A stretch of DNA of 64,000 nucleotides. It comes from Candidatus Koribacter versatilis Ellin345 (lineage in GTDB: Bacteria; Acidobacteriota; Terriglobia; Terriglobales; Acidobacteriaceae). The position numbers and the translations under genes were made by a program. The stretch is from contig NC_008009.1 in assembly GCF_000014005.1 (NCBI RefSeq), positions 1,488,001 to 1,552,000 of the forward strand, in the 5' to 3' direction. Below are positions 1 to 64,000 of the stretch, in pieces (position 1 is the stretch's first letter; each line of letters begins with the position of its first letter). The notes beneath the pieces were generated by a model. That model was not told where the DNA came from. It saw nothing but the letters and a program-made list of their open reading frames with translations, and searched no databases.

Positions 1-962
1 TCGATGCCTAGCGTTTGCAGGTTCTCAGCCGCGAAGGCCGATTTCACGTCGTTCATCGCCGGCAGCCGAAGGTCTGGCTTGTCGATCCCATACTGCCGAA
101 TCGCGTCGTCGTACGACATGCGCGGGAACTTGCCTTCGAGCTTGTGTCCCGCCGCCGCCCAAGCCGCAGTCAGAAAGCCCTCCACCACGCCAAACACATC
201 GTCCTGTGTCGGGAAGGTCATCTCCAAATCGATCTGCGTGAATTCCGGCTGGCGGTCGGCGCGCAGGTCTTCGTCGCGGAAGCAGCGCGCGATCTGGAAG
301 TAGCGCTCGCAATTGGAGATCATCAAAATCTGCTTGAAGATCTGCGGCGACTGCGGCAGCGCATAGAACTCGCCCGGATGCACGCGGCTCGGAACGAGAT
401 AATCGCGCGCGCCCTCTGGAGTCGAGCGCGTCATGATCGGCGTTTCGACCTCGAGGAAATTCTGCGACGCAAGATAGTTGCGGATCGCAAAAGTCACGTC
501 GTGCCGCATCTGCACGTTCGCCTGCATCTCCGGCCGCCGCAGGTCGAGGTAGCGATACTTCAGCCGCACCTCTTCGTTGACGTTCGAATTGTCGGCAATG
601 GAGAAGGGCAGCACCTTCGAATCGTTGAACAGCCGCATCTCTTTCGCGACGACTTCGATCTCGCCGGTCGGCAGGTTCTTGTTGACGGTGTTCGCCTCGC
701 GCTTCGCGACCGTGCCAATCACTGCGATGCAGTATTCGGAGCGCAGGTCCCCGGCCTTCGCCTGGAGCTCGGAATTCGAATTATCGAAGACGATCTGCGT
801 AATGCCCGTGCGGTCGCGCAGGTCGATGAAGATCAGCCCGCCGAGATCGCGGCGACGATTCACCCATCCCATGAGCACCACGTTTTTGTTGGCATCCGCC
901 GCGCGGAGTTCTCCGCACTTGTGCGTACGCTTGAGTTCACCGAGAAAATCCAGTTTCGCCAC
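1..962 (-). CDS. aspS: Aspartyl-tRNA synthetase (3' end outside window)
   Basis: Charges tRNA-Asp (or Asp/Asn) in the cytoplasm. The first 320 residues are visible. An OB-fold anticodon-binding domain spans about 15-105. The class II catalytic core begins near 130, with motif 2 (FRDEDLRADRQPEF) at 228-241. The segment YGIDKPDLRLP at 291-301 is the usual entry to the bacterial GAD insertion, so this is the bacterial-type enzyme. I chose the GTG at 962 because translation then begins MAKLDFLG, as expected for the family, with AGGAAG just upstream. It lies 22 bp after hisS on the same strand, suggesting a hisS-aspS operon. The gene is cut by the window edge, not truncated. Confidence 0.95.
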   Translation of the reverse strand, partial: MAKLDFLGELKRTHKCGELRAADANKNVVLMGWVNRRRDLGGLIFIDLRDRTGITQIVFDNSNSELQAKAGDLRSEYCIAVIGTVAKREANTVNKNLPTGEIEVVAKEMRLFNDSKVLPFSIADNSNVNEEVRLKYRYLDLRRPEMQANVQMRHDVTFAIRNYLASQNFLEVETPIMTRSTPEGARDYLVPSRVHPGEFYALPQSPQIFKQILMISNCERYFQIARCFRDEDLRADRQPEFTQIDLEMTFPTQDDVFGVVEGFLTAAWAAAGHKLEGKFPRMSYDDAIRQYGIDKPDLRLPAMNDVKSAFAAENLQTLGI

Positions 963-984
963 AGTTGCTATCTTCCTTTACTGA

Positions 985-2310
985 CTATTGCTCGTCGGGT
1001 TCAATGTTTTCGCCGCCAGTCTTCCTGGCGCCGTGGTTGCGGATGTAGAACGCCAGTTCCGCGCGTGCCACGCTCTCTTGCTTGCCGGTCGCGAGTTCCT
1101 TCACCGAGAACTCGTTGTTCGCCACTTCGTTCTCGCCGCAGATGACGATGTACTTCGCGCCCGCACGTTCAGCAGCCTCAAAGCTCTTCTTCAACCGGAA
1201 GCTTTCATCGCCAAGCTCCACTCTTAGTCCTTGGCGGCGCAACTTGCGGCAAATGCCCAGCGCCTCCGCGTTCGTGCCCGCTCCGAGCGGTGCAACATAG
1301 GCGTCGATCGTCATCGGCTCCGCCGGTTTCGCCGCCTGCAGCGCCATGACCAACCGGTCTTCACCGATTGCGAAGCCGATGCCCGGAGCTTTAGGCCCGT
1401 CGAGCGCTTCGCTCAATCCGTCGTAGCGACCACCGCCTAGCACCGCACTCTGCGCGCCGAGTTCGCCGTGGGTGAATTCAAACGTTGTGCGCGTGTAGTA
1501 GTCGAGTCCACGCACCATCCGCGGATTGACCGTGTACGGCACGCCAACTTTGTCGAGCATCGCACGCACCGCCGCGAAGTGCGCCTTGCACGCATCGTCG
1601 AGATAGTCGCCGATCTTCGGCAGTGTCTCGATAATCGGCTGGTCTTCCGGAACCTTGCAGTCGAGCACGCGCAGCGGATTGGTCTCCGCGCGCCGTTGGC
1701 AGTCGCCGCACATCTTGTCTTTCACGCTCGCGAGCGCTTGCCGCAACGCCTCGTTGTACGCCGGACGGCAATTCGCATCGCCCACGGAATTCAGATACAG
1801 CGTCCATCCCGTCAGCCCCACTTCTTCCAGCAGCGTCGCCAGCATCTCGATCACTTCGGCATCGCGCGCCGGAGATTCGCTCCCTGACGGCGGCGGCCCG
1901 ATCACTTCCGCCCCGATCTGGAAGAACTGCCGGTAGCGCCCTTTCTGCGGACGCTCGCGCCGGAACTGCGGCCCAATGTAATACAGCTTCTGCAGCCCGC
2001 CCGACTTCGCCATCTGGTGCTCGATGTACGCGCGCACCACGCCCGCCGTGTTCTCCGGACGCAGCGTCAATTGTTGCGACTTCTCACTCTGGGCGCGGGC
2101 CTTGTCCTCCCACGTGAACATCTCTTTCGAAACGATGTCCGTCTCTTCGCCCACGCCGCGCGCAAACAGCGCGGTGTCTTCGAAGATCGGCGTGCGAATC
2201 TCGTGGAAGTTATACCGCTGGAACACGTCGCGCACCGTCGCCTCGACGCGGTTCCATAGCTCCGTGTCGGGGGGAAGAAGGTCGCGAGTTCCTCGAACTG
2301 CCTTGATCAT
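985..2310 (-). CDS. hisS: Histidyl-tRNA synthetase
   Basis: Class II synthetase that charges tRNA-His. The 441-residue protein has the typical N-terminus MIKAVRGTRDLLPP, the motif 2 region TLRPENTAGVVRAY, the histidine-binding LGGGRYDGL segment and a C-terminal anticodon-binding domain. An in-frame start at 2337 would add nine residues (MRATGHLHP) not typical of the family, so ATG 2310 is preferred. It is followed by aspS on the same strand. Both genes lie in a minus-strand block with the gamma-carbonic anhydrase gene upstream. Confidence 0.95.
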   Translation of the reverse strand: MIKAVRGTRDLLPPDTELWNRVEATVRDVFQRYNFHEIRTPIFEDTALFARGVGEETDIVSKEMFTWEDKARAQSEKSQQLTLRPENTAGVVRAYIEHQMAKSGGLQKLYYIGPQFRRERPQKGRYRQFFQIGAEVIGPPPSGSESPARDAEVIEMLATLLEEVGLTGWTLYLNSVGDANCRPAYNEALRQALASVKDKMCGDCQRRAETNPLRVLDCKVPEDQPIIETLPKIGDYLDDACKAHFAAVRAMLDKVGVPYTVNPRMVRGLDYYTRTTFEFTHGELGAQSAVLGGGRYDGLSEALDGPKAPGIGFAIGEDRLVMALQAAKPAEPMTIDAYVAPLGAGTNAEALGICRKLRRQGLRVELGDESFRLKKSFEAAERAGAKYIVICGENEVANNEFSVKELATGKQESVARAELAFYIRNHGARKTGGENIEPDEQ

Positions 2311-2359
2311 TGGATGTAGATGTCCTGTTGCGCGCAAACGTATCGCGCTTCCGGGCGAA

Positions 2360-2875
2360 CTACTTCAGTTCGCTCAGGTAATTCTCTTTGTATCCGAGAT
2401 AGTTCTTAGCGTACTGCAAAATCGTCTGCTGGTCTTCGTCGACCAGCTTGCGGCGCATCTTGCCGGGAAGTCCCATCCACAGCGAGCCCGGTTCGACCAC
2501 GGCTCCCTCGGGAATCAAAGTCCCAGCGGCGATGATCGATCCCGCGCCAATGCGCGCACCATTAAGAATGATCGATCCCATGCCGATCAGGCAGCGATCT
2601 TCCACCACGCATCCGTGCAACGTGACTGAATGCCCCACGCTGACCCAGTCGCCCACGATCACCGGCCACTTGCCCAGCATCCCGTGCAGCACCGAGTTGT
2701 CCTGGATGTTGCTATTAGCTCCCACGCGAATCGAATGCACGTCGCCGCGTAGCACGGTGTTCATCCAGATACTGGCATGCTCGCCGAGTTCAACATCGCC
2801 AATCAATTGCGCGGAGACGTCCACGTAGCAAGTGCCGGGTACGACGGGGCTTTTCCCTTTGTAGGAACGAATCAT
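2360..2875 (-). CDS. Gamma-carbonic anhydrase family protein (left-handed beta-helix hexapeptide repeats)
   Basis: A 171-residue protein of the gamma-class carbonic anhydrase/YrdA/PaaY group. Hexapeptide repeats fill residues 15-140. The three family metal-ligand histidines can be seen in SVLHG and in VGHSVTLHG. The ATG at 2875 starts MIRSYKGKSPVV and is preceded by AGGA. A longer in-frame extension upstream has no family resemblance and was not used. It may hydrate CO2 or be an uncharacterised relative; many members have weak or no measured activity. It lies 49 bp upstream of hisS on the same strand and may be co-transcribed. Confidence 0.88.
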   Translation of the reverse strand: MIRSYKGKSPVVPGTCYVDVSAQLIGDVELGEHASIWMNTVLRGDVHSIRVGANSNIQDNSVLHGMLGKWPVIVGDWVSVGHSVTLHGCVVEDRCLIGMGSIILNGARIGAGSIIAAGTLIPEGAVVEPGSLWMGLPGKMRRKLVDEDQQTILQYAKNYLGYKENYLSELK

Positions 2876-3098
2876 ATTTCCTGCTTTGTTCGGTTGTCCC
2901 GGGAGCTTTCTGGTACGGAGAAGCACGCGAGGGGAACTCTTAAAAATACCATCTCGCGCGGGTTTCGGGGAACGCTGAAGCCCCACAATCCCACCATCAC
3001 AGCAGCATCCCACAATCACAGTACAAACGTGCGCTGCGTTACATCGCCATGCGACGCCGGTCACAGAACCGGCGCCGATGTGGGTCTACCACTAATCT

Positions 3099-6000
3099 AT
3101 GCATCGCGCCAACTTTGGGTCTCCATGGAGGACTCTCCTCCTCGCCGTTCTTTTTGTTTCTGTCTCCGCTTTCTCCCAGGATGCCTCCTCCTCGGCGATT
3201 CGCGGCATCGTCACCGATGCATCGAGTGCCCGCATCCTCGGCGCGCAAATCGCCGCTGTCAGCGTCGGCACCGGCGTCAGTCGCAATATCGTGACCGACA
3301 AGCTGGGCTCTTTCACGCTCGACATGCTTCCTCCCGGCGAATACTTCGTTCGCGTCATTGCCCCCGCATGGCGATGCAAGAACAACGGATCCAAATCGAG
3401 ATAGGCTCTGCCGTCACCCTCGATTTCAAACTTCTGCCGGCCTCCGTGAGCACGACGGTCGAAGTCGCCTCCCGCGCCAGCATCGTCGACACCGCCTCCA
3501 GTGATGTCACCAAGGTCATCGATGAGAAGACAATCGACGACACACCACTCAACGGCCGCCGCTTCACCGATCTCGCGCTGCTCACGCCGGGCGTTACCCA
3601 AGACCCGCGCAGCCAGACGTCGGCCTCCAACGGCGACCTCTCCTTTGGTGGCATTCGCGGCTACCAAACGAGCTTTCTTGTAGACGGCGCAGATCTCAAC
3701 AACGGCTTCTTCTCCCAGCAGCAGGGACGTTATCGCGCACCCTACACCTTCAGCAACGAATCGGTGAAGGAGTTCCGTGTCTCCTCCAACGCGTATGGCG
3801 CGGAAACCGGTCGCGCCGGCGGAGCCGTCATTAACGTCGCGACCAAGTCCGGCACCAACCAGATCCACGGCAGCGGCTTCTACTATCTTCGCGACAGCGA
3901 TTTAGGCGCGGCTTATCCCTTTACCGGCATCAAGCCGAGCGGGAACCAGCACCAGTACGGCTTCAACGCCGGCGGTCCACTGAAGAGGAACAAGATCTTC
4001 TTCTTCGCTGGATGGGACGCGCATCGTTTCGACGATCCGAACATCGTCCGTTTCCTCAATGGGCAGCCGGTGATCACGCCGACGCCGTTCGATTACGATC
4101 CGCTCGATCAGGCTCTCGTCGAGCAACAAGCCGCATATCTCTCCGCGATGGGCGGCACCTACAGCGCGGCCCTCAATGGCGGCACCTACTTCGTCAAACT
4201 CGACGACGCCATCAACAGCAAGAACCTGCTCAGCCTGCGCTACAATGCCTCGCGTTTCAGCGGCCAGAACAATGTCTTCTTCGACCCCGGCAACCCAGTT
4301 ACGTATTCGCTCGAAAGCAACAACGGCGTAGAGCAGGTCCGCACCGACGCCATAGTCGCCACGCTTACCTCAACCCTAAGCTCACGCTGGACCAGTCACG
4401 CCCGCCTACAGTTTTCGCGTGACGATGAACAGTCTTTCGCCAACTCCCAAGATGCTCGCACCAAGATATACGGATTGGTGGATGGTTTCGGCCGTTCCAC
4501 CATGCTTCCGCGCCACACTCGCGAACATCGTCTACACGCGGCGGAAACGCTCAGCTTCCTCACCCCGCGTAACTCCTGGAAGTTTGGTGCCGACGCGCTC
4601 TGGTCCTGGGACTACAACTTCTTTCCGTCGATGTTCGGAGGTGAATACGAATTCGACAACATTCGCGTAAACCCGTGGACTTTCGCGCCCGAGCGTTACG
4701 GCGAACACATCACGCCGCTGCGCGCTTATGCGCACGGTACGCCGCGCTACTACATGCAGAGCTTCGGCACCGCTGCGTCGCATCCCGATAGCCGCGAGTT
4801 CGCCGCCTTCGCGCAGGATTCAATTCGCGTCACCAGCCATCTCGGCGTCACGCTCGGCGTGCGGTACGACCTCCAGGGATATCCATCCGGCGGACTTACC
4901 CCTAACCCGATTTGGCCAACCTCTGGGCAACTCCCCAGCCCGAAGAACAATTTCGCCCCGCGCATCGCTCTCGCCTATTCGCTGGGGAACGCGCATCCGA
5001 CCGTGATCCGAGCCGGCTACGGCTGGTTCTACACCCGCATCCCGCAGATCTACGAATCCTCAGTCATGACCGGCAATGGCCTCGACCAAGGCTTCCTCTT
5101 TCTCGACAACCTGAACCAGCTTGATCAGCGGCTGTTCCCGGCGTATCCAACTCCGCTGGTGAGTTGTGGCGTAACCGCGGCCACCTGCGTCCCGCCCGAC
5201 AACATCGCCAGTCGTCTCACCTCCGACATCTACGCCTTCGATTCGCACTTCCAAACGCCCATGGTCCAACAGGCGAGCCTGACGATTGAAAAAGAAGTCG
5301 CCTCGCGGCTGACGATCGCTACCAGCTACCTCTATGTCCACGGTGAGCACCTGCTCCGGGCGATAGACGTCAATCTCCCGCCGCCAATCACGGTGCAGTA
5401 CCCCGTCGTTCTCGAAGACGGCACGCCCACCGGCGAAATGCTCACGCAGCAATCCTTCGGTACCTGGCAAATGTCGCGTTCTCTCACGTGCGCCTATCCG
5501 CCATGCATCAATGACGTGGTGCGGCCCATACCGCAGGCCGACAGCATCAACGTCTTCCAAAGTGCCGCCAGCAGCCTCTACAACGGCCTCACCGTGTCCG
5601 CGCGGAAGCGTATGGCCCGCGGCTACTCCTTCCAGATTGCGTATACCTACGCCAAGGCGCTCGATGACGGGCAGGACGCCCTTGTCGCCGGAACTCCCTC
5701 GACGGTGCAAAATCCGTACGCTCTGAAAACCGATCGCGGCCTCAGTACCACCGATCAGCGCCAGCGATTCGTGATTCAAGCTGTAGCCGAGCCGCGCGTC
5801 CGCGTCGATCAACTCTTTGTGCGAAGACTTCTGAACGGTTGGAAGTTCTCCGGCTTCACCACCATCGGCTCCGGTCGTCCCGTCACCGCGGATGTAAATG
5901 GCGACGCCAATGCCGACGGCAACATCGTCAATGACCGCCTGCCCGGCCTCGGCCGCAATAGCCTCGTCGGGCCGGACTACGCTTCGGTTGAACTGCGCAT

Positions 6001-6259
6001 CTCGCGACAGATTCGCTTCAGCGCGCGTTATCGTCTCGAACTTCTTGCCGAAGGCTTCAACGTCATGAACCGTGACAACAAGCGCATCACCAGCACCGAC
6101 CAGGGACTTGTCTCCACCGCTGCCGATTTCCAATACAGCAGCTATCTCATTGGCTCCGCCTACTATCCCGGCGGCTACACCATGAATCCGACGTTTATGC
6201 AGCCGCAAAGTTCGTATATTCCGCGGCAAATCCAATTTTCCGCGCGTTTACGCTTCTAG
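3099..6259 (+). CDS. TonB-dependent receptor, Oar-like, with a single frameshift near 3365
   Basis: Outer-membrane receptor of the acidobacterial/Oar type. From ATG 3099 there is a signal peptide (hydrophobic LLLAVLFVSVSAF) and a carboxypeptidase-regulatory-like beta-sandwich (IRGIVTDASSARILGAQ ... GEYFVRVIAP). That frame then departs from the family and stops at 3404. The frame two bases along resumes at 3368 with MAMQEQRIQIEIGS, then the plug (LNGRRFTDLALLTPGV; GGIRGYQTSFLVDG) and a beta-barrel ending ...IQFSARLRF. One extra base in the GCCCCCGCATGG stretch would restore about 1053 residues. Either a sequencing error in the C run or a recent inactivating mutation fits. The substrate is unknown; this family is often linked to large polymers. 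No TonB-ExbBD genes are adjacent. Confidence 0.85.
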
Positions 6260-6329
6260 TCGCCTTGACGCCAGCCGCGAAACTTGGGATTCTAGATGTG
6301 TCCCACTGGACGGGTTTGGAGGTGTCAAC

Positions 6330-6527
6330 ATGGCAGAAGTGAAACTTCAAGAGGGCGAGTCTCTCGAGAATGCTCTGCGCCGCTTCAAACGAAAGGTCCA
6401 GCAAGAGGACATCATCAAGGAAGTGAAGCGTCATAGCTTCTACCTGAAGCCGGGTGAAAAAAAGCGCGTGAAAGAAGCGCTGGCCCGCAAGCGTAGCCGT
6501 AAAAAGGCCCGCAAGGAGCAGGACTAA
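6330..6527 (+). CDS. rpsU: 30S ribosomal protein S21
   Basis: A small, highly basic 65-residue protein matching S21 along its length (ENALRRFKRKVQQEDII near the N-terminus, then a KR-rich tail). S21 helps the small subunit engage mRNA during initiation. A strong Shine-Dalgarno sequence (GGAGGTG) lies 6-7 nt before the ATG. A strong intrinsic terminator follows at 6551, so the gene appears monocistronic and apart from the ribosomal superoperon at 19-41 kb. Confidence 0.95.
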   Translation: MAEVKLQEGESLENALRRFKRKVQQEDIIKEVKRHSFYLKPGEKKRVKEALARKRSRKKARKEQD

Positions 6528-6550
6528 CTGCACTGTTTTTGAATCACAGG

Positions 6551-6583
6551 AAAAGGCCGTGGCGATCATCGCTACGGCCTTTT
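6551..6583 (+). terminator. Rho-independent terminator after rpsU
   Basis: Nearly perfect 15-bp arms: AAAAGGCCGT pairs with ACGGCCTTTT, with GGCGA/TCGCT stacked inside and a short loop. The 3' arm ends in TTTT. It starts 23 bp after the rpsU stop. Confidence 0.85.
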
Positions 6584-6678
6584 GCATTTGGGACGAAGCG
6601 TTCGTCCGCATGCCTGTCAATTCATGAAATTTGTGTTTCCCATATCACAAATTCTTACGGGAACGGGCAAAACAAGGG

Positions 6679-6684
6679 TATACT
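6679..6684 (+). promoter_or_regulatory. Candidate -10 box for the zinc-ribbon gene
   Basis: TATACT lies 90 bp before the ATG at 6775. The -35 region (TTACGG, 18 bp upstream) is weak, so this rests mainly on the -10 match. Confidence 0.35.
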
Positions 6685-6774
6685 CCGCAAACCCAAATAC
6701 CCTTTGGCGCGTTTTCGGCGCTTTGGAGATTTGGGGGTTGTGTTCCGGATAGAGGGTTGAGGGAGCTTCACTCC

Positions 6775-7086
6775 ATGGAATTCCAGGACAAGGTTCTCAA
6801 GTGTATCGACTGCGGCGCTGACTTCGTCTTCACAGCAGGGGAACAGCTTTTCTTCCACGACAAGCAGTTCAAGAACGAGCCCAAGCGTTGTAAACCGTGT
6901 AAGGGGAAGCGCGCCAACATGCTTGGCAGCACGCCCCCAGGTGCCACGTATCCCAAGGTGGAAACCCGTACAACCTGCTCGGGCTGCGGCAAGGACACTA
7001 CCGTGCCGTTCAAGCCGACGCAGGGACGGCCGGTCTTTTGTCGTGAGTGTTTCCAGCAGAAGCGTACAACTGCTGCAACGGCATAA
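6775..7086 (+). CDS. Small double zinc-ribbon protein (CxxC-x17-CxxC type)
   Basis: A 103-residue protein with two zinc ribbons. The first has CIDCGADFVF and later CKPC (residues about 9-45). The second is CSGCGKD...FCRECF, an exact CxxC-x17-CxxC arrangement. The family is common as a stand-alone small protein; its role is unknown, with nucleic-acid or protein binding plausible. I chose ATG 6775 (MEFQDKVLKCIDC) because conserved sequence starts there and GAGGGAG lies about 11 nt upstream. It stands alone between the rpsU terminator and a convergent response-regulator gene. Confidence 0.8.
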   Translation: MEFQDKVLKCIDCGADFVFTAGEQLFFHDKQFKNEPKRCKPCKGKRANMLGSTPPGATYPKVETRTTCSGCGKDTTVPFKPTQGRPVFCRECFQQKRTTAATA

Positions 7087-7185
7087 GTATCGGGGATTTC
7101 GCCGACGATCGCGAGCCACCAATGCGCCCGGCAAACCAGCCGTAGCGCGGACCCACCTCGAACGCTCGAAGCGCTCCCCGTCCGC

Positions 7186-7626
7186 CTAGATTGCTTTCTT
7201 TTCGGCCCGCGCGGCCTTTTCCGCCCGCATGATCGGCGGCTGCTTGGCCGTCTTCTTGTTCGCCTGATGGGTAGCCAGAAGGTGTTCGAGTTGGCGCAGA
7301 AGTTCGTCGGTATTGACGGGCTTCACCAGCAGCGAGTGCGCGCCCTTGGTCTGCCAATCCGATCCCAGTGACGGATATGCCGTCAGGATCGCCACGGCCG
7401 GATCGTAGGGCTGTTGTTTCGCAGCGCGGATCACATCGTAGCCGGCGGTCTCCGTCTCCATTCGCATGTCCGTAATGACCATGTCATAGGTCGCGGCGGT
7501 CAGCTTCTTCGCGCCTTCTTTGGCGGACGAGGCGGTCTCCACCTCGAAGTGATGCATTTCAAGGATCGCCTTGAGGGTCAGCAATATCGCCAATTCGTCG
7601 TCAACGAGGAGAATGCGACGCTTCAT
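7186..7626 (-). CDS. Single-domain response regulator (CheY-like receiver)
   Basis: A 146-residue protein made only of a receiver domain plus a basic tail. The acidic pair is D9-D10, the phospho-acceptor is D53 in MVITDMRM, and T82 and K102 (LLVKPVNT) complete the active site. No output domain is present, so it probably acts by protein contact or in a phosphorelay. No histidine kinase is adjacent, so its partner cannot be named. It is divergent from mtaB, with about 160 bp between the two starts. Confidence 0.85.
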   Translation of the reverse strand: MKRRILLVDDELAILLTLKAILEMHHFEVETASSAKEGAKKLTAATYDMVITDMRMETETAGYDVIRAAKQQPYDPAVAILTAYPSLGSDWQTKGAHSLLVKPVNTDELLRQLEHLLATHQANKKTAKQPPIMRAEKAARAEKKAI

Positions 7627-7772
7627 CGTGTAGCTCCAGGGGGAAACAGTTCCAAACGTTCGCTTGCGTTACGATGCGGCTACTCCGTCCAGAGTTGCTC
7701 GCAATCGAGAGTTGCTGCCGCAAGACACAAAATGCGGCTTCCCGCCGTAAACGGGAGCCGCCCATTGCTCCG

Positions 7773-7778
7773 TATAAT
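7773..7778 (+). promoter_or_regulatory. Consensus -10 box immediately before mtaB
   Basis: A perfect TATAAT ends 6 nt before the GTG start at 7785. Transcription would begin at about the start codon, giving a leaderless mRNA. No good -35 match is visible. Confidence 0.5.
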
Positions 7779-7784
7779 AGCACC

Positions 7785-9161
7785 GTGGCTTCGTTCTTCG
7801 TCGAAAACTTTGGCTGTCGTGCGACCCAGGCCGATGGCGCCGCCATCGAGCGCCAATTGCTCGAAAAGGGCCTTGCCCGTGGGTCTTCGGCCATCGACGC
7901 CGAAGTGGTTGTGCTCAACACTTGCACCGTCACGGCGTCGGCCGACCAGGACGCGCGTGCCGCGATTCGCCGCATAAAACGCGGGAATCCAGAAGCTCGC
8001 ATTATTGTCACCGGTTGTTACGCGCAACGCGCGCCGGAAGAAATCTCGAGGATCGAAGGCGTCAGCCTCGTCGTCGGGAATTCGCATAAACACGCGCTTC
8101 CCACGCTGGCCGCAAATCTTGCGCCGAAGGGCTTCGTTTCCGTGGCGTCGATTGGCGTAGGTACTGCGGCCACAGAAGCCGCTCCGGTAGTGATCGGCGA
8201 CATCTTCGCGCACACCGAACTGATGGCTGCGCCAGTGTTCGACAGCGAATCCGCCGCCGAGCGTACCCGCCCCAATCTCAAGATCCAGGATGGCTGCAAC
8301 AACCGCTGCTCGTTCTGCGTGATTCCGTACGTCCGCGGCAAGAGCCGTTCGCTGACGATGGATTCCGTCCTTCACGAAGTCGACTCGCTCGTCGAAGCCG
8401 GCTACAAAGAGATCGTGCTGAGCGGCATCAACCTTGGCCGCTGGGGCAACGACCTTCGACCGCGCGTCCGGTTTGAAGAGCTCGTGCGCAACATCGTGGA
8501 AAACACCGCGATCCCGAAGGTCCGTATCAGTTCGGTCGAACCCATGGACTGGAGCAACGAGTTGATTGCGCTCGTCGCCGAGTCGCCAAAGATTTGCAAG
8601 CACGCGCACGCACCGCTGCAATCGGGAAGCGATCGCATCCTTCGCAAAATGCACCGCCGCTATCGTCCGTGGCATTACGCGGACCGCCTCGAGCGAATTC
8701 GCACGGCAATGCCGCAAGCCGCCATCGGCGCCGACGTGATGGTCGGCTTCCCCGGCGAGACCGACGAGCACTTCGAGGAAACTCGCAGTTTCATCGAATC
8801 TCTGCCGTTCACCTATCTGCACGTATTCACGTACTCATCGCGGCCGGGAACGCCGTCGGCGGCGATGGCGGAACAAGTGCCGGTGTACGTTGCGCGTGAG
8901 AGGAACAAAGTGCTACGCGATCTCATCGCGGAGAAGAAGCATGGGTTCATGGAGTCGCTGGTTGGAAAAGAAATCGAAGCAGTGACGCTGACGAACCAGC
9001 GCGATGGAATGACCGAAGCGCTGACCGACAATTATCAGAAGGCGATGATCGCGGGTGAACACACGTCGAATCAACTGGTGCGGGTGCGACTCGACAGGGT
9101 TGACGGTGAGAGTTTGCTGGGCGTTATCACAAGCGTCCCGTCTGCACACCACGAAGGGTGA
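7785..9161 (+). CDS. mtaB: tRNA (N6-threonylcarbamoyladenosine(37)-C2)-methylthiotransferase MtaB
   Basis: Radical SAM methylthiotransferase of the MiaB/MtaB/RimO superfamily; the ENFGCRATQADG start is typical of MtaB, which modifies t6A37. From GTG 7785 the protein is 458 residues. The N-terminal UPF0004 domain has cluster cysteines C11, C47 and C78. The radical SAM motif CNNRCSFC is at 171-178. A TRAM-like domain is C-terminal. An in-frame ATG at 7674 would add 37 residues with no family resemblance. The GTG sits just after a perfect TATAAT, so a leaderless start is likely. Confidence 0.9.
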   Translation: MASFFVENFGCRATQADGAAIERQLLEKGLARGSSAIDAEVVVLNTCTVTASADQDARAAIRRIKRGNPEARIIVTGCYAQRAPEEISRIEGVSLVVGNSHKHALPTLAANLAPKGFVSVASIGVGTAATEAAPVVIGDIFAHTELMAAPVFDSESAAERTRPNLKIQDGCNNRCSFCVIPYVRGKSRSLTMDSVLHEVDSLVEAGYKEIVLSGINLGRWGNDLRPRVRFEELVRNIVENTAIPKVRISSVEPMDWSNELIALVAESPKICKHAHAPLQSGSDRILRKMHRRYRPWHYADRLERIRTAMPQAAIGADVMVGFPGETDEHFEETRSFIESLPFTYLHVFTYSSRPGTPSAAMAEQVPVYVARERNKVLRDLIAEKKHGFMESLVGKEIEAVTLTNQRDGMTEALTDNYQKAMIAGEHTSNQLVRVRLDRVDGESLLGVITSVPSAHHEG

Positions 9162-9184
9162 CCCCACCCCCCTCCCCCCTGAAT

Positions 9185-9265
9185 TTTGTTTTCAACAGTT
9201 TAGGCTGTGGAAAACTCGTAAAAATTTGAGCCGCAAGGGGTTAGGGGTAAAAATTTGAAAACAAA
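9185..9265. repeat. Inverted repeat enclosing a direct repeat
   Basis: TTTGTTTTCAA (9185-9195) is an exact inverse of TTGAAAACAAA (9255-9265). Between and overlapping them, GTAAAAATTTGA occurs twice (9218-9229 and 9247-9258). No coding sequence is inside. Confidence 0.6.
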
Positions 9266-9600
9266 GGAGTTGTGTTCGGGGAAAACCCTGAACAGAAGGT
9301 TAGCTCCACTCCGAATCCGTATCGGTATGCGGATTCTCCGGTCGTCATGACAGGTTTCGTCGCCATAAGAGTATTTCAAAGATCAAGACACTGTTGGGAA
9401 TGCCCCACGTGCGCACAATATCGCGAAAGGACAAAGTCGGTCTGTGATGTGTGCACGTGTCGCAGGTGATGCAGCGCACAAGGATTGTGGTCAAGAATCG
9501 ACGTCGTTCCCACTTAGGGCAGCGCCTTCCATCCAAGTTGTTCTGTTTTCCGCCGCGCTGGTAGACTCATCGGTCGTTTGCGTGAGATTACGGGCGCGGA

Positions 9601-9658
9601 CAGGGGCTAAAGCCCCTGGGTCCAGTGCGAGTTCTTTCGGCACGGCTGAAGCCGTGCC
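9601..9658. repeat. Composite REP-like palindromes
   Basis: CAGGGGCT-AA-AGCCCCTG (9601-9618) is followed 20 bp later by GGCACGGCT-GA-AGCCGTGCC (9639-9658). Related units recur at 11549-11604 and 37437-37450, always outside genes. Confidence 0.7.
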
Positions 9659-9692
9659 CATTCACAAGTCTTTGCGTCTCACAGGTGCCATC

Positions 9693-10574
9693 ATGCAAAT
9701 CAAATCCGTAGGTGTAATCGGTTGCGGGCTCATGGGCTCAGGAATTGCGCAGGCTGCGGCGACGGCCGGATTTCCCGTTATAGTTCTCGAAGCCGAGCAG
9801 CGTTTTCTCGACAGAGGTTTCACAGGCGTCGAGCGCTCGCTCGCCAAATTCGCGGAGAAGGGAACGATCACGGAATCGCCCGATGCGATTCGCGCGCGGC
9901 TGAAGGGAACGACCAACGTCGAAGACCTCGCCGATTGCGACATCATCATCGAGGCGATCCTCGAAAACGTTCCCGAGAAACACAAGATGTACGCCGCACT
10001 CGAGAAGGTCGCCAAGCCTGACGCCATCTTCGCCAGCAATACTTCATCGATCTCCATCACCGAATTAATGGCGGCGACGAAGCGTCCAGAGCGCTTTATC
10101 GGACTGCATTTCTTTAATCCCGTGCCGCTCATGAAACTCGTCGAGGTGATTCGCACGATTGCAACCTCGGACGAAGTATTTGAAGCAGCCGTCGACTTCG
10201 GCACGAAGCTCGGCAAAGTGCCGGTGCGCACGAAAGACTCGAGCGGCTTCATCGTGAACCGCCTGCTGGTGCCGTATTTGCTCGACGCAATCCGCGCCTA
10301 CGAAGAAGGCGTTGGCTCGATTGTCGATATTGATCAGGCCATGAAGCTGGGCTGCGGCTATCCGATGGGCCCGTTCACGCTGCTTGATTTCGTCGGGCTC
10401 GATACGTGCTACTACATCACCCACGTGATGTTCGATGAGTTCCGCGAGAAGCGCTTTGCCGCGCCACCACTCTTGAAACGGATGGTGCTGGCAGGCTGGT
10501 ATGGGCGCAAAACTGGCAAGGGTTTCTACGATTACACGGATCCGAACAATCCCATCGCAAATCAAAATCTTTAA
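9693..10574 (+). CDS. 3-hydroxybutyryl-CoA / 3-hydroxyacyl-CoA dehydrogenase
   Basis: NAD-dependent oxidation of 3-hydroxyacyl-CoA to 3-ketoacyl-CoA, or the reverse. The 293-residue protein has an N-terminal Rossmann fold (GVIGCGLMGSGIAQ, residues 7-20) and the family segments SNTSSISITEL and GLHFFNPVPLMKLVEV. A C-terminal helical domain contains GCGYPMGPFTLLDFVGLD. This is the short, stand-alone form (Hbd/PaaH-like), not the FadB fusion. ATG 9693 gives the expected N-terminus MQIKSVGVIG. It lies 49 bp upstream of an enoyl-CoA hydratase gene, consistent with joint use in fatty-acid or butyrate-type metabolism. Confidence 0.9.
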   Translation: MQIKSVGVIGCGLMGSGIAQAAATAGFPVIVLEAEQRFLDRGFTGVERSLAKFAEKGTITESPDAIRARLKGTTNVEDLADCDIIIEAILENVPEKHKMYAALEKVAKPDAIFASNTSSISITELMAATKRPERFIGLHFFNPVPLMKLVEVIRTIATSDEVFEAAVDFGTKLGKVPVRTKDSSGFIVNRLLVPYLLDAIRAYEEGVGSIVDIDQAMKLGCGYPMGPFTLLDFVGLDTCYYITHVMFDEFREKRFAAPPLLKRMVLAGWYGRKTGKGFYDYTDPNNPIANQNL

Positions 10575-10623
10575 ACACGAAGGCAACGAAGGTCGCACGA
10601 AGGATTATTGGAGAAGAGGACTC

Positions 10624-11406
10624 ATGACATTCGAAAACATTCTCTACGAAGTAAGAAATCAGATCGCTTACGTCACCATCAATCGCCCGAAGGTCCTCAA
10701 CGCGCTCAGCATCGCCACCATCGGCGAGATCGGGCAGGCGATGCAGGCCGCGAAGGACGATGCCAACGCGCATGTCGTCATCCTCACTGGGTCAGGTGAG
10801 AAGGCTTTCGTCGCGGGTGCCGACATCAACGAACTGAAGACCGCTACAAGCGAAGTCGGCAAGCAATATGCGCTGCGCGGACAGGCCGTGCTGAGCTTGC
10901 TCGAAAATCTCGGCAAGCCTGTCATCGCGGCTGTTAACGGTTTCGCCCTCGGCGGAGGCTGCGAACTGGCGCTCGGCTGCACGATGCGCTTCGCTTCGGA
11001 TAACGCGAAACTCGGACAGCCCGAAGTGAAGCTGGGCATCATGGCCGGTTTCGGTGGCTCGCAACGCTTGCCGCGACTCGTAGGGCGCGGGATGGGCATG
11101 CAGCTTCTCCTCACCGGCGAGACCATCACCGCGCAGGAGGCTCTGCGCATCGGACTGGTGAATGCGGTCGTTCCGCAAGCCGAGCTGATGGCCTATGTCG
11201 AGGGCGTGGCAGCGAAGATCATCGCCAACGCTCCGCTGGCGATCCAGTACACGATGGAGGCGGTGAATCACGGCGCCGATATGACGCTCGCGGAGGGGCT
11301 CTATCTCGAAGCGACACTTTTCTCGATCACATGCGCGACGGAAGACAAGAACGAAGGCACGTCGGCGTTTCTCGAGAAGCGGGGAGCGACGTTTAAGGGA
11401 AGATAA
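10624..11406 (+). CDS. Enoyl-CoA hydratase/isomerase (crotonase family)
   Basis: A 260-residue crotonase-fold protein. It has the oxyanion-hole segment (AFVAGADINEL), the GFALGGGCELALGC motif with the first catalytic Glu, and GQPEVKLGIMAGFGGSQRLPR with the second Glu. Both catalytic acids are therefore present and true hydratase activity is plausible. ATG 10624 gives MTFENILYEV, with GGAGAAGAGGA upstream. It follows the 3-hydroxyacyl-CoA dehydrogenase gene, so the pair would carry out two successive beta-oxidation-type steps. Substrate chain length cannot be read from sequence. Confidence 0.9.
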   Translation: MTFENILYEVRNQIAYVTINRPKVLNALSIATIGEIGQAMQAAKDDANAHVVILTGSGEKAFVAGADINELKTATSEVGKQYALRGQAVLSLLENLGKPVIAAVNGFALGGGCELALGCTMRFASDNAKLGQPEVKLGIMAGFGGSQRLPRLVGRGMGMQLLLTGETITAQEALRIGLVNAVVPQAELMAYVEGVAAKIIANAPLAIQYTMEAVNHGADMTLAEGLYLEATLFSITCATEDKNEGTSAFLEKRGATFKGR

Positions 11407-11706
11407 AAATCTTTAGCCACGAAGGACACGAAGGCATAACAAAGGAATTTTTGGGAATGGCGCGCGTGGGCGATTGGTGGGTGTTTCGTTCACGCGCTTT
11501 GTTCTGTAGGATGAATGTTTGGGCTTGGCTTGCTGACGCAATCAGTAGCAGGGGCTAAAGCCCAGTGATTCTGCGCATCTTTTCGGCACGACTAAAGTCG
11601 TGCCCTGATACAAATCGGCACAGAAGTCGTGCCCTGATACAAATCGGCACAGGAAGTCGTGCCTTGATACAAAACGGCACTGAAGTCGTGCCTTGATACA
11701 AAACTG
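11407..11706. other. 300-bp intergenic region with repeats before ribH
   Basis: No gene seen. The first 140 bp are unremarkable. The rest consists of a GGGGCTAAAGCCC-type palindrome and a four-unit tandem array that runs to 3 bp before the ribH start. Confidence 0.6.
11549..11703 (+). repeat. REP-like palindrome plus four-unit tandem array abutting ribH
   Basis: CAGGGGCTAAAGCCC (11549-11563) is followed by four contiguous units of 29-32 bp (starts 11584, 11616, 11645, 11675). Each begins CGGCAC, contains AAGTCGTGCC and ends TGATACAAA. Unit 1 carries the complete palindrome GGCACGACT-AA-AGTCGTGCC; units 2-4 lack 2-3 bases of its left arm. The array stops 3 nt before ATG 11707. It is not a CRISPR, since there are no unique spacers. 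Confidence 0.75.
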
Positions 11707-12636
11707 ATGATCAAGAACCTTCGTATGCTCCGCCTGGCGAAGAACAAGGCGGAGTTCCAGCAACTGAAGGAATTTTTCTCGCAGCTTGGGCTGCGCGATG
11801 GCGAGCATTGGGAAGCTCGCAGCAACAGCGGACACGTGTTTCTCGTCGAAGACGGCGGCATTGAACTCGGCGTCGGCGAAGGCTTTCCCGAGGCCGACCT
11901 GGTTTTCGAAGTCAACGACGCTGATGGTGTTTACGAGTTGCTGAAGAAAAAGGGCTGGAAGAAACTCGGTAAGCCGGAAGACCAGCCGTTCGGGGCGCGT
12001 TTGTTCACTGCGGAAGTTGGCGGGCAGAACGTCGCGTTCTACAACTACCTTCCGGAAAACCAGCATCACGTCGCCAAAGAGCGCGAAGCGACGCTCAATG
12101 CGCGAGGCAAGAGATTCGCATTGGTGGTGAGCCGGTTTAATAGCTTCATAACCGAGCGTTTGCTGGATGGCGCGCTTCTGGCGCTGCGTCACGCGGGTGT
12201 CGAGAAGCAGGACATGCAAGTTGTCCGTGTACCGGGCGCGTTTGAGATCCCCGGTGCGGCGCGGGCGCTGGCGGAATCCGGCAAATTCGACGGCATCATC
12301 ACGCTGGGCTGCCTGTTGCGCGGCGGCACGCTGCATTACGAAGTGATCGCGAACGAAGTGACTCGCGGAGTTGGACAATCTGCACAGGAAACTGGGGTGC
12401 CGCACGGTTTTGGCGTGCTTACCTGCGATACGCTGGAGCAGGCGATTGATCGCGCCGGGCTCAAAGCCGGAAACAAGGGCTACGAGGCTGCGATGGCCGC
12501 GATCGAAATGGTAAACCTGAAGTTGTCAGCAGAGCGTAAGCTGTCCAAGCCGGAGCCCAAGGCGAAAGCCAAAGATTTGATGAAAACGCGCGCGTTGACG
12601 CCGGTTAGAGCCGTGAAGCGCCAGGGAGAGAAGTAG
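11707..12636 (+). CDS. ribH: VOC-domain / 6,7-dimethyl-8-ribityllumazine synthase fusion
   Basis: Residues about 1-117 form a VOC (glyoxalase/bleomycin-resistance-like) domain (LRMLRLAKNKAEFQQLKEFF ... FEVNDADGVYELLKKKGW ... GQNVAFYNY). Residues 132-275 are lumazine synthase, the penultimate step of riboflavin synthesis. They include RFNSFITERLLDGAL, VPGAFEIP, GCLLRGGTLHYEV with the catalytic His near 210, and GNKGYEAAMAAIEM. A basic tail of about 35 residues follows. RibH alone is normally about 150-160 residues, so this 309-residue form is a fusion. The reading frame is open throughout and no separate RibH start has a ribosome site. nusB starts 2 bp after the stop, the usual ribH-nusB pairing. 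Confidence 0.9.
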   Translation: MIKNLRMLRLAKNKAEFQQLKEFFSQLGLRDGEHWEARSNSGHVFLVEDGGIELGVGEGFPEADLVFEVNDADGVYELLKKKGWKKLGKPEDQPFGARLFTAEVGGQNVAFYNYLPENQHHVAKEREATLNARGKRFALVVSRFNSFITERLLDGALLALRHAGVEKQDMQVVRVPGAFEIPGAARALAESGKFDGIITLGCLLRGGTLHYEVIANEVTRGVGQSAQETGVPHGFGVLTCDTLEQAIDRAGLKAGNKGYEAAMAAIEMVNLKLSAERKLSKPEPKAKAKDLMKTRALTPVRAVKRQGEK

Positions 12637-12638
12637 CT

Positions 12639-13079
12639 GTGACGATTAAAACGGGAACCCGCCGGAAGTCGCGCGAGTTGGCGCTCCAGATGCTTTTTCA
12701 AATGGATATGGGCAAGCAGTCGGCCGATCATGTAGAAAAGACTTTCTGGGCCGAACGGAAAGACCTGGAGGAAGAAGTCCGGAGCTTTGCGATCGATTTG
12801 TTTCATGTAGCCGAGAAGCGATCGGAAGAGATCGACAAGCTGATCGAGAAGCATGCCGAGCACTGGCGCATGGAGCGTATGGCGGCGGTGGACCGGAACA
12901 TCCTGCGCGGTGCATGCGCAGAGTTCATGGGTTTTCCGAAGACGCCGAAGCCGGTAGTGATTAACGAGTCACTGGAGATCGCACGCAGGTTTTCCAGCCC
13001 GGAGTCGGTGCAGTTCATCAATGGAGTTTTAGACAGCGTAGCGCGGGAGCTTGACGCAGAGCGCAAGAAGAAGTCGTAG
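12639..13079 (+). CDS. nusB: Transcription antitermination factor NusB
   Basis: A 146-residue all-helical NusB, which with S10 (NusE) binds boxA in rRNA transcripts. Typical segments are RRKSRELALQMLFQMD at the N-terminus and VDRNILRGACAEF ... VVINESLEIARRFSSPESVQFINGVLD at the C-terminus. It starts at GTG, 2 bp after the ribH stop, with GGGAGAG overlapping the end of ribH. Translational coupling is likely. Confidence 0.93.
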   Translation: MTIKTGTRRKSRELALQMLFQMDMGKQSADHVEKTFWAERKDLEEEVRSFAIDLFHVAEKRSEEIDKLIEKHAEHWRMERMAAVDRNILRGACAEFMGFPKTPKPVVINESLEIARRFSSPESVQFINGVLDSVARELDAERKKKS

Positions 13080-13095
13080 GCATCGGAAGAACAGA

Positions 13096-13359
13096 ATGCA
13101 CTGGTCAGACGAAGCGAAGGAAGTATTCAAGCAGTTGATGAAGGCACTGCCGCAAGGCGAGCGGCAGGAGATCAAGGAGTCGGCGCAGCCGCGTGCCGAA
13201 TCGCTGGCCGAAGAAGAAGGCGAAGACGAAGTTTCGGTCGAGGCGACGATCCTGGCCATCATCCAGAGCACGCCCATGGAATACCACGACCGACTGCGCG
13301 ACATGATGGCCTACCACGGCATCGATCCCGAGGATTACAACGAGGCGTTCGGCGTGTAG
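13096..13359 (+). CDS. Small acidic protein of unknown function
   Basis: An 87-residue protein starting MHWSDEAKEVFKQL, with an acidic middle (EEEGEDEVS) and a C-terminus DPEDYNEAFGV. The W-x-x-EA start faintly recalls the small PCP_red-like domain, but the match is too weak to name. It lies 16 bp after nusB on the same strand and probably shares its transcript. It ends exactly where the convergent DUF1801 gene ends. No function is proposed. Confidence 0.6.
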   Translation: MHWSDEAKEVFKQLMKALPQGERQEIKESAQPRAESLAEEEGEDEVSVEATILAIIQSTPMEYHDRLRDMMAYHGIDPEDYNEAFGV

Positions 13360-13734
13360 CTATTTTTTCTTCTTCTTCGTGCTCTGCAGCCGCGCTTTTA
13401 CCATTTTCCTGATCAGCGTTCCAGGTAGCGGCTTGTCGATTGCGAACTGGATCGTACCCTTCGAGAGCGTGTAGCCCTTCAGATCGCCTTTAAATTCTTC
13501 GATCACCTCGGCCGTTGGGAACAAGCTGCAATGCTTCGCGAAGGCCGCGTACCAAACCAAGATCTTCTCGTTTCGAAAAGCTGGAATGCCGTAGCTGATG
13601 ACCTCCGTCGTCTCCGCCGGAACGACGCTACGCACCGCGGCACGCACCTTTTCCAGCGTGCTGCGCGCCGGTTCTGGCACGCGTGCGAGGTACTCTTCGA
13701 CAGTTTTCGGCGGTCCACCCTTTGCGGCTTTCAT
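13360..13734 (-). CDS. DUF1801 domain protein (YdhG-like)
   Basis: A 124-residue protein with the DUF1801 pattern: TVEEYLARVPEPARSTLEKVRAAVRSVVPAETTEVISYGIPAF, then KILVWYAAFAKHCSLFP and a C-terminal GTIQFAIDKPLP. The fold resembles the bacterial iron-chaperone/YdhG group; its cellular role is not established. The lysine-rich end (KKKKK) is notable. Its start region overlaps the promoter zone of the divergent TonB_C gene: only 26 bp separate the two start codons. Confidence 0.75.
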   Translation of the reverse strand: MKAAKGGPPKTVEEYLARVPEPARSTLEKVRAAVRSVVPAETTEVISYGIPAFRNEKILVWYAAFAKHCSLFPTAEVIEEFKGDLKGYTLSKGTIQFAIDKPLPGTLIRKMVKARLQSTKKKKK

Positions 13735-13760
13735 GGCGGGAATGGTATATCAGTGCTCGT

Positions 13761-14462
13761 ATGTTGAGAACCGCCTCTCTCCTCGGTTTCACGCTCTGCG
13801 CTTGCGGTGCCTTGGCGCAGCTTCCCGACCTGCCGAAGAACGTTCCCGGCGCAGTCACCATGCAGCGCCTTAACGAGGCGCCGACGAAAACTGTAAAGCC
13901 GGTGTATCCGGATGTTGCTCTGCAGAAGTGGATACAAGGAACGGTGACGCTCGATGTGGTAATTAGCGCCGACGGAAAAGCAGAACAGATCGGCTGCGAC
14001 AGCTATTGCCAGATTTTCCCGCGGGAGATGGGCGAGGCCGCGGCGGACGCGGTGAAGCAATGGACGTGGAACCCGGTGCTCGTGAAAGGTAAGGCGGCGC
14101 GGGTCAAGACCAGGGTCGCAGTGCAGTTTGCGCTCGATGAACACAGCCCGCCGGTGGCCGTGTGCAATATTGTGCGCGACCCGAAAACTTATGTCGGCAA
14201 GGTGATGAACGTTGTTGGAATGGTGAAACGTGAGCACGGGATCAAGGTGCTTGTGTCCAGCGAGTGCAATGGCGCGTTGGAAGTGGATGATGACAATGCG
14301 CTCACTCCTCCGCAGAAGGACGCCAAATACGCGGCGATGGAACAGGTGGTTGCCGCTGGCAGCGGAGAAGTCACGGTACGCGGGTTGGTGCGCGATGAGA
14401 ACCGACCGGGAGCTTATCCGGGATACCGCGTGATATTGGAGAGAGTACTGAAGGTGAAGTGA
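13761..14462 (+). CDS. Exported TonB C-terminal-domain protein with an extra C-terminal domain
   Basis: A 233-residue protein. Residues 1-19 are a signal peptide ending GALA-Q. A TonB_C-like domain follows (residues about 45-130: PVYPDVALQKWIQGTVTLDVVISADG ... AADAVKQWTWNPVLVKGKA). It is linked to a second domain of about 90 residues (VGKVMNVVGMVKREHGIKVLVSSE ... VTVRGLVRDEN) that looks like a small beta fold. There is no N-terminal membrane anchor or Pro-rich periplasm-spanning region, so it is unlikely to be a classical TonB energiser. A -10-like TATATC ends 9 nt before the ATG, so the leader would be very short. Confidence 0.7.
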   Translation: MLRTASLLGFTLCACGALAQLPDLPKNVPGAVTMQRLNEAPTKTVKPVYPDVALQKWIQGTVTLDVVISADGKAEQIGCDSYCQIFPREMGEAAADAVKQWTWNPVLVKGKAARVKTRVAVQFALDEHSPPVAVCNIVRDPKTYVGKVMNVVGMVKREHGIKVLVSSECNGALEVDDDNALTPPQKDAKYAAMEQVVAAGSGEVTVRGLVRDENRPGAYPGYRVILERVLKVK

Positions 14463-14477
14463 GCTTTGCTGAAATAG

Positions 14478-14506
14478 AAAAGCCCTCCCACGCGGGGAGG
14501 GCTTTT
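14478..14506. terminator. Bidirectional intrinsic terminator
   Basis: Perfect 12-bp arms (AAAAGCCCTCCC / GGGAGGGCTTTT) around a 5-nt loop. A/T tails on both sides serve the converging plus-strand TonB_C gene and minus-strand lipoprotein gene. Confidence 0.85.
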
Positions 14507-14520
14507 TACTTTCGGACTGA

Positions 14521-16737
14521 CTACTTGCGTTGAACGACGACCAGGTTCGGCGCTACGTAGTTCACGCCGCCGCCACTGCTCGGCGGGCCCTGGATCTGCA
14601 CTTGTGTCTGCGAGGTGTCTTTCAATTGCGTGACGTCCACGAAGTGCAGGTAGGAGTCGCTGGCAGTGACCCATACGCCGCTGTCGTCGAGCATCCAATC
14701 GCCGCTGAAGACGTCGGTAAGAGTGCCGGTGCCCTTGTTCACGAGCGCGACCACGGTCATCGTGCCCTTGGTCAAGTCGACGATCCCGACCTTGCCGTTG
14801 TTCGCCAATACCGCTGCGTACTTGCCGCTGTTGGACACGACAAGTTTGTCAACGGTGGCGCCTCCGAGGGCCGACAGAGAAATCGTCCCAGGTGCGGTGG
14901 CGAAGCCGGTTGCAGGGCATCCGGAGAAGGGCGAGGTGAGCGGGTTCGGACTGGTGATGGTGACGGTATCGAGATCGGCGCCATCCACCGCGAGAATGCC
15001 GGTGCCGTTCGGCAACTGTGCAAGTGCCGAGGGTGCCGTGAAGTTCTGTCCACCGAGCGGATCGAAGGCCGTGACGTAGGAGCCGCCGACGAAGGCGTTA
15101 CAAGTTTCGTTGGCCACGATCCGGGGCGTTGTCGCGGTGAAGAGCACGGTGCCGTTGGCGCTGGTGGTCAGGTCATTGGCTGTGCCCGGCAGCGGATTGC
15201 CGCCGCTGGTCAGCGTCAACGCCGTCGGTGTGCTGCCGCTGTCGCCAACCACGCGATAGCGGTAAAGGCTCGCTCCGTCGGTGAAGTACACGGTGTTGCC
15301 GTCCGGCGTGAAGCTGGCGGCAGAGACGTTCGGAATCTCAAAGCCACCGGGGTTCGCGACGGTCAGGCTGGTGACGCTCATGATGTTTACGGCGCCGACG
15401 CCGAGCGCCGTATTCGCGAACAGGACGAAATTGTTGCTCGGCGATACCGCCAACACCTTGCCAGGGAACGAAAGCGCCTGGACCGAGTTCGAGGCAGTGT
15501 TTACGACCATCCCCGCTTTGTCGGAGCCGAGGAAGATCCTGGTGCCGTCGTTCGAAATCCCAATCGAGTTTGGTCCGTAGGGGAGCGACATCACGGTGCC
15601 CAGCGTGTGATTGGTCGTATCCACCGGATACATTTGCTGCGCGCCGACGCCGGTGACGTAAACGTTGGTCTCGTTGGCGGTGACGCCGGTGTCAGTGGCG
15701 GAGTTCTGCACCGTCGCAGTCACCACGTTGCTGAATACCGCAGAGGCGTTCTTGTTACAGCTCGGCGGTGTGCAGCTTGCGACCACGGCACCGTAGCCCG
15801 GCGCCTTGCCGGTGTATGTCGCCGTACCCGTACTGGAGGCAACCGTACCCGTCGCGGCCGCGAGGCTGTTGTACGTGAGCCCGGGAGTGACCGTGTTGCC
15901 CTCAGTGTCGAGCACATCGGCAGCGAGCGAGGCGGTGGCGCTTTTCGCGACGGCAAAGGAAGTATCGGTCTTGGTCGCGACATGCAGCGAGATTGAATCC
16001 ACCAGGCAGGTGGTATAGGGAACCGCCGTGCTGGTCGTGGTGGTCGTACCGCTCACCACGGCTGCATAAATCTTGGTGATGCCCGGGATACCGCCGGTGA
16101 GGGTGCCATCCGTGGCGATGGTGGCCACGGTGGAATCGAGTGCGCCGAAATTGAATGTGCCGACATCCTTGCTGACGTCGCACATGGTGGTCGGGCAGAG
16201 GCTCGAGGTTGCCGAGCAGGACCCGCCGGAGTGGCTCTTCAGCGAGCAGGCCACGGCGCTCACGCCGTTGGTCTTGCCGGCGCTGGTGCAGGTAGCACTG
16301 GGCGCCTGGATGAACACGGCGTCCACGTGGTAGTGGACGTAAGCAGTTGCCGTCGCGGAACTAGCCGCCGCATCGTTGGCAGTTGCGGTGATTGTGTACT
16401 GGCCCACTTGGGTGCCGGGATGGCAAATCGTATAGGTCTTGTCGCCGCCCCAGGTACCGGCGCAGAGCAGGCCGCCGGGAGAAATGTCGGCGTTGGCCGT
16501 GTCGGACGACGTGTACGTAACGGTCGCAGCGACTACGTTGCCGTCGGAATTCAGAGGCGCGGCCGCGATCTGCAGGACCTGTCCCTGCTCCAACGAGATG
16601 ATCGCTGGCGAGAACGTGAAATGGGTGATCTGATTGACGGTGGTGCTACTGCTGCTACCACCGCAGCCGGACCAGAATGCCGTGAAAAGAACAATAACTG
16701 CCAAACCTGTATAGGAAGCCGTAAAGAACCGCCGCAT
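14521..16737 (-). CDS. Ig-like / beta-propeller surface lipoprotein
   Basis: A 738-residue secreted protein. The N-terminus has a hydrophobic segment and a lipobox-like FWSGC with the candidate lipid-modified Cys at 25, then a Ser-rich spacer. Bacterial Ig-like (BIG2) repeats follow up to about residue 350 (for example ISLEQGQVLQIAAAPLNSDG; TVTPGLTYNSLAA). The C-terminal half has YVTN-like beta-propeller repeats (GPNSIGISNDGTRIFLGSD; AASFTPDGNTVYFTDG; KLVVSNSGKYAAVLANNG). Such proteins are abundant in Acidobacteriota and are thought to act in surface adhesion or binding; the ligand is unknown. ATG 16737 was chosen because GGGGAGG sits 5 nt upstream. Confidence 0.8.
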   Translation of the reverse strand: MRRFFTASYTGLAVIVLFTAFWSGCGGSSSSTTVNQITHFTFSPAIISLEQGQVLQIAAAPLNSDGNVVAATVTYTSSDTANADISPGGLLCAGTWGGDKTYTICHPGTQVGQYTITATANDAAASSATATAYVHYHVDAVFIQAPSATCTSAGKTNGVSAVACSLKSHSGGSCSATSSLCPTTMCDVSKDVGTFNFGALDSTVATIATDGTLTGGIPGITKIYAAVVSGTTTTTSTAVPYTTCLVDSISLHVATKTDTSFAVAKSATASLAADVLDTEGNTVTPGLTYNSLAAATGTVASSTGTATYTGKAPGYGAVVASCTPPSCNKNASAVFSNVVTATVQNSATDTGVTANETNVYVTGVGAQQMYPVDTTNHTLGTVMSLPYGPNSIGISNDGTRIFLGSDKAGMVVNTASNSVQALSFPGKVLAVSPSNNFVLFANTALGVGAVNIMSVTSLTVANPGGFEIPNVSAASFTPDGNTVYFTDGASLYRYRVVGDSGSTPTALTLTSGGNPLPGTANDLTTSANGTVLFTATTPRIVANETCNAFVGGSYVTAFDPLGGQNFTAPSALAQLPNGTGILAVDGADLDTVTITSPNPLTSPFSGCPATGFATAPGTISLSALGGATVDKLVVSNSGKYAAVLANNGKVGIVDLTKGTMTVVALVNKGTGTLTDVFSGDWMLDDSGVWVTASDSYLHFVDVTQLKDTSQTQVQIQGPPSSGGGVNYVAPNLVVVQRK

Positions 16738-16888
16738 GTATCCTCCCCGCACGATCTTCGATTAGACGTGCGGAATGCAAACCAGAGAGAGAGTTCCTCG
16801 TGGGAAAACGATAGTTTAGAAGGTGACGAATATTTCAGCAAGGGAAGGAGGTGGTGAGGGCATTGCGTCGCCCCGGAACCCGCCGTCC

Positions 16889-18619
16889 TCACTGCCCAAT
16901 TTCCGCGAGTCCCATCCGTGCTTCGGTGGAGGTGGGATTAAGCGTCAACTCCTTCTGATATTCAGAGCGGGCTTCCTCAATGCGCCCTTGCTTTGTCAGG
17001 ATCTGAGCCAATAATAAATGCTGGCTCGCGATGTTCGGCCAGTTGTCGATCGCTTCCCGCACGCTTTTTTCGGCGGCATCGTAATGCTGCATTTCGACCC
17101 GGACCCGTGCTTGCAGAAGATAGCTTCCATTGCTCACCGAAGGGCTGATCTCGATTGCGCGTTGGAAAAATCGGTCGGCCTCGTTCCAGTTCGACATGCG
17201 CATTTCGATCATAGCCAAGCCAAAATTCGCGGGCCAGTCGTTGGGGCCAAGCGCCACGGCGTGTTTGTAGAGGCGCTCGGCATCCGCGGCATCGCCGCGC
17301 TTGTAAACCTCGAAGGCGAGATGACTGTAGGCCGGCGTGCTGTTGGGTGCGACGTCGACCCCACGGAGGAACAAGGCGAGATTGTTGCTCCAGGGGCGAA
17401 TTTCCAGCGCGGTTCCAGCAGCAATTGCGATCGCGATAAGCGCGATGCACGCAAATTGCGCGCGTGGGAGGCGGAAAATCTCTGTGCCCGCCGCCGGAAG
17501 CCGGGAGATCGCAAGTCCAAGAAGAAGTCCTAGTCCGATCGTCGAGAGATAGAGATAGCGGTCGTGAACGATATCGTTGCTATCAAAGAGGCGGATGCCA
17601 ATGAGCGCAGGCAGCACAGGTAAAACAAGCCATGCGACGGCGATCAGCAATGTGCGCGAGCGAAATGCGAGGACAAGAAGAAGTGCGACGGCGCAGAGAG
17701 CGACGAGAGCCGCCGGAATCACGACAACGGCGCTGAATTTTTGCATCAGCTCGAGGCCGTAGAAAGGGCTCAATTTCACGGGCCAGAACAGATGTTGAAT
17801 GTAAAAAGAAATCGCTGATGGAACTGTCAGCAGCGTTTGCATCGCCGGATGCGGTTCGTCGGCGACGCCGCCGCGAAGCACGCGAGCGCGAACCATCAAT
17901 TCCGCGACCGTGATTACCGCGAAGGGCAGCGTGTTCAGGACTGCGCGCTTGTAAGCGTCGAAGCGCGGCGATTCACGGTCTTCGAAAAGTGAATAGACAA
18001 AGATCAGGACCGGCAACAGCACTGCGGTTTCTTTGATCAACAGGCTGGCGAGACAGAGCAGCCATGAGGCCGCGAGCCAAAGCGCACCCCGAGAATTTCT
18101 GCGATTCGTCCAGCAGAGGATTGCGCCGACGAGCGCACAGGTCATGAGCGGCTCAGTACAGCCGGAGATCCACGCGACGGATTCAACGTGTCCGGGGTGC
18201 AGCGCGAACACGAAAGTCGCGATTCCGGCGACTTCGAGGCTGAATGTCTTGATCAGGAGCCGGAAAACCAACGTCACCGCGAGAAGATGCAAAAGCACGG
18301 TCGTCAAGTGCCACGGAAACGGGTTCTGGACTCCGAATAACGCGTGATTCAGACGTAACCACAACAAAAATAAGGGCCGGTAGTATGTTCCGGAGGCAGA
18401 AATCTGCGCCCAGACGTGCTCCGTGAAGTACTTGGGCAGGTAACTCCATGAGGAAATGCGTGGATTGGTTACGATTTGTGGGGTGTCGTCGTAGGTAAAG
18501 CCAAATTGCAGGGTACCGGCGTAGACGAGAGCAGTGACTCCGAGAATGAGTGCCAAAATGGCGCGGGACCCGCTTAGCAAGCCGGGTTGGCGGTTGTCGG
18601 GGGCCGGTACGTAAGACAT
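16889..18619 (-). CDS. TMTC/PMT-like integral membrane protein with C-terminal TPR repeats
   Basis: A 576-residue protein. About ten hydrophobic segments lie in residues 15-430, with the motif FTYDDTPQIVTNPRI after the first helix and FALHPGHVESVAWISGCTEPLM in a loop, both typical of the TMTC-like/DUF1736 glycosyltransferase-C fold. Residues about 460-576 are TPR repeats (AYSHLAFEVYKRGDAADAERLYKHAVALGP; NWNEADRFFQRAIEISP). Its eukaryotic relatives are O-mannosyltransferases; the bacterial substrate is unknown. ATG 18619 gives MSYVPAPDNRQ; an in-frame start 33 codons further upstream is possible but lacks membrane-protein character. It is divergent from the ribosomal superoperon. Confidence 0.75.
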   Translation of the reverse strand: MSYVPAPDNRQPGLLSGSRAILALILGVTALVYAGTLQFGFTYDDTPQIVTNPRISSWSYLPKYFTEHVWAQISASGTYYRPLFLLWLRLNHALFGVQNPFPWHLTTVLLHLLAVTLVFRLLIKTFSLEVAGIATFVFALHPGHVESVAWISGCTEPLMTCALVGAILCWTNRRNSRGALWLAASWLLCLASLLIKETAVLLPVLIFVYSLFEDRESPRFDAYKRAVLNTLPFAVITVAELMVRARVLRGGVADEPHPAMQTLLTVPSAISFYIQHLFWPVKLSPFYGLELMQKFSAVVVIPAALVALCAVALLLVLAFRSRTLLIAVAWLVLPVLPALIGIRLFDSNDIVHDRYLYLSTIGLGLLLGLAISRLPAAGTEIFRLPRAQFACIALIAIAIAAGTALEIRPWSNNLALFLRGVDVAPNSTPAYSHLAFEVYKRGDAADAERLYKHAVALGPNDWPANFGLAMIEMRMSNWNEADRFFQRAIEISPSVSNGSYLLQARVRVEMQHYDAAEKSVREAIDNWPNIASQHLLLAQILTKQGRIEEARSEYQKELTLNPTSTEARMGLAEIGQ

Positions 18620-18700
18620 TTGCTGGATGAGGCGGATGATACCATGGGGTTTGCAGGTGCTCGCCGGACAGAATTCGTGAGAAAAGTTGAAATCTGTTCG

Positions 18701-18729
18701 TTGACGCTTGTGGTTCAACTTGTTATATT
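18701..18729 (+). promoter_or_regulatory. Sigma-70-type promoter for the str-S10-spc-alpha superoperon
   Basis: TTGACG (18701-18706), a 17-bp spacer and TATATT (18724-18729). This is the best -35/-10 pair in the window and the only good one before rpsL. Confidence 0.75.
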
Positions 18730-19086
18730 GGATAGGTTCTGCGAGTCATTTTGGCTTGCCTGTATAGGTCGTAGCTGATCTGCAATTTGGATACGCCCTG
18801 CAAGCGCCATGTAAGTGGCTGAGTTTTTAAGGGCATCCTCGCTGAAACGAACCTGCGCTACCTCTGGACCTTCCGGAGGGTATGCAGGTCGAGGCCAACG
18901 AAACGGAGTTCCTTCCGAAACGGACTAGGAGCCACCGTCGTTAGCCCAACCACAAGGTACACCTCAGATTCCCGCAGTGTGTTTGCGGGAAGCATGGGCA
19001 GCAAGTCCTTCACGTGTGTGAAGCGCGAGAAGCTGTCCAGCCCCTGCAAAGGGAAAAGGAATTTAAGCGCTGCAAAGCGGCGCAAA

Positions 19087-19111
19087 TCCGGGTGTGTGTG
19101 CCCGGAAGGAG
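19087..19111 (+). promoter_or_regulatory. Hairpin abutting the rpsL ribosome-binding site
   Basis: TCCGGG (19087-19092) and CCCGGA (19101-19106) pair around a TGTGTGTG loop. The Shine-Dalgarno AAGGAG (19106-19111) overlaps the stem's last base. The placement could let structure tune rpsL translation; this is inference. Confidence 0.45.
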
Positions 19112-19120
19112 CTTGGAAGA

Positions 19121-19495
19121 GTGCCTACATTTAATCAACTCGTGCGTAAGGGCCGTACGGCGCCGAAGTTCAAGACGGCGAGCCCGGCATTGCAATCGTG
19201 CCCGCAGAAGCGTGGCGTTTGCACCCGCGTTTACACCCAGACGCCCAAGAAGCCGAACTCGGCGCTGCGCAAAGTTGCGCGTGTCCGCCTGACCAATGGA
19301 ATTGAAGTGACGACGTACATCCCCGGCATCGGCCACAACCTGCAGGAGCACTCGATTGTGCTGATCCGCGGCGGCCGTGTGAAGGACCTGCCGGGCGTTC
19401 GTTATCACGTGGTACGCGGCACCCTGGATTCGGTGGGCGTAGCCAACCGCAAGCAGGGCCGTTCGAAGTATGGCGCCAAGCGCCCGAAAGCTTAA
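19121..19495 (+). CDS. rpsL: 30S ribosomal protein S12
   Basis: 124 residues, starting [12 protein letters not shown] from GTG 19121, the universal S12 N-terminus. An upstream in-frame start was rejected because it extends past this point. The decoding-site loop [17 protein letters not shown] carries the Lys where streptomycin-resistance changes occur in other bacteria; it is the wild-type residue here. First gene of the superoperon, 14 bp before rpsG. Confidence 0.97.
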
Positions 19496-19500
19496 GGTAG

Positions 19501-19983
<483 letters not shown>

Positions 19984-20094
19984 TCGCGGTTTAGAGTTCT
20001 GACAAGACGATGAATGCGGCACCCATGCCGCGGTGGACAGTTAAGAGCGCGCGGCGATGGGGTTCCCGCGCAGTGTGAAGAGAAGAGAAATTAA

Positions 20095-22188
<2,094 letters not shown>

Positions 22189-22212
22189 ATCACACGGAGC
22201 TACCTGTTCTTT

Positions 22213-22539
22213 GTGATCAGGGAGCTCCGGATACGACCTGGCAGGGAGCGTGAGTTTGAAGAGCGCTTCTTAGAAAGATGGCCAAGGTTTTTGCGAAACT
22301 CCGAAGGATACGTAAGGACGGAGCTCGAAAAAGAAGTTGGATTCGATACGCGGTATCGGATCACGGATGTTTGGCAGTCGCACTACGGGTTTGAGGCTTT
22401 TCGCGAGCAACACCGGGAAGAGCTGAAGCGGTTCCAGGAAGCGATCAGGGCAGACGGAATCGTAGAGACGGAAACGCAACTCGGCGCTTATTACGGCCCC
22501 GGGGATGACTCAGACGAAGGAGCCTTGGCTCCGGCATAG
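22213..22539 (+). CDS. Antibiotic-biosynthesis-monooxygenase-like (ABM) small protein
   Basis: A 108-residue ferredoxin-like alpha/beta barrel protein of the ABM/heme-monooxygenase-like type: VIRELRIRPGREREFEERFLERWPRFLRNSEGYVRTEL ... YRITDVWQSHYGFEAFREQHREEL. The start is uncertain. GTG 22213 is the only standard start, but GGAG (22196-22199) is better spaced for a CTG at 22204, and the frame is open back to the fusA stop. It lies between fusA (24 bp) and tuf (19 bp), where other bacteria have nothing. The function is unknown; the location points to co-expression with translation factors. Confidence 0.65.
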   Translation: MIRELRIRPGREREFEERFLERWPRFLRNSEGYVRTELEKEVGFDTRYRITDVWQSHYGFEAFREQHREELKRFQEAIRADGIVETETQLGAYYGPGDDSDEGALAPA

Positions 22540-22558
22540 TTCAGACGAGGACTAGACG

Positions 22559-23746
22559 ATGGCGAAAGAGAAATTTGACCGCAGCAAACCGCACGTGAAC
22601 GTTGGCACGATTGGGCACATTGACCACGGGAAGACGACGTTGACGGCGGCGATCACGAAGGTGTTGTCGAAGCACAACCCGAAGATTGCGTTCCGTTCGT
22701 TCGATTCGATCGACAACGCACCGGAAGAGCGCGAGCGCGGTATCACGATTGCGACGGCGCACGTGGAGTACGAGACGGCGAACCGTCACTACGCCCACGT
22801 CGATTGCCCGGGCCACGCTGATTACATCAAGAACATGATCACCGGCGCGGCGCAGATGGATGGCGCGATCCTGGTGGTAGCGGCGACCGACGGTCCGATG
22901 CCGCAGACGAAAGAGCACGTGCTGCTTGCCCGCCAGGTAGGCGTCCCCTACGTGGTGGTGTTCCTCAACAAGTGCGATGCCGTCGAAGACGCCGAACTGA
23001 TCGACCTGGTCGAGATGGAAGTGCGCGAGTTGCTGAACAAGTACGGGTTCCCCGGCGACGACCTCCCGGTAGTTCGTGGTTCGGCCTTGGGTGCACTGAA
23101 CGGTGAAGCGCAGTGGGAAGCCAAGATCGATGAGTTGATGGAAGCAGTGGACAAGAACATTCCGCTGCCGGCGCGCGACATCGACAAGCCGTTCCTGATG
23201 CCGATCGAAGACATCTTCTCGATCTCGGGCCGCGGCACGGTGGTTACCGGCCGTATCGAGCGTGGCAAGGTGAAGGTGGGCGAGGAAGTGGAAATCGTAG
23301 GCTTCCGCGAGACCCGCAAGACGGTAGTGACGGGCGTCGAAATGTTCAAGAAGCAGCTGGACGAAGGTCTGGCTGGCGACAACGCCGGGTTGCTGCTCCG
23401 CGGTATCGGTAAAGACGATGTGGAGCGCGGCATGGTGTTGGCGAAGGGTGGATCGATTACCCCGCACACCAAGTTCAAGGGCGAAGTTTACGTGTTGAGC
23501 AAGGAAGAAGGCGGGCGTCATACCCCGTTCTTCAAGGGCTACCGTCCGCAGTTCTACTTCCGCACCACGGACGTGACCGGCGTAGCGACCTTGCCTGCAG
23601 GCACGGAGATGGTGATGCCGGGCGACAACGTAGCGCTGGAGATCGAGTTGATCACGCCGGTAGCTATGGAAAAGGGCTTGCGCTTCGCGATTCGTGAAGG
23701 CGGCCGTACGGTCGGCGCTGGCACCATCAGCGAGATTATTGCGTAG
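22559..23746 (+). CDS. tuf: Elongation factor Tu
   Basis: 395-residue GTPase that delivers aminoacyl-tRNA to the ribosome. G1 GHIDHGKT is at 19-26, followed by [22 protein letters not shown] and NKCD. Domain II begins [15 protein letters not shown] and domain III ends [11 protein letters not shown]. It is the only tuf in the window. A GC-rich 8-bp hairpin (23755-23777) follows 8 bp after the stop. Confidence 0.97.
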
Positions 23747-23754
23747 AAGTTCTT

Positions 23755-23777
23755 GGGTCCGGTGAAACCCCGGACCC
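23755..23777 (+). other. Stable hairpin between tuf and rpsJ
   Basis: GGGTCCGG (23755-23762) pairs exactly with CCGGACCC (23770-23777) around a 7-nt loop. There is no T-run, so it is more likely an mRNA stability or processing element than a terminator. It marks the str/S10 junction. Confidence 0.5.
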
Positions 23778-23854
23778 GCAACAAAACCTGCGGCAAGGCC
23801 GCGGGGCGGTTCGTGAGAACGGCCGTTCCAGACAGATCTTTGAGAGAAACTGAC

Positions 23855-24184
23855 GTGATTGGCAAAGAACGTATTCGGATCCGACTGAAGGCTTATGACT
23901 ACCGCGTTCTGGACCAGTCCACGGGAGAAATCGTGGATACCGCCCGCCGTACCGGCGCGCAGATTGCGGGACCGATTCCGCTACCCACGGTGAAGAACAA
24001 GTATTGCGTTCTTCGCTCTCCCCACGTGGACAAGAAGAGCCGTGAGGCATTCGAGATCCGCACCCACAAGCGCTTGCTCGACATTCTCGAGCCGACGCAG
24101 CAGACCGTGGATGCGCTGATGAAACTCGACCTGCCCGCGGGCGTGGACGTGGAAATTAAGGCATTCGGCAAGGAACACAAGTAG
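23855..24184 (+). CDS. rpsJ: 30S ribosomal protein S10 (NusE)
   Basis: 109 residues from GTG 23855 ([20 protein letters not shown]). A longer in-frame upstream stretch is not S10-like. The body [43 protein letters not shown] is canonical. S10 also acts as NusE with NusB, encoded at 12639. First gene of the S10 block. Confidence 0.96.
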
Positions 24185-24254
24185 AGACAGCGAGCTCTAC
24201 CAAAACACCTACAGTGCCCCGCGGATAGCGACGGCATGATGAGGAATGGAAATC

Positions 24255-24989
24255 ATGATTAACGGATTGATTGGAAAAAAGATCGGCATGACGCAGCTCT
24301 TCGACAGCAAAGGCGATGTTCGCCCTGTCACGGTGCTGCAGGCCGGTCCCTGTGTGATTACGCAGCGCAAGACGGCAAACAAGGACGGCTACGATGCCGC
24401 CCAGGTCGGACTCGTTGAGTTCGTGAAGGAGACGCGCCTGACCAAGGCCCAACTCGGCCACCTCGGGAAGAATGATCTTCCCCCGGTGCGCACCCTGCAC
24501 GAGTTTGCGATCGTCGCGGACGGACCCAGCGAAGCGGAGTCGAACGGCGAAGTGAAAGTCGGCGACAAGGTGCTGGTCGATCTCTTCGAGGGATCGAAGT
24601 TCGTCGATGTGACGGGCGTGAGCAAGGGCCGCGGTTTCGCGGGCGTGGTGAAGCGCCATAAGTTCGCTGGCGGCGCCCGGTCGCACGGTTCGATGTTCCA
24701 GATCTCGGGTTCGATCGGTTCGTCGGCGTTCCCGTCGCGCGTGTTCAAAGGCATGCGCATGGCCGGTCACATGGGCCAGGACCAGGTGACGGTCCGCAAC
24801 CTGCGCATCCTCGGCATCGACAAGGACGAAAACCTGTTGGTGGTCGAAGGCGCGGTTCCGGGACCGAAGGACGCTACGGTGTTCATCACCATGTCGAAGA
24901 AACCGCCGAGAGAGCGTCGTGGATTCGCGGGTTCGAGCACGGTTGACCCGTTGAAGGCTTCGAAGCGCGCGGTTGCGAAGAAGAAGTAG
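24255..24989 (+). CDS. rplC: 50S ribosomal protein L3
   Basis: 244 residues beginning MINGLIGKKIGMTQLF. An ATG three codons earlier (24246) sits only 1-2 nt after the GAGGA, so ATG 24255 is better placed. The central peptidyl-transferase-approaching loop (KGMRMAGHMGQDQVTVRN) is present. It is somewhat longer than the E. coli form, with a basic C-terminal tail (KASKRAVAKKK). Confidence 0.94.
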   Translation: MINGLIGKKIGMTQLFDSKGDVRPVTVLQAGPCVITQRKTANKDGYDAAQVGLVEFVKETRLTKAQLGHLGKNDLPPVRTLHEFAIVADGPSEAESNGEVKVGDKVLVDLFEGSKFVDVTGVSKGRGFAGVVKRHKFAGGARSHGSMFQISGSIGSSAFPSRVFKGMRMAGHMGQDQVTVRNLRILGIDKDENLLVVEGAVPGPKDATVFITMSKKPPRERRGFAGSSTVDPLKASKRAVAKKK

Positions 24990-24999
24990 TTGGGAAAAT

Positions 25000-25031
25000 C
25001 CCCACCCTGGCTTCGCTAGAGTGGGGCACCC
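25000..25031 (+). repeat. Intercistronic hairpin element, copy 1 (rplC-rplD)
   Basis: Outer arm CCCCAC/GTGGGG, one C-A mismatch, inner arm CTGGC/GCTAG with a G-U pair, loop TTC, then the tail CACCC. Same strand as the operon. Inner-arm type 2, as at 31352. Confidence 0.75.
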
Positions 25032-25054
25032 GATAGAGATTGAGAGAAATCGTT

Positions 25055-25708
25055 ATGGCGACAATTGACGTAGTAAACCTGAGTGGCGAGAAGGTCGGTT
25101 CGTTCGAACTGGCTGACGAAGTCTTCGGTGCAGTGAACGAAGACCTGCTCTGGGAAGCGGTGAAGCACTACCGCGCCGGGCAGCATCGCGGTACCCACGC
25201 CACCAAGAACAAGAAGCTGGTCTCCGGCGCGGGCAAGAAGCTCTGGAAGCAGAAGGGAACGGGCCGCGCGCGTGTGGGCTCGATCCGTTCGCCACTGTGG
25301 CGTCACGGCGGCACCGTCCACGGACCGCAGCCCCGTTCGTACGACTACGCGTTCCCGCGTAAGAAGCTCCTGGGTGCGCTGCGTTCGGCGCTCGCCGCCA
25401 AGCTGGCCGATGGCAAGCTGACGGTGGTGGAAAGCTTCGACGTGAAAGAGCCGAAGGCGAATGCGTTCCGCAAGACGCTGGCGGGGCTCAAGGTGGACAA
25501 GACGGCACTGCTGATCGAATCCGCTGAAAACAAGAACCTCGAGTTGAGCTCGCGCAACCTTAAGGGTGTGGAGCTAGTAGCAGGCAATGCGGTTCATCCG
25601 TATCACCTGCTGCGTTACGACCGCGCGGTGATTGCGCGTCCGGCGCTCGAGAAGCTGCAGAACTCGCTGAAAAAAGCGGCGAGCAAGCGTCATGCGGAGG
25701 TGGCGTAA
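25055..25708 (+). CDS. rplD: 50S ribosomal protein L4
   Basis: 217 residues from ATG 25055 (MATIDVVNLSGEKVG). The exit-tunnel loop region KLWKQKGTGRARVGSIRSPLWRHGG is intact. In E. coli, L4 represses the S10 operon and stimulates attenuation; whether this happens here is unknown. Its stop overlaps the rplW start by one base (TAATG). Confidence 0.96.
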   Translation: MATIDVVNLSGEKVGSFELADEVFGAVNEDLLWEAVKHYRAGQHRGTHATKNKKLVSGAGKKLWKQKGTGRARVGSIRSPLWRHGGTVHGPQPRSYDYAFPRKKLLGALRSALAAKLADGKLTVVESFDVKEPKANAFRKTLAGLKVDKTALLIESAENKNLELSSRNLKGVELVAGNAVHPYHLLRYDRAVIARPALEKLQNSLKKAASKRHAEVA

Positions 25709-26004
25709 TGGCTAAGTCGGCATATCAGATCCTCCGGAAGCCTGTGATCACGGAAAAAGGTCTGGGCGTGAAGGAAACCGAATCGACGCTGGTGTTCGAA
25801 GTCTCGGCGAATGCGACCAAGACGGAGATCAAGGAAGCGGTGCAGAAGACCTTCAAGGTGAAGGTGGACACGGTCCGCACTGCAAACTTCGTGGGCAAGG
25901 AACGCCGCCGCGGTAAATTCAGCGGCTACCGCCCCGACTGGAAGAAGGCATACGTTCGCCTGAAGACAGGCGAAAAGATGCCGGAGTACGCCGAGAACCT
26001 GTAA
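25708..26004 (+). CDS. rplW: 50S ribosomal protein L23
   Basis: 98 residues (AYQILRKPVITEKGLGVKE ... VRTANFVGKERRRGKFSGYRPDWKKAYVRLK). L23 sits at the tunnel exit and docks SRP and trigger factor. The one-base overlap with rplD implies translational coupling. Confidence 0.96.
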   Translation: MAKSAYQILRKPVITEKGLGVKETESTLVFEVSANATKTEIKEAVQKTFKVKVDTVRTANFVGKERRRGKFSGYRPDWKKAYVRLKTGEKMPEYAENL

Positions 26005-26016
26005 CGGGGTAAAAAC

Positions 26017-26052
26017 CCCCACGTCTCGAAAACAGCGAGACATGGGGCACCC
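26017..26052 (+). repeat. Intercistronic hairpin element, copy 2 (rplW-rplB)
   Basis: CCCCA/TGGGG outer arm, C-A mismatch, GTCTCG/CGAGAC inner arm, 7-nt loop AAAACAG, then CACCC. Type 1 inner arm, shared with the copies at 29542, 32965 and 33776. Confidence 0.78.
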
Positions 26053-26066
26053 GAGAAGAGACGAAT

Positions 26067-26894
26067 ATGGCTATCAAGACATACAGACCGCTAACTCCGA
26101 CGCTGCGCTTCCAGACGAAGCTGGTCAACGAAGAGCTGACCACGGACCGTCCGCATAAGCCGCTGACGAAGACGAAGCAGCGCACCGGCGGGCGCCGCAA
26201 TGCCGGCGACATCACGATCTGGCATCGTGGCGGTGGACACAAGCGCAAGCTGCGCCTCATCGATTTCAAGCGCGACAAGAGCGGCGTACCCGCGACCGTC
26301 GCGACTGTTGAATACGATCCGAACCGTTCGGCGAACATCGCGCTGCTGCACTATGCCGATGGCGAAAAGCGCTACATCCTGCACCCGGTGGGTTTGAAGG
26401 TCGGGCAGAAGGTTGTGAGCGGGCCGGACGCCGACATCCTGGTTGGCAATGCCCTGCCGCTGCGCAACATCCCGGCCGGTACTGTAGTGCACAACATCGA
26501 GCTGAAGCCTGGTAAGGGCGCGCAGATGGCGCGTTCGGCCGGAGCCCAGGCGCAGTTGGTGGCCAAGGAATCCGACTACGCGCTGCTCAAGCTACCTTCC
26601 GGCGAAACTCGCCGCGTGCTAGTGGACTGCATGGCGACGATCGGCCAGGTTGGCAATCTCGATTACGAGAACGTGGCAATCGGCAAGGCCGGCCGCACCC
26701 GCTGGATGGGTGTGCGTCCGACCAACCGCGGTGTCGTCATGAACCCGGTCGACCATCCGCATGGCGGTGGTGAAGGCAAGACCTCGGGTGGACGTCACCC
26801 GGTGACCCCTTGGGGACAACCGACACGTGGCTACAAGACCCGTAACAACAAGCGGACCGATAAGTTCATCGTGACGCGACGCGGCAAGCGGTAA
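26067..26894 (+). CDS. rplB: 50S ribosomal protein L2
   Basis: 275 residues with canonical segments ([30 protein letters not shown]) and the C-terminal [18 protein letters not shown] loop with the conserved His that approaches the peptidyl-transferase centre. Normal length and a clear ATG. Confidence 0.97.
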
Positions 26895-26917
26895 GCGCGA
26901 GAGGGTAGAGAAGAAAT

Positions 26918-27208
26918 ATGCGTTCGCAAAAAAAAGGTCCGTTCATTGATACACACGTTCTCGCCAAGATCGAGGACATGAACAACCGCAACGAGAAGAA
27001 GGTGGTCCGCACCTGGTCGCGCCGTTCGACGATCATCCCCGAGATGGTGGGACACACGCTGGCCGTGCACAACGGGAAGAAATTCATCCCGGTGTACGTG
27101 ACGGAAAACATGGTGGGACACAAGCTCGGCGAGTTCAGCTTCACCCGCCAGTTCAAGGGCCACTCGGTGAAAGCGGCAACGGAGACGGCTGCAAAGCCGG
27201 CCCGGTAA
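26918..27208 (+). CDS. rpsS: 30S ribosomal protein S19
   Basis: 96 residues ([19 protein letters not shown] ... [43 protein letters not shown]). Located between rplB (23 bp) and rplV (13 bp). Confidence 0.96.
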
Positions 27209-27221
27209 GAGAGAGGCGACG

Positions 27222-27725
27222 ATGGAATTCACAGCTAAAGCAAATTTCGTTCGCGTCTCCCCGCAGAAGGCCCGGCTGGTGCTGGACCTGATTAAGGGAC
27301 AGCGGGTGGAAGACGCTCTGAACACACTGCTCTTCACGAAGAAGGGCATTGCGCCGGCGATTTATAAACTGGTGCACTCGGCGATGGACAACGCCAACTA
27401 TCTCAGCAATGAGAAGGGACTCGACCTGGACCTCGACCGCCTGTATGTGAAGAAGGCGATCGCGAACGACGGCCCGCGCATGAAGCGCATCCGTCCGGCC
27501 CCGATGGGACGAGCGTTCCGCTACCAGCGCCGTATCTCGCATATCGAGATCTCGCTGGCGGAGAAGCCAGGTTTCCAGGGTTCGACCGCGACCACCGTCG
27601 AGGACGAAGCTCCGAAGGCAAAGGGCGCAAAGGGCGCAAAGGCCAAGAAGGCTCCCGCGAAGAAAGCGGCTGCGAAGAAGGCCCCGGCAAAGAAATTTGC
27701 GGGTAAGAAAACCGCGAAGAGATAG
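27222..27725 (+). CDS. rplV: 50S ribosomal protein L22 with a histone-H1-like basic tail
   Basis: 167 residues. The first 115 or so are ordinary L22 ([23 protein letters not shown] ... [23 protein letters not shown]), including the tunnel beta-hairpin. The last 45 or so are Lys/Ala/Pro repeats ([18 protein letters not shown]), absent from the E. coli protein (110 residues). The tail may contact rRNA or DNA; its role is not known. Confidence 0.95.
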
Positions 27726-27775
27726 AAGTTCAACAGCGGTGCGGCGAGCCTGCACTGCGGAGAAGAAGCGAAGAT

Positions 27776-28447
27776 ATGGGACAGAAAGTCCATCCTTACG
27801 GATTCCGCCTCGGATATACCAAGCCGTGGAAGTCGCGTTGGTTTATCGAGCGGGACTACGACAAACTGCTGCTCGAAGACGTCAAGCTGAAGGCCGAGCT
27901 GAAAGAGAAGCTCAAGTCGGCGGGCGTGAGCTCCATTGAAGTGGAGCGCCCGGGCAACAAGCTGCGCATTATCATTCGCACCGCGCGTCCGGGCATCATC
28001 ATCGGCCGCAAAGGCGCAGAGATCGATAAGCTCAAGGGCGAGCTCCAGAAGCGGACGAACCGCGAGGTGTACATCGACATCCAGGAAGTGCACAAGCCTG
28101 AGCTCGATGCACAGCTGGTGGCGGAGTCGATCGCGTTGCAGCTCGAGAAGCGCGTAGGCTTCCGGCGCGCGATGCGCAAGTCGGTGGACTCGGCGCTGCG
28201 TTTCGGTTGCAAGGGGATCAAGGTCCGCGTGAGTGGCCGCCTGAACGGCAATGAAATCGCCCGTTCCGAGTGGTACCTGCAGGGCCGGTTGCCGCTGCAC
28301 ACGCTGCGTGCCGACATCGACTACGGATTCGCGGAAGCGCGGACCACGTACGGTGTGATCGGCGTCAAGGCGTGGGTCTACAAGGGCGAGATTCTTCCCG
28401 CGGCCAAGAAGCGTGAGCCGCAGGTGGCGACCGCCGGCAATTTCTAA
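27776..28447 (+). CDS. rpsC: 30S ribosomal protein S3
   Basis: 223 residues ([23 protein letters not shown]) with the KH domain signature [17 protein letters not shown] at about 72-88 and the C-terminal domain with [19 protein letters not shown]3 lines the mRNA entry channel. Normal length, with no unusual insertion. Confidence 0.97.
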
Positions 28448-28505
28448 CTTTTGATTTGTTGCCGCAACTGTGCGGCGAGGCGGCAATAGCCGCGGAGATA
28501 CGACG

Positions 28506-28925
28506 ATGTTAATGCCCAAGAAAGTGAAGTACCGCAAGCAGCAGCGCGGACGCATGCGCGGCAAAGCTTGGCGCGGCTCCGAGTTGAGCTTCGGCGATTT
28601 CGGCTTGAAGGTGTTGGAGCCGGGCTGGATCAGCGACCGCCAGATTGAAGCGAGCCGTGTTGCTATGACGCGCTTCATCAAGCGCGGCGGCAAGATCTGG
28701 ATCCGCCTCTTCCCGGACAAGCCGGTAACCAAGAAGCCGGCCGAAACCCGTATGGGTAAGGGCAAGGGCGCGCCTGATCATTGGGTCGCCGTCGTCCGCC
28801 CCGGCAAGATCCTGTTCGAAATGGAAGGCGTTTCGGTGACGGATGCTGCCGAGGCAATGCGCCTGGCCGCCCACAAGCTGCCGTTGCGCACGAAATTTGT
28901 GGCGCGCGAGACGTCGGCGCACTAG
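28506..28925 (+). CDS. rplP: 50S ribosomal protein L16
   Basis: 139 residues, [24 protein letters not shown]. The ATG at 28506 or the one two codons later (28512) could be used. Upstream in-frame codons do not resemble L16. The segment [17 protein letters not shown] is the expected loop near the P-site tRNA. Confidence 0.95.
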
Positions 28926-28944
28926 ACGCAGAAGGAATAGAGAA

Positions 28945-29220
28945 ATGGCTCAACGAGCACAAAGTTTGGCGGATAAAGTCCGCAACCTGACACCGGCAGA
29001 ACTGCACGCGCGCGAGAGCGAGCAGAGCGAACAGCTCTTCAAGCTGAAGTTCCAGTTGAAGATGGGACAGTCGGAAAGCCTGAAGAAGCTGCGCGAAATG
29101 AGAAAAGAAATCGCCCGCATCAAGACGGTAGCCCGCGAGAAGGAACTGGGCATCGCCCGGACCGCGGTTGCCGAAGCGCCGGCGAAGAAGACCTCGCGCA
29201 AGAAGACGGAGAAGAAGTAA
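28945..29220 (+). CDS. rpmC: 50S ribosomal protein L29
   Basis: 91 residues from ATG 28945 (MAQRAQSLADKVRNLTPAEL), with the two-helix L29 body (EQLFKLKFQLKMGQSESLKKLREMRKEIARIKTVARE). A Lys-rich C-terminal extension of about 20 residues makes it longer than the usual 60-70. Confidence 0.94.
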   Translation: MAQRAQSLADKVRNLTPAELHARESEQSEQLFKLKFQLKMGQSESLKKLREMRKEIARIKTVAREKELGIARTAVAEAPAKKTSRKKTEKK

Positions 29221-29223
29221 GCC

Positions 29224-29529
29224 ATGGCCGAAACAACGAACACCCCTGAAACCAGCCACCGCAAGGAACTGATCGGCCTGGTGGTCTCCACCAAGATGCA
29301 GAAGACGATCGTGGTCCAGGTGGAGCGCCAGAAGTCGCATGCCATGTATGGCCGCGTGATCTCGCGCCGCAAGAGGTTCTATGCGCACGATGAAGAGCAG
29401 ACAGCCCACATCGGCGATTACGTGCGGATCGAAGAGACCCGCCCGTTGAGCAAGCTGAAGCGCTGGAAACTGGCCGAAGTGCTGCGCCGTTCGGCGCTGG
29501 CTCCGGAAGTCCAGGAAGCTGCGAGCTAA
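29224..29529 (+). CDS. rpsQ: 30S ribosomal protein S17
   Basis: 101 residues with the S17 core (LIGLVVSTKMQKTIVVQVERQKSHAMYGRVI ... GDYVRIEETRPLSKLKRWKL). It starts 3 bp after rpmC, a coupled arrangement. Confidence 0.95.
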   Translation: MAETTNTPETSHRKELIGLVVSTKMQKTIVVQVERQKSHAMYGRVISRRKRFYAHDEEQTAHIGDYVRIEETRPLSKLKRWKLAEVLRRSALAPEVQEAAS

Positions 29530-29541
29530 GACCCCGAAAGT

Positions 29542-29577
29542 CCCCACGTCTCGACAAACGCGAGACATGGGGCACCC
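29542..29577 (+). repeat. Intercistronic hairpin element, copy 3 (rpsQ-rplN)
   Basis: CCCCA/TGGGG, C-A mismatch, GTCTCG/CGAGAC, loop ACAAACG, tail CACCC. Confidence 0.78.
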
Positions 29578-29605
29578 TGAGTGTGGGTGACCGAGGAGAA
29601 CGAAT

Positions 29606-29977
29606 ATGGCAGTGCAAATGAGAACGATGCTCGAGGTTGCCGACAACAGCGGCGCCCGCAAGCTCCAGATGATCAACCCGCTGGGCGGCGGCGCCGGACA
29701 CGTGGCGCACCTCGGTGACGTGGTGACGGCCGCGGTGAAGGAAGCTTCGCCGGACGGCACCGCGAAGAAGGGCACGGTTGTGAAGGCCGTGATCGTGCGG
29801 ACGCACAAGGAGCATCGCCGCAAGGACGGCACCTACATTCGCTTCGACACGAATGCGGCAGTGCTGATCAATGACACCGGCGAGCCGGTGGGGACCCGTG
29901 TCTTCGGACCGGTGGCCCGCGAGCTGCGCGAGAAGAAGTTCCTGAAGATTGTTTCACTCGCCCCCGAAGTTCTGTAG
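29606..29977 (+). CDS. rplN: 50S ribosomal protein L14
   Basis: 123 residues ([20 protein letters not shown] ... [46 protein letters not shown]). Standard length and ending. Confidence 0.97.
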
Positions 29978-29998
29978 GCGAGAAGAGAGAGATTGGTT

Positions 29999-30328
29999 AT
30001 GGCAAACGTAACAACTGATATCAAGCGCAACGACACGGTTGCAGTGACCTCCGGCAAGGACAAGGGCAAGCAGGGCCGCGTGCTCCGCGTCATTCCTGAC
30101 AAAGGCCGCATCCTGGTCGAGCACGTGGGCATGGTGAAGAACCATGTGAAGCCGAACCCGCAGAAGAACATCAAGGGCGGCATCGCCGAGCAGGAAAGCG
30201 CGATCGCGATTTCGAACGTCGCATTGGTCTGCGCAAAGTGCGGTCCGACGCGCGTGGCACACAAGGGCGAAGGCAAGCAGAAGTCCCGCGTATGCGCGAA
30301 GTGCGGGAGTGATTTAACCGGGAAGTAA
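29999..30328 (+). CDS. rplX: 50S ribosomal protein L24, zinc-ribbon type
   Basis: 109 residues from ATG 29999. It has the KOW motif ([38 protein letters not shown]). Two CAKCG knuckles near the C-terminus ([10 protein letters not shown] and VCAKCGSDL) should bind one zinc. A TTG two codons earlier is less likely as the start. Confidence 0.95.
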
Positions 30329-30409
30329 CTTCCCCGAGAAGAGATTCTCGAAATTGAGGACCTCACGTAACGGTGCAAACCCGAGACCGTGAGAGAAAGC
30401 AGCAGAGAG

Positions 30410-31072
30410 ATGGCAGACGAGAAGAAGCAGCAGAAGAAACCGGACGGCGCGGGTAAGCGCCAGGCAAAGGCCGAAGCGGCCGAGGCGCCCCAGAGCGGAC
30501 GTCCAAAGGCGAGCAACCGTGGCTCCGCGCGCCTGCGTGGCAAGTTCACGAAGGAAGTGGCGCCGGCACTGATGAAAGAGTTCGGCATCACCAACGTGAT
30601 GGCGGTTCCGAAGATCGAGAAGGTCGTAGTGAACATGGGTGTGGGCGAAGCAACGCAGAACGCGAAAGTGCTCGACCCGGCCGTGAGCGACCTGCAGGCC
30701 ATCACTGGACAGAAGCCGGTGGTGACGAAGGCGAAGAAGTCGATCGCGCAGTTCAAGGTGCGTGAAGGCCAGTCGATTGGCGCGATGGTTACGCTGCGCG
30801 GCGACCGCATGTACGAATTCCTCGACCGCCTGATGAACGTGGCGCTGCCCCGTGTGCGTGATTTCCGTGGCGTGCCGATGAAGTCGTTTGACGGGCGCGG
30901 CAATTTCACGCTCGGCCTGCGCGACCAGTTGATCTTCCCGGAAATTGACTATTCGAAGGTCGACAAGTTGAAGGGCATGAACGTCACGATTGTGACATCG
31001 GCAAAGAACGACGACCAGGCCCGCGCGCTGCTGAAGCACATGGGCATGCCGTTTCGGCAACCGGGCGCTTAG
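30410..31072 (+). CDS. rplE: 50S ribosomal protein L5 with N-terminal basic extension
   Basis: 220 residues. The L5 core starts near residue 40 ([40 protein letters not shown]) and ends normally. The first 40 or so residues are a Lys/Ala/Gln-rich disordered extension ([20 protein letters not shown]) that is not in E. coli L5 (179 residues). ATG 30410 is preceded by GCAGAGAG. The core is certain; the extension could be shorter if an internal start is used, but no better ribosome site is visible. Confidence 0.93.
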
Positions 31073-31158
31073 CGGTTAGTTCTTGGCCGTCGGGTAACGA
31101 CGGCTGCATGAAAAGATCAGAAACTGACGGGGCGCGAAGCTCCAGAGTAAAGGAACAA

Positions 31159-31344
31159 ATGGCGAGAACATCACACGTAGCCAAGGCGAACAAGAAACCC
31201 AAGTTCTCCACGCGCCAGCACAACCGCTGCAAGATTTGCGGACGTCCGCGCGCGTACCTGCGCAAGTTCGGCCTTTGCCGTCTGTGCTTCCGTGGCCTCG
31301 CGCTGCGGGGAGAGATTCCAGGCGTTTCAAAGTCGTCCTGGTAG
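31159..31344 (+). CDS. rpsN: 30S ribosomal protein S14 type Z
   Basis: 61 residues, [20 protein letters not shown]. The zinc ribbon [20 protein letters not shown] has two CxxC pairs, and the protein ends [11 protein letters not shown]. This is the short zinc-binding (rpsZ/RpsN1) type. Confidence 0.96.
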
Positions 31345-31351
31345 AGAACAT

Positions 31352-31383
31352 CCCCACCCTAGCTTCGCTAGAGTGGGGCACCC
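31352..31383 (+). repeat. Intercistronic hairpin element, copy 4 (rpsN-rpsH)
   Basis: CCCCAC/GTGGGG, C-A mismatch, CTAGC/GCTAG, loop TTC, tail CACCC. Differs from copy 1 only by an A-for-G change in the inner arm that turns a G-U pair into A-U. Confidence 0.78.
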
Positions 31384-31461
31384 AAGAATGGGTAAAGACG
31401 TTGTCGCGGGTTCTCTCATGAGCAATGAGAGCGAACGGGCAACGATAAGGAGAAGCAAACG

Positions 31462-31863
31462 ATGAGTTTGACCACCGATCCGGTCGCAGATTTCCTGTCG
31501 CGGGTTCGCAACGCGATCAAGGCACGTCACCAGAAGGTTGATGCGCCTGCGTCGAAGCTGAAGACGGAACTCGCCCGAATTCTTAAAGAAGAAGGCTACA
31601 TCGCCAATTACAAGGCGGTCGAAGAAGAAGGCAAGAAGCTGATCCGGGTGTACCTGAAGTACGGATCCGACAATGTCTCGCCGATCTCGAACGTCACCCG
31701 CATTTCGCGTCCGGGTTGCCGCGTATACGTAGGCAGCAAGGAGATCCCGCGCGTTCTCGGCGGTCTGGGAATCAGCATCCTGACCACGCCGAAGGGCGTG
31801 ATGACGGGACGCCAGGCGCGCAAAGAAGGCGTGGGCGGCGAAGTCCTCTGCGAAATTTACTAG
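31462..31863 (+). CDS. rpsH: 30S ribosomal protein S8
   Basis: 133 residues (TTDPVADFLSRVRNAIKARH ... ISRPGCRVYVGSKEIPRVLGGLGISILTTPKGVMTGRQARKEGVGGEVLCEIY). In E. coli S8 represses the spc operon by binding near rplE; no S8-site mimic was identified here. Confidence 0.97.
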   Translation: MSLTTDPVADFLSRVRNAIKARHQKVDAPASKLKTELARILKEEGYIANYKAVEEEGKKLIRVYLKYGSDNVSPISNVTRISRPGCRVYVGSKEIPRVLGGLGISILTTPKGVMTGRQARKEGVGGEVLCEIY

Positions 31864-31963
31864 TCGCTGGTTGAGCGACAACTCGGTTCGCGCATTCCCG
31901 CGAGCATGAGTTCAACACCAGGAAGAAACTGCGGCTTTGATCCGCAGCCGATGAGAAGAGACT

Positions 31964-32503
31964 ATGTCGAGAATTGGTAAGAAGCCGATTGCCGTGCCGA
32001 AGGGCGTCACGTTCAACGTGCAGGGCGATGTCGTAACCGTGAAGGGGCCGAAGGGCACCGTATCGAACCACCTGCCGGGCGGCGTGAAGCTGGCTCTGGA
32101 GGATGGCAACATTGTCGTGACGCGCGACGACGAGTCGAAGCGCGCCATTCACGGCCTGGTCCGCGCGCTGGTGAACAACGCAGTGGAAGGCGTGACCAAG
32201 GGCTGGACGCGGAACCTGGAGATCGTTGGCATTGGTTACCGTGCCGAACTCAAGGGCAAGGGCACGGTGGTGTTCACGCTGGGCTACTCGCACCCGATCG
32301 AATATCCGTTGCCGACTGGGATCGAAGCGGCGGTGGACGCGAAGCAGACCGCGCTGACGATTACCGGCATTGACCGGCAGAAGGTCGGCCAGGTTGCGGC
32401 GGAAATGCGCGCGCTGCGCCCGCCCGATCCGTACAAGAACAAGGGCGTACGTTACGCCGGCGAGAAACTGAAGAAGAAGGTCGGCAAGACCGGCGCGAAG
32501 TAA
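31964..32503 (+). CDS. rplF: 50S ribosomal protein L6
   Basis: 179 residues with two L6 repeats (MSRIGKKPIAVPKGVTF ... EIVGIGYRAELKG ... PPDPYKNKGVRYAGEKLKKKVGKTGAK). The 100-bp gap before it has a hairpin CTGCGG/CCGCAG (31929-31947). Confidence 0.97.
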   Translation: MSRIGKKPIAVPKGVTFNVQGDVVTVKGPKGTVSNHLPGGVKLALEDGNIVVTRDDESKRAIHGLVRALVNNAVEGVTKGWTRNLEIVGIGYRAELKGKGTVVFTLGYSHPIEYPLPTGIEAAVDAKQTALTITGIDRQKVGQVAAEMRALRPPDPYKNKGVRYAGEKLKKKVGKTGAK

Positions 32504-32521
32504 AGATTAACCGGATGGCAT

Positions 32522-32538
32522 GGCGGGCATGACCCGCC
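32522..32538 (+). other. Hairpin between rplF and rplR
   Basis: GGCGGG (32522-32527) pairs with CCCGCC (32533-32538) around a 5-nt loop. No T-run follows. Confidence 0.4.
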
Positions 32539-32580
32539 GCCGTCTGCCCGGTTCAGAAACCCGGGGGAAATGAAAAAGCG

Positions 32581-32955
32581 ATGATCATTAAAGAAGCAAA
32601 AGATGCAAAGCGGGGCCGGGTACATTCCCGCATCCGCAAAAAGATGGAAGGTACGCCGGAGCGTCCGCGCCTGAACGTGTATCGCTCTACGAACCACCTG
32701 TATGTGCAGGTCATCGACGACAGCAAGGGCGCCACGCTGGTTGCAGCAAACACGCTGGAGTTTGGCGAAGCGAAGGAAGGCAAGCGTCCGACGGGCGGCA
32801 ACCTGAGCGCAGCCAAGCAGCTCGGCAAGGCGATCGCGGAGCGCGCCAAGCAGAAGGGCATCAACAAAGTGGTCTTCGATCGCGGCGGTTACCTGTATCA
32901 CGGGCGCATCAAGGCGTTGGCCGATGCAGCACGTGAAGGCGGACTAGAGTTCTAG
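32581..32955 (+). CDS. rplR: 50S ribosomal protein L18
   Basis: 124 residues; 5S-rRNA-binding L18 ([42 protein letters not shown] ... [28 protein letters not shown]). Confidence 0.97.
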
Positions 32956-32964
32956 GATGAAAAT

Positions 32965-33000
32965 CCCCACGTCTCGGAAATCGCGAGACATGGGGCACCC
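32965..33000 (+). repeat. Intercistronic hairpin element, copy 5 (rplR-rpsE)
   Basis: CCCCA/TGGGG, C-A mismatch, GTCTCG/CGAGAC, loop GAAATCG, tail CACCC. Starts 9 bp after the rplR stop. Confidence 0.78.
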
Positions 33001-33032
33001 GAGCAGAGAGTTCAGAAAAGAGAATTGACGCA

Positions 33033-33542
33033 ATGGCAACAGTGAAGAAAAAGCTCGATGCAGGCCAGTTCAACCTGAAGGACCAGGTAGTGGCCATCAA
33101 CCGCGTGACCAAGGTGGTCAAGGGCGGTAAGAACCTGTCGTTCGCAGCGCTGGTAGTCGTGGGCGATCCCTCGGCTGCGGTCGTGGGCTACGGTTCCGGC
33201 AAGGCGAAGGAAGTTCCGCAGGCGATCCGTAAAGGGATCGAGTCCGCGAAGAAGAACCTGGTGAAGGTGAACCTGAGCCAGACTTCGATTCCGCACCAGG
33301 TACTGGGCCGCTATGGTTCGGGCCGTGTGATGTTGAAGCCGGCGCCGGAAGGCACGGGCGTCATCGCGGGCGGCGCGGTGCGTGCAGTGATGACTTCGGC
33401 GGGCGTGCAGAACGTGCTGACCAAGTCGATCGGCACCACGAACCCACACAACGTGATCAAGGCGACCTTCGAAGCACTCAAGCAGTTGCGTGATCGCCGC
33501 GAAGTCGCGGCCGGACGCGGCAAGACGGTAGAGGAGCTCTAA
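33033..33542 (+). CDS. rpsE: 30S ribosomal protein S5
   Basis: 169 residues ([32 protein letters not shown] ... [43 protein letters not shown]). The N-terminal dsRBD-like fold and C-terminal S5 domain are both present. Confidence 0.97.
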
Positions 33543-33545
33543 ACC

Positions 33546-33770
33546 ATGCCTCGCACACGTAAGAAAGTAGAAGTAAAGGTAGCGCCGAAGGGCGCGAAGC
33601 TCCAGCTCAAGTGGATTCGCTCGGCGATTCAAGCGCCGGTGAAGCACAAGCTGGTGATCAAGGGACTCGGATTCACCCGCCTGAACCAGGTGATCGTACG
33701 CGAAGATTCGCCGTCGATCCGCGGCATGGTGGCGAAGGTCCCGCATTTGGTCGAGATCGTTCAGCAGTAG
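33546..33770 (+). CDS. rpmD: 50S ribosomal protein L30
   Basis: 74 residues. The L30 core is LKWIRSAIQAPVKHKLVIKGLGFTRLNQVIVREDSPSIRGMVAKVPHLVEI. A basic N-terminal extension of about 18 residues precedes it. Starts 3 bp after rpsE. Confidence 0.94.
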   Translation: MPRTRKKVEVKVAPKGAKLQLKWIRSAIQAPVKHKLVIKGLGFTRLNQVIVREDSPSIRGMVAKVPHLVEIVQQ

Positions 33771-33775
33771 TGGTT

Positions 33776-33811
33776 TCCCACGTCTCGAAAAACGCGAGAC
33801 ATGGGGCACCC
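33776..33811 (+). repeat. Intercistronic hairpin element, copy 6 (rpmD-rplO)
   Basis: TCCCA/TGGGG (first pair U-G), C-A mismatch, GTCTCG/CGAGAC, loop AAAAACG, tail CACCC. The 124-bp gap around it holds no gene. Confidence 0.76.
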
Positions 33812-33894
33812 GAATCGACCGGGAAATACAGTGAGACGGACAGAAGAGCGTCCGCTACAAGCGAGCGGGAAATGTCCCGCGACAAGGAATTGAA

Positions 33895-34329
33895 ATGAAT
33901 CTCAGTAATCTGCGGGCTCCCCGCAAAGCCAACGAAAAGAAGAAGCGCGTCGGACGTGGTATGGGTTCGGGCATGGGCAAGACCTCCGCTCGCGGCCACA
34001 AAGGTCAGCGTTCGCGCAGCGGTTCGCGCATGATGCGCGGTTTTGAAGGCGGCCAGATGCCGCTGCATCGCCGCTTGCCGAAGCGCGGTTTCACCAACAT
34101 CTTCCGCGTGGAATACGCGGTGGTGAATCTCGACCGGCTCGCCGAACTCGGCCTGACGGAAATCACGCCTGAAGTTCTGATCAAGCACAAGCTCGCCGGC
34201 AAGAACGATAAGATCAAGGTGTTGGGCAACGGCGAGATCAAGGGCGCGGTCACGGTTCGTGCACACAAGTTCTCCAAAACAGCCGAAGAAAAGATCGCCA
34301 AAGCGGGCGGCAAGGCTGAGGTCCTCTAA
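33895..34329 (+). CDS. rplO: 50S ribosomal protein L15
   Basis: 144 residues ([43 protein letters not shown] ... [17 protein letters not shown]). The glycine-rich N-terminal extension that threads through 23S rRNA is normal for L15. secY follows after 5 bp. Confidence 0.96.
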
Positions 34330-34334
34330 GTTTT

Positions 34335-35726
34335 ATGTTTGAGAAGCTGGCAAATATCTTCCGGATCCCGGACCTTCGCAAGCGCGTGTTTTTCACGCTT
34401 GCGCTCCTGGCCGTGTATCGCATCGGCGGGCACATTCCGACGCCGGGCGTGAACGCCGATATGCTCCAGCAGTTCTTCCAGAACAACCGCGGTTCGGTGC
34501 TGGGCTTTGTCGATCTCTTCAGCGGCGGCCAGCTTCGCCGCTTGACCATCTTCGCTCTCGGCATCATGCCGTACATCACGGCGTCGATCATTCTCCAGCT
34601 TCTGACCGTGGTTTACGAACCGCTGGCGAAGCTGCAGAAGGAAGGCGAACTCGGGCGCAAGAAGATCACGCAATGGACGCGTTACCTGACCTTTGGCCTC
34701 AGCGCCATGCAGTCGTTCGGTATCGCCGTGACGTTGACGAAGCAGCCGGGCATGGTCCTGAATCCTGGTTGGGGCTTCATCCTGATGACGATGCTGACGC
34801 TCACGACCGGCAGCGTATTCATTATGTGGCTGGGCGAGCAGATCACTGAGCGTGGTATCGGCAACGGCATGTCGCTGCTGATCTTTGCTGGTATCGTGGT
34901 TGGCCTCCCGCGTGGCGTTGCTGACCTGGTGGACAAGATCAAGACGCAGTACTGGGGACCGTTCACGGTTCCGGCGATGTTGCTTCTCATTCTGGTGATG
35001 TTCCTGATCGTTGCGTTCATCGTGTACGTGGAGCGCAGCGAGCGACGGATTACAGTGCAGTACGCAAAGCGCATTGTCGGCCGCAAGATGATGGGCGGAA
35101 CCTCGACCTTCCTGCCGCTGCGTGTGAACTCCGGCGGCGTGATGCCGGTGATCTTTGCGTCGTCGATCCTGACCCTGCCGCAGACGGTGGGCATGTTGGG
35201 CAGCGTGAGCAAGTACCACTGGGTGAAGAACCTGATGGACCAGCTCAAATGGGGCGAGCCCCTGTACACGATGCTGTACGCGTTGGGCATTGTCTTCTTC
35301 GCATATTTCTACGTGTCGATCGTGTTCAACCCGAACGACGTTGCGGATAATATGCGCAAGTACGGCGGGTTCATCCCGGGCATTCGTCCGGGTGCGCGTA
35401 CCGCAACGTACATCAACGATATCCTGACCCGCATTACGCTGGTCGGCGCGTTGTACCTGATCATCATCAGCTTTATTCCAGAGTGGATGATGGTTGGTTT
35501 ACATCTGAACCACTTGCCGTTGTGGTTGGGTGGCGGACTGTTTGAAAAGCTGCCGACCTGGATGACCACCGGCCTTGGTGTAACCTTCTACTTCGGCGGC
35601 ACCTCGCTGCTGATCGTGGTGGGCGTTGCCATGGACACGGTGCAGCAGATCGAATCGCAGCTCATCATGCGGCATTACGAGGGCTTCACGCCACGGAGCG
35701 GTCGAATTAAAGGCCGCCGCTGGTAG
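34335..35726 (+). CDS. secY: Protein translocase subunit SecY
   Basis: 463-residue, ten-helix channel of the Sec translocon. It starts MFEKLANIFRIPDLRKRVFFTLALLAVYRIGGHIPTPGV. The plug region, the cytoplasmic loop ERSERRITVQYAKR and the C-terminal QIESQLIMRHYEGF are all present. Standard position at the end of spc. It is followed by a hairpin element and a 181-bp gap before adk, so a processing or promoter boundary could lie there. Confidence 0.97.
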   Translation: MFEKLANIFRIPDLRKRVFFTLALLAVYRIGGHIPTPGVNADMLQQFFQNNRGSVLGFVDLFSGGQLRRLTIFALGIMPYITASIILQLLTVVYEPLAKLQKEGELGRKKITQWTRYLTFGLSAMQSFGIAVTLTKQPGMVLNPGWGFILMTMLTLTTGSVFIMWLGEQITERGIGNGMSLLIFAGIVVGLPRGVADLVDKIKTQYWGPFTVPAMLLLILVMFLIVAFIVYVERSERRITVQYAKRIVGRKMMGGTSTFLPLRVNSGGVMPVIFASSILTLPQTVGMLGSVSKYHWVKNLMDQLKWGEPLYTMLYALGIVFFAYFYVSIVFNPNDVADNMRKYGGFIPGIRPGARTATYINDILTRITLVGALYLIIISFIPEWMMVGLHLNHLPLWLGGGLFEKLPTWMTTGLGVTFYFGGTSLLIVVGVAMDTVQQIESQLIMRHYEGFTPRSGRIKGRRW

Positions 35727-35736
35727 TTGAGAAAAG

Positions 35737-35778
35737 CCCCACCCTAAGCGCGAAAACGGCGCTTAGAATGGGGCACCC
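35737..35778 (+). repeat. Intercistronic hairpin element, copy 7 (secY-adk)
   Basis: CCCCA/TGGGG outer arm, CC-AA internal mismatch, longer inner arm CTAAGCGC/GCGCTTAG, loop GAAAACG, tail CACCC then TTTT. A third inner-arm type on the same outer frame. The T-run makes weak termination possible. Confidence 0.75.
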
Positions 35779-35907
35779 TTTTGTGCAGTCGTTGTAAGCG
35801 GCTACCGGGAGGCCGTTGGCGCTTGACGCCGGAAGCAGAGCAACCCATCGGAGTGACCCGAACGTGCACCGGGCGGGTGACTTGTTTGCTCTCGTGCAGG
35901 CGAACGG

Positions 35908-36648
35908 ATGGACACACAAGCTTCTACGGGAAGTGTTGTGCAGAGTGATACGCGTAAAGTCGGTCCGGTGATTTTGTTCGGACCGCCCGGAGCAGGGAAA
36001 GGCACCCAATCCAAGCGCCTGGTGCAGGCGCTGGGGGTCCCGCAGATCTCCACGGGCGACATCCTCAGGGAGAACGTCGCGCAGGAAACAGGGTGGGGAA
36101 AACAGGCCAAGGCCGCCATGGAAAGTGGCCAACTGGTGTCAGACTTTATCGTCTGCGCCATGGTTGCCGAAAGGCTTGGCAAGCCGGACACCAGCCGAGG
36201 GTGTATCCTCGACGGGTTTCCGAGAACCGTCGCCCAGGCCGAATGGCTGGATAAGTTGTTGACGGGAAAGCTCTTTGAAAGTACTCGGGTCAGCTTAGCA
36301 AGTAACCTTCCACCGGTTGTGATTTCGATCAAGGTGGACTATAATCAATTGCTGCAACGGCTTACCGGACGTCGTTCGTGTCCCTCCTGCGGAACGATCT
36401 ACAACGTTTACTCGAAGCCTCCCAAGGTCGAGGGAATTTGCGACCTTGAGGGCTCGAAGCTTGTAATGCGGCAGGATGACCGCGAAGAAGTCATCGCCGG
36501 ACGTCTGAAGGCATACGAGCAGCAGACTCTTCCTCTTGAGAAGTATTACCGGGCTCAAGGTCGTCTGTTTGAAATCAATGGCGACGCCCCGGTTGAGAAG
36601 ATCACAGAGGAGATGTTGAGTCTCATCGAGCATGGCAATCATTTGTAA
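35908..36648 (+). CDS. adk: Adenylate kinase
   Basis: 246 residues (from ATG 35908), converting ATP + AMP to 2 ADP. P-loop FGPPGAGKGTQ is near 27; DGFPRTVAQAEWLD and the LID domain follow. The LID has zinc-type cysteines CPSCGTIYNVYSKPP ... GICDLEG (three Cys plus an acidic residue). The first 20 or so residues (MDTQASTGSVVQSDTRK) are an extension before the family start; an in-frame GTG at 35938 is an alternative. The 3' end overlaps map by 17 bp. Confidence 0.93.
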   Translation: MDTQASTGSVVQSDTRKVGPVILFGPPGAGKGTQSKRLVQALGVPQISTGDILRENVAQETGWGKQAKAAMESGQLVSDFIVCAMVAERLGKPDTSRGCILDGFPRTVAQAEWLDKLLTGKLFESTRVSLASNLPPVVISIKVDYNQLLQRLTGRRSCPSCGTIYNVYSKPPKVEGICDLEGSKLVMRQDDREEVIAGRLKAYEQQTLPLEKYYRAQGRLFEINGDAPVEKITEEMLSLIEHGNHL

Positions 36649-37384
36649 GTCCGGTGCCGAAATTGAAAAGATGCGCCGCAGTGGCCGCATCGTGCGACAG
36701 GTCCTTGAAACAGTAAGAGCGCTCGTGGCTCCCGGTGTATCGACCATGGACCTGGAGCGCGCGGCTGAGAAGAAAATCCGCGAGCTTGGGGCCAAGCCTG
36801 CGTTTAAGGGGTACTACGACTATCCCTGTGTGCTGTGTACATCGGTTAACGATGAGATCGTGCATGGCATTCCGTCCGAGAAGCGGGTCCTGAAAACGGG
36901 AGACATCGTCTCCATCGACACAGGAGTTGTGCTCGACGGCTACTACGGAGATTCAGCCATCACCGTTCCGGTCGGTGAGGCGATCACGTCGGAGTTGCAG
37001 AAGCTGCTCACGATTACCGAGCAGTCACTGTACAAGGCGATCGACGCAGTGAAGGTCGGCAACACGCTGGGCGACATTGGTTCCGCGGTGCAGCAGCATG
37101 TGGAAGCCGCGGGTTTCAGCGTAGTGCGCGAGTTTGTGGGCCACGGGATTGGGACACGGTTGCACGAAGATCCGCAGGTGCCGAACTTCGGAGCAGCGGG
37201 TGCGGGTTCGAGGTTGCGCGAAGGAATGGTGCTCGCAATCGAACCGATGGTGAATGTAGGTAAGCCGGCGACGCGAACGCTGGACGATCATTGGACCGCG
37301 GTTACCGCCGACGGCAGTTTTAGCGCTCACTTCGAGCACTGCGTTGCGGTAACGAGAGACGGCCCGGTGATTTTGACCGAGTAA
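36632..37384 (+). CDS. map: Methionine aminopeptidase, type I
   Basis: 250 residues; removes the initiator Met. It contains the pita-bread metal ligands: D in SIDTGVVLDGYYGDSA (two Asp), H in VGHGIGTRLHEDP, E in LAIEPMVN and E in the C-terminal HFEHCVAV. ATG 36632 starts MAIICKSGAEIEKMRRSGRIV inside the last codons of adk (17-bp overlap), so translation is probably coupled. Confidence 0.95.
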   Translation: MAIICKSGAEIEKMRRSGRIVRQVLETVRALVAPGVSTMDLERAAEKKIRELGAKPAFKGYYDYPCVLCTSVNDEIVHGIPSEKRVLKTGDIVSIDTGVVLDGYYGDSAITVPVGEAITSELQKLLTITEQSLYKAIDAVKVGNTLGDIGSAVQQHVEAAGFSVVREFVGHGIGTRLHEDPQVPNFGAAGAGSRLREGMVLAIEPMVNVGKPATRTLDDHWTAVTADGSFSAHFEHCVAVTRDGPVILTE

Positions 37385-37396
37385 AGTTTGAAGTAG

Positions 37397-37416
37397 GTTG
37401 CACCTTCGGGTGCGAC
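37397..37416 (+). other. Hairpin between map and infA
   Basis: GTTGCACC pairs with GGGTGCGAC (one T-G pair) over a short TTC-type loop, 12 bp after the map stop. Confidence 0.4.
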
Positions 37417-37436
37417 ATGGGCAACGGAAGCAGAGC

Positions 37437-37450
37437 GGGGCTTTAGCCCC
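37437..37450. repeat. REP-like palindrome GGGGCT-TT-AGCCCC
   Basis: 14-bp palindrome just before infA; same core as the units at 9601 and 11549 (central AA there, TT here, so the strand is inverted). Confidence 0.65.
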
Positions 37451-37476
37451 TGAGGTCAGACCGATCAAAGGAATGC

Positions 37477-37695
37477 ATGAGTAAGGAAGACGCGATTGAA
37501 GTAATGGCGGTGGTGATCGAACCACTGCCCAATGCCATGTTCAAAGTTGAACTGGAAAACAAGCATCAGGTGCTGGCGCACGTATCCGGCAAGATGCGCA
37601 AGAACTTCATTCGTATTCTTCCTGGCGACCGGGTTGCGGTGGAATTATCGCCATACGACCTGACGCGAGGACGTATTGTTTACCGCTATAAATAG
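37477..37695 (+). CDS. infA: Translation initiation factor IF-1
   Basis: 72-residue OB-fold protein ([67 protein letters not shown]), full length. rpmJ follows after 17 bp. Confidence 0.97.
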
Positions 37696-37712
37696 GCAGA
37701 TTGGAAAAGGCA

Positions 37713-37826
37713 ATGAAGGTTCGGGCATCGGTAAAGAAAATCTGTGACAAGTGCAAGGTGATCCGTCGCCACGGTGTGGTGCGGGTAATCTGCGAAAACG
37801 CGAAGCACAAGCAGCGTCAAGGCTAA
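37713..37826 (+). CDS. rpmJ: 50S ribosomal protein L36 (zinc type)
   Basis: 37 residues, [20 protein letters not shown] and a C-terminal KHKQRQG. The zinc ligands C11, C14, C27 and H32 are all present, so it is the zinc-containing (C+) form. GGAAAAGG lies just upstream of the ATG. It is located between infA and rpsM, as usual. Confidence 0.96.
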
Positions 37827-37893
37827 ATCGCCCCAACAAGCGCAAAAGAGGCGCTCGTCGGGGACCCGGGAAAAGCGGGACGAGGGACAGTAA

Positions 37894-38277
37894 ATGGCAC
37901 GTATTGCAGGCGTGGATCTTCCGCGCAACAAGTACATCAACATCGCGCTGACGTATATCTTCGGCATCGGCAACTCGCGCGCCAAGGCCATCCTGGCGGA
38001 AGCGAACGTGGAAGCGAACCGCAAGGTTAGCGACCTGAACGAAGAAGAAGTCAACCGCATCCGTACGGCGATCGAAAACGGCAGCTCGGTCGAAGGCGAC
38101 CTCCGCAAGGACGTCTCGATGCATATCAAGCGGCTGATCGAAATCGGTTCTTACCGCGGCTATCGTCATCGCCGCAGCCTGCCGGTCCGCGGCCAGCGCA
38201 CCCACACTAATGCGCGCACCCGCAAAGGTCCGCGTAAGGGCACCGTGGCGAACAAGAAGAAAGCAACCGCTAAGTAA
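37894..38277 (+). CDS. rpsM: 30S ribosomal protein S13
   Basis: 127 residues ([34 protein letters not shown] ... [38 protein letters not shown]). Typical of S13, with a basic tail that reaches tRNA. Confidence 0.97.
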
Positions 38278-38291
38278 AGGCGAATTGAGAA

Positions 38292-38720
38292 ATGGCTAAA
38301 GCAGCAGGTTCCGCCGCCGCCGGCGAAAAAAAGGGCAAGACCAATAAGAAGTTCAAGAAGAAGGAACGGAAGCACGTTCCGCACGGACTGGCGCACATCC
38401 AGGCGTCGTTCAACAACACCATCGTCACCATCAGCGATCCTTCGGGAAACGTGGTGTCGTGGAAGAGCTCGGGTTCGCTCGGGTTCCGCGGTTCGCGTAA
38501 GGGCACGCCGTTCGCGGCGCAGCAGGCCGCGATGACCGCCGCCAACATGGCGCGCGATCACGGCATGCGCAGCCTCGACGTGCGGGTAGCGGGCCCCGGT
38601 TCCGGCCGTGAGTCTGCAGTTCGTGCCTTGGCTGCCGCCGGTCTCGATGTGCGTGTGATTCGCGACGTTACGCCGATCCCGCACAACGGTTGCCGTCCGC
38701 CGAAGCGCCGCAGAGTGTGA
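38292..38720 (+). CDS. rpsK: 30S ribosomal protein S11
   Basis: 142 residues. The core is [50 protein letters not shown] ... [18 protein letters not shown]. The first 28 or so residues are Ala/Gly/Lys-rich and slightly longer than usual. Only 3 bp separate it from the embedded VOC gene. Confidence 0.97.
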
Positions 38721-38723
38721 TTC

Positions 38724-39098
38724 GTGGCTGCGCATCCGACGTCGCTGGTGCCAATGGCACACGTTGCGGACGTGCAGCGCACGATTGAGTTTTACAAGCT
38801 GCTCGAGTTCGAACTCCATAACAAATTGGAGTACGGAGGCGAGTTGAAGTGGGCGTACCTGGCGCGAGGCATGGCACAGATCATGTTCGCGAAATCCAGT
38901 GGCCCCATTGATTCGGAGCAGCAGGCAGTTCTGTTTTACCTGTACGCGAGCAAGGTCGTTCCGTATCGCGAACAGTTGATGGCGAAGGGGATCAAGGTAA
39001 GCGAATTGGAGTATCCCCCGTATGCCACCGAAGGTGAGTTTCGGGTCTTTGACCCAGACGGATATGTGCTTCTGGTAGGCGCCGCCAGCCAGAGGTAG
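38724..39098 (+). CDS. VOC-family protein embedded in the alpha operon
   Basis: A 124-residue glyoxalase/bleomycin-resistance-fold protein: LVPMAHVADVQRTIEFYKLLEFELHNK ... WAYLARGMAQIMFAKSSG ... VLFYLYASKVVPYREQLMAKGIKVSELEYPPYATEGEFRVFDPDGYVLLVG. The two beta-alpha-beta-beta-beta repeats are complete. The GTG at 38724 was used; ATG 38754 is an alternative. It sits 3 bp after rpsK and 85 bp before rpsD, on the same strand. Its substrate is unknown. It belongs to the same superfamily as the N-terminal domain of the ribH fusion but is not a close copy. Confidence 0.8.
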   Translation: MAAHPTSLVPMAHVADVQRTIEFYKLLEFELHNKLEYGGELKWAYLARGMAQIMFAKSSGPIDSEQQAVLFYLYASKVVPYREQLMAKGIKVSELEYPPYATEGEFRVFDPDGYVLLVGAASQR

Positions 39099-39183
39099 AA
39101 CGAAATTGATCGGGAAGGAAGGACCGCCAAGTCCCGTAAACCGATCACAACCGAACGGATAAACCGTTCGACAGGAGAGAAAC

Positions 39184-39813
39184 TTGGCACGCTACAAAGA
39201 TGCAGTATGCCGCCTTTGCCGCCGTGAGGGCACGAAGCTGTTCCTCAAGGGGCCAAAGTGCTTCACCGACAAGTGTGCAATTGAAAAGCGCAACTTCGCC
39301 CCTGGCCAGCATGGCAAGGACCGCAAGGCGAAGATCGTGGGCTACGGACTTCAGCTTCGCGAGAAGCAGAAGACGAAGCGCATGTATTTCGCGCAGGAAA
39401 ATCAGTTCCGCAACTACTTCGAGAAGGCCGCGAAGGGGCAGGGTGTAACCGGCGAGATGCTGTTGCAGCAACTGGAACGCCGCCTCGACAACGTGGTCTA
39501 TCGGCTTGGCTTCGCGTCCGCGCGTCGCCAGGCACGCCAGCTGGTCCGTCACGGGCACATCGCGGTCAACGGGAAGAAAGTGAACATCCCGTCGTACCAG
39601 GTGAGCGTGAAAGACGAGATCGCCGTGCGCGAAGGCAGTAAGGAAATGACGCTTCTTGGTCAGATCAAGGAATTGACGAGTCACACGACTGTGCCGGGCT
39701 GGCTGATCGTCGATCGCGATAACTGGAAGGGCAGCGTTTCGTCCTTGCCGAGGCGCGACGAGATCCAGATGCCGGTGAACGAGCAGCTGATCGTCGAACT
39801 TTACTCGAAGTAA
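39184..39813 (+). CDS. rpsD: 30S ribosomal protein S4 (zinc-binding form)
   Basis: 209 residues, starting [16 protein letters not shown] from TTG 39184, with AGGAG 8 nt upstream. C9, C12, C26 and C31 make the zinc-binding (C+) type. The S4 RNA-binding domain ([40 protein letters not shown]) is intact. In E. coli, S4 represses the alpha operon. The unusual TTG start is the best supported by both the ribosome site and the family N-terminus. Confidence 0.96.
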
Positions 39814-39934
39814 ACGAAGTAACCGAATGTGGTGCGCGACATTGCGTTGCGCACCTTGTTCCTAATCGTCGTGCCAGATCGGCCGAACTTAGATGTTCGT
39901 GCAGCATGGCCGAATTGAGAGATAGGAGACAAGA

Positions 39935-41041
<1,107 letters not shown>

Positions 41042-41060
41042 CCTGGAGAAATTGAGGCAG

Positions 41061-41080
41061 CCCGCCGCTACGGCGGCGGG
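41061..41080 (+). other. Extra-stable cUACGg tetraloop hairpin between rpoA and rplQ
   Basis: CCCGCCGC pairs perfectly with GCGGCGGG around TACG, the UNCG-type tetraloop with its preferred C-G closing pair. It lies 19 bp after the rpoA stop, with no T-run, so it may protect or pause rather than terminate. Confidence 0.55.
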
Positions 41081-41138
41081 TAGCCCGAAAAGATTAAAGG
41101 GGCTGCACAAGCCCTGCAGAAATTGAAGGAATACGACC

Positions 41139-41624
41139 ATGCGTCATCGAGTAGGTGGATGGAAGTTAGGACGTAACACGGAACACCGGCGCGCGCTTCT
41201 GCGCAACCTGGTCACTTCGCTCATCGTGGAAGAGCGCATCGAAACGACCGTGCCGAAGGCAAAGGCGATGCGTCCGCATGTAGAGAAGATGATCACGCTC
41301 GGCAAGCAGGGAAATGTTGCGGCGCGCCGTCAGGCCGCTGCTTACCTGATGACGTCGGAGGCCGTGGACAAGCTGTTTAACACGATCTCGCCGCGCTTTG
41401 GCGACCGCGAAGGCGGTTACCTGCGCATCGTTCGCACCGGATTCCGTCCGGGCGACGGCGGCGAAAAGGCGTTCATCGAACTCCTCGGCAGCGAGAAGAT
41501 CATCGATGAGAAGCGCGAAAAACGCGCTGCAGCCCGCGCCAAGCGTGCCGAGGACAACCGCAAGGCCCTCGAAGCGCAACAAGCCCAGGCTGAAGCAGAA
41601 ACGACCGGCGAAACCAAGGCGTAG
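41139..41624 (+). CDS. rplQ: 50S ribosomal protein L17
   Basis: 161 residues. L17 core MRHRVGGWKLGRNTEHRRALLRNLVTSLI ... GGYLRIVRTGFRPGDGGEKAFIELL, then a charged Ala/Glu/Lys-rich extension of about 45 residues. Last gene of the superoperon; a terminator follows at 41651. Confidence 0.97.
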   Translation: MRHRVGGWKLGRNTEHRRALLRNLVTSLIVEERIETTVPKAKAMRPHVEKMITLGKQGNVAARRQAAAYLMTSEAVDKLFNTISPRFGDREGGYLRIVRTGFRPGDGGEKAFIELLGSEKIIDEKREKRAAARAKRAEDNRKALEAQQAQAEAETTGETKA

Positions 41625-41650
41625 TTCCTCGGTTTGGCGGCAAGATTCAG

Positions 41651-41682
41651 CGCACCCGCGTTGCGGGTGCGTTTTTCTTTTT
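41651..41682 (+). terminator. Terminator of the ribosomal superoperon
   Basis: CGCACCCGC/GCGGGTGCG (9 bp, loop GTT) followed by TTTTTCTTTTT, 26 bp after the rplQ stop. Confidence 0.9.
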
Positions 41683-41721
41683 ACAATGGCGTGACGATGC
41701 CGGAGTCCTTCCACCAGCCCC

Positions 41722-42090
41722 GTGAGATACGCCAAGGGCAGCTGGTGGAACACCAGCACCATCAACGCAACAGCAAAGGTGGTCCTTGGTGGTCGCCTCT
41801 TTCCCGCATTCCCCGCCGGAGGGTTGCGGCGTGTGACTGAGCATGACAAAGACCCTGCGCAGGCGCTCGCGGATGCCCAGGCGGCGTTGACAATCACGCC
41901 GATGAGCGTGCGAGCACGACTCGCTGAAGCGCATGCCTTCGAAGCTTTGCATCAAACCGGCGCGGCCCGTGCTTCGTTTGCTGTGGCTTTGGCGCAGGCG
42001 GAGCAGATCGGAAAAGACTGGTATCCGGCACAAATCGCGGAAGCGCAGCAAGGGTTAAGCGCCTCTGAAACAAACGTTGCAAAACGATAA
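41722..42090 (+). CDS. Possible TPR-like small protein or gene remnant
   Basis: A 122-codon frame from GTG. Its second half (DPAQALADAQAALTITPMSVRARLAEAHAFEALHQTGAARASFAVALAQAEQ) has the helix pattern of two TPR-like repeats. The first 35 or so residues look like no family. No clear ribosome-binding site is seen. It may be the decayed C-terminus of a larger TPR protein, or a real small gene starting further in (GTG 41833). Confidence 0.35.
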   Translation: MRYAKGSWWNTSTINATAKVVLGGRLFPAFPAGGLRRVTEHDKDPAQALADAQAALTITPMSVRARLAEAHAFEALHQTGAARASFAVALAQAEQIGKDWYPAQIAEAQQGLSASETNVAKR

Positions 42091-42116
42091 GACGTTCTGT
42101 TTAATGTGTCTGATTT

Positions 42117-42737
42117 ATGCCACGCGTCACAATCCTCGGCTCCGGCCTCGCATTGCGTCCATTAGGCGCAGAACATGCACCTGCACTAGTTCGTGCGTCG
42201 GCAGACGGCAATCTCTCCGAACTTCAATGGACGAACGTCCCGAACGCAACAAACGTAGCGGAATATATCGGTCTTGCGCTTGAACATCATGCGCAGGGGC
42301 TGGCTCTGCCATTTGTGATGGAGATACTTGAGACGGGGAAGATCGTCGGGACGACGCGAATCTTCAAGATAGATCTGCCGAACCGCGCGGCGGAGATCGG
42401 GCATACCTGGATCGCGGGACGCTGGCAGCGAAGTTTTGTGAATACCGAGAGCAAGTATCTCTTGTTGCGCTATGCGTTCGAAGAGATGAAGTTGATCCGC
42501 GTGCAGCTTTACACCGATGAGAACAACACGGCATCGCGCGCGGCCATTCTGCGTTTGGGCGCGAAAGAAGAAGGCATCCTGCGGAAGGAACGCATTATGG
42601 CCGACGGGCGAATTCGTACGACCGTGGTTTTCAGCATCATTGATGACGAATGGCCTGCGATTCGGGCGAGACTGGAAGAGCGACTGCGACGCGGCGGCGT
42701 CGAACCGACGTATCAGATGGAAGCGTTCGCTCCCTAG
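42117..42737 (+). CDS. GNAT-family N-acetyltransferase (RimJ/RimL-like)
   Basis: A 206-residue acetyltransferase: LALRPLGAEHAPALVRASADGNLSELQW, then KIVGTTRIFKIDLPNRAAEIGHTWIAGRWQRSFVNTESKYLLLRYAFEEMKLIRVQLYTDENNTASRAAILRLGAKEEGILRKERI. This is the RimJ/RimL layout, in which the acceptor may be a protein N-terminus or a small amine. The substrate is not predictable. Its stop overlaps the stop of the convergent VanZ-like gene within CTAG. Confidence 0.82.
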   Translation: MPRVTILGSGLALRPLGAEHAPALVRASADGNLSELQWTNVPNATNVAEYIGLALEHHAQGLALPFVMEILETGKIVGTTRIFKIDLPNRAAEIGHTWIAGRWQRSFVNTESKYLLLRYAFEEMKLIRVQLYTDENNTASRAAILRLGAKEEGILRKERIMADGRIRTTVVFSIIDDEWPAIRARLEERLRRGGVEPTYQMEAFAP

Positions 42738-43246
42738 GCTTCGGCGTTGATTTCTTGCGGTTGCGATCCTCGCCCGCGCGAGGTGAGCCACAGGTAGAGC
42801 AATACCTGGGTGACGACGGCCCCAGTGCAATCGAGAACCACATCCTGCCAGCGTCCAGTGCGCGCTGGGTTAAGCGACTGGTGGATTTCATCAGCGCTGG
42901 CGGCGAGCAACGTGCCGAAGACTGCAAACACAGACCAACCCATCCGCCAAAAATACTCGCGCCCACGCGTGAGGACTGCCTGACGATTACGCCAGGTCCC
43001 ACGCGCAGCACCGAAAATAAGCCAACTCAAAATCGCATAGCCAAGGAAGTGGCCAGTTTTACGAATGAGGTGATGCACGAATTCAAAGCTCTCGAAGCTT
43101 GGACGGCCGAGCAAGGCCGTCCAGATTCGAAGTAACAATTGTCCGGTGTGTGCGCTGGATCCGATGTCGGAGGATTCGACCGCGAGAATCACGAGCCACA
43201 CCCACACTGGAATCCACGGCTTCCATCGGTTTATTTGTCTTGCCAC
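42734..43246 (-). CDS. VanZ-like membrane protein
   Basis: 170 residues with about four hydrophobic helices. It contains the VanZ-like signature (HHLIRKTGHFLGYAILSWLIFGA ... GTLLAASADEIHQSLNPARTGRWQDVVLDCTGAVVTQVL), including DE-x-HQ and G-R-x-x-D-V. The family is widespread and mostly uncharacterised; only some members confer low-level teicoplanin tolerance. It starts 6 bp after guaB on the same strand, so co-transcription is likely. Confidence 0.82.
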   Translation of the reverse strand: MARQINRWKPWIPVWVWLVILAVESSDIGSSAHTGQLLLRIWTALLGRPSFESFEFVHHLIRKTGHFLGYAILSWLIFGAARGTWRNRQAVLTRGREYFWRMGWSVFAVFGTLLAASADEIHQSLNPARTGRWQDVVLDCTGAVVTQVLLYLWLTSRGRGSQPQEINAEA

Positions 43247-43252
43247 TAGGTC

Positions 43253-44752
43253 CTATTCCACCCGATAGTTCGGCGCTTCGCGCGTGATAATGACGTCGTG
43301 CACGTGGCTTTCGCGAAGGCCTGCGCCGCTGATGCGAACGAAGCGCGCGCGTTCCTTGAGTTCCGAAACGTTAGCGCAGCCAACGTAGCCCATGCCGCTG
43401 CGGAGACCACCCACCATTTGATGCACGATCATGGCGACAGTGCCGCGATACGGCACGCGGCCTTCGATACCTTCTGGCACCAACTTATTCAGGCGGTTGC
43501 CATCTTCTTCTGCGGCAAGGCCAGCCGTTTCATTTTCCACCGACTGGAAGTAACGTTCGCTGGAGCCCTGCGCCATCGCGGCGAGCGATCCCATGCCTCG
43601 ATAGGACTTGAAAGTGCGGCCCTGGTAGAGAATCGTCTCGCCCGGACTTTCTTCGGTACCCGCCAGCAGCGAGCCGATCATAACGACGTCCGCTCCAGCA
43701 GCGAGTGCCTTCACGATATCGCCCGAGTACTTGATGCCACCGTCGGCGATGACCGGTATGCCTTTGTCTTTCAGGGCGCGATAAGCCTCGGCAACCGCGG
43801 TGATCTGCGGTACGCCTGCGCCGGTGACGATGCGCGTGGTACAGATCGACCCAGGTCCGATGCCGACTTTCACGCCATCAGCGCCGGCCTGACCAACTTC
43901 GAGCGCGCCTTCGTAGGTGCCAACGTTGCCGGCGAGAAGGTCCACTTCAGGAAACTTGTTCTTGACCGCGGTAATGGCTTCGAGAACGCGCGTGGAATGC
44001 CCGTGCGCGCTATCAATCGCGAGAACGTCCACCTTTGCTCGGATCAACTCAGCCGCCCGTTCGAGGAAGTCGCCGGTAGCGCCAATCGCGGCGCCGACGC
44101 GCAGACGTCCTTGGGGATCCTTGGCGGCGTTCGGATATTTCAACTTCTTCTGAATATCTTTTACGGTGATCAAGCCCTTGAGTTCGTAGCGATCGTCCAC
44201 CACAAGGAGCTTTTCCACGCGGTGCTGATGGAGAATTTCTTCGGCGTCTTCGAGTGTGGTGCCGACGGGCACGGTGATGAGGTTTTCCTTGGTCATCACC
44301 TCGCTGATAGGAATGTCGGTACGGGTTTCGAAGCGGAGGTCGCGGTTGGTGAGAATGCCGACGAGCTTTTTGTTCTTGGTGACCGGTACGCCCGAGATTC
44401 GGTAGCGCTTCATTACGTCGAGCGCTTCAGAAATCTTGTTCTCCGGCGACATGGTGATCGGATCAACAATCATGCCGCTTTCGGAGCGCTTCACCTTGTC
44501 GATTTCGCCGGCCTGCTGCTCGATGGTGAGATTGCGATGCACGATGCCCAATCCGCCTTGTTGTGCGAGCGCAATCGCCATGCGGCTCTCGGTCACGGTA
44601 TCCATGGCGGCCGAGATGAGAGGAATGTTGATCGTGATATTGCGAGTGAGCTTGGTGGCGGTGCTGGTTGCAGTTGGGATTACGTCGCTTTTGGCGGGCA
44701 ACAGCAACACGTCATCGAAGGTCAGAGCTTCAGGCACGGGAAAATGAATCAT
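43253..44752 (-). CDS. guaB: Inosine-5'-monophosphate dehydrogenase
   Basis: 499 residues; NAD-dependent conversion of IMP to XMP, the committed step to GMP. It has the N-terminal [15 protein letters not shown], two CBS domains at about 95-210 ([47 protein letters not shown]), and the catalytic loop [11 protein letters not shown] with its Cys. The flap and [18 protein letters not shown] complete the barrel. The 5' region has a hairpin GCGCCC/GGGCGC. It heads a guaB-vanZ-like unit. Confidence 0.96.
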
Positions 44753-44870
44753 TGCAATCTTCCAAGGGTGCGCCCGCTGGGAACACCGGGGCGCTGTTGG
44801 GTGACACAGACAGTCATTTGGGACGAGGAGTAAACCTCTATTTTAAGGTTTCGGTCGCCTGAGGCGCAAA

Positions 44871-44890
44871 CGGCCGGGTTTCCCCGGCCG
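44871..44890 (-). terminator. Probable terminator of the 44897-45673 gene
   Basis: CGGCCGGG/CCCGGCCG with a short loop. Read on the minus strand the stem is followed by TTTG, a weak T-run, a few bp past the stop. Confidence 0.5.
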
Positions 44891-44896
44891 ATCTTG

Positions 44897-45673
44897 CTAC
44901 GGATTTCCTGAATCCTTTTTCTTTTTGGCCCTTTGAAACCATTTCTTATAAACGTCCGGCCAGAACTCCGCGGCGATGTTCCCGGCGCAGCTATAGCCAA
45001 GCGCAATCCCGGCGCGTTCGAAGGTGTTTCCGGCGGTGCGGTCCTTGTCCGGGTAATAGGCGTTGGAGATGGCGGCCGAAGTGAAAGCTCCCAGCACATT
45101 AGAGAAGTGAAACTCCTTGCCGCCGCGATCGCGATGGGCGACGAACTCCGCACCCAGCGAGTACCAGAATCTTTGGCTGGTGGTGCCCTCACCCATCCGG
45201 TAATACCGCGGGTCTTCGCGGAAGATCACCGGGTAGGCAAATTTTCCGAAGAAGTTGCTGGATGCCTGGTCGGCGAACGCGGCGCCGTAACGCTTTCCAT
45301 AGCCCTCGGCGCCCTGGCCGTAATCCTCGTAGCTGTCCATCGCCTGGCCAATCCCCGCCTGCGCTCCAACCGCCAGGAACTGAAACGGACTGAAGGTGCT
45401 TTTGGCGAAGAGGTGGAACTTCTGCCCGGGAGAGAGCGGTTGCGCCGTCTTCTCGGTGGTCGTGTTGTAGTTCGGAACGACGCCGAGGATCGTCTGGGAC
45501 TGCTCCTGCTTCTCGACCTTCTTTTGCTCGTCCGATTTTTCGTGCTTCTGTTTGGCGGCGGAGGGGCTATCCGGAGGCGGAGCCTGCGTGGCTGAATCCT
45601 GGGCGAGCAGCGATTGTCCGGAGAGGAGGAACAGCAACACGACAGCGGTGGCGCAGCATCTGCGTACGTTCAT
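44897..45673 (-). CDS. Exported protein of unknown function
   Basis: 258 residues with a signal peptide (VVLLFLLSGQSLLAQD, cleavage likely after LLA). A charged, Pro/Gln/Lys-rich linker follows (residues 25-65). The body of about 180 residues is rich in aromatic and Gly residues (FGKFAYPVIFREDPRYYRMGEGTTSQRFWYSLGAEFVAHRD; GNIAAEFWPDVYKKWF). The style is common among acidobacterial secreted proteins. No catalytic motif was recognised. It lies alone, with its own promoter implied by the divergent arrangement and the terminator-like hairpin below it. Confidence 0.7.
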   Translation of the reverse strand: MNVRRCCATAVVLLFLLSGQSLLAQDSATQAPPPDSPSAAKQKHEKSDEQKKVEKQEQSQTILGVVPNYNTTTEKTAQPLSPGQKFHLFAKSTFSPFQFLAVGAQAGIGQAMDSYEDYGQGAEGYGKRYGAAFADQASSNFFGKFAYPVIFREDPRYYRMGEGTTSQRFWYSLGAEFVAHRDRGGKEFHFSNVLGAFTSAAISNAYYPDKDRTAGNTFERAGIALGYSCAGNIAAEFWPDVYKKWFQRAKKKKDSGNP

Positions 45674-45752
45674 TCTTGCTTTCTATACCGAGGGTATGAC
45701 GGAGCCGCACCGATGTTGCAGGGCCCAGAAGTGCTTCGGTTGGTCCGTGTGA

Positions 45753-46550
45753 TTACCTATTCTTCCAGACCGGCTTCCGTTTTTCCAGCACGGCGCGAAG
45801 GCCCTCTTCGACGTCCTGAAGCGCCATGAGTTGGTTGAGGTAGATGTCCTGCGATCTCTTCATCGCTTCGGCGAGCGGACGCCCAATAGAGCTGGCGATG
45901 ACTTTCTTGGTCATTGCGAGAACTGGCGAACTGAACTCGGAGATGCGCGAGATGAGCTCATTCACGGTGTTTTCGAGGCCGGCTTCCGGAACCACGCGGT
46001 TCACGAAGCCAAGTTCGAGGGCTTCGTCGGCGCTGAGCGCCTGGCCGGTGAGGATCAGTTCATAGGTCTTTTTGGGGCCGATCACGGCGGGCAACATGAT
46101 GGCCGCGAAGGGCGGGAAAACACCCATTTTTACTTCCGGCTGCATGAACTTGGCGTTGGGGGTGGCGATGACCATGTCGCCGAAAGCGACCAGTTCGGAG
46201 CCGGCGCCCACGGCCTGGCCGTTCACGACGACGATCAGCGGCTTCGAGATTTCGGAGATCGACTGGAAGACGTGATTGAAGGCTTCGAGCGTTTGGAAGA
46301 CGCGGTCAGGACGGGAATCTTCGATCGAAATTCCGGCCGAGAAAAACTGTTTCTGCGCCGAGGTGAGCAGGATGCATTTGACCTCGTTCTTGCTCTCCAG
46401 GCTCTCGATGGCCTCGGCGAGTTCGGTCATCAGCGGGACGGTGAGCACGTTGTACGGCGGATGGTTCAGGCTGATGCGGGCCAGGCCGTCGGCAATTTCG
46501 AACTCGATAAATTCGTAGATTTTGACTGCGGGATTCGAGGGTGAAGCCAT
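45753..46550 (-). CDS. Crotonase-family enoyl-CoA hydratase/isomerase
   Basis: 265 residues (FIEFEIADGLARISLNHPPYNVLTVPLMTELAEAIESL). It contains the oxyanion loop FFSAGISIEDS, GQAVGAGSELVAFGD with the first Glu, and QPEVKMGVFPP with the second. The first-Glu segment (GAGSELV rather than GGGCELA) and FPPFAAIMLP resemble dienoyl-CoA hydratases of the cyclohexa-1,5-diene-carbonyl-CoA type, but the match is not specific enough to name. Its Shine-Dalgarno (AGGAAGG) is clear. It is distinct from the hydratase at 10624 and divergent from rpiB. Confidence 0.8.
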   Translation of the reverse strand: MASPSNPAVKIYEFIEFEIADGLARISLNHPPYNVLTVPLMTELAEAIESLESKNEVKCILLTSAQKQFFSAGISIEDSRPDRVFQTLEAFNHVFQSISEISKPLIVVVNGQAVGAGSELVAFGDMVIATPNAKFMQPEVKMGVFPPFAAIMLPAVIGPKKTYELILTGQALSADEALELGFVNRVVPEAGLENTVNELISRISEFSSPVLAMTKKVIASSIGRPLAEAMKRSQDIYLNQLMALQDVEEGLRAVLEKRKPVWKNR

Positions 46551-46689
46551 GGGTCACCTTCCTGCGGAAGTGGCGGAGCTAAAGGCGAAGCGCCTGAGGG
46601 TGCAAGCAGTATCCTCTGAAAATGGGGATGAGACAAGCCCCAGCAAGCGGGCGTTTTGGCCGGTGCCAATCGGAAACCGTGAGGTTACA

Positions 46690-47157
46690 ATGGAGCCCAT
46701 GAAGATCGCCCTCGGTGCGGACCATGCGGGATTTGAACTGAAAAATCAGGTCAAGCAGCACCTCACCCAGCAGGGAATTGACGTCCAGGATTTCGGCACC
46801 AACACGCCGGATTCGGTGGATTATCCAGACTTCGCTCAGCGGGTGGCGGATACGGTGGCTGTGGGCGGGGTGGAGCGCGGGGTTCTCGTCTGCGGCACCG
46901 GGATTGGGATGGCGATGTCTGCGAACAAGGTCCCCGGAATTCGCGCCGCGAATTGCCACACCATCCTCGAAGCCGAACTGAGCCGCCAGCACAATGACGC
47001 GAACATCCTGACGCTGGGCGCGCGAGTGCTCGAGCCCGAGGCGGCGTTTGCGATCGTGGATGCCTGGATGAAGGCTCAGTTTGAAGGTGGGCGCCATCAG
47101 CGCCGGGTCGACAAGATCCACCAGATCGAGCAGCAGGAAGTTAAGCGAAGTACATAA
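46690..47157 (+). CDS. rpiB: Ribose-5-phosphate isomerase B
   Basis: 155 residues; interconverts ribose-5-P and ribulose-5-P. It contains [37 protein letters not shown] and [27 protein letters not shown] with the catalytic Cys. ATG 46690 is preceded by GAGG at 5 nt; the longer in-frame upstream stretch is not family-like. It is 16 bp upstream of glyA, a common pairing. Confidence 0.92.
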
Positions 47158-47173
47158 AAGGAACGTCGCTATC

Positions 47174-48454
47174 ATGTCAAATCGCATGTCTCAATCGTTA
47201 AACGAAGAAGATCCGCAGATCGCAGAGGCGATCGCGAATGAGGAACGCCGTCAGCACGAGGGTCTCGAGCTCATCGCCAGCGAAAATTTTGTCAGCGAAG
47301 CAGTGCTTCAGGCCGCGGGCTCAGTATTCACCAACAAGTACGCCGAGGGGTATCCGGGAAAGCGCTACTACGGCGGCTGCGAGTATGCCGATGTGGTTGA
47401 GAACCTGGCGCGCGATCGCGCGAAGGAACTCTTCGGCGCGGAGCACGCTAACGTGCAGCCGCACTCCGGGTCATCCGCCAACATGGAAGCCTATGGCGCG
47501 ATCCTTCAGCCCGGCGACACAATTCTTGGTCTGAACCTTGCGCATGGTGGGCACCTCACCCACGGACATCCACTGAACTTTTCCGGTAAGACCTACAAGA
47601 TCGTCCCGTACGGCGTGACCAAAGAAACCGAGACCATCGATTACGACGAGCTCGAGAAGCTTGCGCTGGAACACCATCCGAAGGTGATCGTCGGCGGAGG
47701 CAGCGCGTATCCGCGTATTTTCGATTTCAAGCGCATGCGCGAAATCGCCGACAAAGCCGGCGCGCTCTTCATGGTAGATATGGCACACTTCGCCGGACTG
47801 GTTGCCGGCGGCGCACATCCTTCGCCGGTGCCGCATGCGCACGTCGTGACGACCACCACGCACAAGACACTGCGTGGACCGCGCGCGGGCATGATCCTCT
47901 CCAAGCAGGAATTCGCAGCGGCGATTGATAAAGTCACATTCCCCGGCATGCAGGGAGGGCCGCTGGTGCACATCATCGCGGCCAAGGCCGTGTGCTTCAA
48001 AGAAGCCATGGAGCCGAGCTTCAAGGACTACGCGAACCAAGTGGTCGCGAACGCGAAGGTGCTGGCGCAGTCACTCGCCGACCAGGGCTTCCGCATTATT
48101 TCCGGAGGCACCGATACGCACCTGATGCTGATCGATGTCTTCGCGGCCGGAATGTTGGGCAGCGAAGCCGAAAAGGCGTTGGGCGAAGCTGGAATCACGG
48201 TGAACAAGAACGCAATTCCGTTTGACACCAACCCGCCGATGAAGCCGAGCGGCGTCCGCATTGGAACGCCGGCGCTTACGACGCGCGGGATGAAGGAACC
48301 AGAGATGCGGCAGGTCGGCATCTGGATTGCGGAGTCGTTACGGCACCGCACGGATCCGGATTTCCTCGGCCGCGTGCGGCGACAGGTGCACGAGCTTTGC
48401 GATGCGTACCCGCTGTATCCGGAGCGGAGAGCAACCCGGCTGGCGACGGTATAG
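47174..48454 (+). CDS. glyA: Serine hydroxymethyltransferase
   Basis: 426 residues; PLP enzyme converting serine + THF to glycine + 5,10-methylene-THF. It contains [23 protein letters not shown], the PLP lysine in [18 protein letters not shown], and the C-terminal [16 protein letters not shown] 47174 ([15 protein letters not shown]) was chosen; the upstream in-frame extension lies inside rpiB. A terminator follows that is an inverted copy of the superoperon hairpin family. Confidence 0.96.
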
Positions 48455-48468
48455 TTCGAATTTGAGTA

Positions 48469-48500
48469 CCCCACTCTAGCGAAGCTAGGGTGGGTTTTTT
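48469..48500 (+). terminator. Terminator of glyA, an inverted copy of the hairpin element
   Basis: CCCCACTCTAGC-GAA-GCTAGGGTGGG followed by TTTTTT. Read on the other strand it is CCCACCCTAGC-TTC-GCTAGAGTGGGG, the same as the element at 31352 but without the CACCC tail. Confidence 0.8.
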
Positions 48501-48508
48501 CCTTCAAG

Positions 48509-48514
48509 TACACT
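48509..48514 (+). promoter_or_regulatory. Candidate -10 box just before the glycosyltransferase gene
   Basis: TACACT ends 7 nt before GTG 48522, a spacing that predicts a leaderless transcript. It lies directly after the glyA terminator, consistent with a new transcription unit. Confidence 0.4.
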
Positions 48515-48521
48515 ACAAGTC

Positions 48522-49652
48522 GTGAAGGTCGCGATCGACATCCGCCGTATCAGCGACTTCGGTGTCGGCACCTACATTCGCAATGTGGTGCGGACCCTGG
48601 GCCGGCTGGACCGCGAAAACGAGTATCTCCTGCTCGGGACGCCTGGTCGTATTCACGATATGGGGCAGCTGCAGGAGAACTTTTCGCACCTTGAGTGCCC
48701 TGATAACGACTACTCTCCGGCGTCTTATTTCGAATTCCATCGCGCGCTGAAGCGGCAAAAAGTAAATGTGCTGCACGTCCCGCACCTGTTCTGGATCCCG
48801 CAAGGAATTCCGTGTCCGTACGTGGTGACGGTCCACGATCTTCTCGACTACCTCTACCGCAGCAACAGCGCTTCGCCGGCGAAGCGGTTTGCGCACTTTC
48901 ACTTCACGAAGCGTGTGCTGAACAAGGCTTCGCGGATCTTCGCGGTGTCGAAGTTCTCGAAGGAGGATACGGTGCGGCTTTTCGGCGTGCCGGAAGAGAA
49001 GATCGAGGTGGTCTATAACGCAATTGACGACCGCTTCCGCCAGGGCCACACCACCGACTCCGACAAGTTGATGATCGCCGAGCGTTACCAGGTGAACTAT
49101 CCGTTCATCCTGTATGCGGGGCGGATCAGTCCGCATAAAAACGTGGTGCGCATCATCGAAGCGTTTTCACTGTTGAAGTCGGAGCTGGCGAAGGAAGACT
49201 CGTATCCCGACCTGAAGCTGATCATTATTGGCGATGAAGTCTCGCGGCATCCTGATCTTCGGCGCGCGGTAATCAAGGGTAGAGTCCAGCAGGACGTCCG
49301 CTTCCTCGGGTTCGTGCCGATCGAAGTGCTGCGAATCTTCTACGACGCCGCCAAGGTGTTCATTTTCCCGTCGCTTTACGAGGGATTTGGGCTGCCGCCG
49401 CTGGAGGCGATGTCGCACGGGACGCCGGTGATCACAAGCAATACCTCGTCACTGCCGGAAGTAGTGGGGAATGCTGCGGTGCTGGTAAATCCGGAGAACG
49501 TCTTCGAGATCCAGCGCGCCCTGCAGCGCGTGCTGCTCGACCAGCCGTTGCGCGAGAAGCTCAAACTACGAGGCGAAGAACAGATCAGGAAGTTCTCGTG
49601 GGAGAACTCAGTGGGGCGAATGCTGGAGATCTTCCGGCAGGTCGCCAAGTAG
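48522..49652 (+). CDS. Glycosyltransferase, GT4 type
   Basis: 376 residues with a GT-B fold. The N-terminal half is MKVAIDIRRISDFGVGTYIRNVVRTLGRL ... VTVHDLLDY. The C-terminal donor-binding half has PFILYAGRISPHKNVVRIIEAF and the E-x7-E motif SLYEGFGLPPLEAMSHGTPVITSN. It transfers a sugar from a nucleotide donor to an unknown acceptor, probably in polysaccharide synthesis. GTG 48522 gives the family start; a short leader or none is expected. No other sugar genes are adjacent. Confidence 0.88.
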   Translation: MKVAIDIRRISDFGVGTYIRNVVRTLGRLDRENEYLLLGTPGRIHDMGQLQENFSHLECPDNDYSPASYFEFHRALKRQKVNVLHVPHLFWIPQGIPCPYVVTVHDLLDYLYRSNSASPAKRFAHFHFTKRVLNKASRIFAVSKFSKEDTVRLFGVPEEKIEVVYNAIDDRFRQGHTTDSDKLMIAERYQVNYPFILYAGRISPHKNVVRIIEAFSLLKSELAKEDSYPDLKLIIIGDEVSRHPDLRRAVIKGRVQQDVRFLGFVPIEVLRIFYDAAKVFIFPSLYEGFGLPPLEAMSHGTPVITSNTSSLPEVVGNAAVLVNPENVFEIQRALQRVLLDQPLREKLKLRGEEQIRKFSWENSVGRMLEIFRQVAK

Positions 49653-49669
49653 CCCGCGTTCTTAGAGTA

Positions 49670-49683
49670 GGTACGCGCGTACC
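49670..49683. promoter_or_regulatory. 14-bp perfect palindrome, possible activator site
   Basis: GGTACGCGCGTACC lies about 150 bp upstream of a sigma-54-type promoter, the usual distance for an enhancer-binding protein. The function is inferred only from this position. Confidence 0.4.
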
Positions 49684-49831
49684 ACATCGTGTCGAATTCC
49701 GGTACATGGGGCGGGAACCCGCATGAATCCTGCTCGCCTGCAGCCCTCCTTCTTACAAGCAATCCGGAAGAAGGTACCCGTCCAGCGGTAAAGATTTCCT
49801 GAAACTATCGTGCTCAGCCCGGATAACGGTT

Positions 49832-49846
49832 TGGCATCCAACTTGC
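49832..49846 (+). promoter_or_regulatory. Sigma-54 (-24/-12) promoter candidate
   Basis: TGGCATCCAACTTGC matches the RpoN consensus (TGGCACG-N4-TTGC) at 13 of 15 counted positions, with the GG and GC exactly 12 bp apart. The predicted start is about 49858 and the next gene's ATG is at 49883. Confidence 0.6.
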
Positions 49847-49882
49847 CTCTAACTAGGGAGTAAGGCGGGATGGGAGCTGGCA

Positions 49883-50635
49883 ATGCGGGCCATGATTCGA
49901 GCTTCGATTCTTACCATGCTTCTGACGGCCGTCGGGATGGCGCAAACCAGCGCTCCCGATGTGAACACTGTCGTCAGTCGCATGCAGACGGCGATGGGCG
50001 GTCGCAACCACGACCGCGCCTACTCCGTCACCCGCGAATACCGCTTGGTTCCCGAAGATCCAAACAAAGCATCGCGAGTCGTAGCCGAGGTGAATGCACT
50101 GCCTTCGGGTAAGAAAGACTATCGGATCACTGAAGGCGGCGGACAGGCCGAGAACGTCGTCCGTAAGGTCCTCGATCACGAGACGGAAGTGACCAATCAG
50201 AACAATGGCGCGGTGTTGACGGCCGACAACTACGATTTCGTGCTCGCGGGAACCGAGGCGATCGACGGACACCGCTGCTATGTGCTGCAACTCAAGCCGA
50301 AGCGCGACGGCAAGGACATCCTTCGGGGCCGCGCGTGGGTCGACGCTGACAGCTACCTGGTGCGCCAGATCGCGGGCACCCCGACCAAGAGCCCGTCGTG
50401 GTGGATCAAGGACTTACAGGTAACTCTGCACTATCGGGAAATGCAAGGGCTGTGGCTCCAGGACTCGACGCAAGCCGTGGCTCAGGTTCGGGTGGTCGGC
50501 AAACATACGCTGACGGCGCGTGCCTTGGACGTTCGGACCGATACGACGCTCGCCGGCAACCTCCAGACTCCGGTACGAAAGCGTAGCCGCCGCGTGGATC
50601 CGGCGTTACTTGGCGCGGGGGTTATCCGGCACTAG
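49883..50635 (+). CDS. Exported LolA-like / outer-membrane lipoprotein-sorting-like protein
   Basis: 250 residues with a short signal peptide (MIRASILTMLLTAVGMAQ, cut near MA-Q). A LolA-like open-barrel pattern follows (VNTVVSRMQTAMGGRNHDRAYSVTREYRL ... YDFVLAGTEAIDGHRCYVLQLKPKRDGKDILRGRAWVDADSYLVRQIAGT). The basic C-terminus (RKRSRRVDP) is unusual. The ATG has GGGAG 6 nt upstream. A sigma-54-type promoter lies about 37 bp before the start codon, so it may answer to an unidentified enhancer-binding protein. The ligand is unknown. Confidence 0.7.
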   Translation: MRAMIRASILTMLLTAVGMAQTSAPDVNTVVSRMQTAMGGRNHDRAYSVTREYRLVPEDPNKASRVVAEVNALPSGKKDYRITEGGGQAENVVRKVLDHETEVTNQNNGAVLTADNYDFVLAGTEAIDGHRCYVLQLKPKRDGKDILRGRAWVDADSYLVRQIAGTPTKSPSWWIKDLQVTLHYREMQGLWLQDSTQAVAQVRVVGKHTLTARALDVRTDTTLAGNLQTPVRKRSRRVDPALLGAGVIRH

Positions 50636-50674
50636 TAGCATCTGATTTCGGTGATAAGCGGCAACTCAGAACGA

Positions 50675-50851
50675 ATGGCGCGAATCCTAAAATTCGAAAT
50701 GAACGGCAAGGGGTTTCAAGACATGACAAACCCAAATCTCCGAGATCGTGCTGACGCTATTGAATGGTTGGAAGACATGGGCTTCGTGATGGAAAGCGAA
50801 GAGAAGCCGCAGACGAATTCCGAGCCGATGAAGCACGAACCAGCCGCGTAA
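50675..50851 (+). CDS. Small protein of unknown function
   Basis: Up to 58 residues ending ADAIEWLEDMGFVMESEEKPQTNSEPMKHEPAA. Four in-frame starts are possible (GTG 50651; ATG 50675, 50699, 50723). Only 50723 has a good Shine-Dalgarno (AAGGGG), which would give 42 residues (MTNPNLRDRADAIEWLED). No family was recognised. It lies between the LolA-like gene and proB. Confidence 0.4.
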   Translation: MARILKFEMNGKGFQDMTNPNLRDRADAIEWLEDMGFVMESEEKPQTNSEPMKHEPAA

Positions 50852-50883
50852 CCCGCCCTGCAAGACTTCATCGCTGAGATTGC

Positions 50884-50889
50884 TACACT
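50884..50889 (+). promoter_or_regulatory. Extended -10 box before proB
   Basis: TGC-TACACT, an extended -10 arrangement, ends 9 nt before ATG 50899. The leader would be 0-3 nt. Confidence 0.45.
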
Positions 50890-50898
50890 GTACGAACC

Positions 50899-51675
50899 AT
50901 GCGGTTCGTCATCAAAGTAGGTACCAGCCTGATCGCCCCGGGCGGCCGTATTGATACGGTGCTCATGCGGGCGCTCGTCGACCAGTTGGACCTGGAGCGG
51001 CACGAATACCTCATCGTCAGCTCGGGCGCGATCGCTTCCGGCATGTCGAAATTGGCATTTTCTGCGAAGCCGAAGAGCGTGAGGCTCATGCAAGCGTGTG
51101 CAGCCGTGGGACAAAGCCTGCTGATGTATACCTACGAGCAGCTCTTCTTCGGCAAAAAAGTCGTCGCACAACTGCTGCTTTCGAGCGACGACTTCACGTC
51201 GGCTCTTCGCTACGAGAATCTGCAACACGCGTTGCATGAATTGCTAAAGCTTGGCGTGGTACCGATCGTCAATGAAAACGATAGTGTTTCCGTGCGCGAA
51301 CTCGTTGGTGCTTTCGGGGATAACGACGAGTTGAGCGCATTGTTGGCGACGGCTGTGAAGGCCGACTGGCTCGTGCTTTTGACGAACGTGGATGGGTTCT
51401 ACGACAGTGCTGGTCGCGGACAGAAACTGGTGCGCACGGTGCGGCGATTGACGCCGAAGATGGAAGCGCTCTGCGGCGAAAAGAGCGAACTCGGCACCGG
51501 AGGTATGCGATCAAAGTTACGCGCAGCCATGATGGCTAGCGAGAACGGTGTTCAGGTTGCAATTGCAAACGGCACGGCACCGCAAGCGATTCGAAATGCC
51601 ATAGAGCGGAAGATCGGTACATATTTTCCGGCGACGAAGCCTGCCCCTAAGAAACGCGCAAAGGCTGCGGATTAA
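50899..51675 (+). CDS. proB: Glutamate 5-kinase, short form without PUA domain
   Basis: 258 residues; phosphorylates glutamate in the first step of proline synthesis. The amino-acid-kinase fold is complete: FVIKVGTSLIAPGG, IVSSGAIASGM, VPIVNENDSVSV with FGDNDELSALLA, and GTGGMRSKLRAA. It ends after a basic tail with no PUA domain, unlike the E. coli enzyme (367 residues), so feedback properties may differ. proA follows after 2 bp. Confidence 0.92.
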   Translation: MRFVIKVGTSLIAPGGRIDTVLMRALVDQLDLERHEYLIVSSGAIASGMSKLAFSAKPKSVRLMQACAAVGQSLLMYTYEQLFFGKKVVAQLLLSSDDFTSALRYENLQHALHELLKLGVVPIVNENDSVSVRELVGAFGDNDELSALLATAVKADWLVLLTNVDGFYDSAGRGQKLVRTVRRLTPKMEALCGEKSELGTGGMRSKLRAAMMASENGVQVAIANGTAPQAIRNAIERKIGTYFPATKPAPKKRAKAAD

Positions 51676-51677
51676 CG

Positions 51678-52907
51678 ATGACGACGCGCGAAAAGCTGGA
51701 AGCAGCACGGCGCGCGGCGCCGGTCGTAGCAGAGCTCTCGACCGAGAGCAAGAATGCGCTGCTGCTGGCTCTGGCGCGGACGATCGACGAGCGTACGGAA
51801 GAAATTCTCGCCGCCAATCGCGCGGATTTGGAAGCGAGTGGGCTGGATGGATCTCTGCGCGATCGATTGCTGCTTACCCCAGAACGCATTGCGACGATGG
51901 CAGAAGGACTGCGTGAAGTCGCGGCATTGGCGGATCCAGTGGGAGAGACGCTAGCCGAATGGGAGCGCCCAAATGGCCTGCGGATTCGCAAGGTCCGCGT
52001 TCCTCTCGGCGTGGTTGCGATCATCTACGAAGCACGACCGAACGTGACGATTGACGTCATCGGGTTGGCGCTTAAATCGGGAAATGCGGTGGTGTTGCGC
52101 GGAGGAAAAGAAGCGGTTCGGAGCAACGAATGCCTGGTGAAGATTGCAGGCGCGACGCCGGGGATGCCGGATGGCGCGATTCAATTGCTCGATGCCTCGA
52201 ATCGTGAATCGGTACAGCAGTTGATGAAAGCGCGCGGGCTGGTGGATGTGATCGTGCCGCGCGGCGGCGCGGGTCTGATTCAATTTGTCGTCGAGAATTC
52301 GACCGTTCCTGTGATTGAAACCGGAGCAGGGAATTGCCACATCTTCGTAGATGAATCCGCAAATCTCGACATGGCGGATCGCATCGTGATCAACGCGAAG
52401 ACGCAGCGACCATCAGTCTGCAATGCCGCAGAGAAGCTTTTAGTGCATCGCGCGATCGCGAAGGAGTATGTGCCGCGGATTGTGAAACTGCTTCTCGACC
52501 ACGGTGTGGAAGTGCGGGGAGACGCGGAAACCTTGGCTCTCGCGCAGGGGATGCAAGTCGCAGAGGCGACGAGCGCTGATTGGGATGAAGAGTACTTGCG
52601 GCTCTGTATGGCCGTGAAAGTTGTTGCCGATGTGGACGAAGCGATCGCCCACATCAATCAACATTCGACAAAACATTCGGAGTCGATCATCACCGCGAAT
52701 GACGCGCATGCGCGACGCTTTTTGCGGGCGGCGGATTCGGCGGCGGTTTACTGGAATGCTTCTACGCGATTTACCGACGGCGCTGAGTTTGGGTTCGGTG
52801 CGGAGATGGGGATCAGTACGCAGAAGCTGCATTGTCGCGGACCGTTTGCGCTGGCGGAACTGACTTCGTCGAAGTATGAAGTGATTGGGAGCGGGCAGGT
52901 GCGCTGA
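51678..52907 (+). CDS. proA: Glutamate-5-semialdehyde dehydrogenase (gamma-glutamyl phosphate reductase)
   Basis: 409 residues; NADPH-dependent reduction of glutamyl-5-phosphate, the second step of proline synthesis. It contains VPLGVVAIIYEARPNVTIDVIGLALKSGNAVVLRGGKEA, the catalytic Cys region NAKTQRPSVCNAAEKLLVH, and FGFGAEMGISTQKLHCRGPFAL. It starts 2 bp after proB, so translation is coupled. Confidence 0.95.
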   Translation: MTTREKLEAARRAAPVVAELSTESKNALLLALARTIDERTEEILAANRADLEASGLDGSLRDRLLLTPERIATMAEGLREVAALADPVGETLAEWERPNGLRIRKVRVPLGVVAIIYEARPNVTIDVIGLALKSGNAVVLRGGKEAVRSNECLVKIAGATPGMPDGAIQLLDASNRESVQQLMKARGLVDVIVPRGGAGLIQFVVENSTVPVIETGAGNCHIFVDESANLDMADRIVINAKTQRPSVCNAAEKLLVHRAIAKEYVPRIVKLLLDHGVEVRGDAETLALAQGMQVAEATSADWDEEYLRLCMAVKVVADVDEAIAHINQHSTKHSESIITANDAHARRFLRAADSAAVYWNASTRFTDGAEFGFGAEMGISTQKLHCRGPFALAELTSSKYEVIGSGQVR

Positions 52908-53235
52908 CGCGTTTAGACGGCACTTCGGATACGAAATTACAGGGAAGAAACAAGGAAAACTCCCCGTAAAACCCGAAGTTAGAAGTTGGTAAACAACTTT
53001 TTATAAGTGCTTATTTAGCGGGGGTTTGCAAATCACCCTTCCAAATGCCTTCCCAAAAATCCCGTTCCAGCCCCCTGATTTTTTTCTCCAAACACGCTAA
53101 AACGCGACCCTGGAGCCACAAAACTGTTCAAGTCCTCGCATTTACCGCAAAGGTGGTATGAGAAAAGTGGAAGGATTTTGTTGTTGTAATAGTGAACAGC
53201 GTTCCGCAAACGAAATTCCGACAACCACTACCCTT
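52908..53235. other. 330-bp AT-richer non-coding gap after proA
   Basis: No gene on either strand is convincing. It contains a weak hairpin with a T-run (52983-53003), a palindrome ATAAG-TG-CTTAT (53003-53014), and GGAAAACTCCCCGTAAAA near 52953, which resembles GGAAAACTCGTAAAA in the 9162-9692 gap. Confidence 0.55.
52983..53003 (+). terminator. Weak intrinsic terminator after proA
   Basis: AAGTTG-GTAAA-CAACTT followed by TTTAT. A 6-bp stem, 75 bp after the proA stop. Confidence 0.4.
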
Positions 53236-54438
53236 CTAAAGGCGCGGTGGCACAGCCGACTTCCGAGCAGGATTGAAGAAAGGCAGTTGAACGACCTTCA
53301 CTGCAGTCTTGTAGCGGACCGCTTCAATCGTGATCTCAGCCTGCAACTCGGTTCCAATCGCAGAATGCGCAGCATCGACGCTGGCCAATGCGATCATCTT
53401 TTTTAGAATAGGCGACCAGGTTGTAGATGTCGCTTTTCCTGCTTGAACGTTGCCGCGGTACACGGGGACGGGCACTCTGGAAGCCGCCGAAGGCACCTGG
53501 GGCGGGAGGCCGACGCGATCGTAAAGCTTTTCGACGGCGGTCCAATCGAACTCCAGACCGACGAGTTTGCGTCCCGTCCGGGAACCTTTCTCCTTCAATA
53601 AAGCTTCGCGGCCGACGAAGGTTTCCTTGTCGAGGTGCACCATTTTGTCGAACCCGAGTTCGAAGGGAGAATACTTCTGCGAGTCGATGAGGGCTTTCTT
53701 ACTGCTGAAGTAGTCCACTTCGATGAGAAGCAATCCTGCCTCGATGCGGGCGACGTCGAGCGCGAGCATGCCAACCGGATGAAGATCGAACGCGTTTCCA
53801 GCGGTCGCGAGCGCGTCCCACACGCGCAACGAGTGCTCCCAGGGAATCCAGATCTCGTAGCCGAGATCGCCGGTGTAGCCGGTCCTCGAAATGTCTACAT
53901 CGATGCCGTTGATTCGCCCCTTGGTCATTCGGAAGTACTTCAGGTTCGCAATATCGGCTTCAGCAACGGAAGCGAGCAGTGCGGCCGACGTGGGACCTTG
54001 AAGCGCCAACGCGGAAACCGATTCCGAAATGTCTTCGATCTGGACCTTCATGGCGATGGAGTTCTGTCGAAACCAACGCAAGCTGGGGTCCGCCGCTGTC
54101 CAACGGTAGGTGTTTTCGCCAAGGCGCGTGATGGTCCCGTCATCAATGACCTTGCCATCCTGATCGCACCAGCAGCAGTAGATCACCTGGTTGATGGCGA
54201 CCTTCTTGATGTCGCGGGTGATCACGCGATTGACGAACTGGGTCGCGTCGTCGCCGGTAATCAGGTACTTGAAGAGAGGGCTGATGTCGATCAGAGCGCA
54301 GGCGTTGCGAATCGCGTTGTACTCGTGTTCGTGGTGCGTCTCATACGAACTGACGGTGTAATAGCCCGACCATTCACGATAGCTCAGGCTCTGGCACAAC
54401 CCGAAAGTTCGCTCATGAAATGCAGTTCCTATCGGCAC
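53236..54438 (-). CDS. GcvT-like aminomethyltransferase family protein
   Basis: 400 residues with the folate-binding GcvT fold (YREWSGYYTVSSYETHHEHEYNAIRNACALIDISPLFKYLITGDDATQFVNRVITRDI ... ISRTGYTGDLGYEIWIPWEHSLRVWDAL ... GFDKMVHLDKETFVGREALLKEKG). True GcvT acts in the glycine cleavage system, but no gcvH or gcvP is nearby and a dimethylglycine/sarcosine-type demethylase partner role is possible. It is divergent from two tandem FAD oxidoreductase genes. A perfect TATAAT on its strand precedes it. Confidence 0.78.
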   Translation of the reverse strand: MPIGTAFHERTFGLCQSLSYREWSGYYTVSSYETHHEHEYNAIRNACALIDISPLFKYLITGDDATQFVNRVITRDIKKVAINQVIYCCWCDQDGKVIDDGTITRLGENTYRWTAADPSLRWFRQNSIAMKVQIEDISESVSALALQGPTSAALLASVAEADIANLKYFRMTKGRINGIDVDISRTGYTGDLGYEIWIPWEHSLRVWDALATAGNAFDLHPVGMLALDVARIEAGLLLIEVDYFSSKKALIDSQKYSPFELGFDKMVHLDKETFVGREALLKEKGSRTGRKLVGLEFDWTAVEKLYDRVGLPPQVPSAASRVPVPVYRGNVQAGKATSTTWSPILKKMIALASVDAAHSAIGTELQAEITIEAVRYKTAVKVVQLPFFNPARKSAVPPRL

Positions 54439-54476
54439 GAGTAGCTCCTACCTAATGGGCACGATTTAATCACGCG

Positions 54477-54482
54477 ATTATA
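54477..54482 (-). promoter_or_regulatory. -10 box for the GcvT-like gene
   Basis: TATAAT on the minus strand, 38 bp before the start codon, with TAGGAGC between. No strong -35. Confidence 0.45.
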
Positions 54483-54557
54483 ACGTCAACCTCCAAACCT
54501 CAGTCTCGCGATCCGGCAAAGTTGCGATGCAGCGGGGATTGTGGCGATTGCGTTTGC

Positions 54558-54563
54558 TACAAT
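54558..54563 (+). promoter_or_regulatory. Extended -10 box for the FAD oxidoreductase pair
   Basis: TGC-TACAAT on the plus strand, 27 bp before ATG 54591. It is divergent from the GcvT-like promoter 75 bp away. Confidence 0.4.
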
Positions 54564-54590
54564 ACCGGCGTCTCGTTCCGCTCCATTAAA

Positions 54591-56189
54591 ATGACCAATC
54601 AAACAACGAATAACAAATTCGACGCTATCGTTATAGGCGGCGGCCACAATGGGCTGGTGAACGCCGCCTATCTTGCCCGCGCCGGCAAGAAGACGGTCGT
54701 TCTGGAGCGCAGGCACGTTGTCGGTGGCGCCGCTGTTACAGAAGAGATCTTTCCCGGTTTCAAGTTCTCCGTGTGTTCCTACGTCGTCTCTCTTCTGCGA
54801 CCGGAAATCATCCGCGACCTCGATCTCCCGCGTCACGGTCTCGAAATCCTTCCCCTGGATGGGACGTTTACTCCGATGCCCAGTGGCGACTACCTGTGGC
54901 GCGTAAACGATCACGGCAAGACACGCCGTGAGATCGCCCGCCATTCGAGAGTAGACGCAGAGGCGTACGAGGAATTCGGGAAGGCCATGCTGCAGATGTG
55001 CAAGTTCGTTAAGCCCATCCTGTCGATGACGCCCCCGAATCCTACAACGCTTAAGCCGAGTGAGTTGATGAAGCTGCTCTTCCTCGGCCGGCGCTTTAAG
55101 GACTTGCCCGAGGACGACAAGTACAACCAGGTCCAGCTCATGACGATGAGCGCGATCGACTTTCTCGATCAATGGTTCGAGACGGACGTGCTCAAGGCCA
55201 CGATGTCAGCATCCGGCATCATCGGCACATTTCTCGGCGTACGTTCCCCGGGTACGGCTTACGTTTTGCTTCACCACTACATGGGCGAGATTGACGGCGC
55301 CTTCCGGTCGTGGGGATTCGCCCGCGGCGGCACCGGAGCCATCTCAAATGCAATTGCCGATGCTGCGCGCGAAGCGGGCGCGGAGATTCGCACCAAAGCA
55401 GGGATTGCGAAGATCCTGGTTAAGAGCGGCAAAGCGATCGGCGTTGTCCTGGAAAACGGGGACGAGATTTTCGGCAACGTGATTTCCTCGAGCGTCGACC
55501 CGAAACTTACGTTCCTCAAGATGCTCGACCGGAACCAGCTTCCGGACGAATTCGTTTCGAGCGTGGAGCACTACAAGTTCCGCGGCTCCTCTGCGAAGGT
55601 GAACCTCGCGCTCGATAGTCTTCCGGATTTCACATGCCTGCCGGGACGCGGCGAACATCTGCGCGGTGCAATTTCGATTTCGCCCAGCGTCGATTACATG
55701 GAGCGGGCCTACGACGACGCTAAGTACGGTGAGTATTCCAAGCGCCCGTACATCGATATGGTGATTCCGAGTCTGACCGATCCTTCGGTTGCGCCTCCCG
55801 GAAAGCACGTTATGTCGTGTTTCGTGCAGTATGCGCCGTACCATCTCGCCAGTGGCAATTGGGACGAGAAAAAAGAGGCATTCGGCGACACCGTAATCGA
55901 CACGCTGAGCCAGTATGCGCCGAACATCAAGAACATCATCGTCGGTAGACAGGTGGTGACACCACTCGACCTGGAGCGGGAGTGGGGCTTGACCGAAGGA
56001 AACATCTTCCAGGGCGAGCTTTCCCTGGAGCAGTTGTTCTTCCTCCGGCCAGTTCCCGGATGGGCGCAATATCGAACTCCGATCAAGAACCTTTATATGT
56101 GCGGAAGCGCGACCCATCCGGGCGGCGGGATTATGGGGGCTCCCGGCCGGATCGCCGCACTGGAAATCCTGAAAGACTGGAAAGCCTGA
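54591..56189 (+). CDS. FAD-dependent oxidoreductase, phytoene-dehydrogenase/PYROXD2-like (first of two)
   Basis: 532 residues. The N-terminal dinucleotide-binding motif is DAIVIGGGHNGLVNAAYLARAGKKTVVLERR (residues about 10-41), followed by VGGAAVTEEIFPGFKFSVCSY. A second FAD segment is LYMCGSATHPGGGIMGAPGRIAALEIL near the C-terminus. These features fit the CrtI-like/PYROXD2 group; no carotenoid genes are nearby, so carotenoid desaturation is not supported. The substrate is unknown. ATG 54591 is the only start that gives a proper N-terminus. The paralogue starts 4 bp after its stop. Confidence 0.82.
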   Translation: MTNQTTNNKFDAIVIGGGHNGLVNAAYLARAGKKTVVLERRHVVGGAAVTEEIFPGFKFSVCSYVVSLLRPEIIRDLDLPRHGLEILPLDGTFTPMPSGDYLWRVNDHGKTRREIARHSRVDAEAYEEFGKAMLQMCKFVKPILSMTPPNPTTLKPSELMKLLFLGRRFKDLPEDDKYNQVQLMTMSAIDFLDQWFETDVLKATMSASGIIGTFLGVRSPGTAYVLLHHYMGEIDGAFRSWGFARGGTGAISNAIADAAREAGAEIRTKAGIAKILVKSGKAIGVVLENGDEIFGNVISSSVDPKLTFLKMLDRNQLPDEFVSSVEHYKFRGSSAKVNLALDSLPDFTCLPGRGEHLRGAISISPSVDYMERAYDDAKYGEYSKRPYIDMVIPSLTDPSVAPPGKHVMSCFVQYAPYHLASGNWDEKKEAFGDTVIDTLSQYAPNIKNIIVGRQVVTPLDLEREWGLTEGNIFQGELSLEQLFFLRPVPGWAQYRTPIKNLYMCGSATHPGGGIMGAPGRIAALEILKDWKA

Positions 56190-56193
56190 TCTT

Positions 56194-57786
56194 ATGAGCG
56201 GCGAGCGCGGGAATGTGATCATCATCGGCGGCGGGCACAATGGCCTCGTCGCTTCGTTTTATATGGCGCGCGCAGGATTCAAACCTATCGTGCTGGAAGC
56301 ACGTCCGATGGTCGGCGGCATGGCGGTGACCGAGGAAGTGTGGCCAGGATTCCGGTGCCCGACCCTCGCGCATACCGGCGGCCCGATTCGAGCGGAAATC
56401 GTAAGGGACATGGCCCTTGAGCGTCACGGCCTGCGCATGACCCAACCGAAGGCCCGGGTCACCTCGGTTTCGCCCGACGGTGGCTCAGTCACGGTCTACG
56501 ACGATCCGGCGAAAACGGCGCAGCATCTTGCTGCTGTGTCGGCTCGCGATGGAAAGTCGTTTACGGAGTTCCAGAGCATTCTCAACCGCCTCGGCAAAAT
56601 CTTTGCGCAGCTCGCGGGAAATACGCCTCCAGACATTGACAGCCCCTCCAAAGACGATCTCTTCCGTGGCGTATCGACCGGACGTATGATTCGCAAACTG
56701 GGGAAGCAGGATCTCTATCGCCTGCTGCGATGGGCGCCCATGCCGATCGCGGACCTGATGGACGAATGTTTCGACAGCGATCTTCTCAAGGGTGCACTGG
56801 CGGCGCGCGCAATTTTTGGGTCAGGGGTTGGTCCCCGTTCGCCCGGGACGTCGAACCTGCTTTTGCTGCGCTGCGCTGATGATTTGAATGTCGCCGGCTC
56901 CGCGAGTTTTCCCATCGGCGGTACGGGTGCTTTAACCCAGGCGATGGCCCAAGCAACTACCGCCGCGGGCACGACGATTCGAACCAATGCTGAGGTCGCC
57001 GGAATCACGATAAAGGACGGTCGCGTTACAGGAGTGCGGCTCACCACCGGCGAGGAGATCGCGGCAAGCGCGGTCATTTCAAACGCCGACCCGGTGCGCA
57101 CCTTGCTGAACCTGGTCGATCCGGTTCACCTCACCCCAACTTTCCTGCAACACGTTCAGCAATACCGCTCAAGCGGCGTGGTCGCGAAGATCAACCTGGC
57201 GGTTGACGGGTTGCCGAAATTCCCAGCGCTGGAGAAGAGGGAAGATCGGGACGTCCTGTACCCGGGCCGCATTCACGTTGGACCTTCGATGAACTATGTC
57301 GAGCGAGCTTTCGACTTCTCGAAGTACGGGGAATTTTCGCGCGAACCGTATATGGACGTGATGGTCCCCACGGTTTCCGACCCGTCGCTGGCTCCTTCCG
57401 GAAAACACATCATGTCCGTCTACGTGCAATTCGCTCCGTACGCGTTGCGTACCGGAGACTGGAAAACCCGGGCCGGCGAATTTGCAGACTGCGCAATCAA
57501 AACCCTCTCCGCCTACGTACCCGACCTGCCGAACCGGATTCTTCACCAGCAAGTGATCACGCCGGCCGAGATTGAGTCGACCTACGGATCAACCGGCGGC
57601 CATATCTTTCACGGCGAGTTGACCCTGGAGCAGTTTTTCACCATGCGTCCGCTGCTGGGGTATGCGCGATACCGTACCCCCATCAAGGGTCTCTATATGT
57701 GCGGTTCCGGCACGCACCCCGGTGCAGGATTGACCGGACGCTCCGGAGAGAATGCCGCGCGCGAGATCGTCAAAGACCTTCGCTGA
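56194..57786 (+). CDS. FAD-dependent oxidoreductase, phytoene-dehydrogenase/PYROXD2-like (second of two)
   Basis: 530 residues, paralogous to the preceding gene over its whole length: NVIIIGGGHNGLVASFYMARAGFKPIVLEAR at the N-terminus, VERAFDFSKYGEFSREPYMDVMVPTVSDPSLAPSGKHIMSVYVQFAPY in the middle, and LYMCGSGTHPGAGLTGRSGENAAREI at the end. The 4-bp gap from gene one implies coupled translation and perhaps a heteromer. It converges on rtcA with a 10-bp gap. Confidence 0.82.
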   Translation: MSGERGNVIIIGGGHNGLVASFYMARAGFKPIVLEARPMVGGMAVTEEVWPGFRCPTLAHTGGPIRAEIVRDMALERHGLRMTQPKARVTSVSPDGGSVTVYDDPAKTAQHLAAVSARDGKSFTEFQSILNRLGKIFAQLAGNTPPDIDSPSKDDLFRGVSTGRMIRKLGKQDLYRLLRWAPMPIADLMDECFDSDLLKGALAARAIFGSGVGPRSPGTSNLLLLRCADDLNVAGSASFPIGGTGALTQAMAQATTAAGTTIRTNAEVAGITIKDGRVTGVRLTTGEEIAASAVISNADPVRTLLNLVDPVHLTPTFLQHVQQYRSSGVVAKINLAVDGLPKFPALEKREDRDVLYPGRIHVGPSMNYVERAFDFSKYGEFSREPYMDVMVPTVSDPSLAPSGKHIMSVYVQFAPYALRTGDWKTRAGEFADCAIKTLSAYVPDLPNRILHQQVITPAEIESTYGSTGGHIFHGELTLEQFFTMRPLLGYARYRTPIKGLYMCGSGTHPGAGLTGRSGENAAREIVKDLR

Positions 57787-57796
57787 CGGCGGTTTT

Positions 57797-58837
57797 TCAG
57801 GCAGAAACGCCCGCCCGGTCACGCGTCGAAAGAGCAACGCGAGCGCAATTCTCCTCTTCAGAGATTTCAAACGAGACCGGCAGGAAGAGCCGAATGATCT
57901 CGATGTTGGTGCGCGCGTGCATGGTCTGCCGCACGGCCGTGAACGAACCTCCTCCCGCGAGCGCTATCGGCAACAACAGTTGATCTGCGAGGTGCTCGCA
58001 GGCGAAGGCGGAAGACGCAACATACTGCGCGGCCGCGACGGCCGCTTCTTCGGCGACCTTCTCGGCGCTGATGCCCACCTTCCCGAAAGCCGTAAATATC
58101 TCTGTGTGTCTTTCCGTTTGAACTTCGATCATGAGCGCGTTGCCCGGGCCGGCTGAATTTTTGGTGCCGAGAATCCGGGTGCTCTCCGGCGCGAGCCCGA
58201 GGATGTTTGACGCAGTCTCGAGTTCACGGTCTGCGATGTGACGCGGCAGATGTGCGAGCAGCGCAACGGCGTTCTGCTGGAGGACCTCCCCGCGATCGAG
58301 AAGTTCGAGTTGTTTCAGCTTTTCGACGGGCTCTATCTCTGCGGTAATCTTTCCACCGCCGGCAGGGTAGAAGCCATAGCGATCCAGGGTAAGTTTCAGC
58401 TTGGGACCCATGCTCTCGATAATCGGCGCGAAGGTTTTCGCGAGGAAATCGAAAGGAGGCGCGGCCATGTTGTGAGTGCCGCCCTCGACGACTACGTTGC
58501 TGGGTTTGTTCGCGAGCATCAATGCGGGCAAAAGCGTTTGTAGCACCAGTGTGGCGCTGCCTGCCGTTCCAACGGCGAAGCTGTAATCTCCGGGCGTGAC
58601 TCGCTGCGGAGCGAAAGTCAATGTGCGCGAGCCGAGCTCGGCGCCGGTTACATTTGCACCACTGATTTCTGCGGCGGCCAATACGGCTGTGAGGTGCTGA
58701 CGGAGCAGACCTCCCCGCTCGCGGTTGGCGCGAATCTTTTCGATGGTGAAAGGCTGCCCCGTCACCATCGAGAGGCTCAGCGCGGTGCGCAGGATCTGTC
58801 CGCCGCCCTCTCCCTGTGATCCATCAATAACAATCAT
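57797..58837 (-). CDS. rtcA: RNA 3'-terminal phosphate cyclase
   Basis: 346 residues; converts an RNA 3'-phosphate to a 2',3'-cyclic phosphate using ATP. It starts MIVIDGSQGEGGGQILRTALSLSM, the family signature. It contains GPKLKLTLDRYGFYPAGGGKI and a C-terminal segment with the His in TMHARTNI (about 307) at the position of the nucleotidyl-acceptor His. ATG 58837 is preceded by AAGGGG; a start nine codons upstream is less likely. It follows rtcB by 49 bp on the same strand. Confidence 0.93.
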   Translation of the reverse strand: MIVIDGSQGEGGGQILRTALSLSMVTGQPFTIEKIRANRERGGLLRQHLTAVLAAAEISGANVTGAELGSRTLTFAPQRVTPGDYSFAVGTAGSATLVLQTLLPALMLANKPSNVVVEGGTHNMAAPPFDFLAKTFAPIIESMGPKLKLTLDRYGFYPAGGGKITAEIEPVEKLKQLELLDRGEVLQQNAVALLAHLPRHIADRELETASNILGLAPESTRILGTKNSAGPGNALMIEVQTERHTEIFTAFGKVGISAEKVAEEAAVAAAQYVASSAFACEHLADQLLLPIALAGGGSFTAVRQTMHARTNIEIIRLFLPVSFEISEEENCARVALSTRDRAGVSA

Positions 58838-58886
58838 GTTCAGCCCCTTGGGCCCGCACCGCATACAAGCTGCGGGCCCCTCTGTG

Positions 58887-60116
58887 TCATCCCTTTACGC
58901 AGACCACCTGGTGCAAGGTGTAGACGATCTCGACCAAGTCCGACTGCGCTGCCATCACGTCGTCAATGGGCTTATACGCAGCCGGAGTCTCGTCGATCAC
59001 ATCGGCATCCTTGCGACACTCGACACCAGCGGTCATACGTACGTGGTCTTCCACGGTGAAGCGCTTCTTCGCCTCGTTGCGTGACATCGCGCGTCCCGCA
59101 CCGTGGCTGCAGCTATGGAAGCTCTCGACGTTGCCTTTACCGCGAACAATGAACGAGCGTGCTCCCATACTGCCGGGAATGATTCCCATATCGCCGAGGC
59201 GCGCACGTACCGCGCCCTTTCGGGTCACGAGAATGTTTTCGCCGAAGTGGTTCTCGCGGGCCACGTAGTTGTGGTGGCAGTTGATCGCCTGTACTTCAGC
59301 GGTAAACTCCGGCACCTGCCCCGAACGCCGGACTGCATCCACAATCTGCTGCATCATCAAGTGACGGTTCCAGCGCGCGAAATCCTGTGCCCACTCGACC
59401 GCTTCCACGTATTCGTGGAAGTGCTCGGTGTGCTCCGGAAAGTACGCGAGGTCGCGGTCCGGCAAAGTGATGAAGAAGCGCTCCATGTCCTTGCGGGCAA
59501 GTTCAATGAAGTAACTTCCCATGCGGTTGCCGACGCCGCGCGATCCGCTGTGCAGCATGAACCAGACGTTGTCCGATTCATCGAGGCACACCTCGATGAA
59601 GTGGTTTCCCGTGCCGAGCGTACCGAGATGGTTCGCGTGGTTGCCGCGGTCCAACTTCGGATGCTTGGCGAGGATTGCGTCATAACGCGGCTTCAACTCG
59701 CCCCAAGTGTTGAGGTTGCGCTCGGGAATATCACTCCACGCTCCGCGGTCGCCAGCGCGGCCGTTGTTGGTGCGTCCGTGCGGGACAGCCAACTCTATCG
59801 CTTCGCGAATCGCGTGCAGGTTTTCCGGCAACTGGTTCGCGTGCAAGCTGGTCTGAACCGCCATCATGCCGCAGCCGATATCCACGCCAACCGCAGCGGG
59901 GATGATCGCGCCCTTGGTAGGGATCACGCTGCCGATGGTCGCTCCGATTCCCCAGTGCACGTCAGGCATGGCGGCGACCCACTTGAAGACGAAGGGCATC
60001 TGCGCAACGTTCATCAGTTGCTGCTTTGCCTGATCTTCCACGGGCACACCCTTGGTCCAGGCCTTGATCGGAACCCCGCTCGCCGGGGCAAAGACGTTGT
60101 AAGTGCTGTCAGTCAT
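58887..60116 (-). CDS. rtcB: RNA-splicing ligase RtcB
   Basis: 409 residues; Mn/GTP-dependent ligase joining 2',3'-cyclic phosphate (or 3'-phosphate) and 5'-OH RNA ends. It contains GVDIGCGMMAV (Asp79 and Cys82 metal ligands), GTLGTGNHFIEV, INCHHNYV, and SCSHGAGRAMSR with the GMP-accepting His at about 338. ATG 60116 has AGAGGAG upstream. A sigma-54-type site lies about 30-45 bp before it, and rtcR is divergent, as in the classic rtc locus. Confidence 0.95.
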   Translation of the reverse strand: MTDSTYNVFAPASGVPIKAWTKGVPVEDQAKQQLMNVAQMPFVFKWVAAMPDVHWGIGATIGSVIPTKGAIIPAAVGVDIGCGMMAVQTSLHANQLPENLHAIREAIELAVPHGRTNNGRAGDRGAWSDIPERNLNTWGELKPRYDAILAKHPKLDRGNHANHLGTLGTGNHFIEVCLDESDNVWFMLHSGSRGVGNRMGSYFIELARKDMERFFITLPDRDLAYFPEHTEHFHEYVEAVEWAQDFARWNRHLMMQQIVDAVRRSGQVPEFTAEVQAINCHHNYVARENHFGENILVTRKGAVRARLGDMGIIPGSMGARSFIVRGKGNVESFHSCSHGAGRAMSRNEAKKRFTVEDHVRMTAGVECRKDADVIDETPAAYKPIDDVMAAQSDLVEIVYTLHQVVCVKG

Positions 60117-60147
60117 GCTTTGCTCCTCTGTAACGAAAGAAGCTAAT

Positions 60148-60162
60148 GCAATAGGACGACCA
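60148..60162 (-). promoter_or_regulatory. Sigma-54 (-24/-12) promoter candidate for rtcBA
   Basis: On the minus strand TGGTCGTCCTATTGC keeps the GG and GC 12 bp apart and the TTGC block. It lies upstream of rtcB and next to the divergent rtcR, whose product is a sigma-54 activator. Confidence 0.65.
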
Positions 60163-60263
60163 GAGTAGTGGGTATCCGGAAGTTGCTGATTGAGTGTACT
60201 TTATGCGTTCGCGGTGGGAATTTATCGTGCTCACTATTCGCTTATATTCTAAGATTTATACAT

Positions 60264-61868
60264 ATGAAGAACCGTGAGCGCCGTCCGACGGTCGTCGTGG
60301 GGCTGCTTGGAACCACGCTCGACCTTGGGAAACATCCAGACCGCTGGCAGAACTGGCGACCATCGGTGGCAATTTGTCGGCAGCCGGATCTCATTGTCGA
60401 CCGCTTTGAGTTATTGCATGGGAGGCGCGAGCAATCGCTGGCCGAGTTGGTGCGAGCGGATATCGGGACGGCGTCGCCAGAGACTGAGGTTGTGCTGCAC
60501 AACGTCGAGTTCAGCGATCCGTGGGACTTCGAGCAGGTCTACGAGAAGCTGTTCTCGTTTGCGCGCGGCTACACGTTCGACGATGGAGAGGACTACCTTG
60601 TGCACATCACGACCGGCACTCACGTCGCGCAGATTTGCCTGTTTCTGCTGACGGAGTCGCGGCATATTCCGGGCAAGTTGCTGCAGTCGTCACCGGACCG
60701 CGAACGTGGTGGCGCAGGTACGGTGAAGGTCATCGACCTCGATCTGTCGAAGTACGATCGCATCGCATCGCGATTTCGGCAGGAGCAGCAGGAGGGCGCG
60801 TCGTTCCTGAAGGGCGGGATTGAGACGCGGAACGAGGGATTCAACCGGTTGATCGAGCGGATTGAGAAGGTGGCGAATGCGACGCGTGATCCGATCCTGC
60901 TCACTGGGCCGACCGGCGCGGGAAAGTCACGATTGGCGCGGAAGATCTTCGAACTAAAGAAGCAGCGTCATGCGGTGGCGGCGAACTTTGTGGAGGTGAA
61001 CTGCGCGACGCTGCGTGGCGATGGCGCGATGTCGGCGCTGTTTGGGCACAGCAAAGGTGCGTTTACCGGGGCGGTGACCGAACGCCTGGGGTTGTTGCGC
61101 TCGGCAAACGGCGGCGTGTTGTTCCTGGATGAAATCGGAGAGCTGGGACTCGATGAGCAGGCGATGCTGTTGCGCGCCATTGAAGAGAAGGTGTTTCTGC
61201 CTCTCGGGTCCGACAGGGAAGTGAAGAGCGATTTCCAATTGATTGCGGGGACCAACCGCGACCTGTTGCAAGCGGTCCGGGACGGCAAGTTCCGCGAGGA
61301 CCTGCTCGCGCGTATTAATCTTTGGATGTTTCAACTGCCCGGTCTCGCCGACCGGGTGGAGGACATTGAGCCGAACCTTGCGTTTGAACTGGAGCAATTC
61401 GCGGCGAGAAACGGCGATCGAGTGGCGTTCAACAAGGAGGCGTATCAGCACTTCCTGCAATTCGCGCGATCGTCGGAAGCGAAGTGGTCGGGAAATTTCC
61501 GCGATCTGAATGCAGCCGTGGTGCGAATGGCGACGCTATCGGCGGGCGGGCGGATTTCGATTGAGATTGTGAGGGAAGAGATTCGGCGGCTTGCTGACTC
61601 ATGGTCTCGCAGCGAGGGAGGGCATCCGAGCGATCTTTCTCTTGTCGTCGCCCCGGAAGTTCTCGTGCAGATGGATTTGTTCGATCAGTTGCAGCTTGCC
61701 CAGGTCGTCGAAGTTTGTCGGGCCGCGCGATCGCTGTCCGTCGCGGGGCGGCGTCTCTTTGGCGTTTCGAGGACCAGGAAGGCAACGGGGAATGATGCTG
61801 ATCGTCTCAGCAAATACCTGGGACGGTTTGGATTGTCGTGGAACGAAGTGCGCGCAGGGTCCCGCTAG
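60264..61868 (+). CDS. rtcR: RtcR: CARF-domain sigma-54-dependent activator of rtcBA
   Basis: 534 residues. Residues about 8-185 are a CARF-like sensor (VVGLLGTTLD ... DYLVHITTGTHVAQICLFLL). The AAA+ core has Walker A GPTGAGKS (215-222), the sigma-54-contacting GAFTGA (265-270) and Walker B GVLFLDEIGE (284-293). The C-terminus should hold the HTH (SLSVAGRRLFGVSRTRKATGNDADRLSKYLGRFGLSW). In E. coli, RtcR responds to RNA damage products and activates rtcBA. ATG 60264 is the family start; an upstream in-frame stretch overlaps the promoter and was rejected. Confidence 0.93.
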   Translation: MKNRERRPTVVVGLLGTTLDLGKHPDRWQNWRPSVAICRQPDLIVDRFELLHGRREQSLAELVRADIGTASPETEVVLHNVEFSDPWDFEQVYEKLFSFARGYTFDDGEDYLVHITTGTHVAQICLFLLTESRHIPGKLLQSSPDRERGGAGTVKVIDLDLSKYDRIASRFRQEQQEGASFLKGGIETRNEGFNRLIERIEKVANATRDPILLTGPTGAGKSRLARKIFELKKQRHAVAANFVEVNCATLRGDGAMSALFGHSKGAFTGAVTERLGLLRSANGGVLFLDEIGELGLDEQAMLLRAIEEKVFLPLGSDREVKSDFQLIAGTNRDLLQAVRDGKFREDLLARINLWMFQLPGLADRVEDIEPNLAFELEQFAARNGDRVAFNKEAYQHFLQFARSSEAKWSGNFRDLNAAVVRMATLSAGGRISIEIVREEIRRLADSWSRSEGGHPSDLSLVVAPEVLVQMDLFDQLQLAQVVEVCRAARSLSVAGRRLFGVSRTRKATGNDADRLSKYLGRFGLSWNEVRAGSR

Positions 61869-61890
61869 CGAAGAATGTTTCGATGAATTG

Positions 61891-62322
61891 TTTAGCCGCC
61901 GGGCCTATAAGCCGAATTCTGTCCACCGGCTTGCGCCGGCGGGACGACCATTCCTCTGGGCCAATCATTACTGACTGGCTCAAGCGACCTACCCGGAAGT
62001 TTGGCGCACCGAGTCAGCACGCATCGCGAGTTGCCCCGCGAACTTCTCCCCTATTTGGTCTTGCTCCGTGTGGGGTTTGCCATGCAACGCGCATCACTGC
62101 GCGCCCGGTGCGCTCTTACCGCACCTTTTCACCCTTACCTGCCTTGCGGCGGGCGGTATGTTCTCTGTGGCACTTTCCGTCGAACGCCCTTAACGGCGCC
62201 CTCCCGGACGTTATCCGGCACACCACTCTGCGGAGTTCGGACTTTCCTCCCCCACATCAGTACGGCCCCGGCGAACCGGGCGTAAACCGATGCAGCAGCG
62301 GCCGTCCGGCCCAGCGGCTAAC
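61891..62322 (-). ncRNA. rnpB: RNase P RNA, bacterial class A
   Basis: On the minus strand the ends pair (5' AGCCGCTGGGCC with 3' GGCCCGGCGGCT). The conserved core is present: GAGGAAAGTCC near the 5' end, AACCCCACACGG... in the middle, and ACAGAATTCGGCTTATAG near the 3' end. Its length of about 430 nt is normal for class A. It processes pre-tRNA 5' ends. A consensus -10 (TATAAT, 62329-62334) lies 6 bp before the 5' end. The exact ends are estimated from pairing. Confidence 0.95.
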
Positions 62323-62328
62323 TTGTCT

Positions 62329-62334
62329 ATTATA
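62329..62334 (-). promoter_or_regulatory. -10 box of rnpB
   Basis: TATAAT on the minus strand, ending 6 bp before the predicted 5' end of the RNA. Confidence 0.6.
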
Positions 62335-62472
62335 GCGGGCTTCAGGATCGAGCTCTGGCGGCGACGATGGCTCGAACGAGACGTACGCCGACGTTTGCTC
62401 CCGGACAACGACTCGTAACACCACCGTACTCTCGCACCTCCGCCGCTTCGTGCTACTGTTTTAAGAGACATA

Positions 62473-63189
62473 ATGGTCGACATTCACTCGCATATTCTCC
62501 CCATGGTGGACGATGGGGCCCGGTCCTGGGAAGTAGCCATTGAGATGGTGAAAATTGCGGAGCGCGACGGCACTACGCACATGGTCGCCACGCCGCACGC
62601 CAACTACGAATACAAGTACGATCGCGAGAGCCATACCAAGTTGCTCGCCGAACTCCAGGGCAAAGTGGGGGACGGGATTAAGCTGATCCTGGGCTGCGAT
62701 TTTCATTTTTCCTTCGACAACATTGAAGACGCAGTGGCGCACCCGACGCGATACGCGATCGGCGACACGCGCTACATGCTGATCGAACTGAGCGATTTCA
62801 GCATCGCGCCGCAGATGCCGAACATGATCTATTCGCTGACGTCGAAGGGGCTGGTGCCGATCCTTACCCATCCTGAGCGCAATCCGATCCTGCAGAACAA
62901 GCCCGAGAAGGTCCGCGAGTGGGCGGAAATGGGTGTGCTGGTGCAGGTGACGGCGTCGGCGTTCGTGGGCAAATGGGGCCGCGGCGTGCAGAAACTTGCG
63001 CACTGGTACGCCGAACAAGGGCTGTTACACGTGATTGCCAGCGACGCGCATAGCCTCAATCATCGCAACCCGGTGTTGTCAGAAGCGCGCAAGATTATTG
63101 CGAAAACGTATGGCGAGGACCTTGCACGCGCGGTGTCGGAGACCAATCCGATGGCCATTGTTACGAACCAGCATCTGCCTGAGATGTGA
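62473..63189 (+). CDS. CpsB/CapC-type tyrosine-protein phosphatase (PHP domain)
   Basis: 238 residues. It has a PHP fold with metal-binding motifs MVDIHSHILPMVDDG (residues 1-15), MVATPHANYEYKYDR, ILTHPERN and VIASDAHSLNHRNP. The family dephosphorylates tyrosine-kinase tails that control capsule or exopolysaccharide export. No BY-kinase or wz genes are in the window, so the target is unknown. The ATG begins at the conserved IHSH and is preceded by AAGAGA. Confidence 0.88.
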   Translation: MVDIHSHILPMVDDGARSWEVAIEMVKIAERDGTTHMVATPHANYEYKYDRESHTKLLAELQGKVGDGIKLILGCDFHFSFDNIEDAVAHPTRYAIGDTRYMLIELSDFSIAPQMPNMIYSLTSKGLVPILTHPERNPILQNKPEKVREWAEMGVLVQVTASAFVGKWGRGVQKLAHWYAEQGLLHVIASDAHSLNHRNPVLSEARKIIAKTYGEDLARAVSETNPMAIVTNQHLPEM

Positions 63190-63284
63190 TCCGCATGCGA
63201 CGGCTGAGGCTCCTGCTGCTCTAATCTGTCTGTCTGCTGAAAGTCGGCAACTGCTGAGATTTGTGGCAAACTCTCCGGGTACAC

Positions 63285-63857
63285 ATGTCCGGCGCCTGGG
63301 TCCTGCTCATCTTCGGCATTGTTATCGTTTCGACGATGATGCTGCTCCTGCATCTCACGAAACTCGGCCATATCGTTCACTGCCATATTCCGGACCGGCC
63401 ACGCCGCCGGTTGTTCGTTGCCACGGTGGCGTTTCTTGCGACATTTGTCGGGGTGCGCCTGCTAGTGCTTTGCATTACGCACAGCATCGGGCCATTCGGC
63501 TGGGTGATGATGGGCGGCCGCCATATCCACCACCTGGTTTGGGGAATCTTGATCCTGCTGGCGGTGGGCTACGCGTGGCTCGCTGATCTGGGCAGCGGAA
63601 ACTCGCCCACGGACATCTTTGTTAACCGTCTGCTCGCGAGCATGTATGGCGTGGGCGCCGCTCTGACCCTGGATGAATTCGCCCTCTGGCTGAACCTGCG
63701 CGATGTTTACTGGGCGAAGGAGGGCCGCTCTTCCATAGATGCGGTGATCATTTTTGCGGCCCTGCTGGGAATCGGTGCGTGGGGTTCACCGCTGCTTCAT
63801 CACTTCTTCTTCAAACGGAAGCACACAAAGAAAATCCAGGACGCGGACTGCGAGTAG
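63285..63857 (+). CDS. Integral membrane protein of unknown function
   Basis: 190 residues with about five hydrophobic helices (GAWVLLIFGIVIVSTMMLLLHL; RLFVATVAFLATFVGVRLLVL; HIHHLVWGILILLAVGYAWL; IDAVIIFAALLGIGAWGSPLLHH). Histidines are frequent (HIHH, HCHIP, HHFFF), and NRLLASMYGVGAALTLDEFALWLNLRDVYW is a distinctive loop. No family was recognised. ATG 63285 was preferred to GTG 63261. It follows the PHP phosphatase gene by 95 bp. Confidence 0.7.
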   Translation: MSGAWVLLIFGIVIVSTMMLLLHLTKLGHIVHCHIPDRPRRRLFVATVAFLATFVGVRLLVLCITHSIGPFGWVMMGGRHIHHLVWGILILLAVGYAWLADLGSGNSPTDIFVNRLLASMYGVGAALTLDEFALWLNLRDVYWAKEGRSSIDAVIIFAALLGIGAWGSPLLHHFFFKRKHTKKIQDADCE

Positions 63858-63918
63858 TCTTGCGCGTAAAGTGCTACGGACAGCGTGAGGCGCTGCCCGT
63901 GTCCTCGAAAAATGCGAA

Positions 63919-64000
63919 CTAGTTTTTCACTTGCTGTGCGAGGTAGTTAGCAATTCCCATTTCCTCGATGGCATGTAATTGTGCGTCGAGGAAGTCGGCA
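63919..64000 (-). CDS. Bacterioferritin (C-terminal 26 residues only)
   Basis: The partial gene enters from the right edge and ends ...ADFLDAQLHAIEEMGIANYLAQQVKN. This matches the last helix of bacterioferritin/Dps-like ferritins (compare LETELDLIQKMGLQNYL in E. coli Bfr). The rest of the gene, including the ferroxidase ligands, is outside the window. Confidence 0.7.
   Translation of the reverse strand, partial: ADFLDAQLHAIEEMGIANYLAQQVKN

Follow-up and report, generated by a model that had tools for sequence, protein, structure and literature searches.

The natural protein cage formed by lumazine synthase (RibH) has been studied in depth and serves also as a man-made display scaffold. A natural, recurrent N-terminal domain would show what evolution uses the cage surface for. 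The locus described here raises the question whether an acidobacterium makes this riboflavin enzyme with such a domain in front of it, and what the domain may do there. The window, the whole stretch of 64,000 nucleotides that was analysed (Candidatus Koribacter versatilis Ellin345, contig NC_008009.1, positions 1,488,001 to 1,552,000), contains an open reading frame at 11707-12636 on the plus strand, from ATG 11707 to the stop codon TAG 12634-12636, with a product of 309 amino acids. Coordinates, frame and length were correct in the initial annotation, which had proposed an in-frame fusion of a VOC domain to a complete RibH with a basic tail.

The RibH domain (residues 127-272; 12085..12522, plus strand) was delimited by Pfam, NCBIfam and PDB matches and by invariant residues. 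DMRL_synthase (Pfam) matched residues 135-272 with an E-value of 3.2e-52, and TIGR00114 (NCBIfam) scored 158.3 bits against a curated equivalog cut-off of 84.6; the latter lies well above its cut-off, and the two matches bear out a complete RibH. The best solved sequence match to this part was the lumazine synthase of B. anthracis, gapless and without insertion over residues 130-271. Residue 210, which we take to be the catalytic histidine and which had been placed near this position, and R249, K257, R143 and N145, presumably substrate and phosphate residues, were kept in all 67 distinct fusions of the conservation count (67 of the 78 distinct fusion proteins found in relatives, after removal of 11 identical proteins). 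At position 144, presumably of the same function, all 67 have F or W. With its catalytic residues intact the RibH part is predicted to be a complete lumazine synthase. Apart from the fusion, no RibH match turned up in the single contig of 5,650,368 bases that makes up the genome; the riboflavin synthase RibE is present elsewhere in the genome. The variable C-terminal tail (residues 273-309; 12523..12633, plus strand) is indeed basic, with 12 K/R and 4 D/E among the 34 residues 276-309; it was poorly conserved and had pLDDT values below 50 at 283-309.

The N-terminal part was harder to assign. Neither Pfam nor NCBIfam alone brought it over a cut-off: in the whole-protein search PF00903 matched residues 65-100 with an E-value of 0.026, below the Pfam gathering score, it reached E ≤ 0.01 in 8 of 36 relatives, and NCBIfam gave no match to the VOC part among these 36. 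A profile of the 36 relatives compared to the PDB yielded weak glyoxalase-related matches, the best being 3bt3_A (E 0.0031). The assignment was settled by the fold. The AlphaFold models had a mean pLDDT of 80.7 for the whole protein and 87.5 for residues 1-121, and a Foldseek search with the model of residues 1-121 returned five matches at E ≤ 0.001 with 2pjs_A at the top (E 2.3e-4). VIA-align, a second look at Foldseek's list in which rows within one Z unit count as tied, placed 2pjs_A at Z 11.4 over 107 residues; its PDB title states 'unknown function' only. Other rows were GloA2 (4mts, Z 10.3), TnmS3 with tiancimycin (10.1), TnmS3 with riboflavin (5umx_A, 10.0) and glyoxalase I (1f9z, 9.9), metal enzymes scoring level with binding proteins. 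Most of the 50 rows listed in this VOC-only comparison carried glyoxalase-, bleomycin-, fosfomycin- or dioxygenase-type titles. In the full-length comparison two of the 50 rows listed spanned the VOC part, the putative glyoxalase 3fcd_B (Z 12.2) and PA4183 (8aid_C, Z 11.5). The paired beta-alpha-beta-beta-beta fold was found in the models and the fold matches; DSSP assigned fewer strands in the VOC-only model than in the full-length model. The proposal that the first about 117 residues form a VOC domain held up, and the models, VIA-align and the sub-threshold PF00903 match characterise residues 1-118 (11707..12060, plus strand) as a divergent VOC-fold domain. A linker of eight residues (119-126; 12061..12084, plus strand), recognised by gappy or variable columns and pLDDT values below 50 at 124-128, connects it to RibH.

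The genome holds 28 PF00903 matches and the fusion is absent among them. In the own-genome search, a separate VOC-family match was observed at 38763-39071 on the plus strand (PF00903, E 8.2e-7). A close stand-alone donor was not detected in this genome, where the fusion's VOC profile matched only the fusion at E ≤ 0.001. When 151 genomes of the class were searched with the single VOC sequence, one weak match came from outside the family (G666, E 7.4e-4); this method is insensitive and recovered just 24 of 29 family genomes.

RibH had been said to have no such partner. This applied outside the family: of 151 genomes drawn from the class, 122 lie outside the family; 103 of these had a RibH match, and none of the 103 matches began before query residue 109. 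Inside the family it did not apply. In an even draw across the phylum (396 genomes) all 44 same-family genomes matched, 43 of them with an extension into the VOC part. Among 300 genomes drawn from the family the whole protein found a match in 278, while 22 had no RibH match; the VOC profile matched in 231 (215 at E ≤ 1e-10) and was without match in 69, figures that count profile matches rather than fusions. In one genus the match stopped short of the VOC part in 34 of 36 matching genomes. The domain pair was read locus by locus in a non-random set, taken from the best matches first, with 30 genomes picked mostly for a missing or weak VOC profile and one VOC-poor genus searched separately; duplicates by locus were set aside. 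The set comprised 90 in-frame fusion loci, equal to 78 distinct proteins, 48 RibH-only loci and one broken VOC frame. Left out were 13 loci that were duplicates or had been fetched again, 55 of the 66 loci of the outgroup, and L107 and L227 with RibH pieces below 140 aa, L227 being one more fusion. Fourteen of 80 loci (L031-L044) are acidobacterial bins by record name. The recurrence at 90 loci rules out a chance juxtaposition or a frame error, and the fusion is the commoner state within the family. Two loci from draft genomes, L212 and L226, carry a VOC remnant with a broken frame before an intact RibH, a result of decay or of an assembly error.

A nusB gene (12639..13079, plus strand), a conserved neighbour, starts 2 nt past the ribH stop, and a nusB match lay downstream on the same strand at 89 of the 90 fusion loci. 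Upstream, and outside the fusion, follows an open reading frame labelled from its sequence as enoyl-CoA hydratase-like (10624..11406, plus strand); such a match preceded the gene on the same strand at 44 of 90 fusion loci versus 43 of 48 RibH-only loci.

The history of the fusion was examined with a tree of the RibH domain (IQ-TREE quick mode, SH-aLRT; 158 rows, of which 146 differ, and 148 columns), in which many forks were weak. The 139 rows of the family grouped with a support of 98, with fusions at the family base. A nested clade of 51 (support 94) united 45 of the 48 RibH-only genes with six fusions whose VOC parts are divergent. On this tree at least seven changes between fusion and RibH-only state were needed, six by FastTree. 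One old fusion, followed by VOC loss mainly in one lineage, is the simplest history and is favoured; it is not proven, because the six fusions nest in a mainly RibH-only clade. The VOC domain is accessory, as part of the same family has a RibH without it. These close relatives with and without the VOC domain present a natural experiment, and with the fusion one can ask by experiment if an enzyme of riboflavin synthesis is able to bring along a ligand-binding module. In the literature searched, in which subscription journals were mostly missing, no published report of a natural VOC-RibH fusion was found among the matches listed. Each domain is known; their natural, recurrent combination is new among these matches.

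In RibH fold the protein resembles the icosahedral lumazine synthases 1rvv, 4v7g and 1hqk (Z 23.2, 21.8 and 23.1), with which it also shares the catalytic residues and most contact residues, but unlike these it bears about 120 more N-terminal residues as a folded domain. For the B. anthracis enzyme, PMC2935281 names Arg20, Glu23, Phe24, Lys28, Asp35, Arg39, Ile120, Glu121, Ile124 and Glu144 as contacts, which were mapped by +123 from the ungapped alignment. Arg20, Lys28 and Ile120 correspond to R143, R151 and L243, each kept in 67 of 67 distinct fusions. Glu144 (E267) was kept in 67 and Glu121 (E244) in 62 of 67, and Ile124 (I247) was I or L in all 67. At the Phe24 position F was present in 35, V in 31 and L in one of 67, and the Glu23 position was not kept among them. 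The positions of Asp35 and Arg39 were D and R in 52 of 67; the window has L158 and H162 there and differs in these residues from the icosahedral lumazine synthase contacts. Both termini of lumazine synthase face outward and fusions usually leave the icosahedral assembly intact, as PMC7369331 states. The engineered display fusions described there also place a folded domain on a RibH terminus, outside the particle; these are man-made, whereas the VOC-RibH protein is natural, recurrent and under selection. By a rough estimate, 60 spheres of 13 kDa would take up some 40 % of the shell immediately around a 157 A particle, which leaves room for 60 VOC domains. Since the catalytic residues and most icosahedral contacts of RibH persist, a 60-mer with the VOC domains on the outside is predicted. 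The earlier suggestion that the VOC domain sits on the shell is favoured to this extent, by the outward N-termini described in PMC7369331 and by the assembly contacts, most of which, though not all, are kept.

The VOC part contains a small set of conserved residues: among the 67 distinct fusions G28 was kept in 67, E68 and F100 in 66, W35 and R98 in 64 and E53 in 62. All six may be generic to VOC domains. A claim for a special pocket is weakened, because several of the conserved residues are common in VOC domains at large. In fold and size the domain is similar to TnmS1-S3 and to mitomycin- and bleomycin-binding proteins (Z 8.6 to 10.1), with which it shares the lack of a conserved glyoxalase-type metal site. 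All these proteins are free-standing and drug-binding, with 11-19 % identity over the aligned residues, whereas here the domain is joined to a biosynthetic enzyme. Binding-type VOC proteins hold planar drugs. TnmS3 was moreover crystallised with riboflavin, according to the PDB title of 5umx, a structural precedent that makes flavin binding by the VOC domain possible by analogy; the literature searched yielded no paper on this complex. Because of the planar drugs and of TnmS3 with riboflavin, small-molecule binding is ranked first among the roles of the VOC domain, a passive structural role second and an enzyme third.

In our preferred reading, the only RibH of the genome would be made as one chain of 309 residues with the VOC domain in front. 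Its RibH part would assemble as the usual pentamer, probably as the icosahedral 60-mer, and the VOC domains would decorate the cage outside via the short linker. The VOC domain would be of the binding type and not a metal glyoxalase. The most plausible ligand would be an aromatic compound or one of the flavin pathway, and the domain would serve to capture or buffer it or to regulate, on a RibH that is ordinary in other respects. Taken jointly, a one-chain fusion, a RibH cage with outer VOC domains and a small molecule held by them have in our estimation slightly less than an even chance. A more specific version, in which the 60 outer VOC copies serve as a flavin or lumazine receptor, is improbable; they would capture either the enzyme's product or riboflavin or a flavin, in order to buffer it, pass it on or exert feedback on synthesis. 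Within this version 30 VOC dimers would clamp or link the cage, if the VOC domains pair like free VOC proteins; given the odd number of VOC domains per pentamer, any pairing would have to occur across pentamers.

The best surviving alternative, unlikely but to be taken seriously, is a VOC domain without a ligand, serving RibH as a structural, spacing or solubility add-on. The VOC part diverges fast, with a median pairwise identity among the 67 distinct fusions of 30.5 % versus 69.2 % for RibH. This drift and the absence from part of the family, mainly from one clade, also fit a loosely constrained add-on, and the lack of a conserved glyoxalase-type metal site points the same way. It has to be set against the substitution rates of the nearest pair, the window and L031, whose full-length proteins are 88 % identical: dN was 0.066 and dS 1.169 in the VOC part, 0.061 and 1.091 in RibH, with a loose tail. 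In this one pair, on which the dN/dS comparison rests, purifying selection on the VOC part equals that on RibH. The retention of E68, R98 and F100 at 81, 85 and 89 of the 90 fusion loci, duplicates included, likewise disagrees with a ligand-free add-on.

An enzymatic VOC domain that would convert a pathway substrate or by-product, such as dihydroxybutanone phosphate or reactive dicarbonyls, is more doubtful. The fold is shared with the catalytic VOC enzymes GloA2 and glyoxalase I at the Z values given above. E53 and positions 5, 64 and 110 are, as we assume from a mapping by motif, the equivalents of the glyoxalase I metal ligands. E53, conserved in most fusions as noted, is the glutamate in common with 1f9z and 4mts, but the other three positions vary. 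As one of four ligand positions survives, a metal enzyme is unlikely, and the term glyoxalase, used for this domain before, is not supported in its catalytic sense. When nine VOC proteins of the genome were aligned to it by profile, the result agreed with the fold and was too loose for placing ligands. A metal glyoxalase as the identity of the domain was judged unlikely on these assumed positions.

The preferred reading presents the gene product as one chain; the contrary view, RibH from an internal start with the VOC part as a separate product, is very unlikely. The methionine at M1 was set by construction in the conservation alignment, and start-codon counts were used instead. All 78 distinct fusions had a start codon at the aligned M1 (72 ATG, 6 GTG; within 4 codons in three), at sites chosen near the alignment start. 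At codons -12 to +2 of the RibH domain, ATG occurred in just 4 of the 78 (5 of 90 loci), versus 62 of 66 control RibH genes. Counting ATG, GTG or TTG, 32 of 78 (35 of 90 loci) had a candidate there, mostly non-ATG, which leaves the internal start some room. In the window, TTG 139 is the lone candidate within 12 codons of residue 127; it falls within residues 137-142, the first core strand of RibH, and initiation at this codon would therefore truncate the fold.

A Shine-Dalgarno-like word (at least 4 letters of AGGAGG) 3-12 nt before M1 was found in none of the 78 fusions, and at 203 of 1560 control positions inside genes. Of 54 non-redundant upstream regions, 28 had the motif TANNNT, often as GATACAAT, with its first base 14 to 9 nt before M1; base shuffles gave a mean of 3.8, and none of 1000 reached 28. 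TANNNT about 12 bp before the start is the mark of leaderless genes, according to PMC3160421. Given this box in relatives, transcription in much of the family seems to start right at M1, and leaderless initiation may be widespread among these acidobacteria. At individual loci a GATACAAT or TACAAT-type box was seen about 12 nt before the ATG (L007, L008, L014-L018, L026, L027, L147, L148, L150, L153), and none of these fusion starts had a Shine-Dalgarno sequence. The window itself has no recognisable signal before M1, a point in favour of an internal start: TANNNT at -14 to -9, a Shine-Dalgarno sequence and a consensus promoter were all absent upstream. Instead, four copies of a repeat with the core AAGTCGTGCCYTGATACAAA and a spacing of 29-30 nt (11595..11702, plus strand) stand just before the start codon, outside the protein; the last copy before the start contains TGATACAAA. 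The exact core has 28 copies in the genome, many of them dispersed, and its reversed control none. Three GGCAC..GTGCC hairpins were detected in the array, scored on the minus strand. The start-codon positions and the promoter box before M1 in relatives make the internal RibH start unlikely. They strongly suggest translation from M1 as one protein, most likely with VOC joined in frame to RibH, as had been proposed. An assembly or annotation artefact, for which one may cite the many relatives from draft metagenome bins and the broken VOC frames of L212 and L226, is hardly credible against the single-contig genome here and 78 distinct fusion proteins, part of them from assemblies of one or two contigs (G241, G297, G329, G370). 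The fusion is genuine, of old origin and subject to selection.

The RibH-only genes showed a peculiarity of their own. Of the 48, which lie among L157, L158 and L170-L225, 33 lacked an ATG in the stretch from the in-frame stop to the RibH domain; nine (L170, L173, L189, L191, L193, L195, L205, L213, L220) had no ATG, GTG or TTG in this interval. In the lead of the RibH-only genes GTC before ACG was most often observed, sometimes ATC. A non-standard start codon is possible for the genes lacking a usual one. Up to 160 nt upstream, 20 of the 48 carried a CCACGGAGGCAC...GTCACGGAGAAA-like repeat, and the lead was often located inside this repeat.
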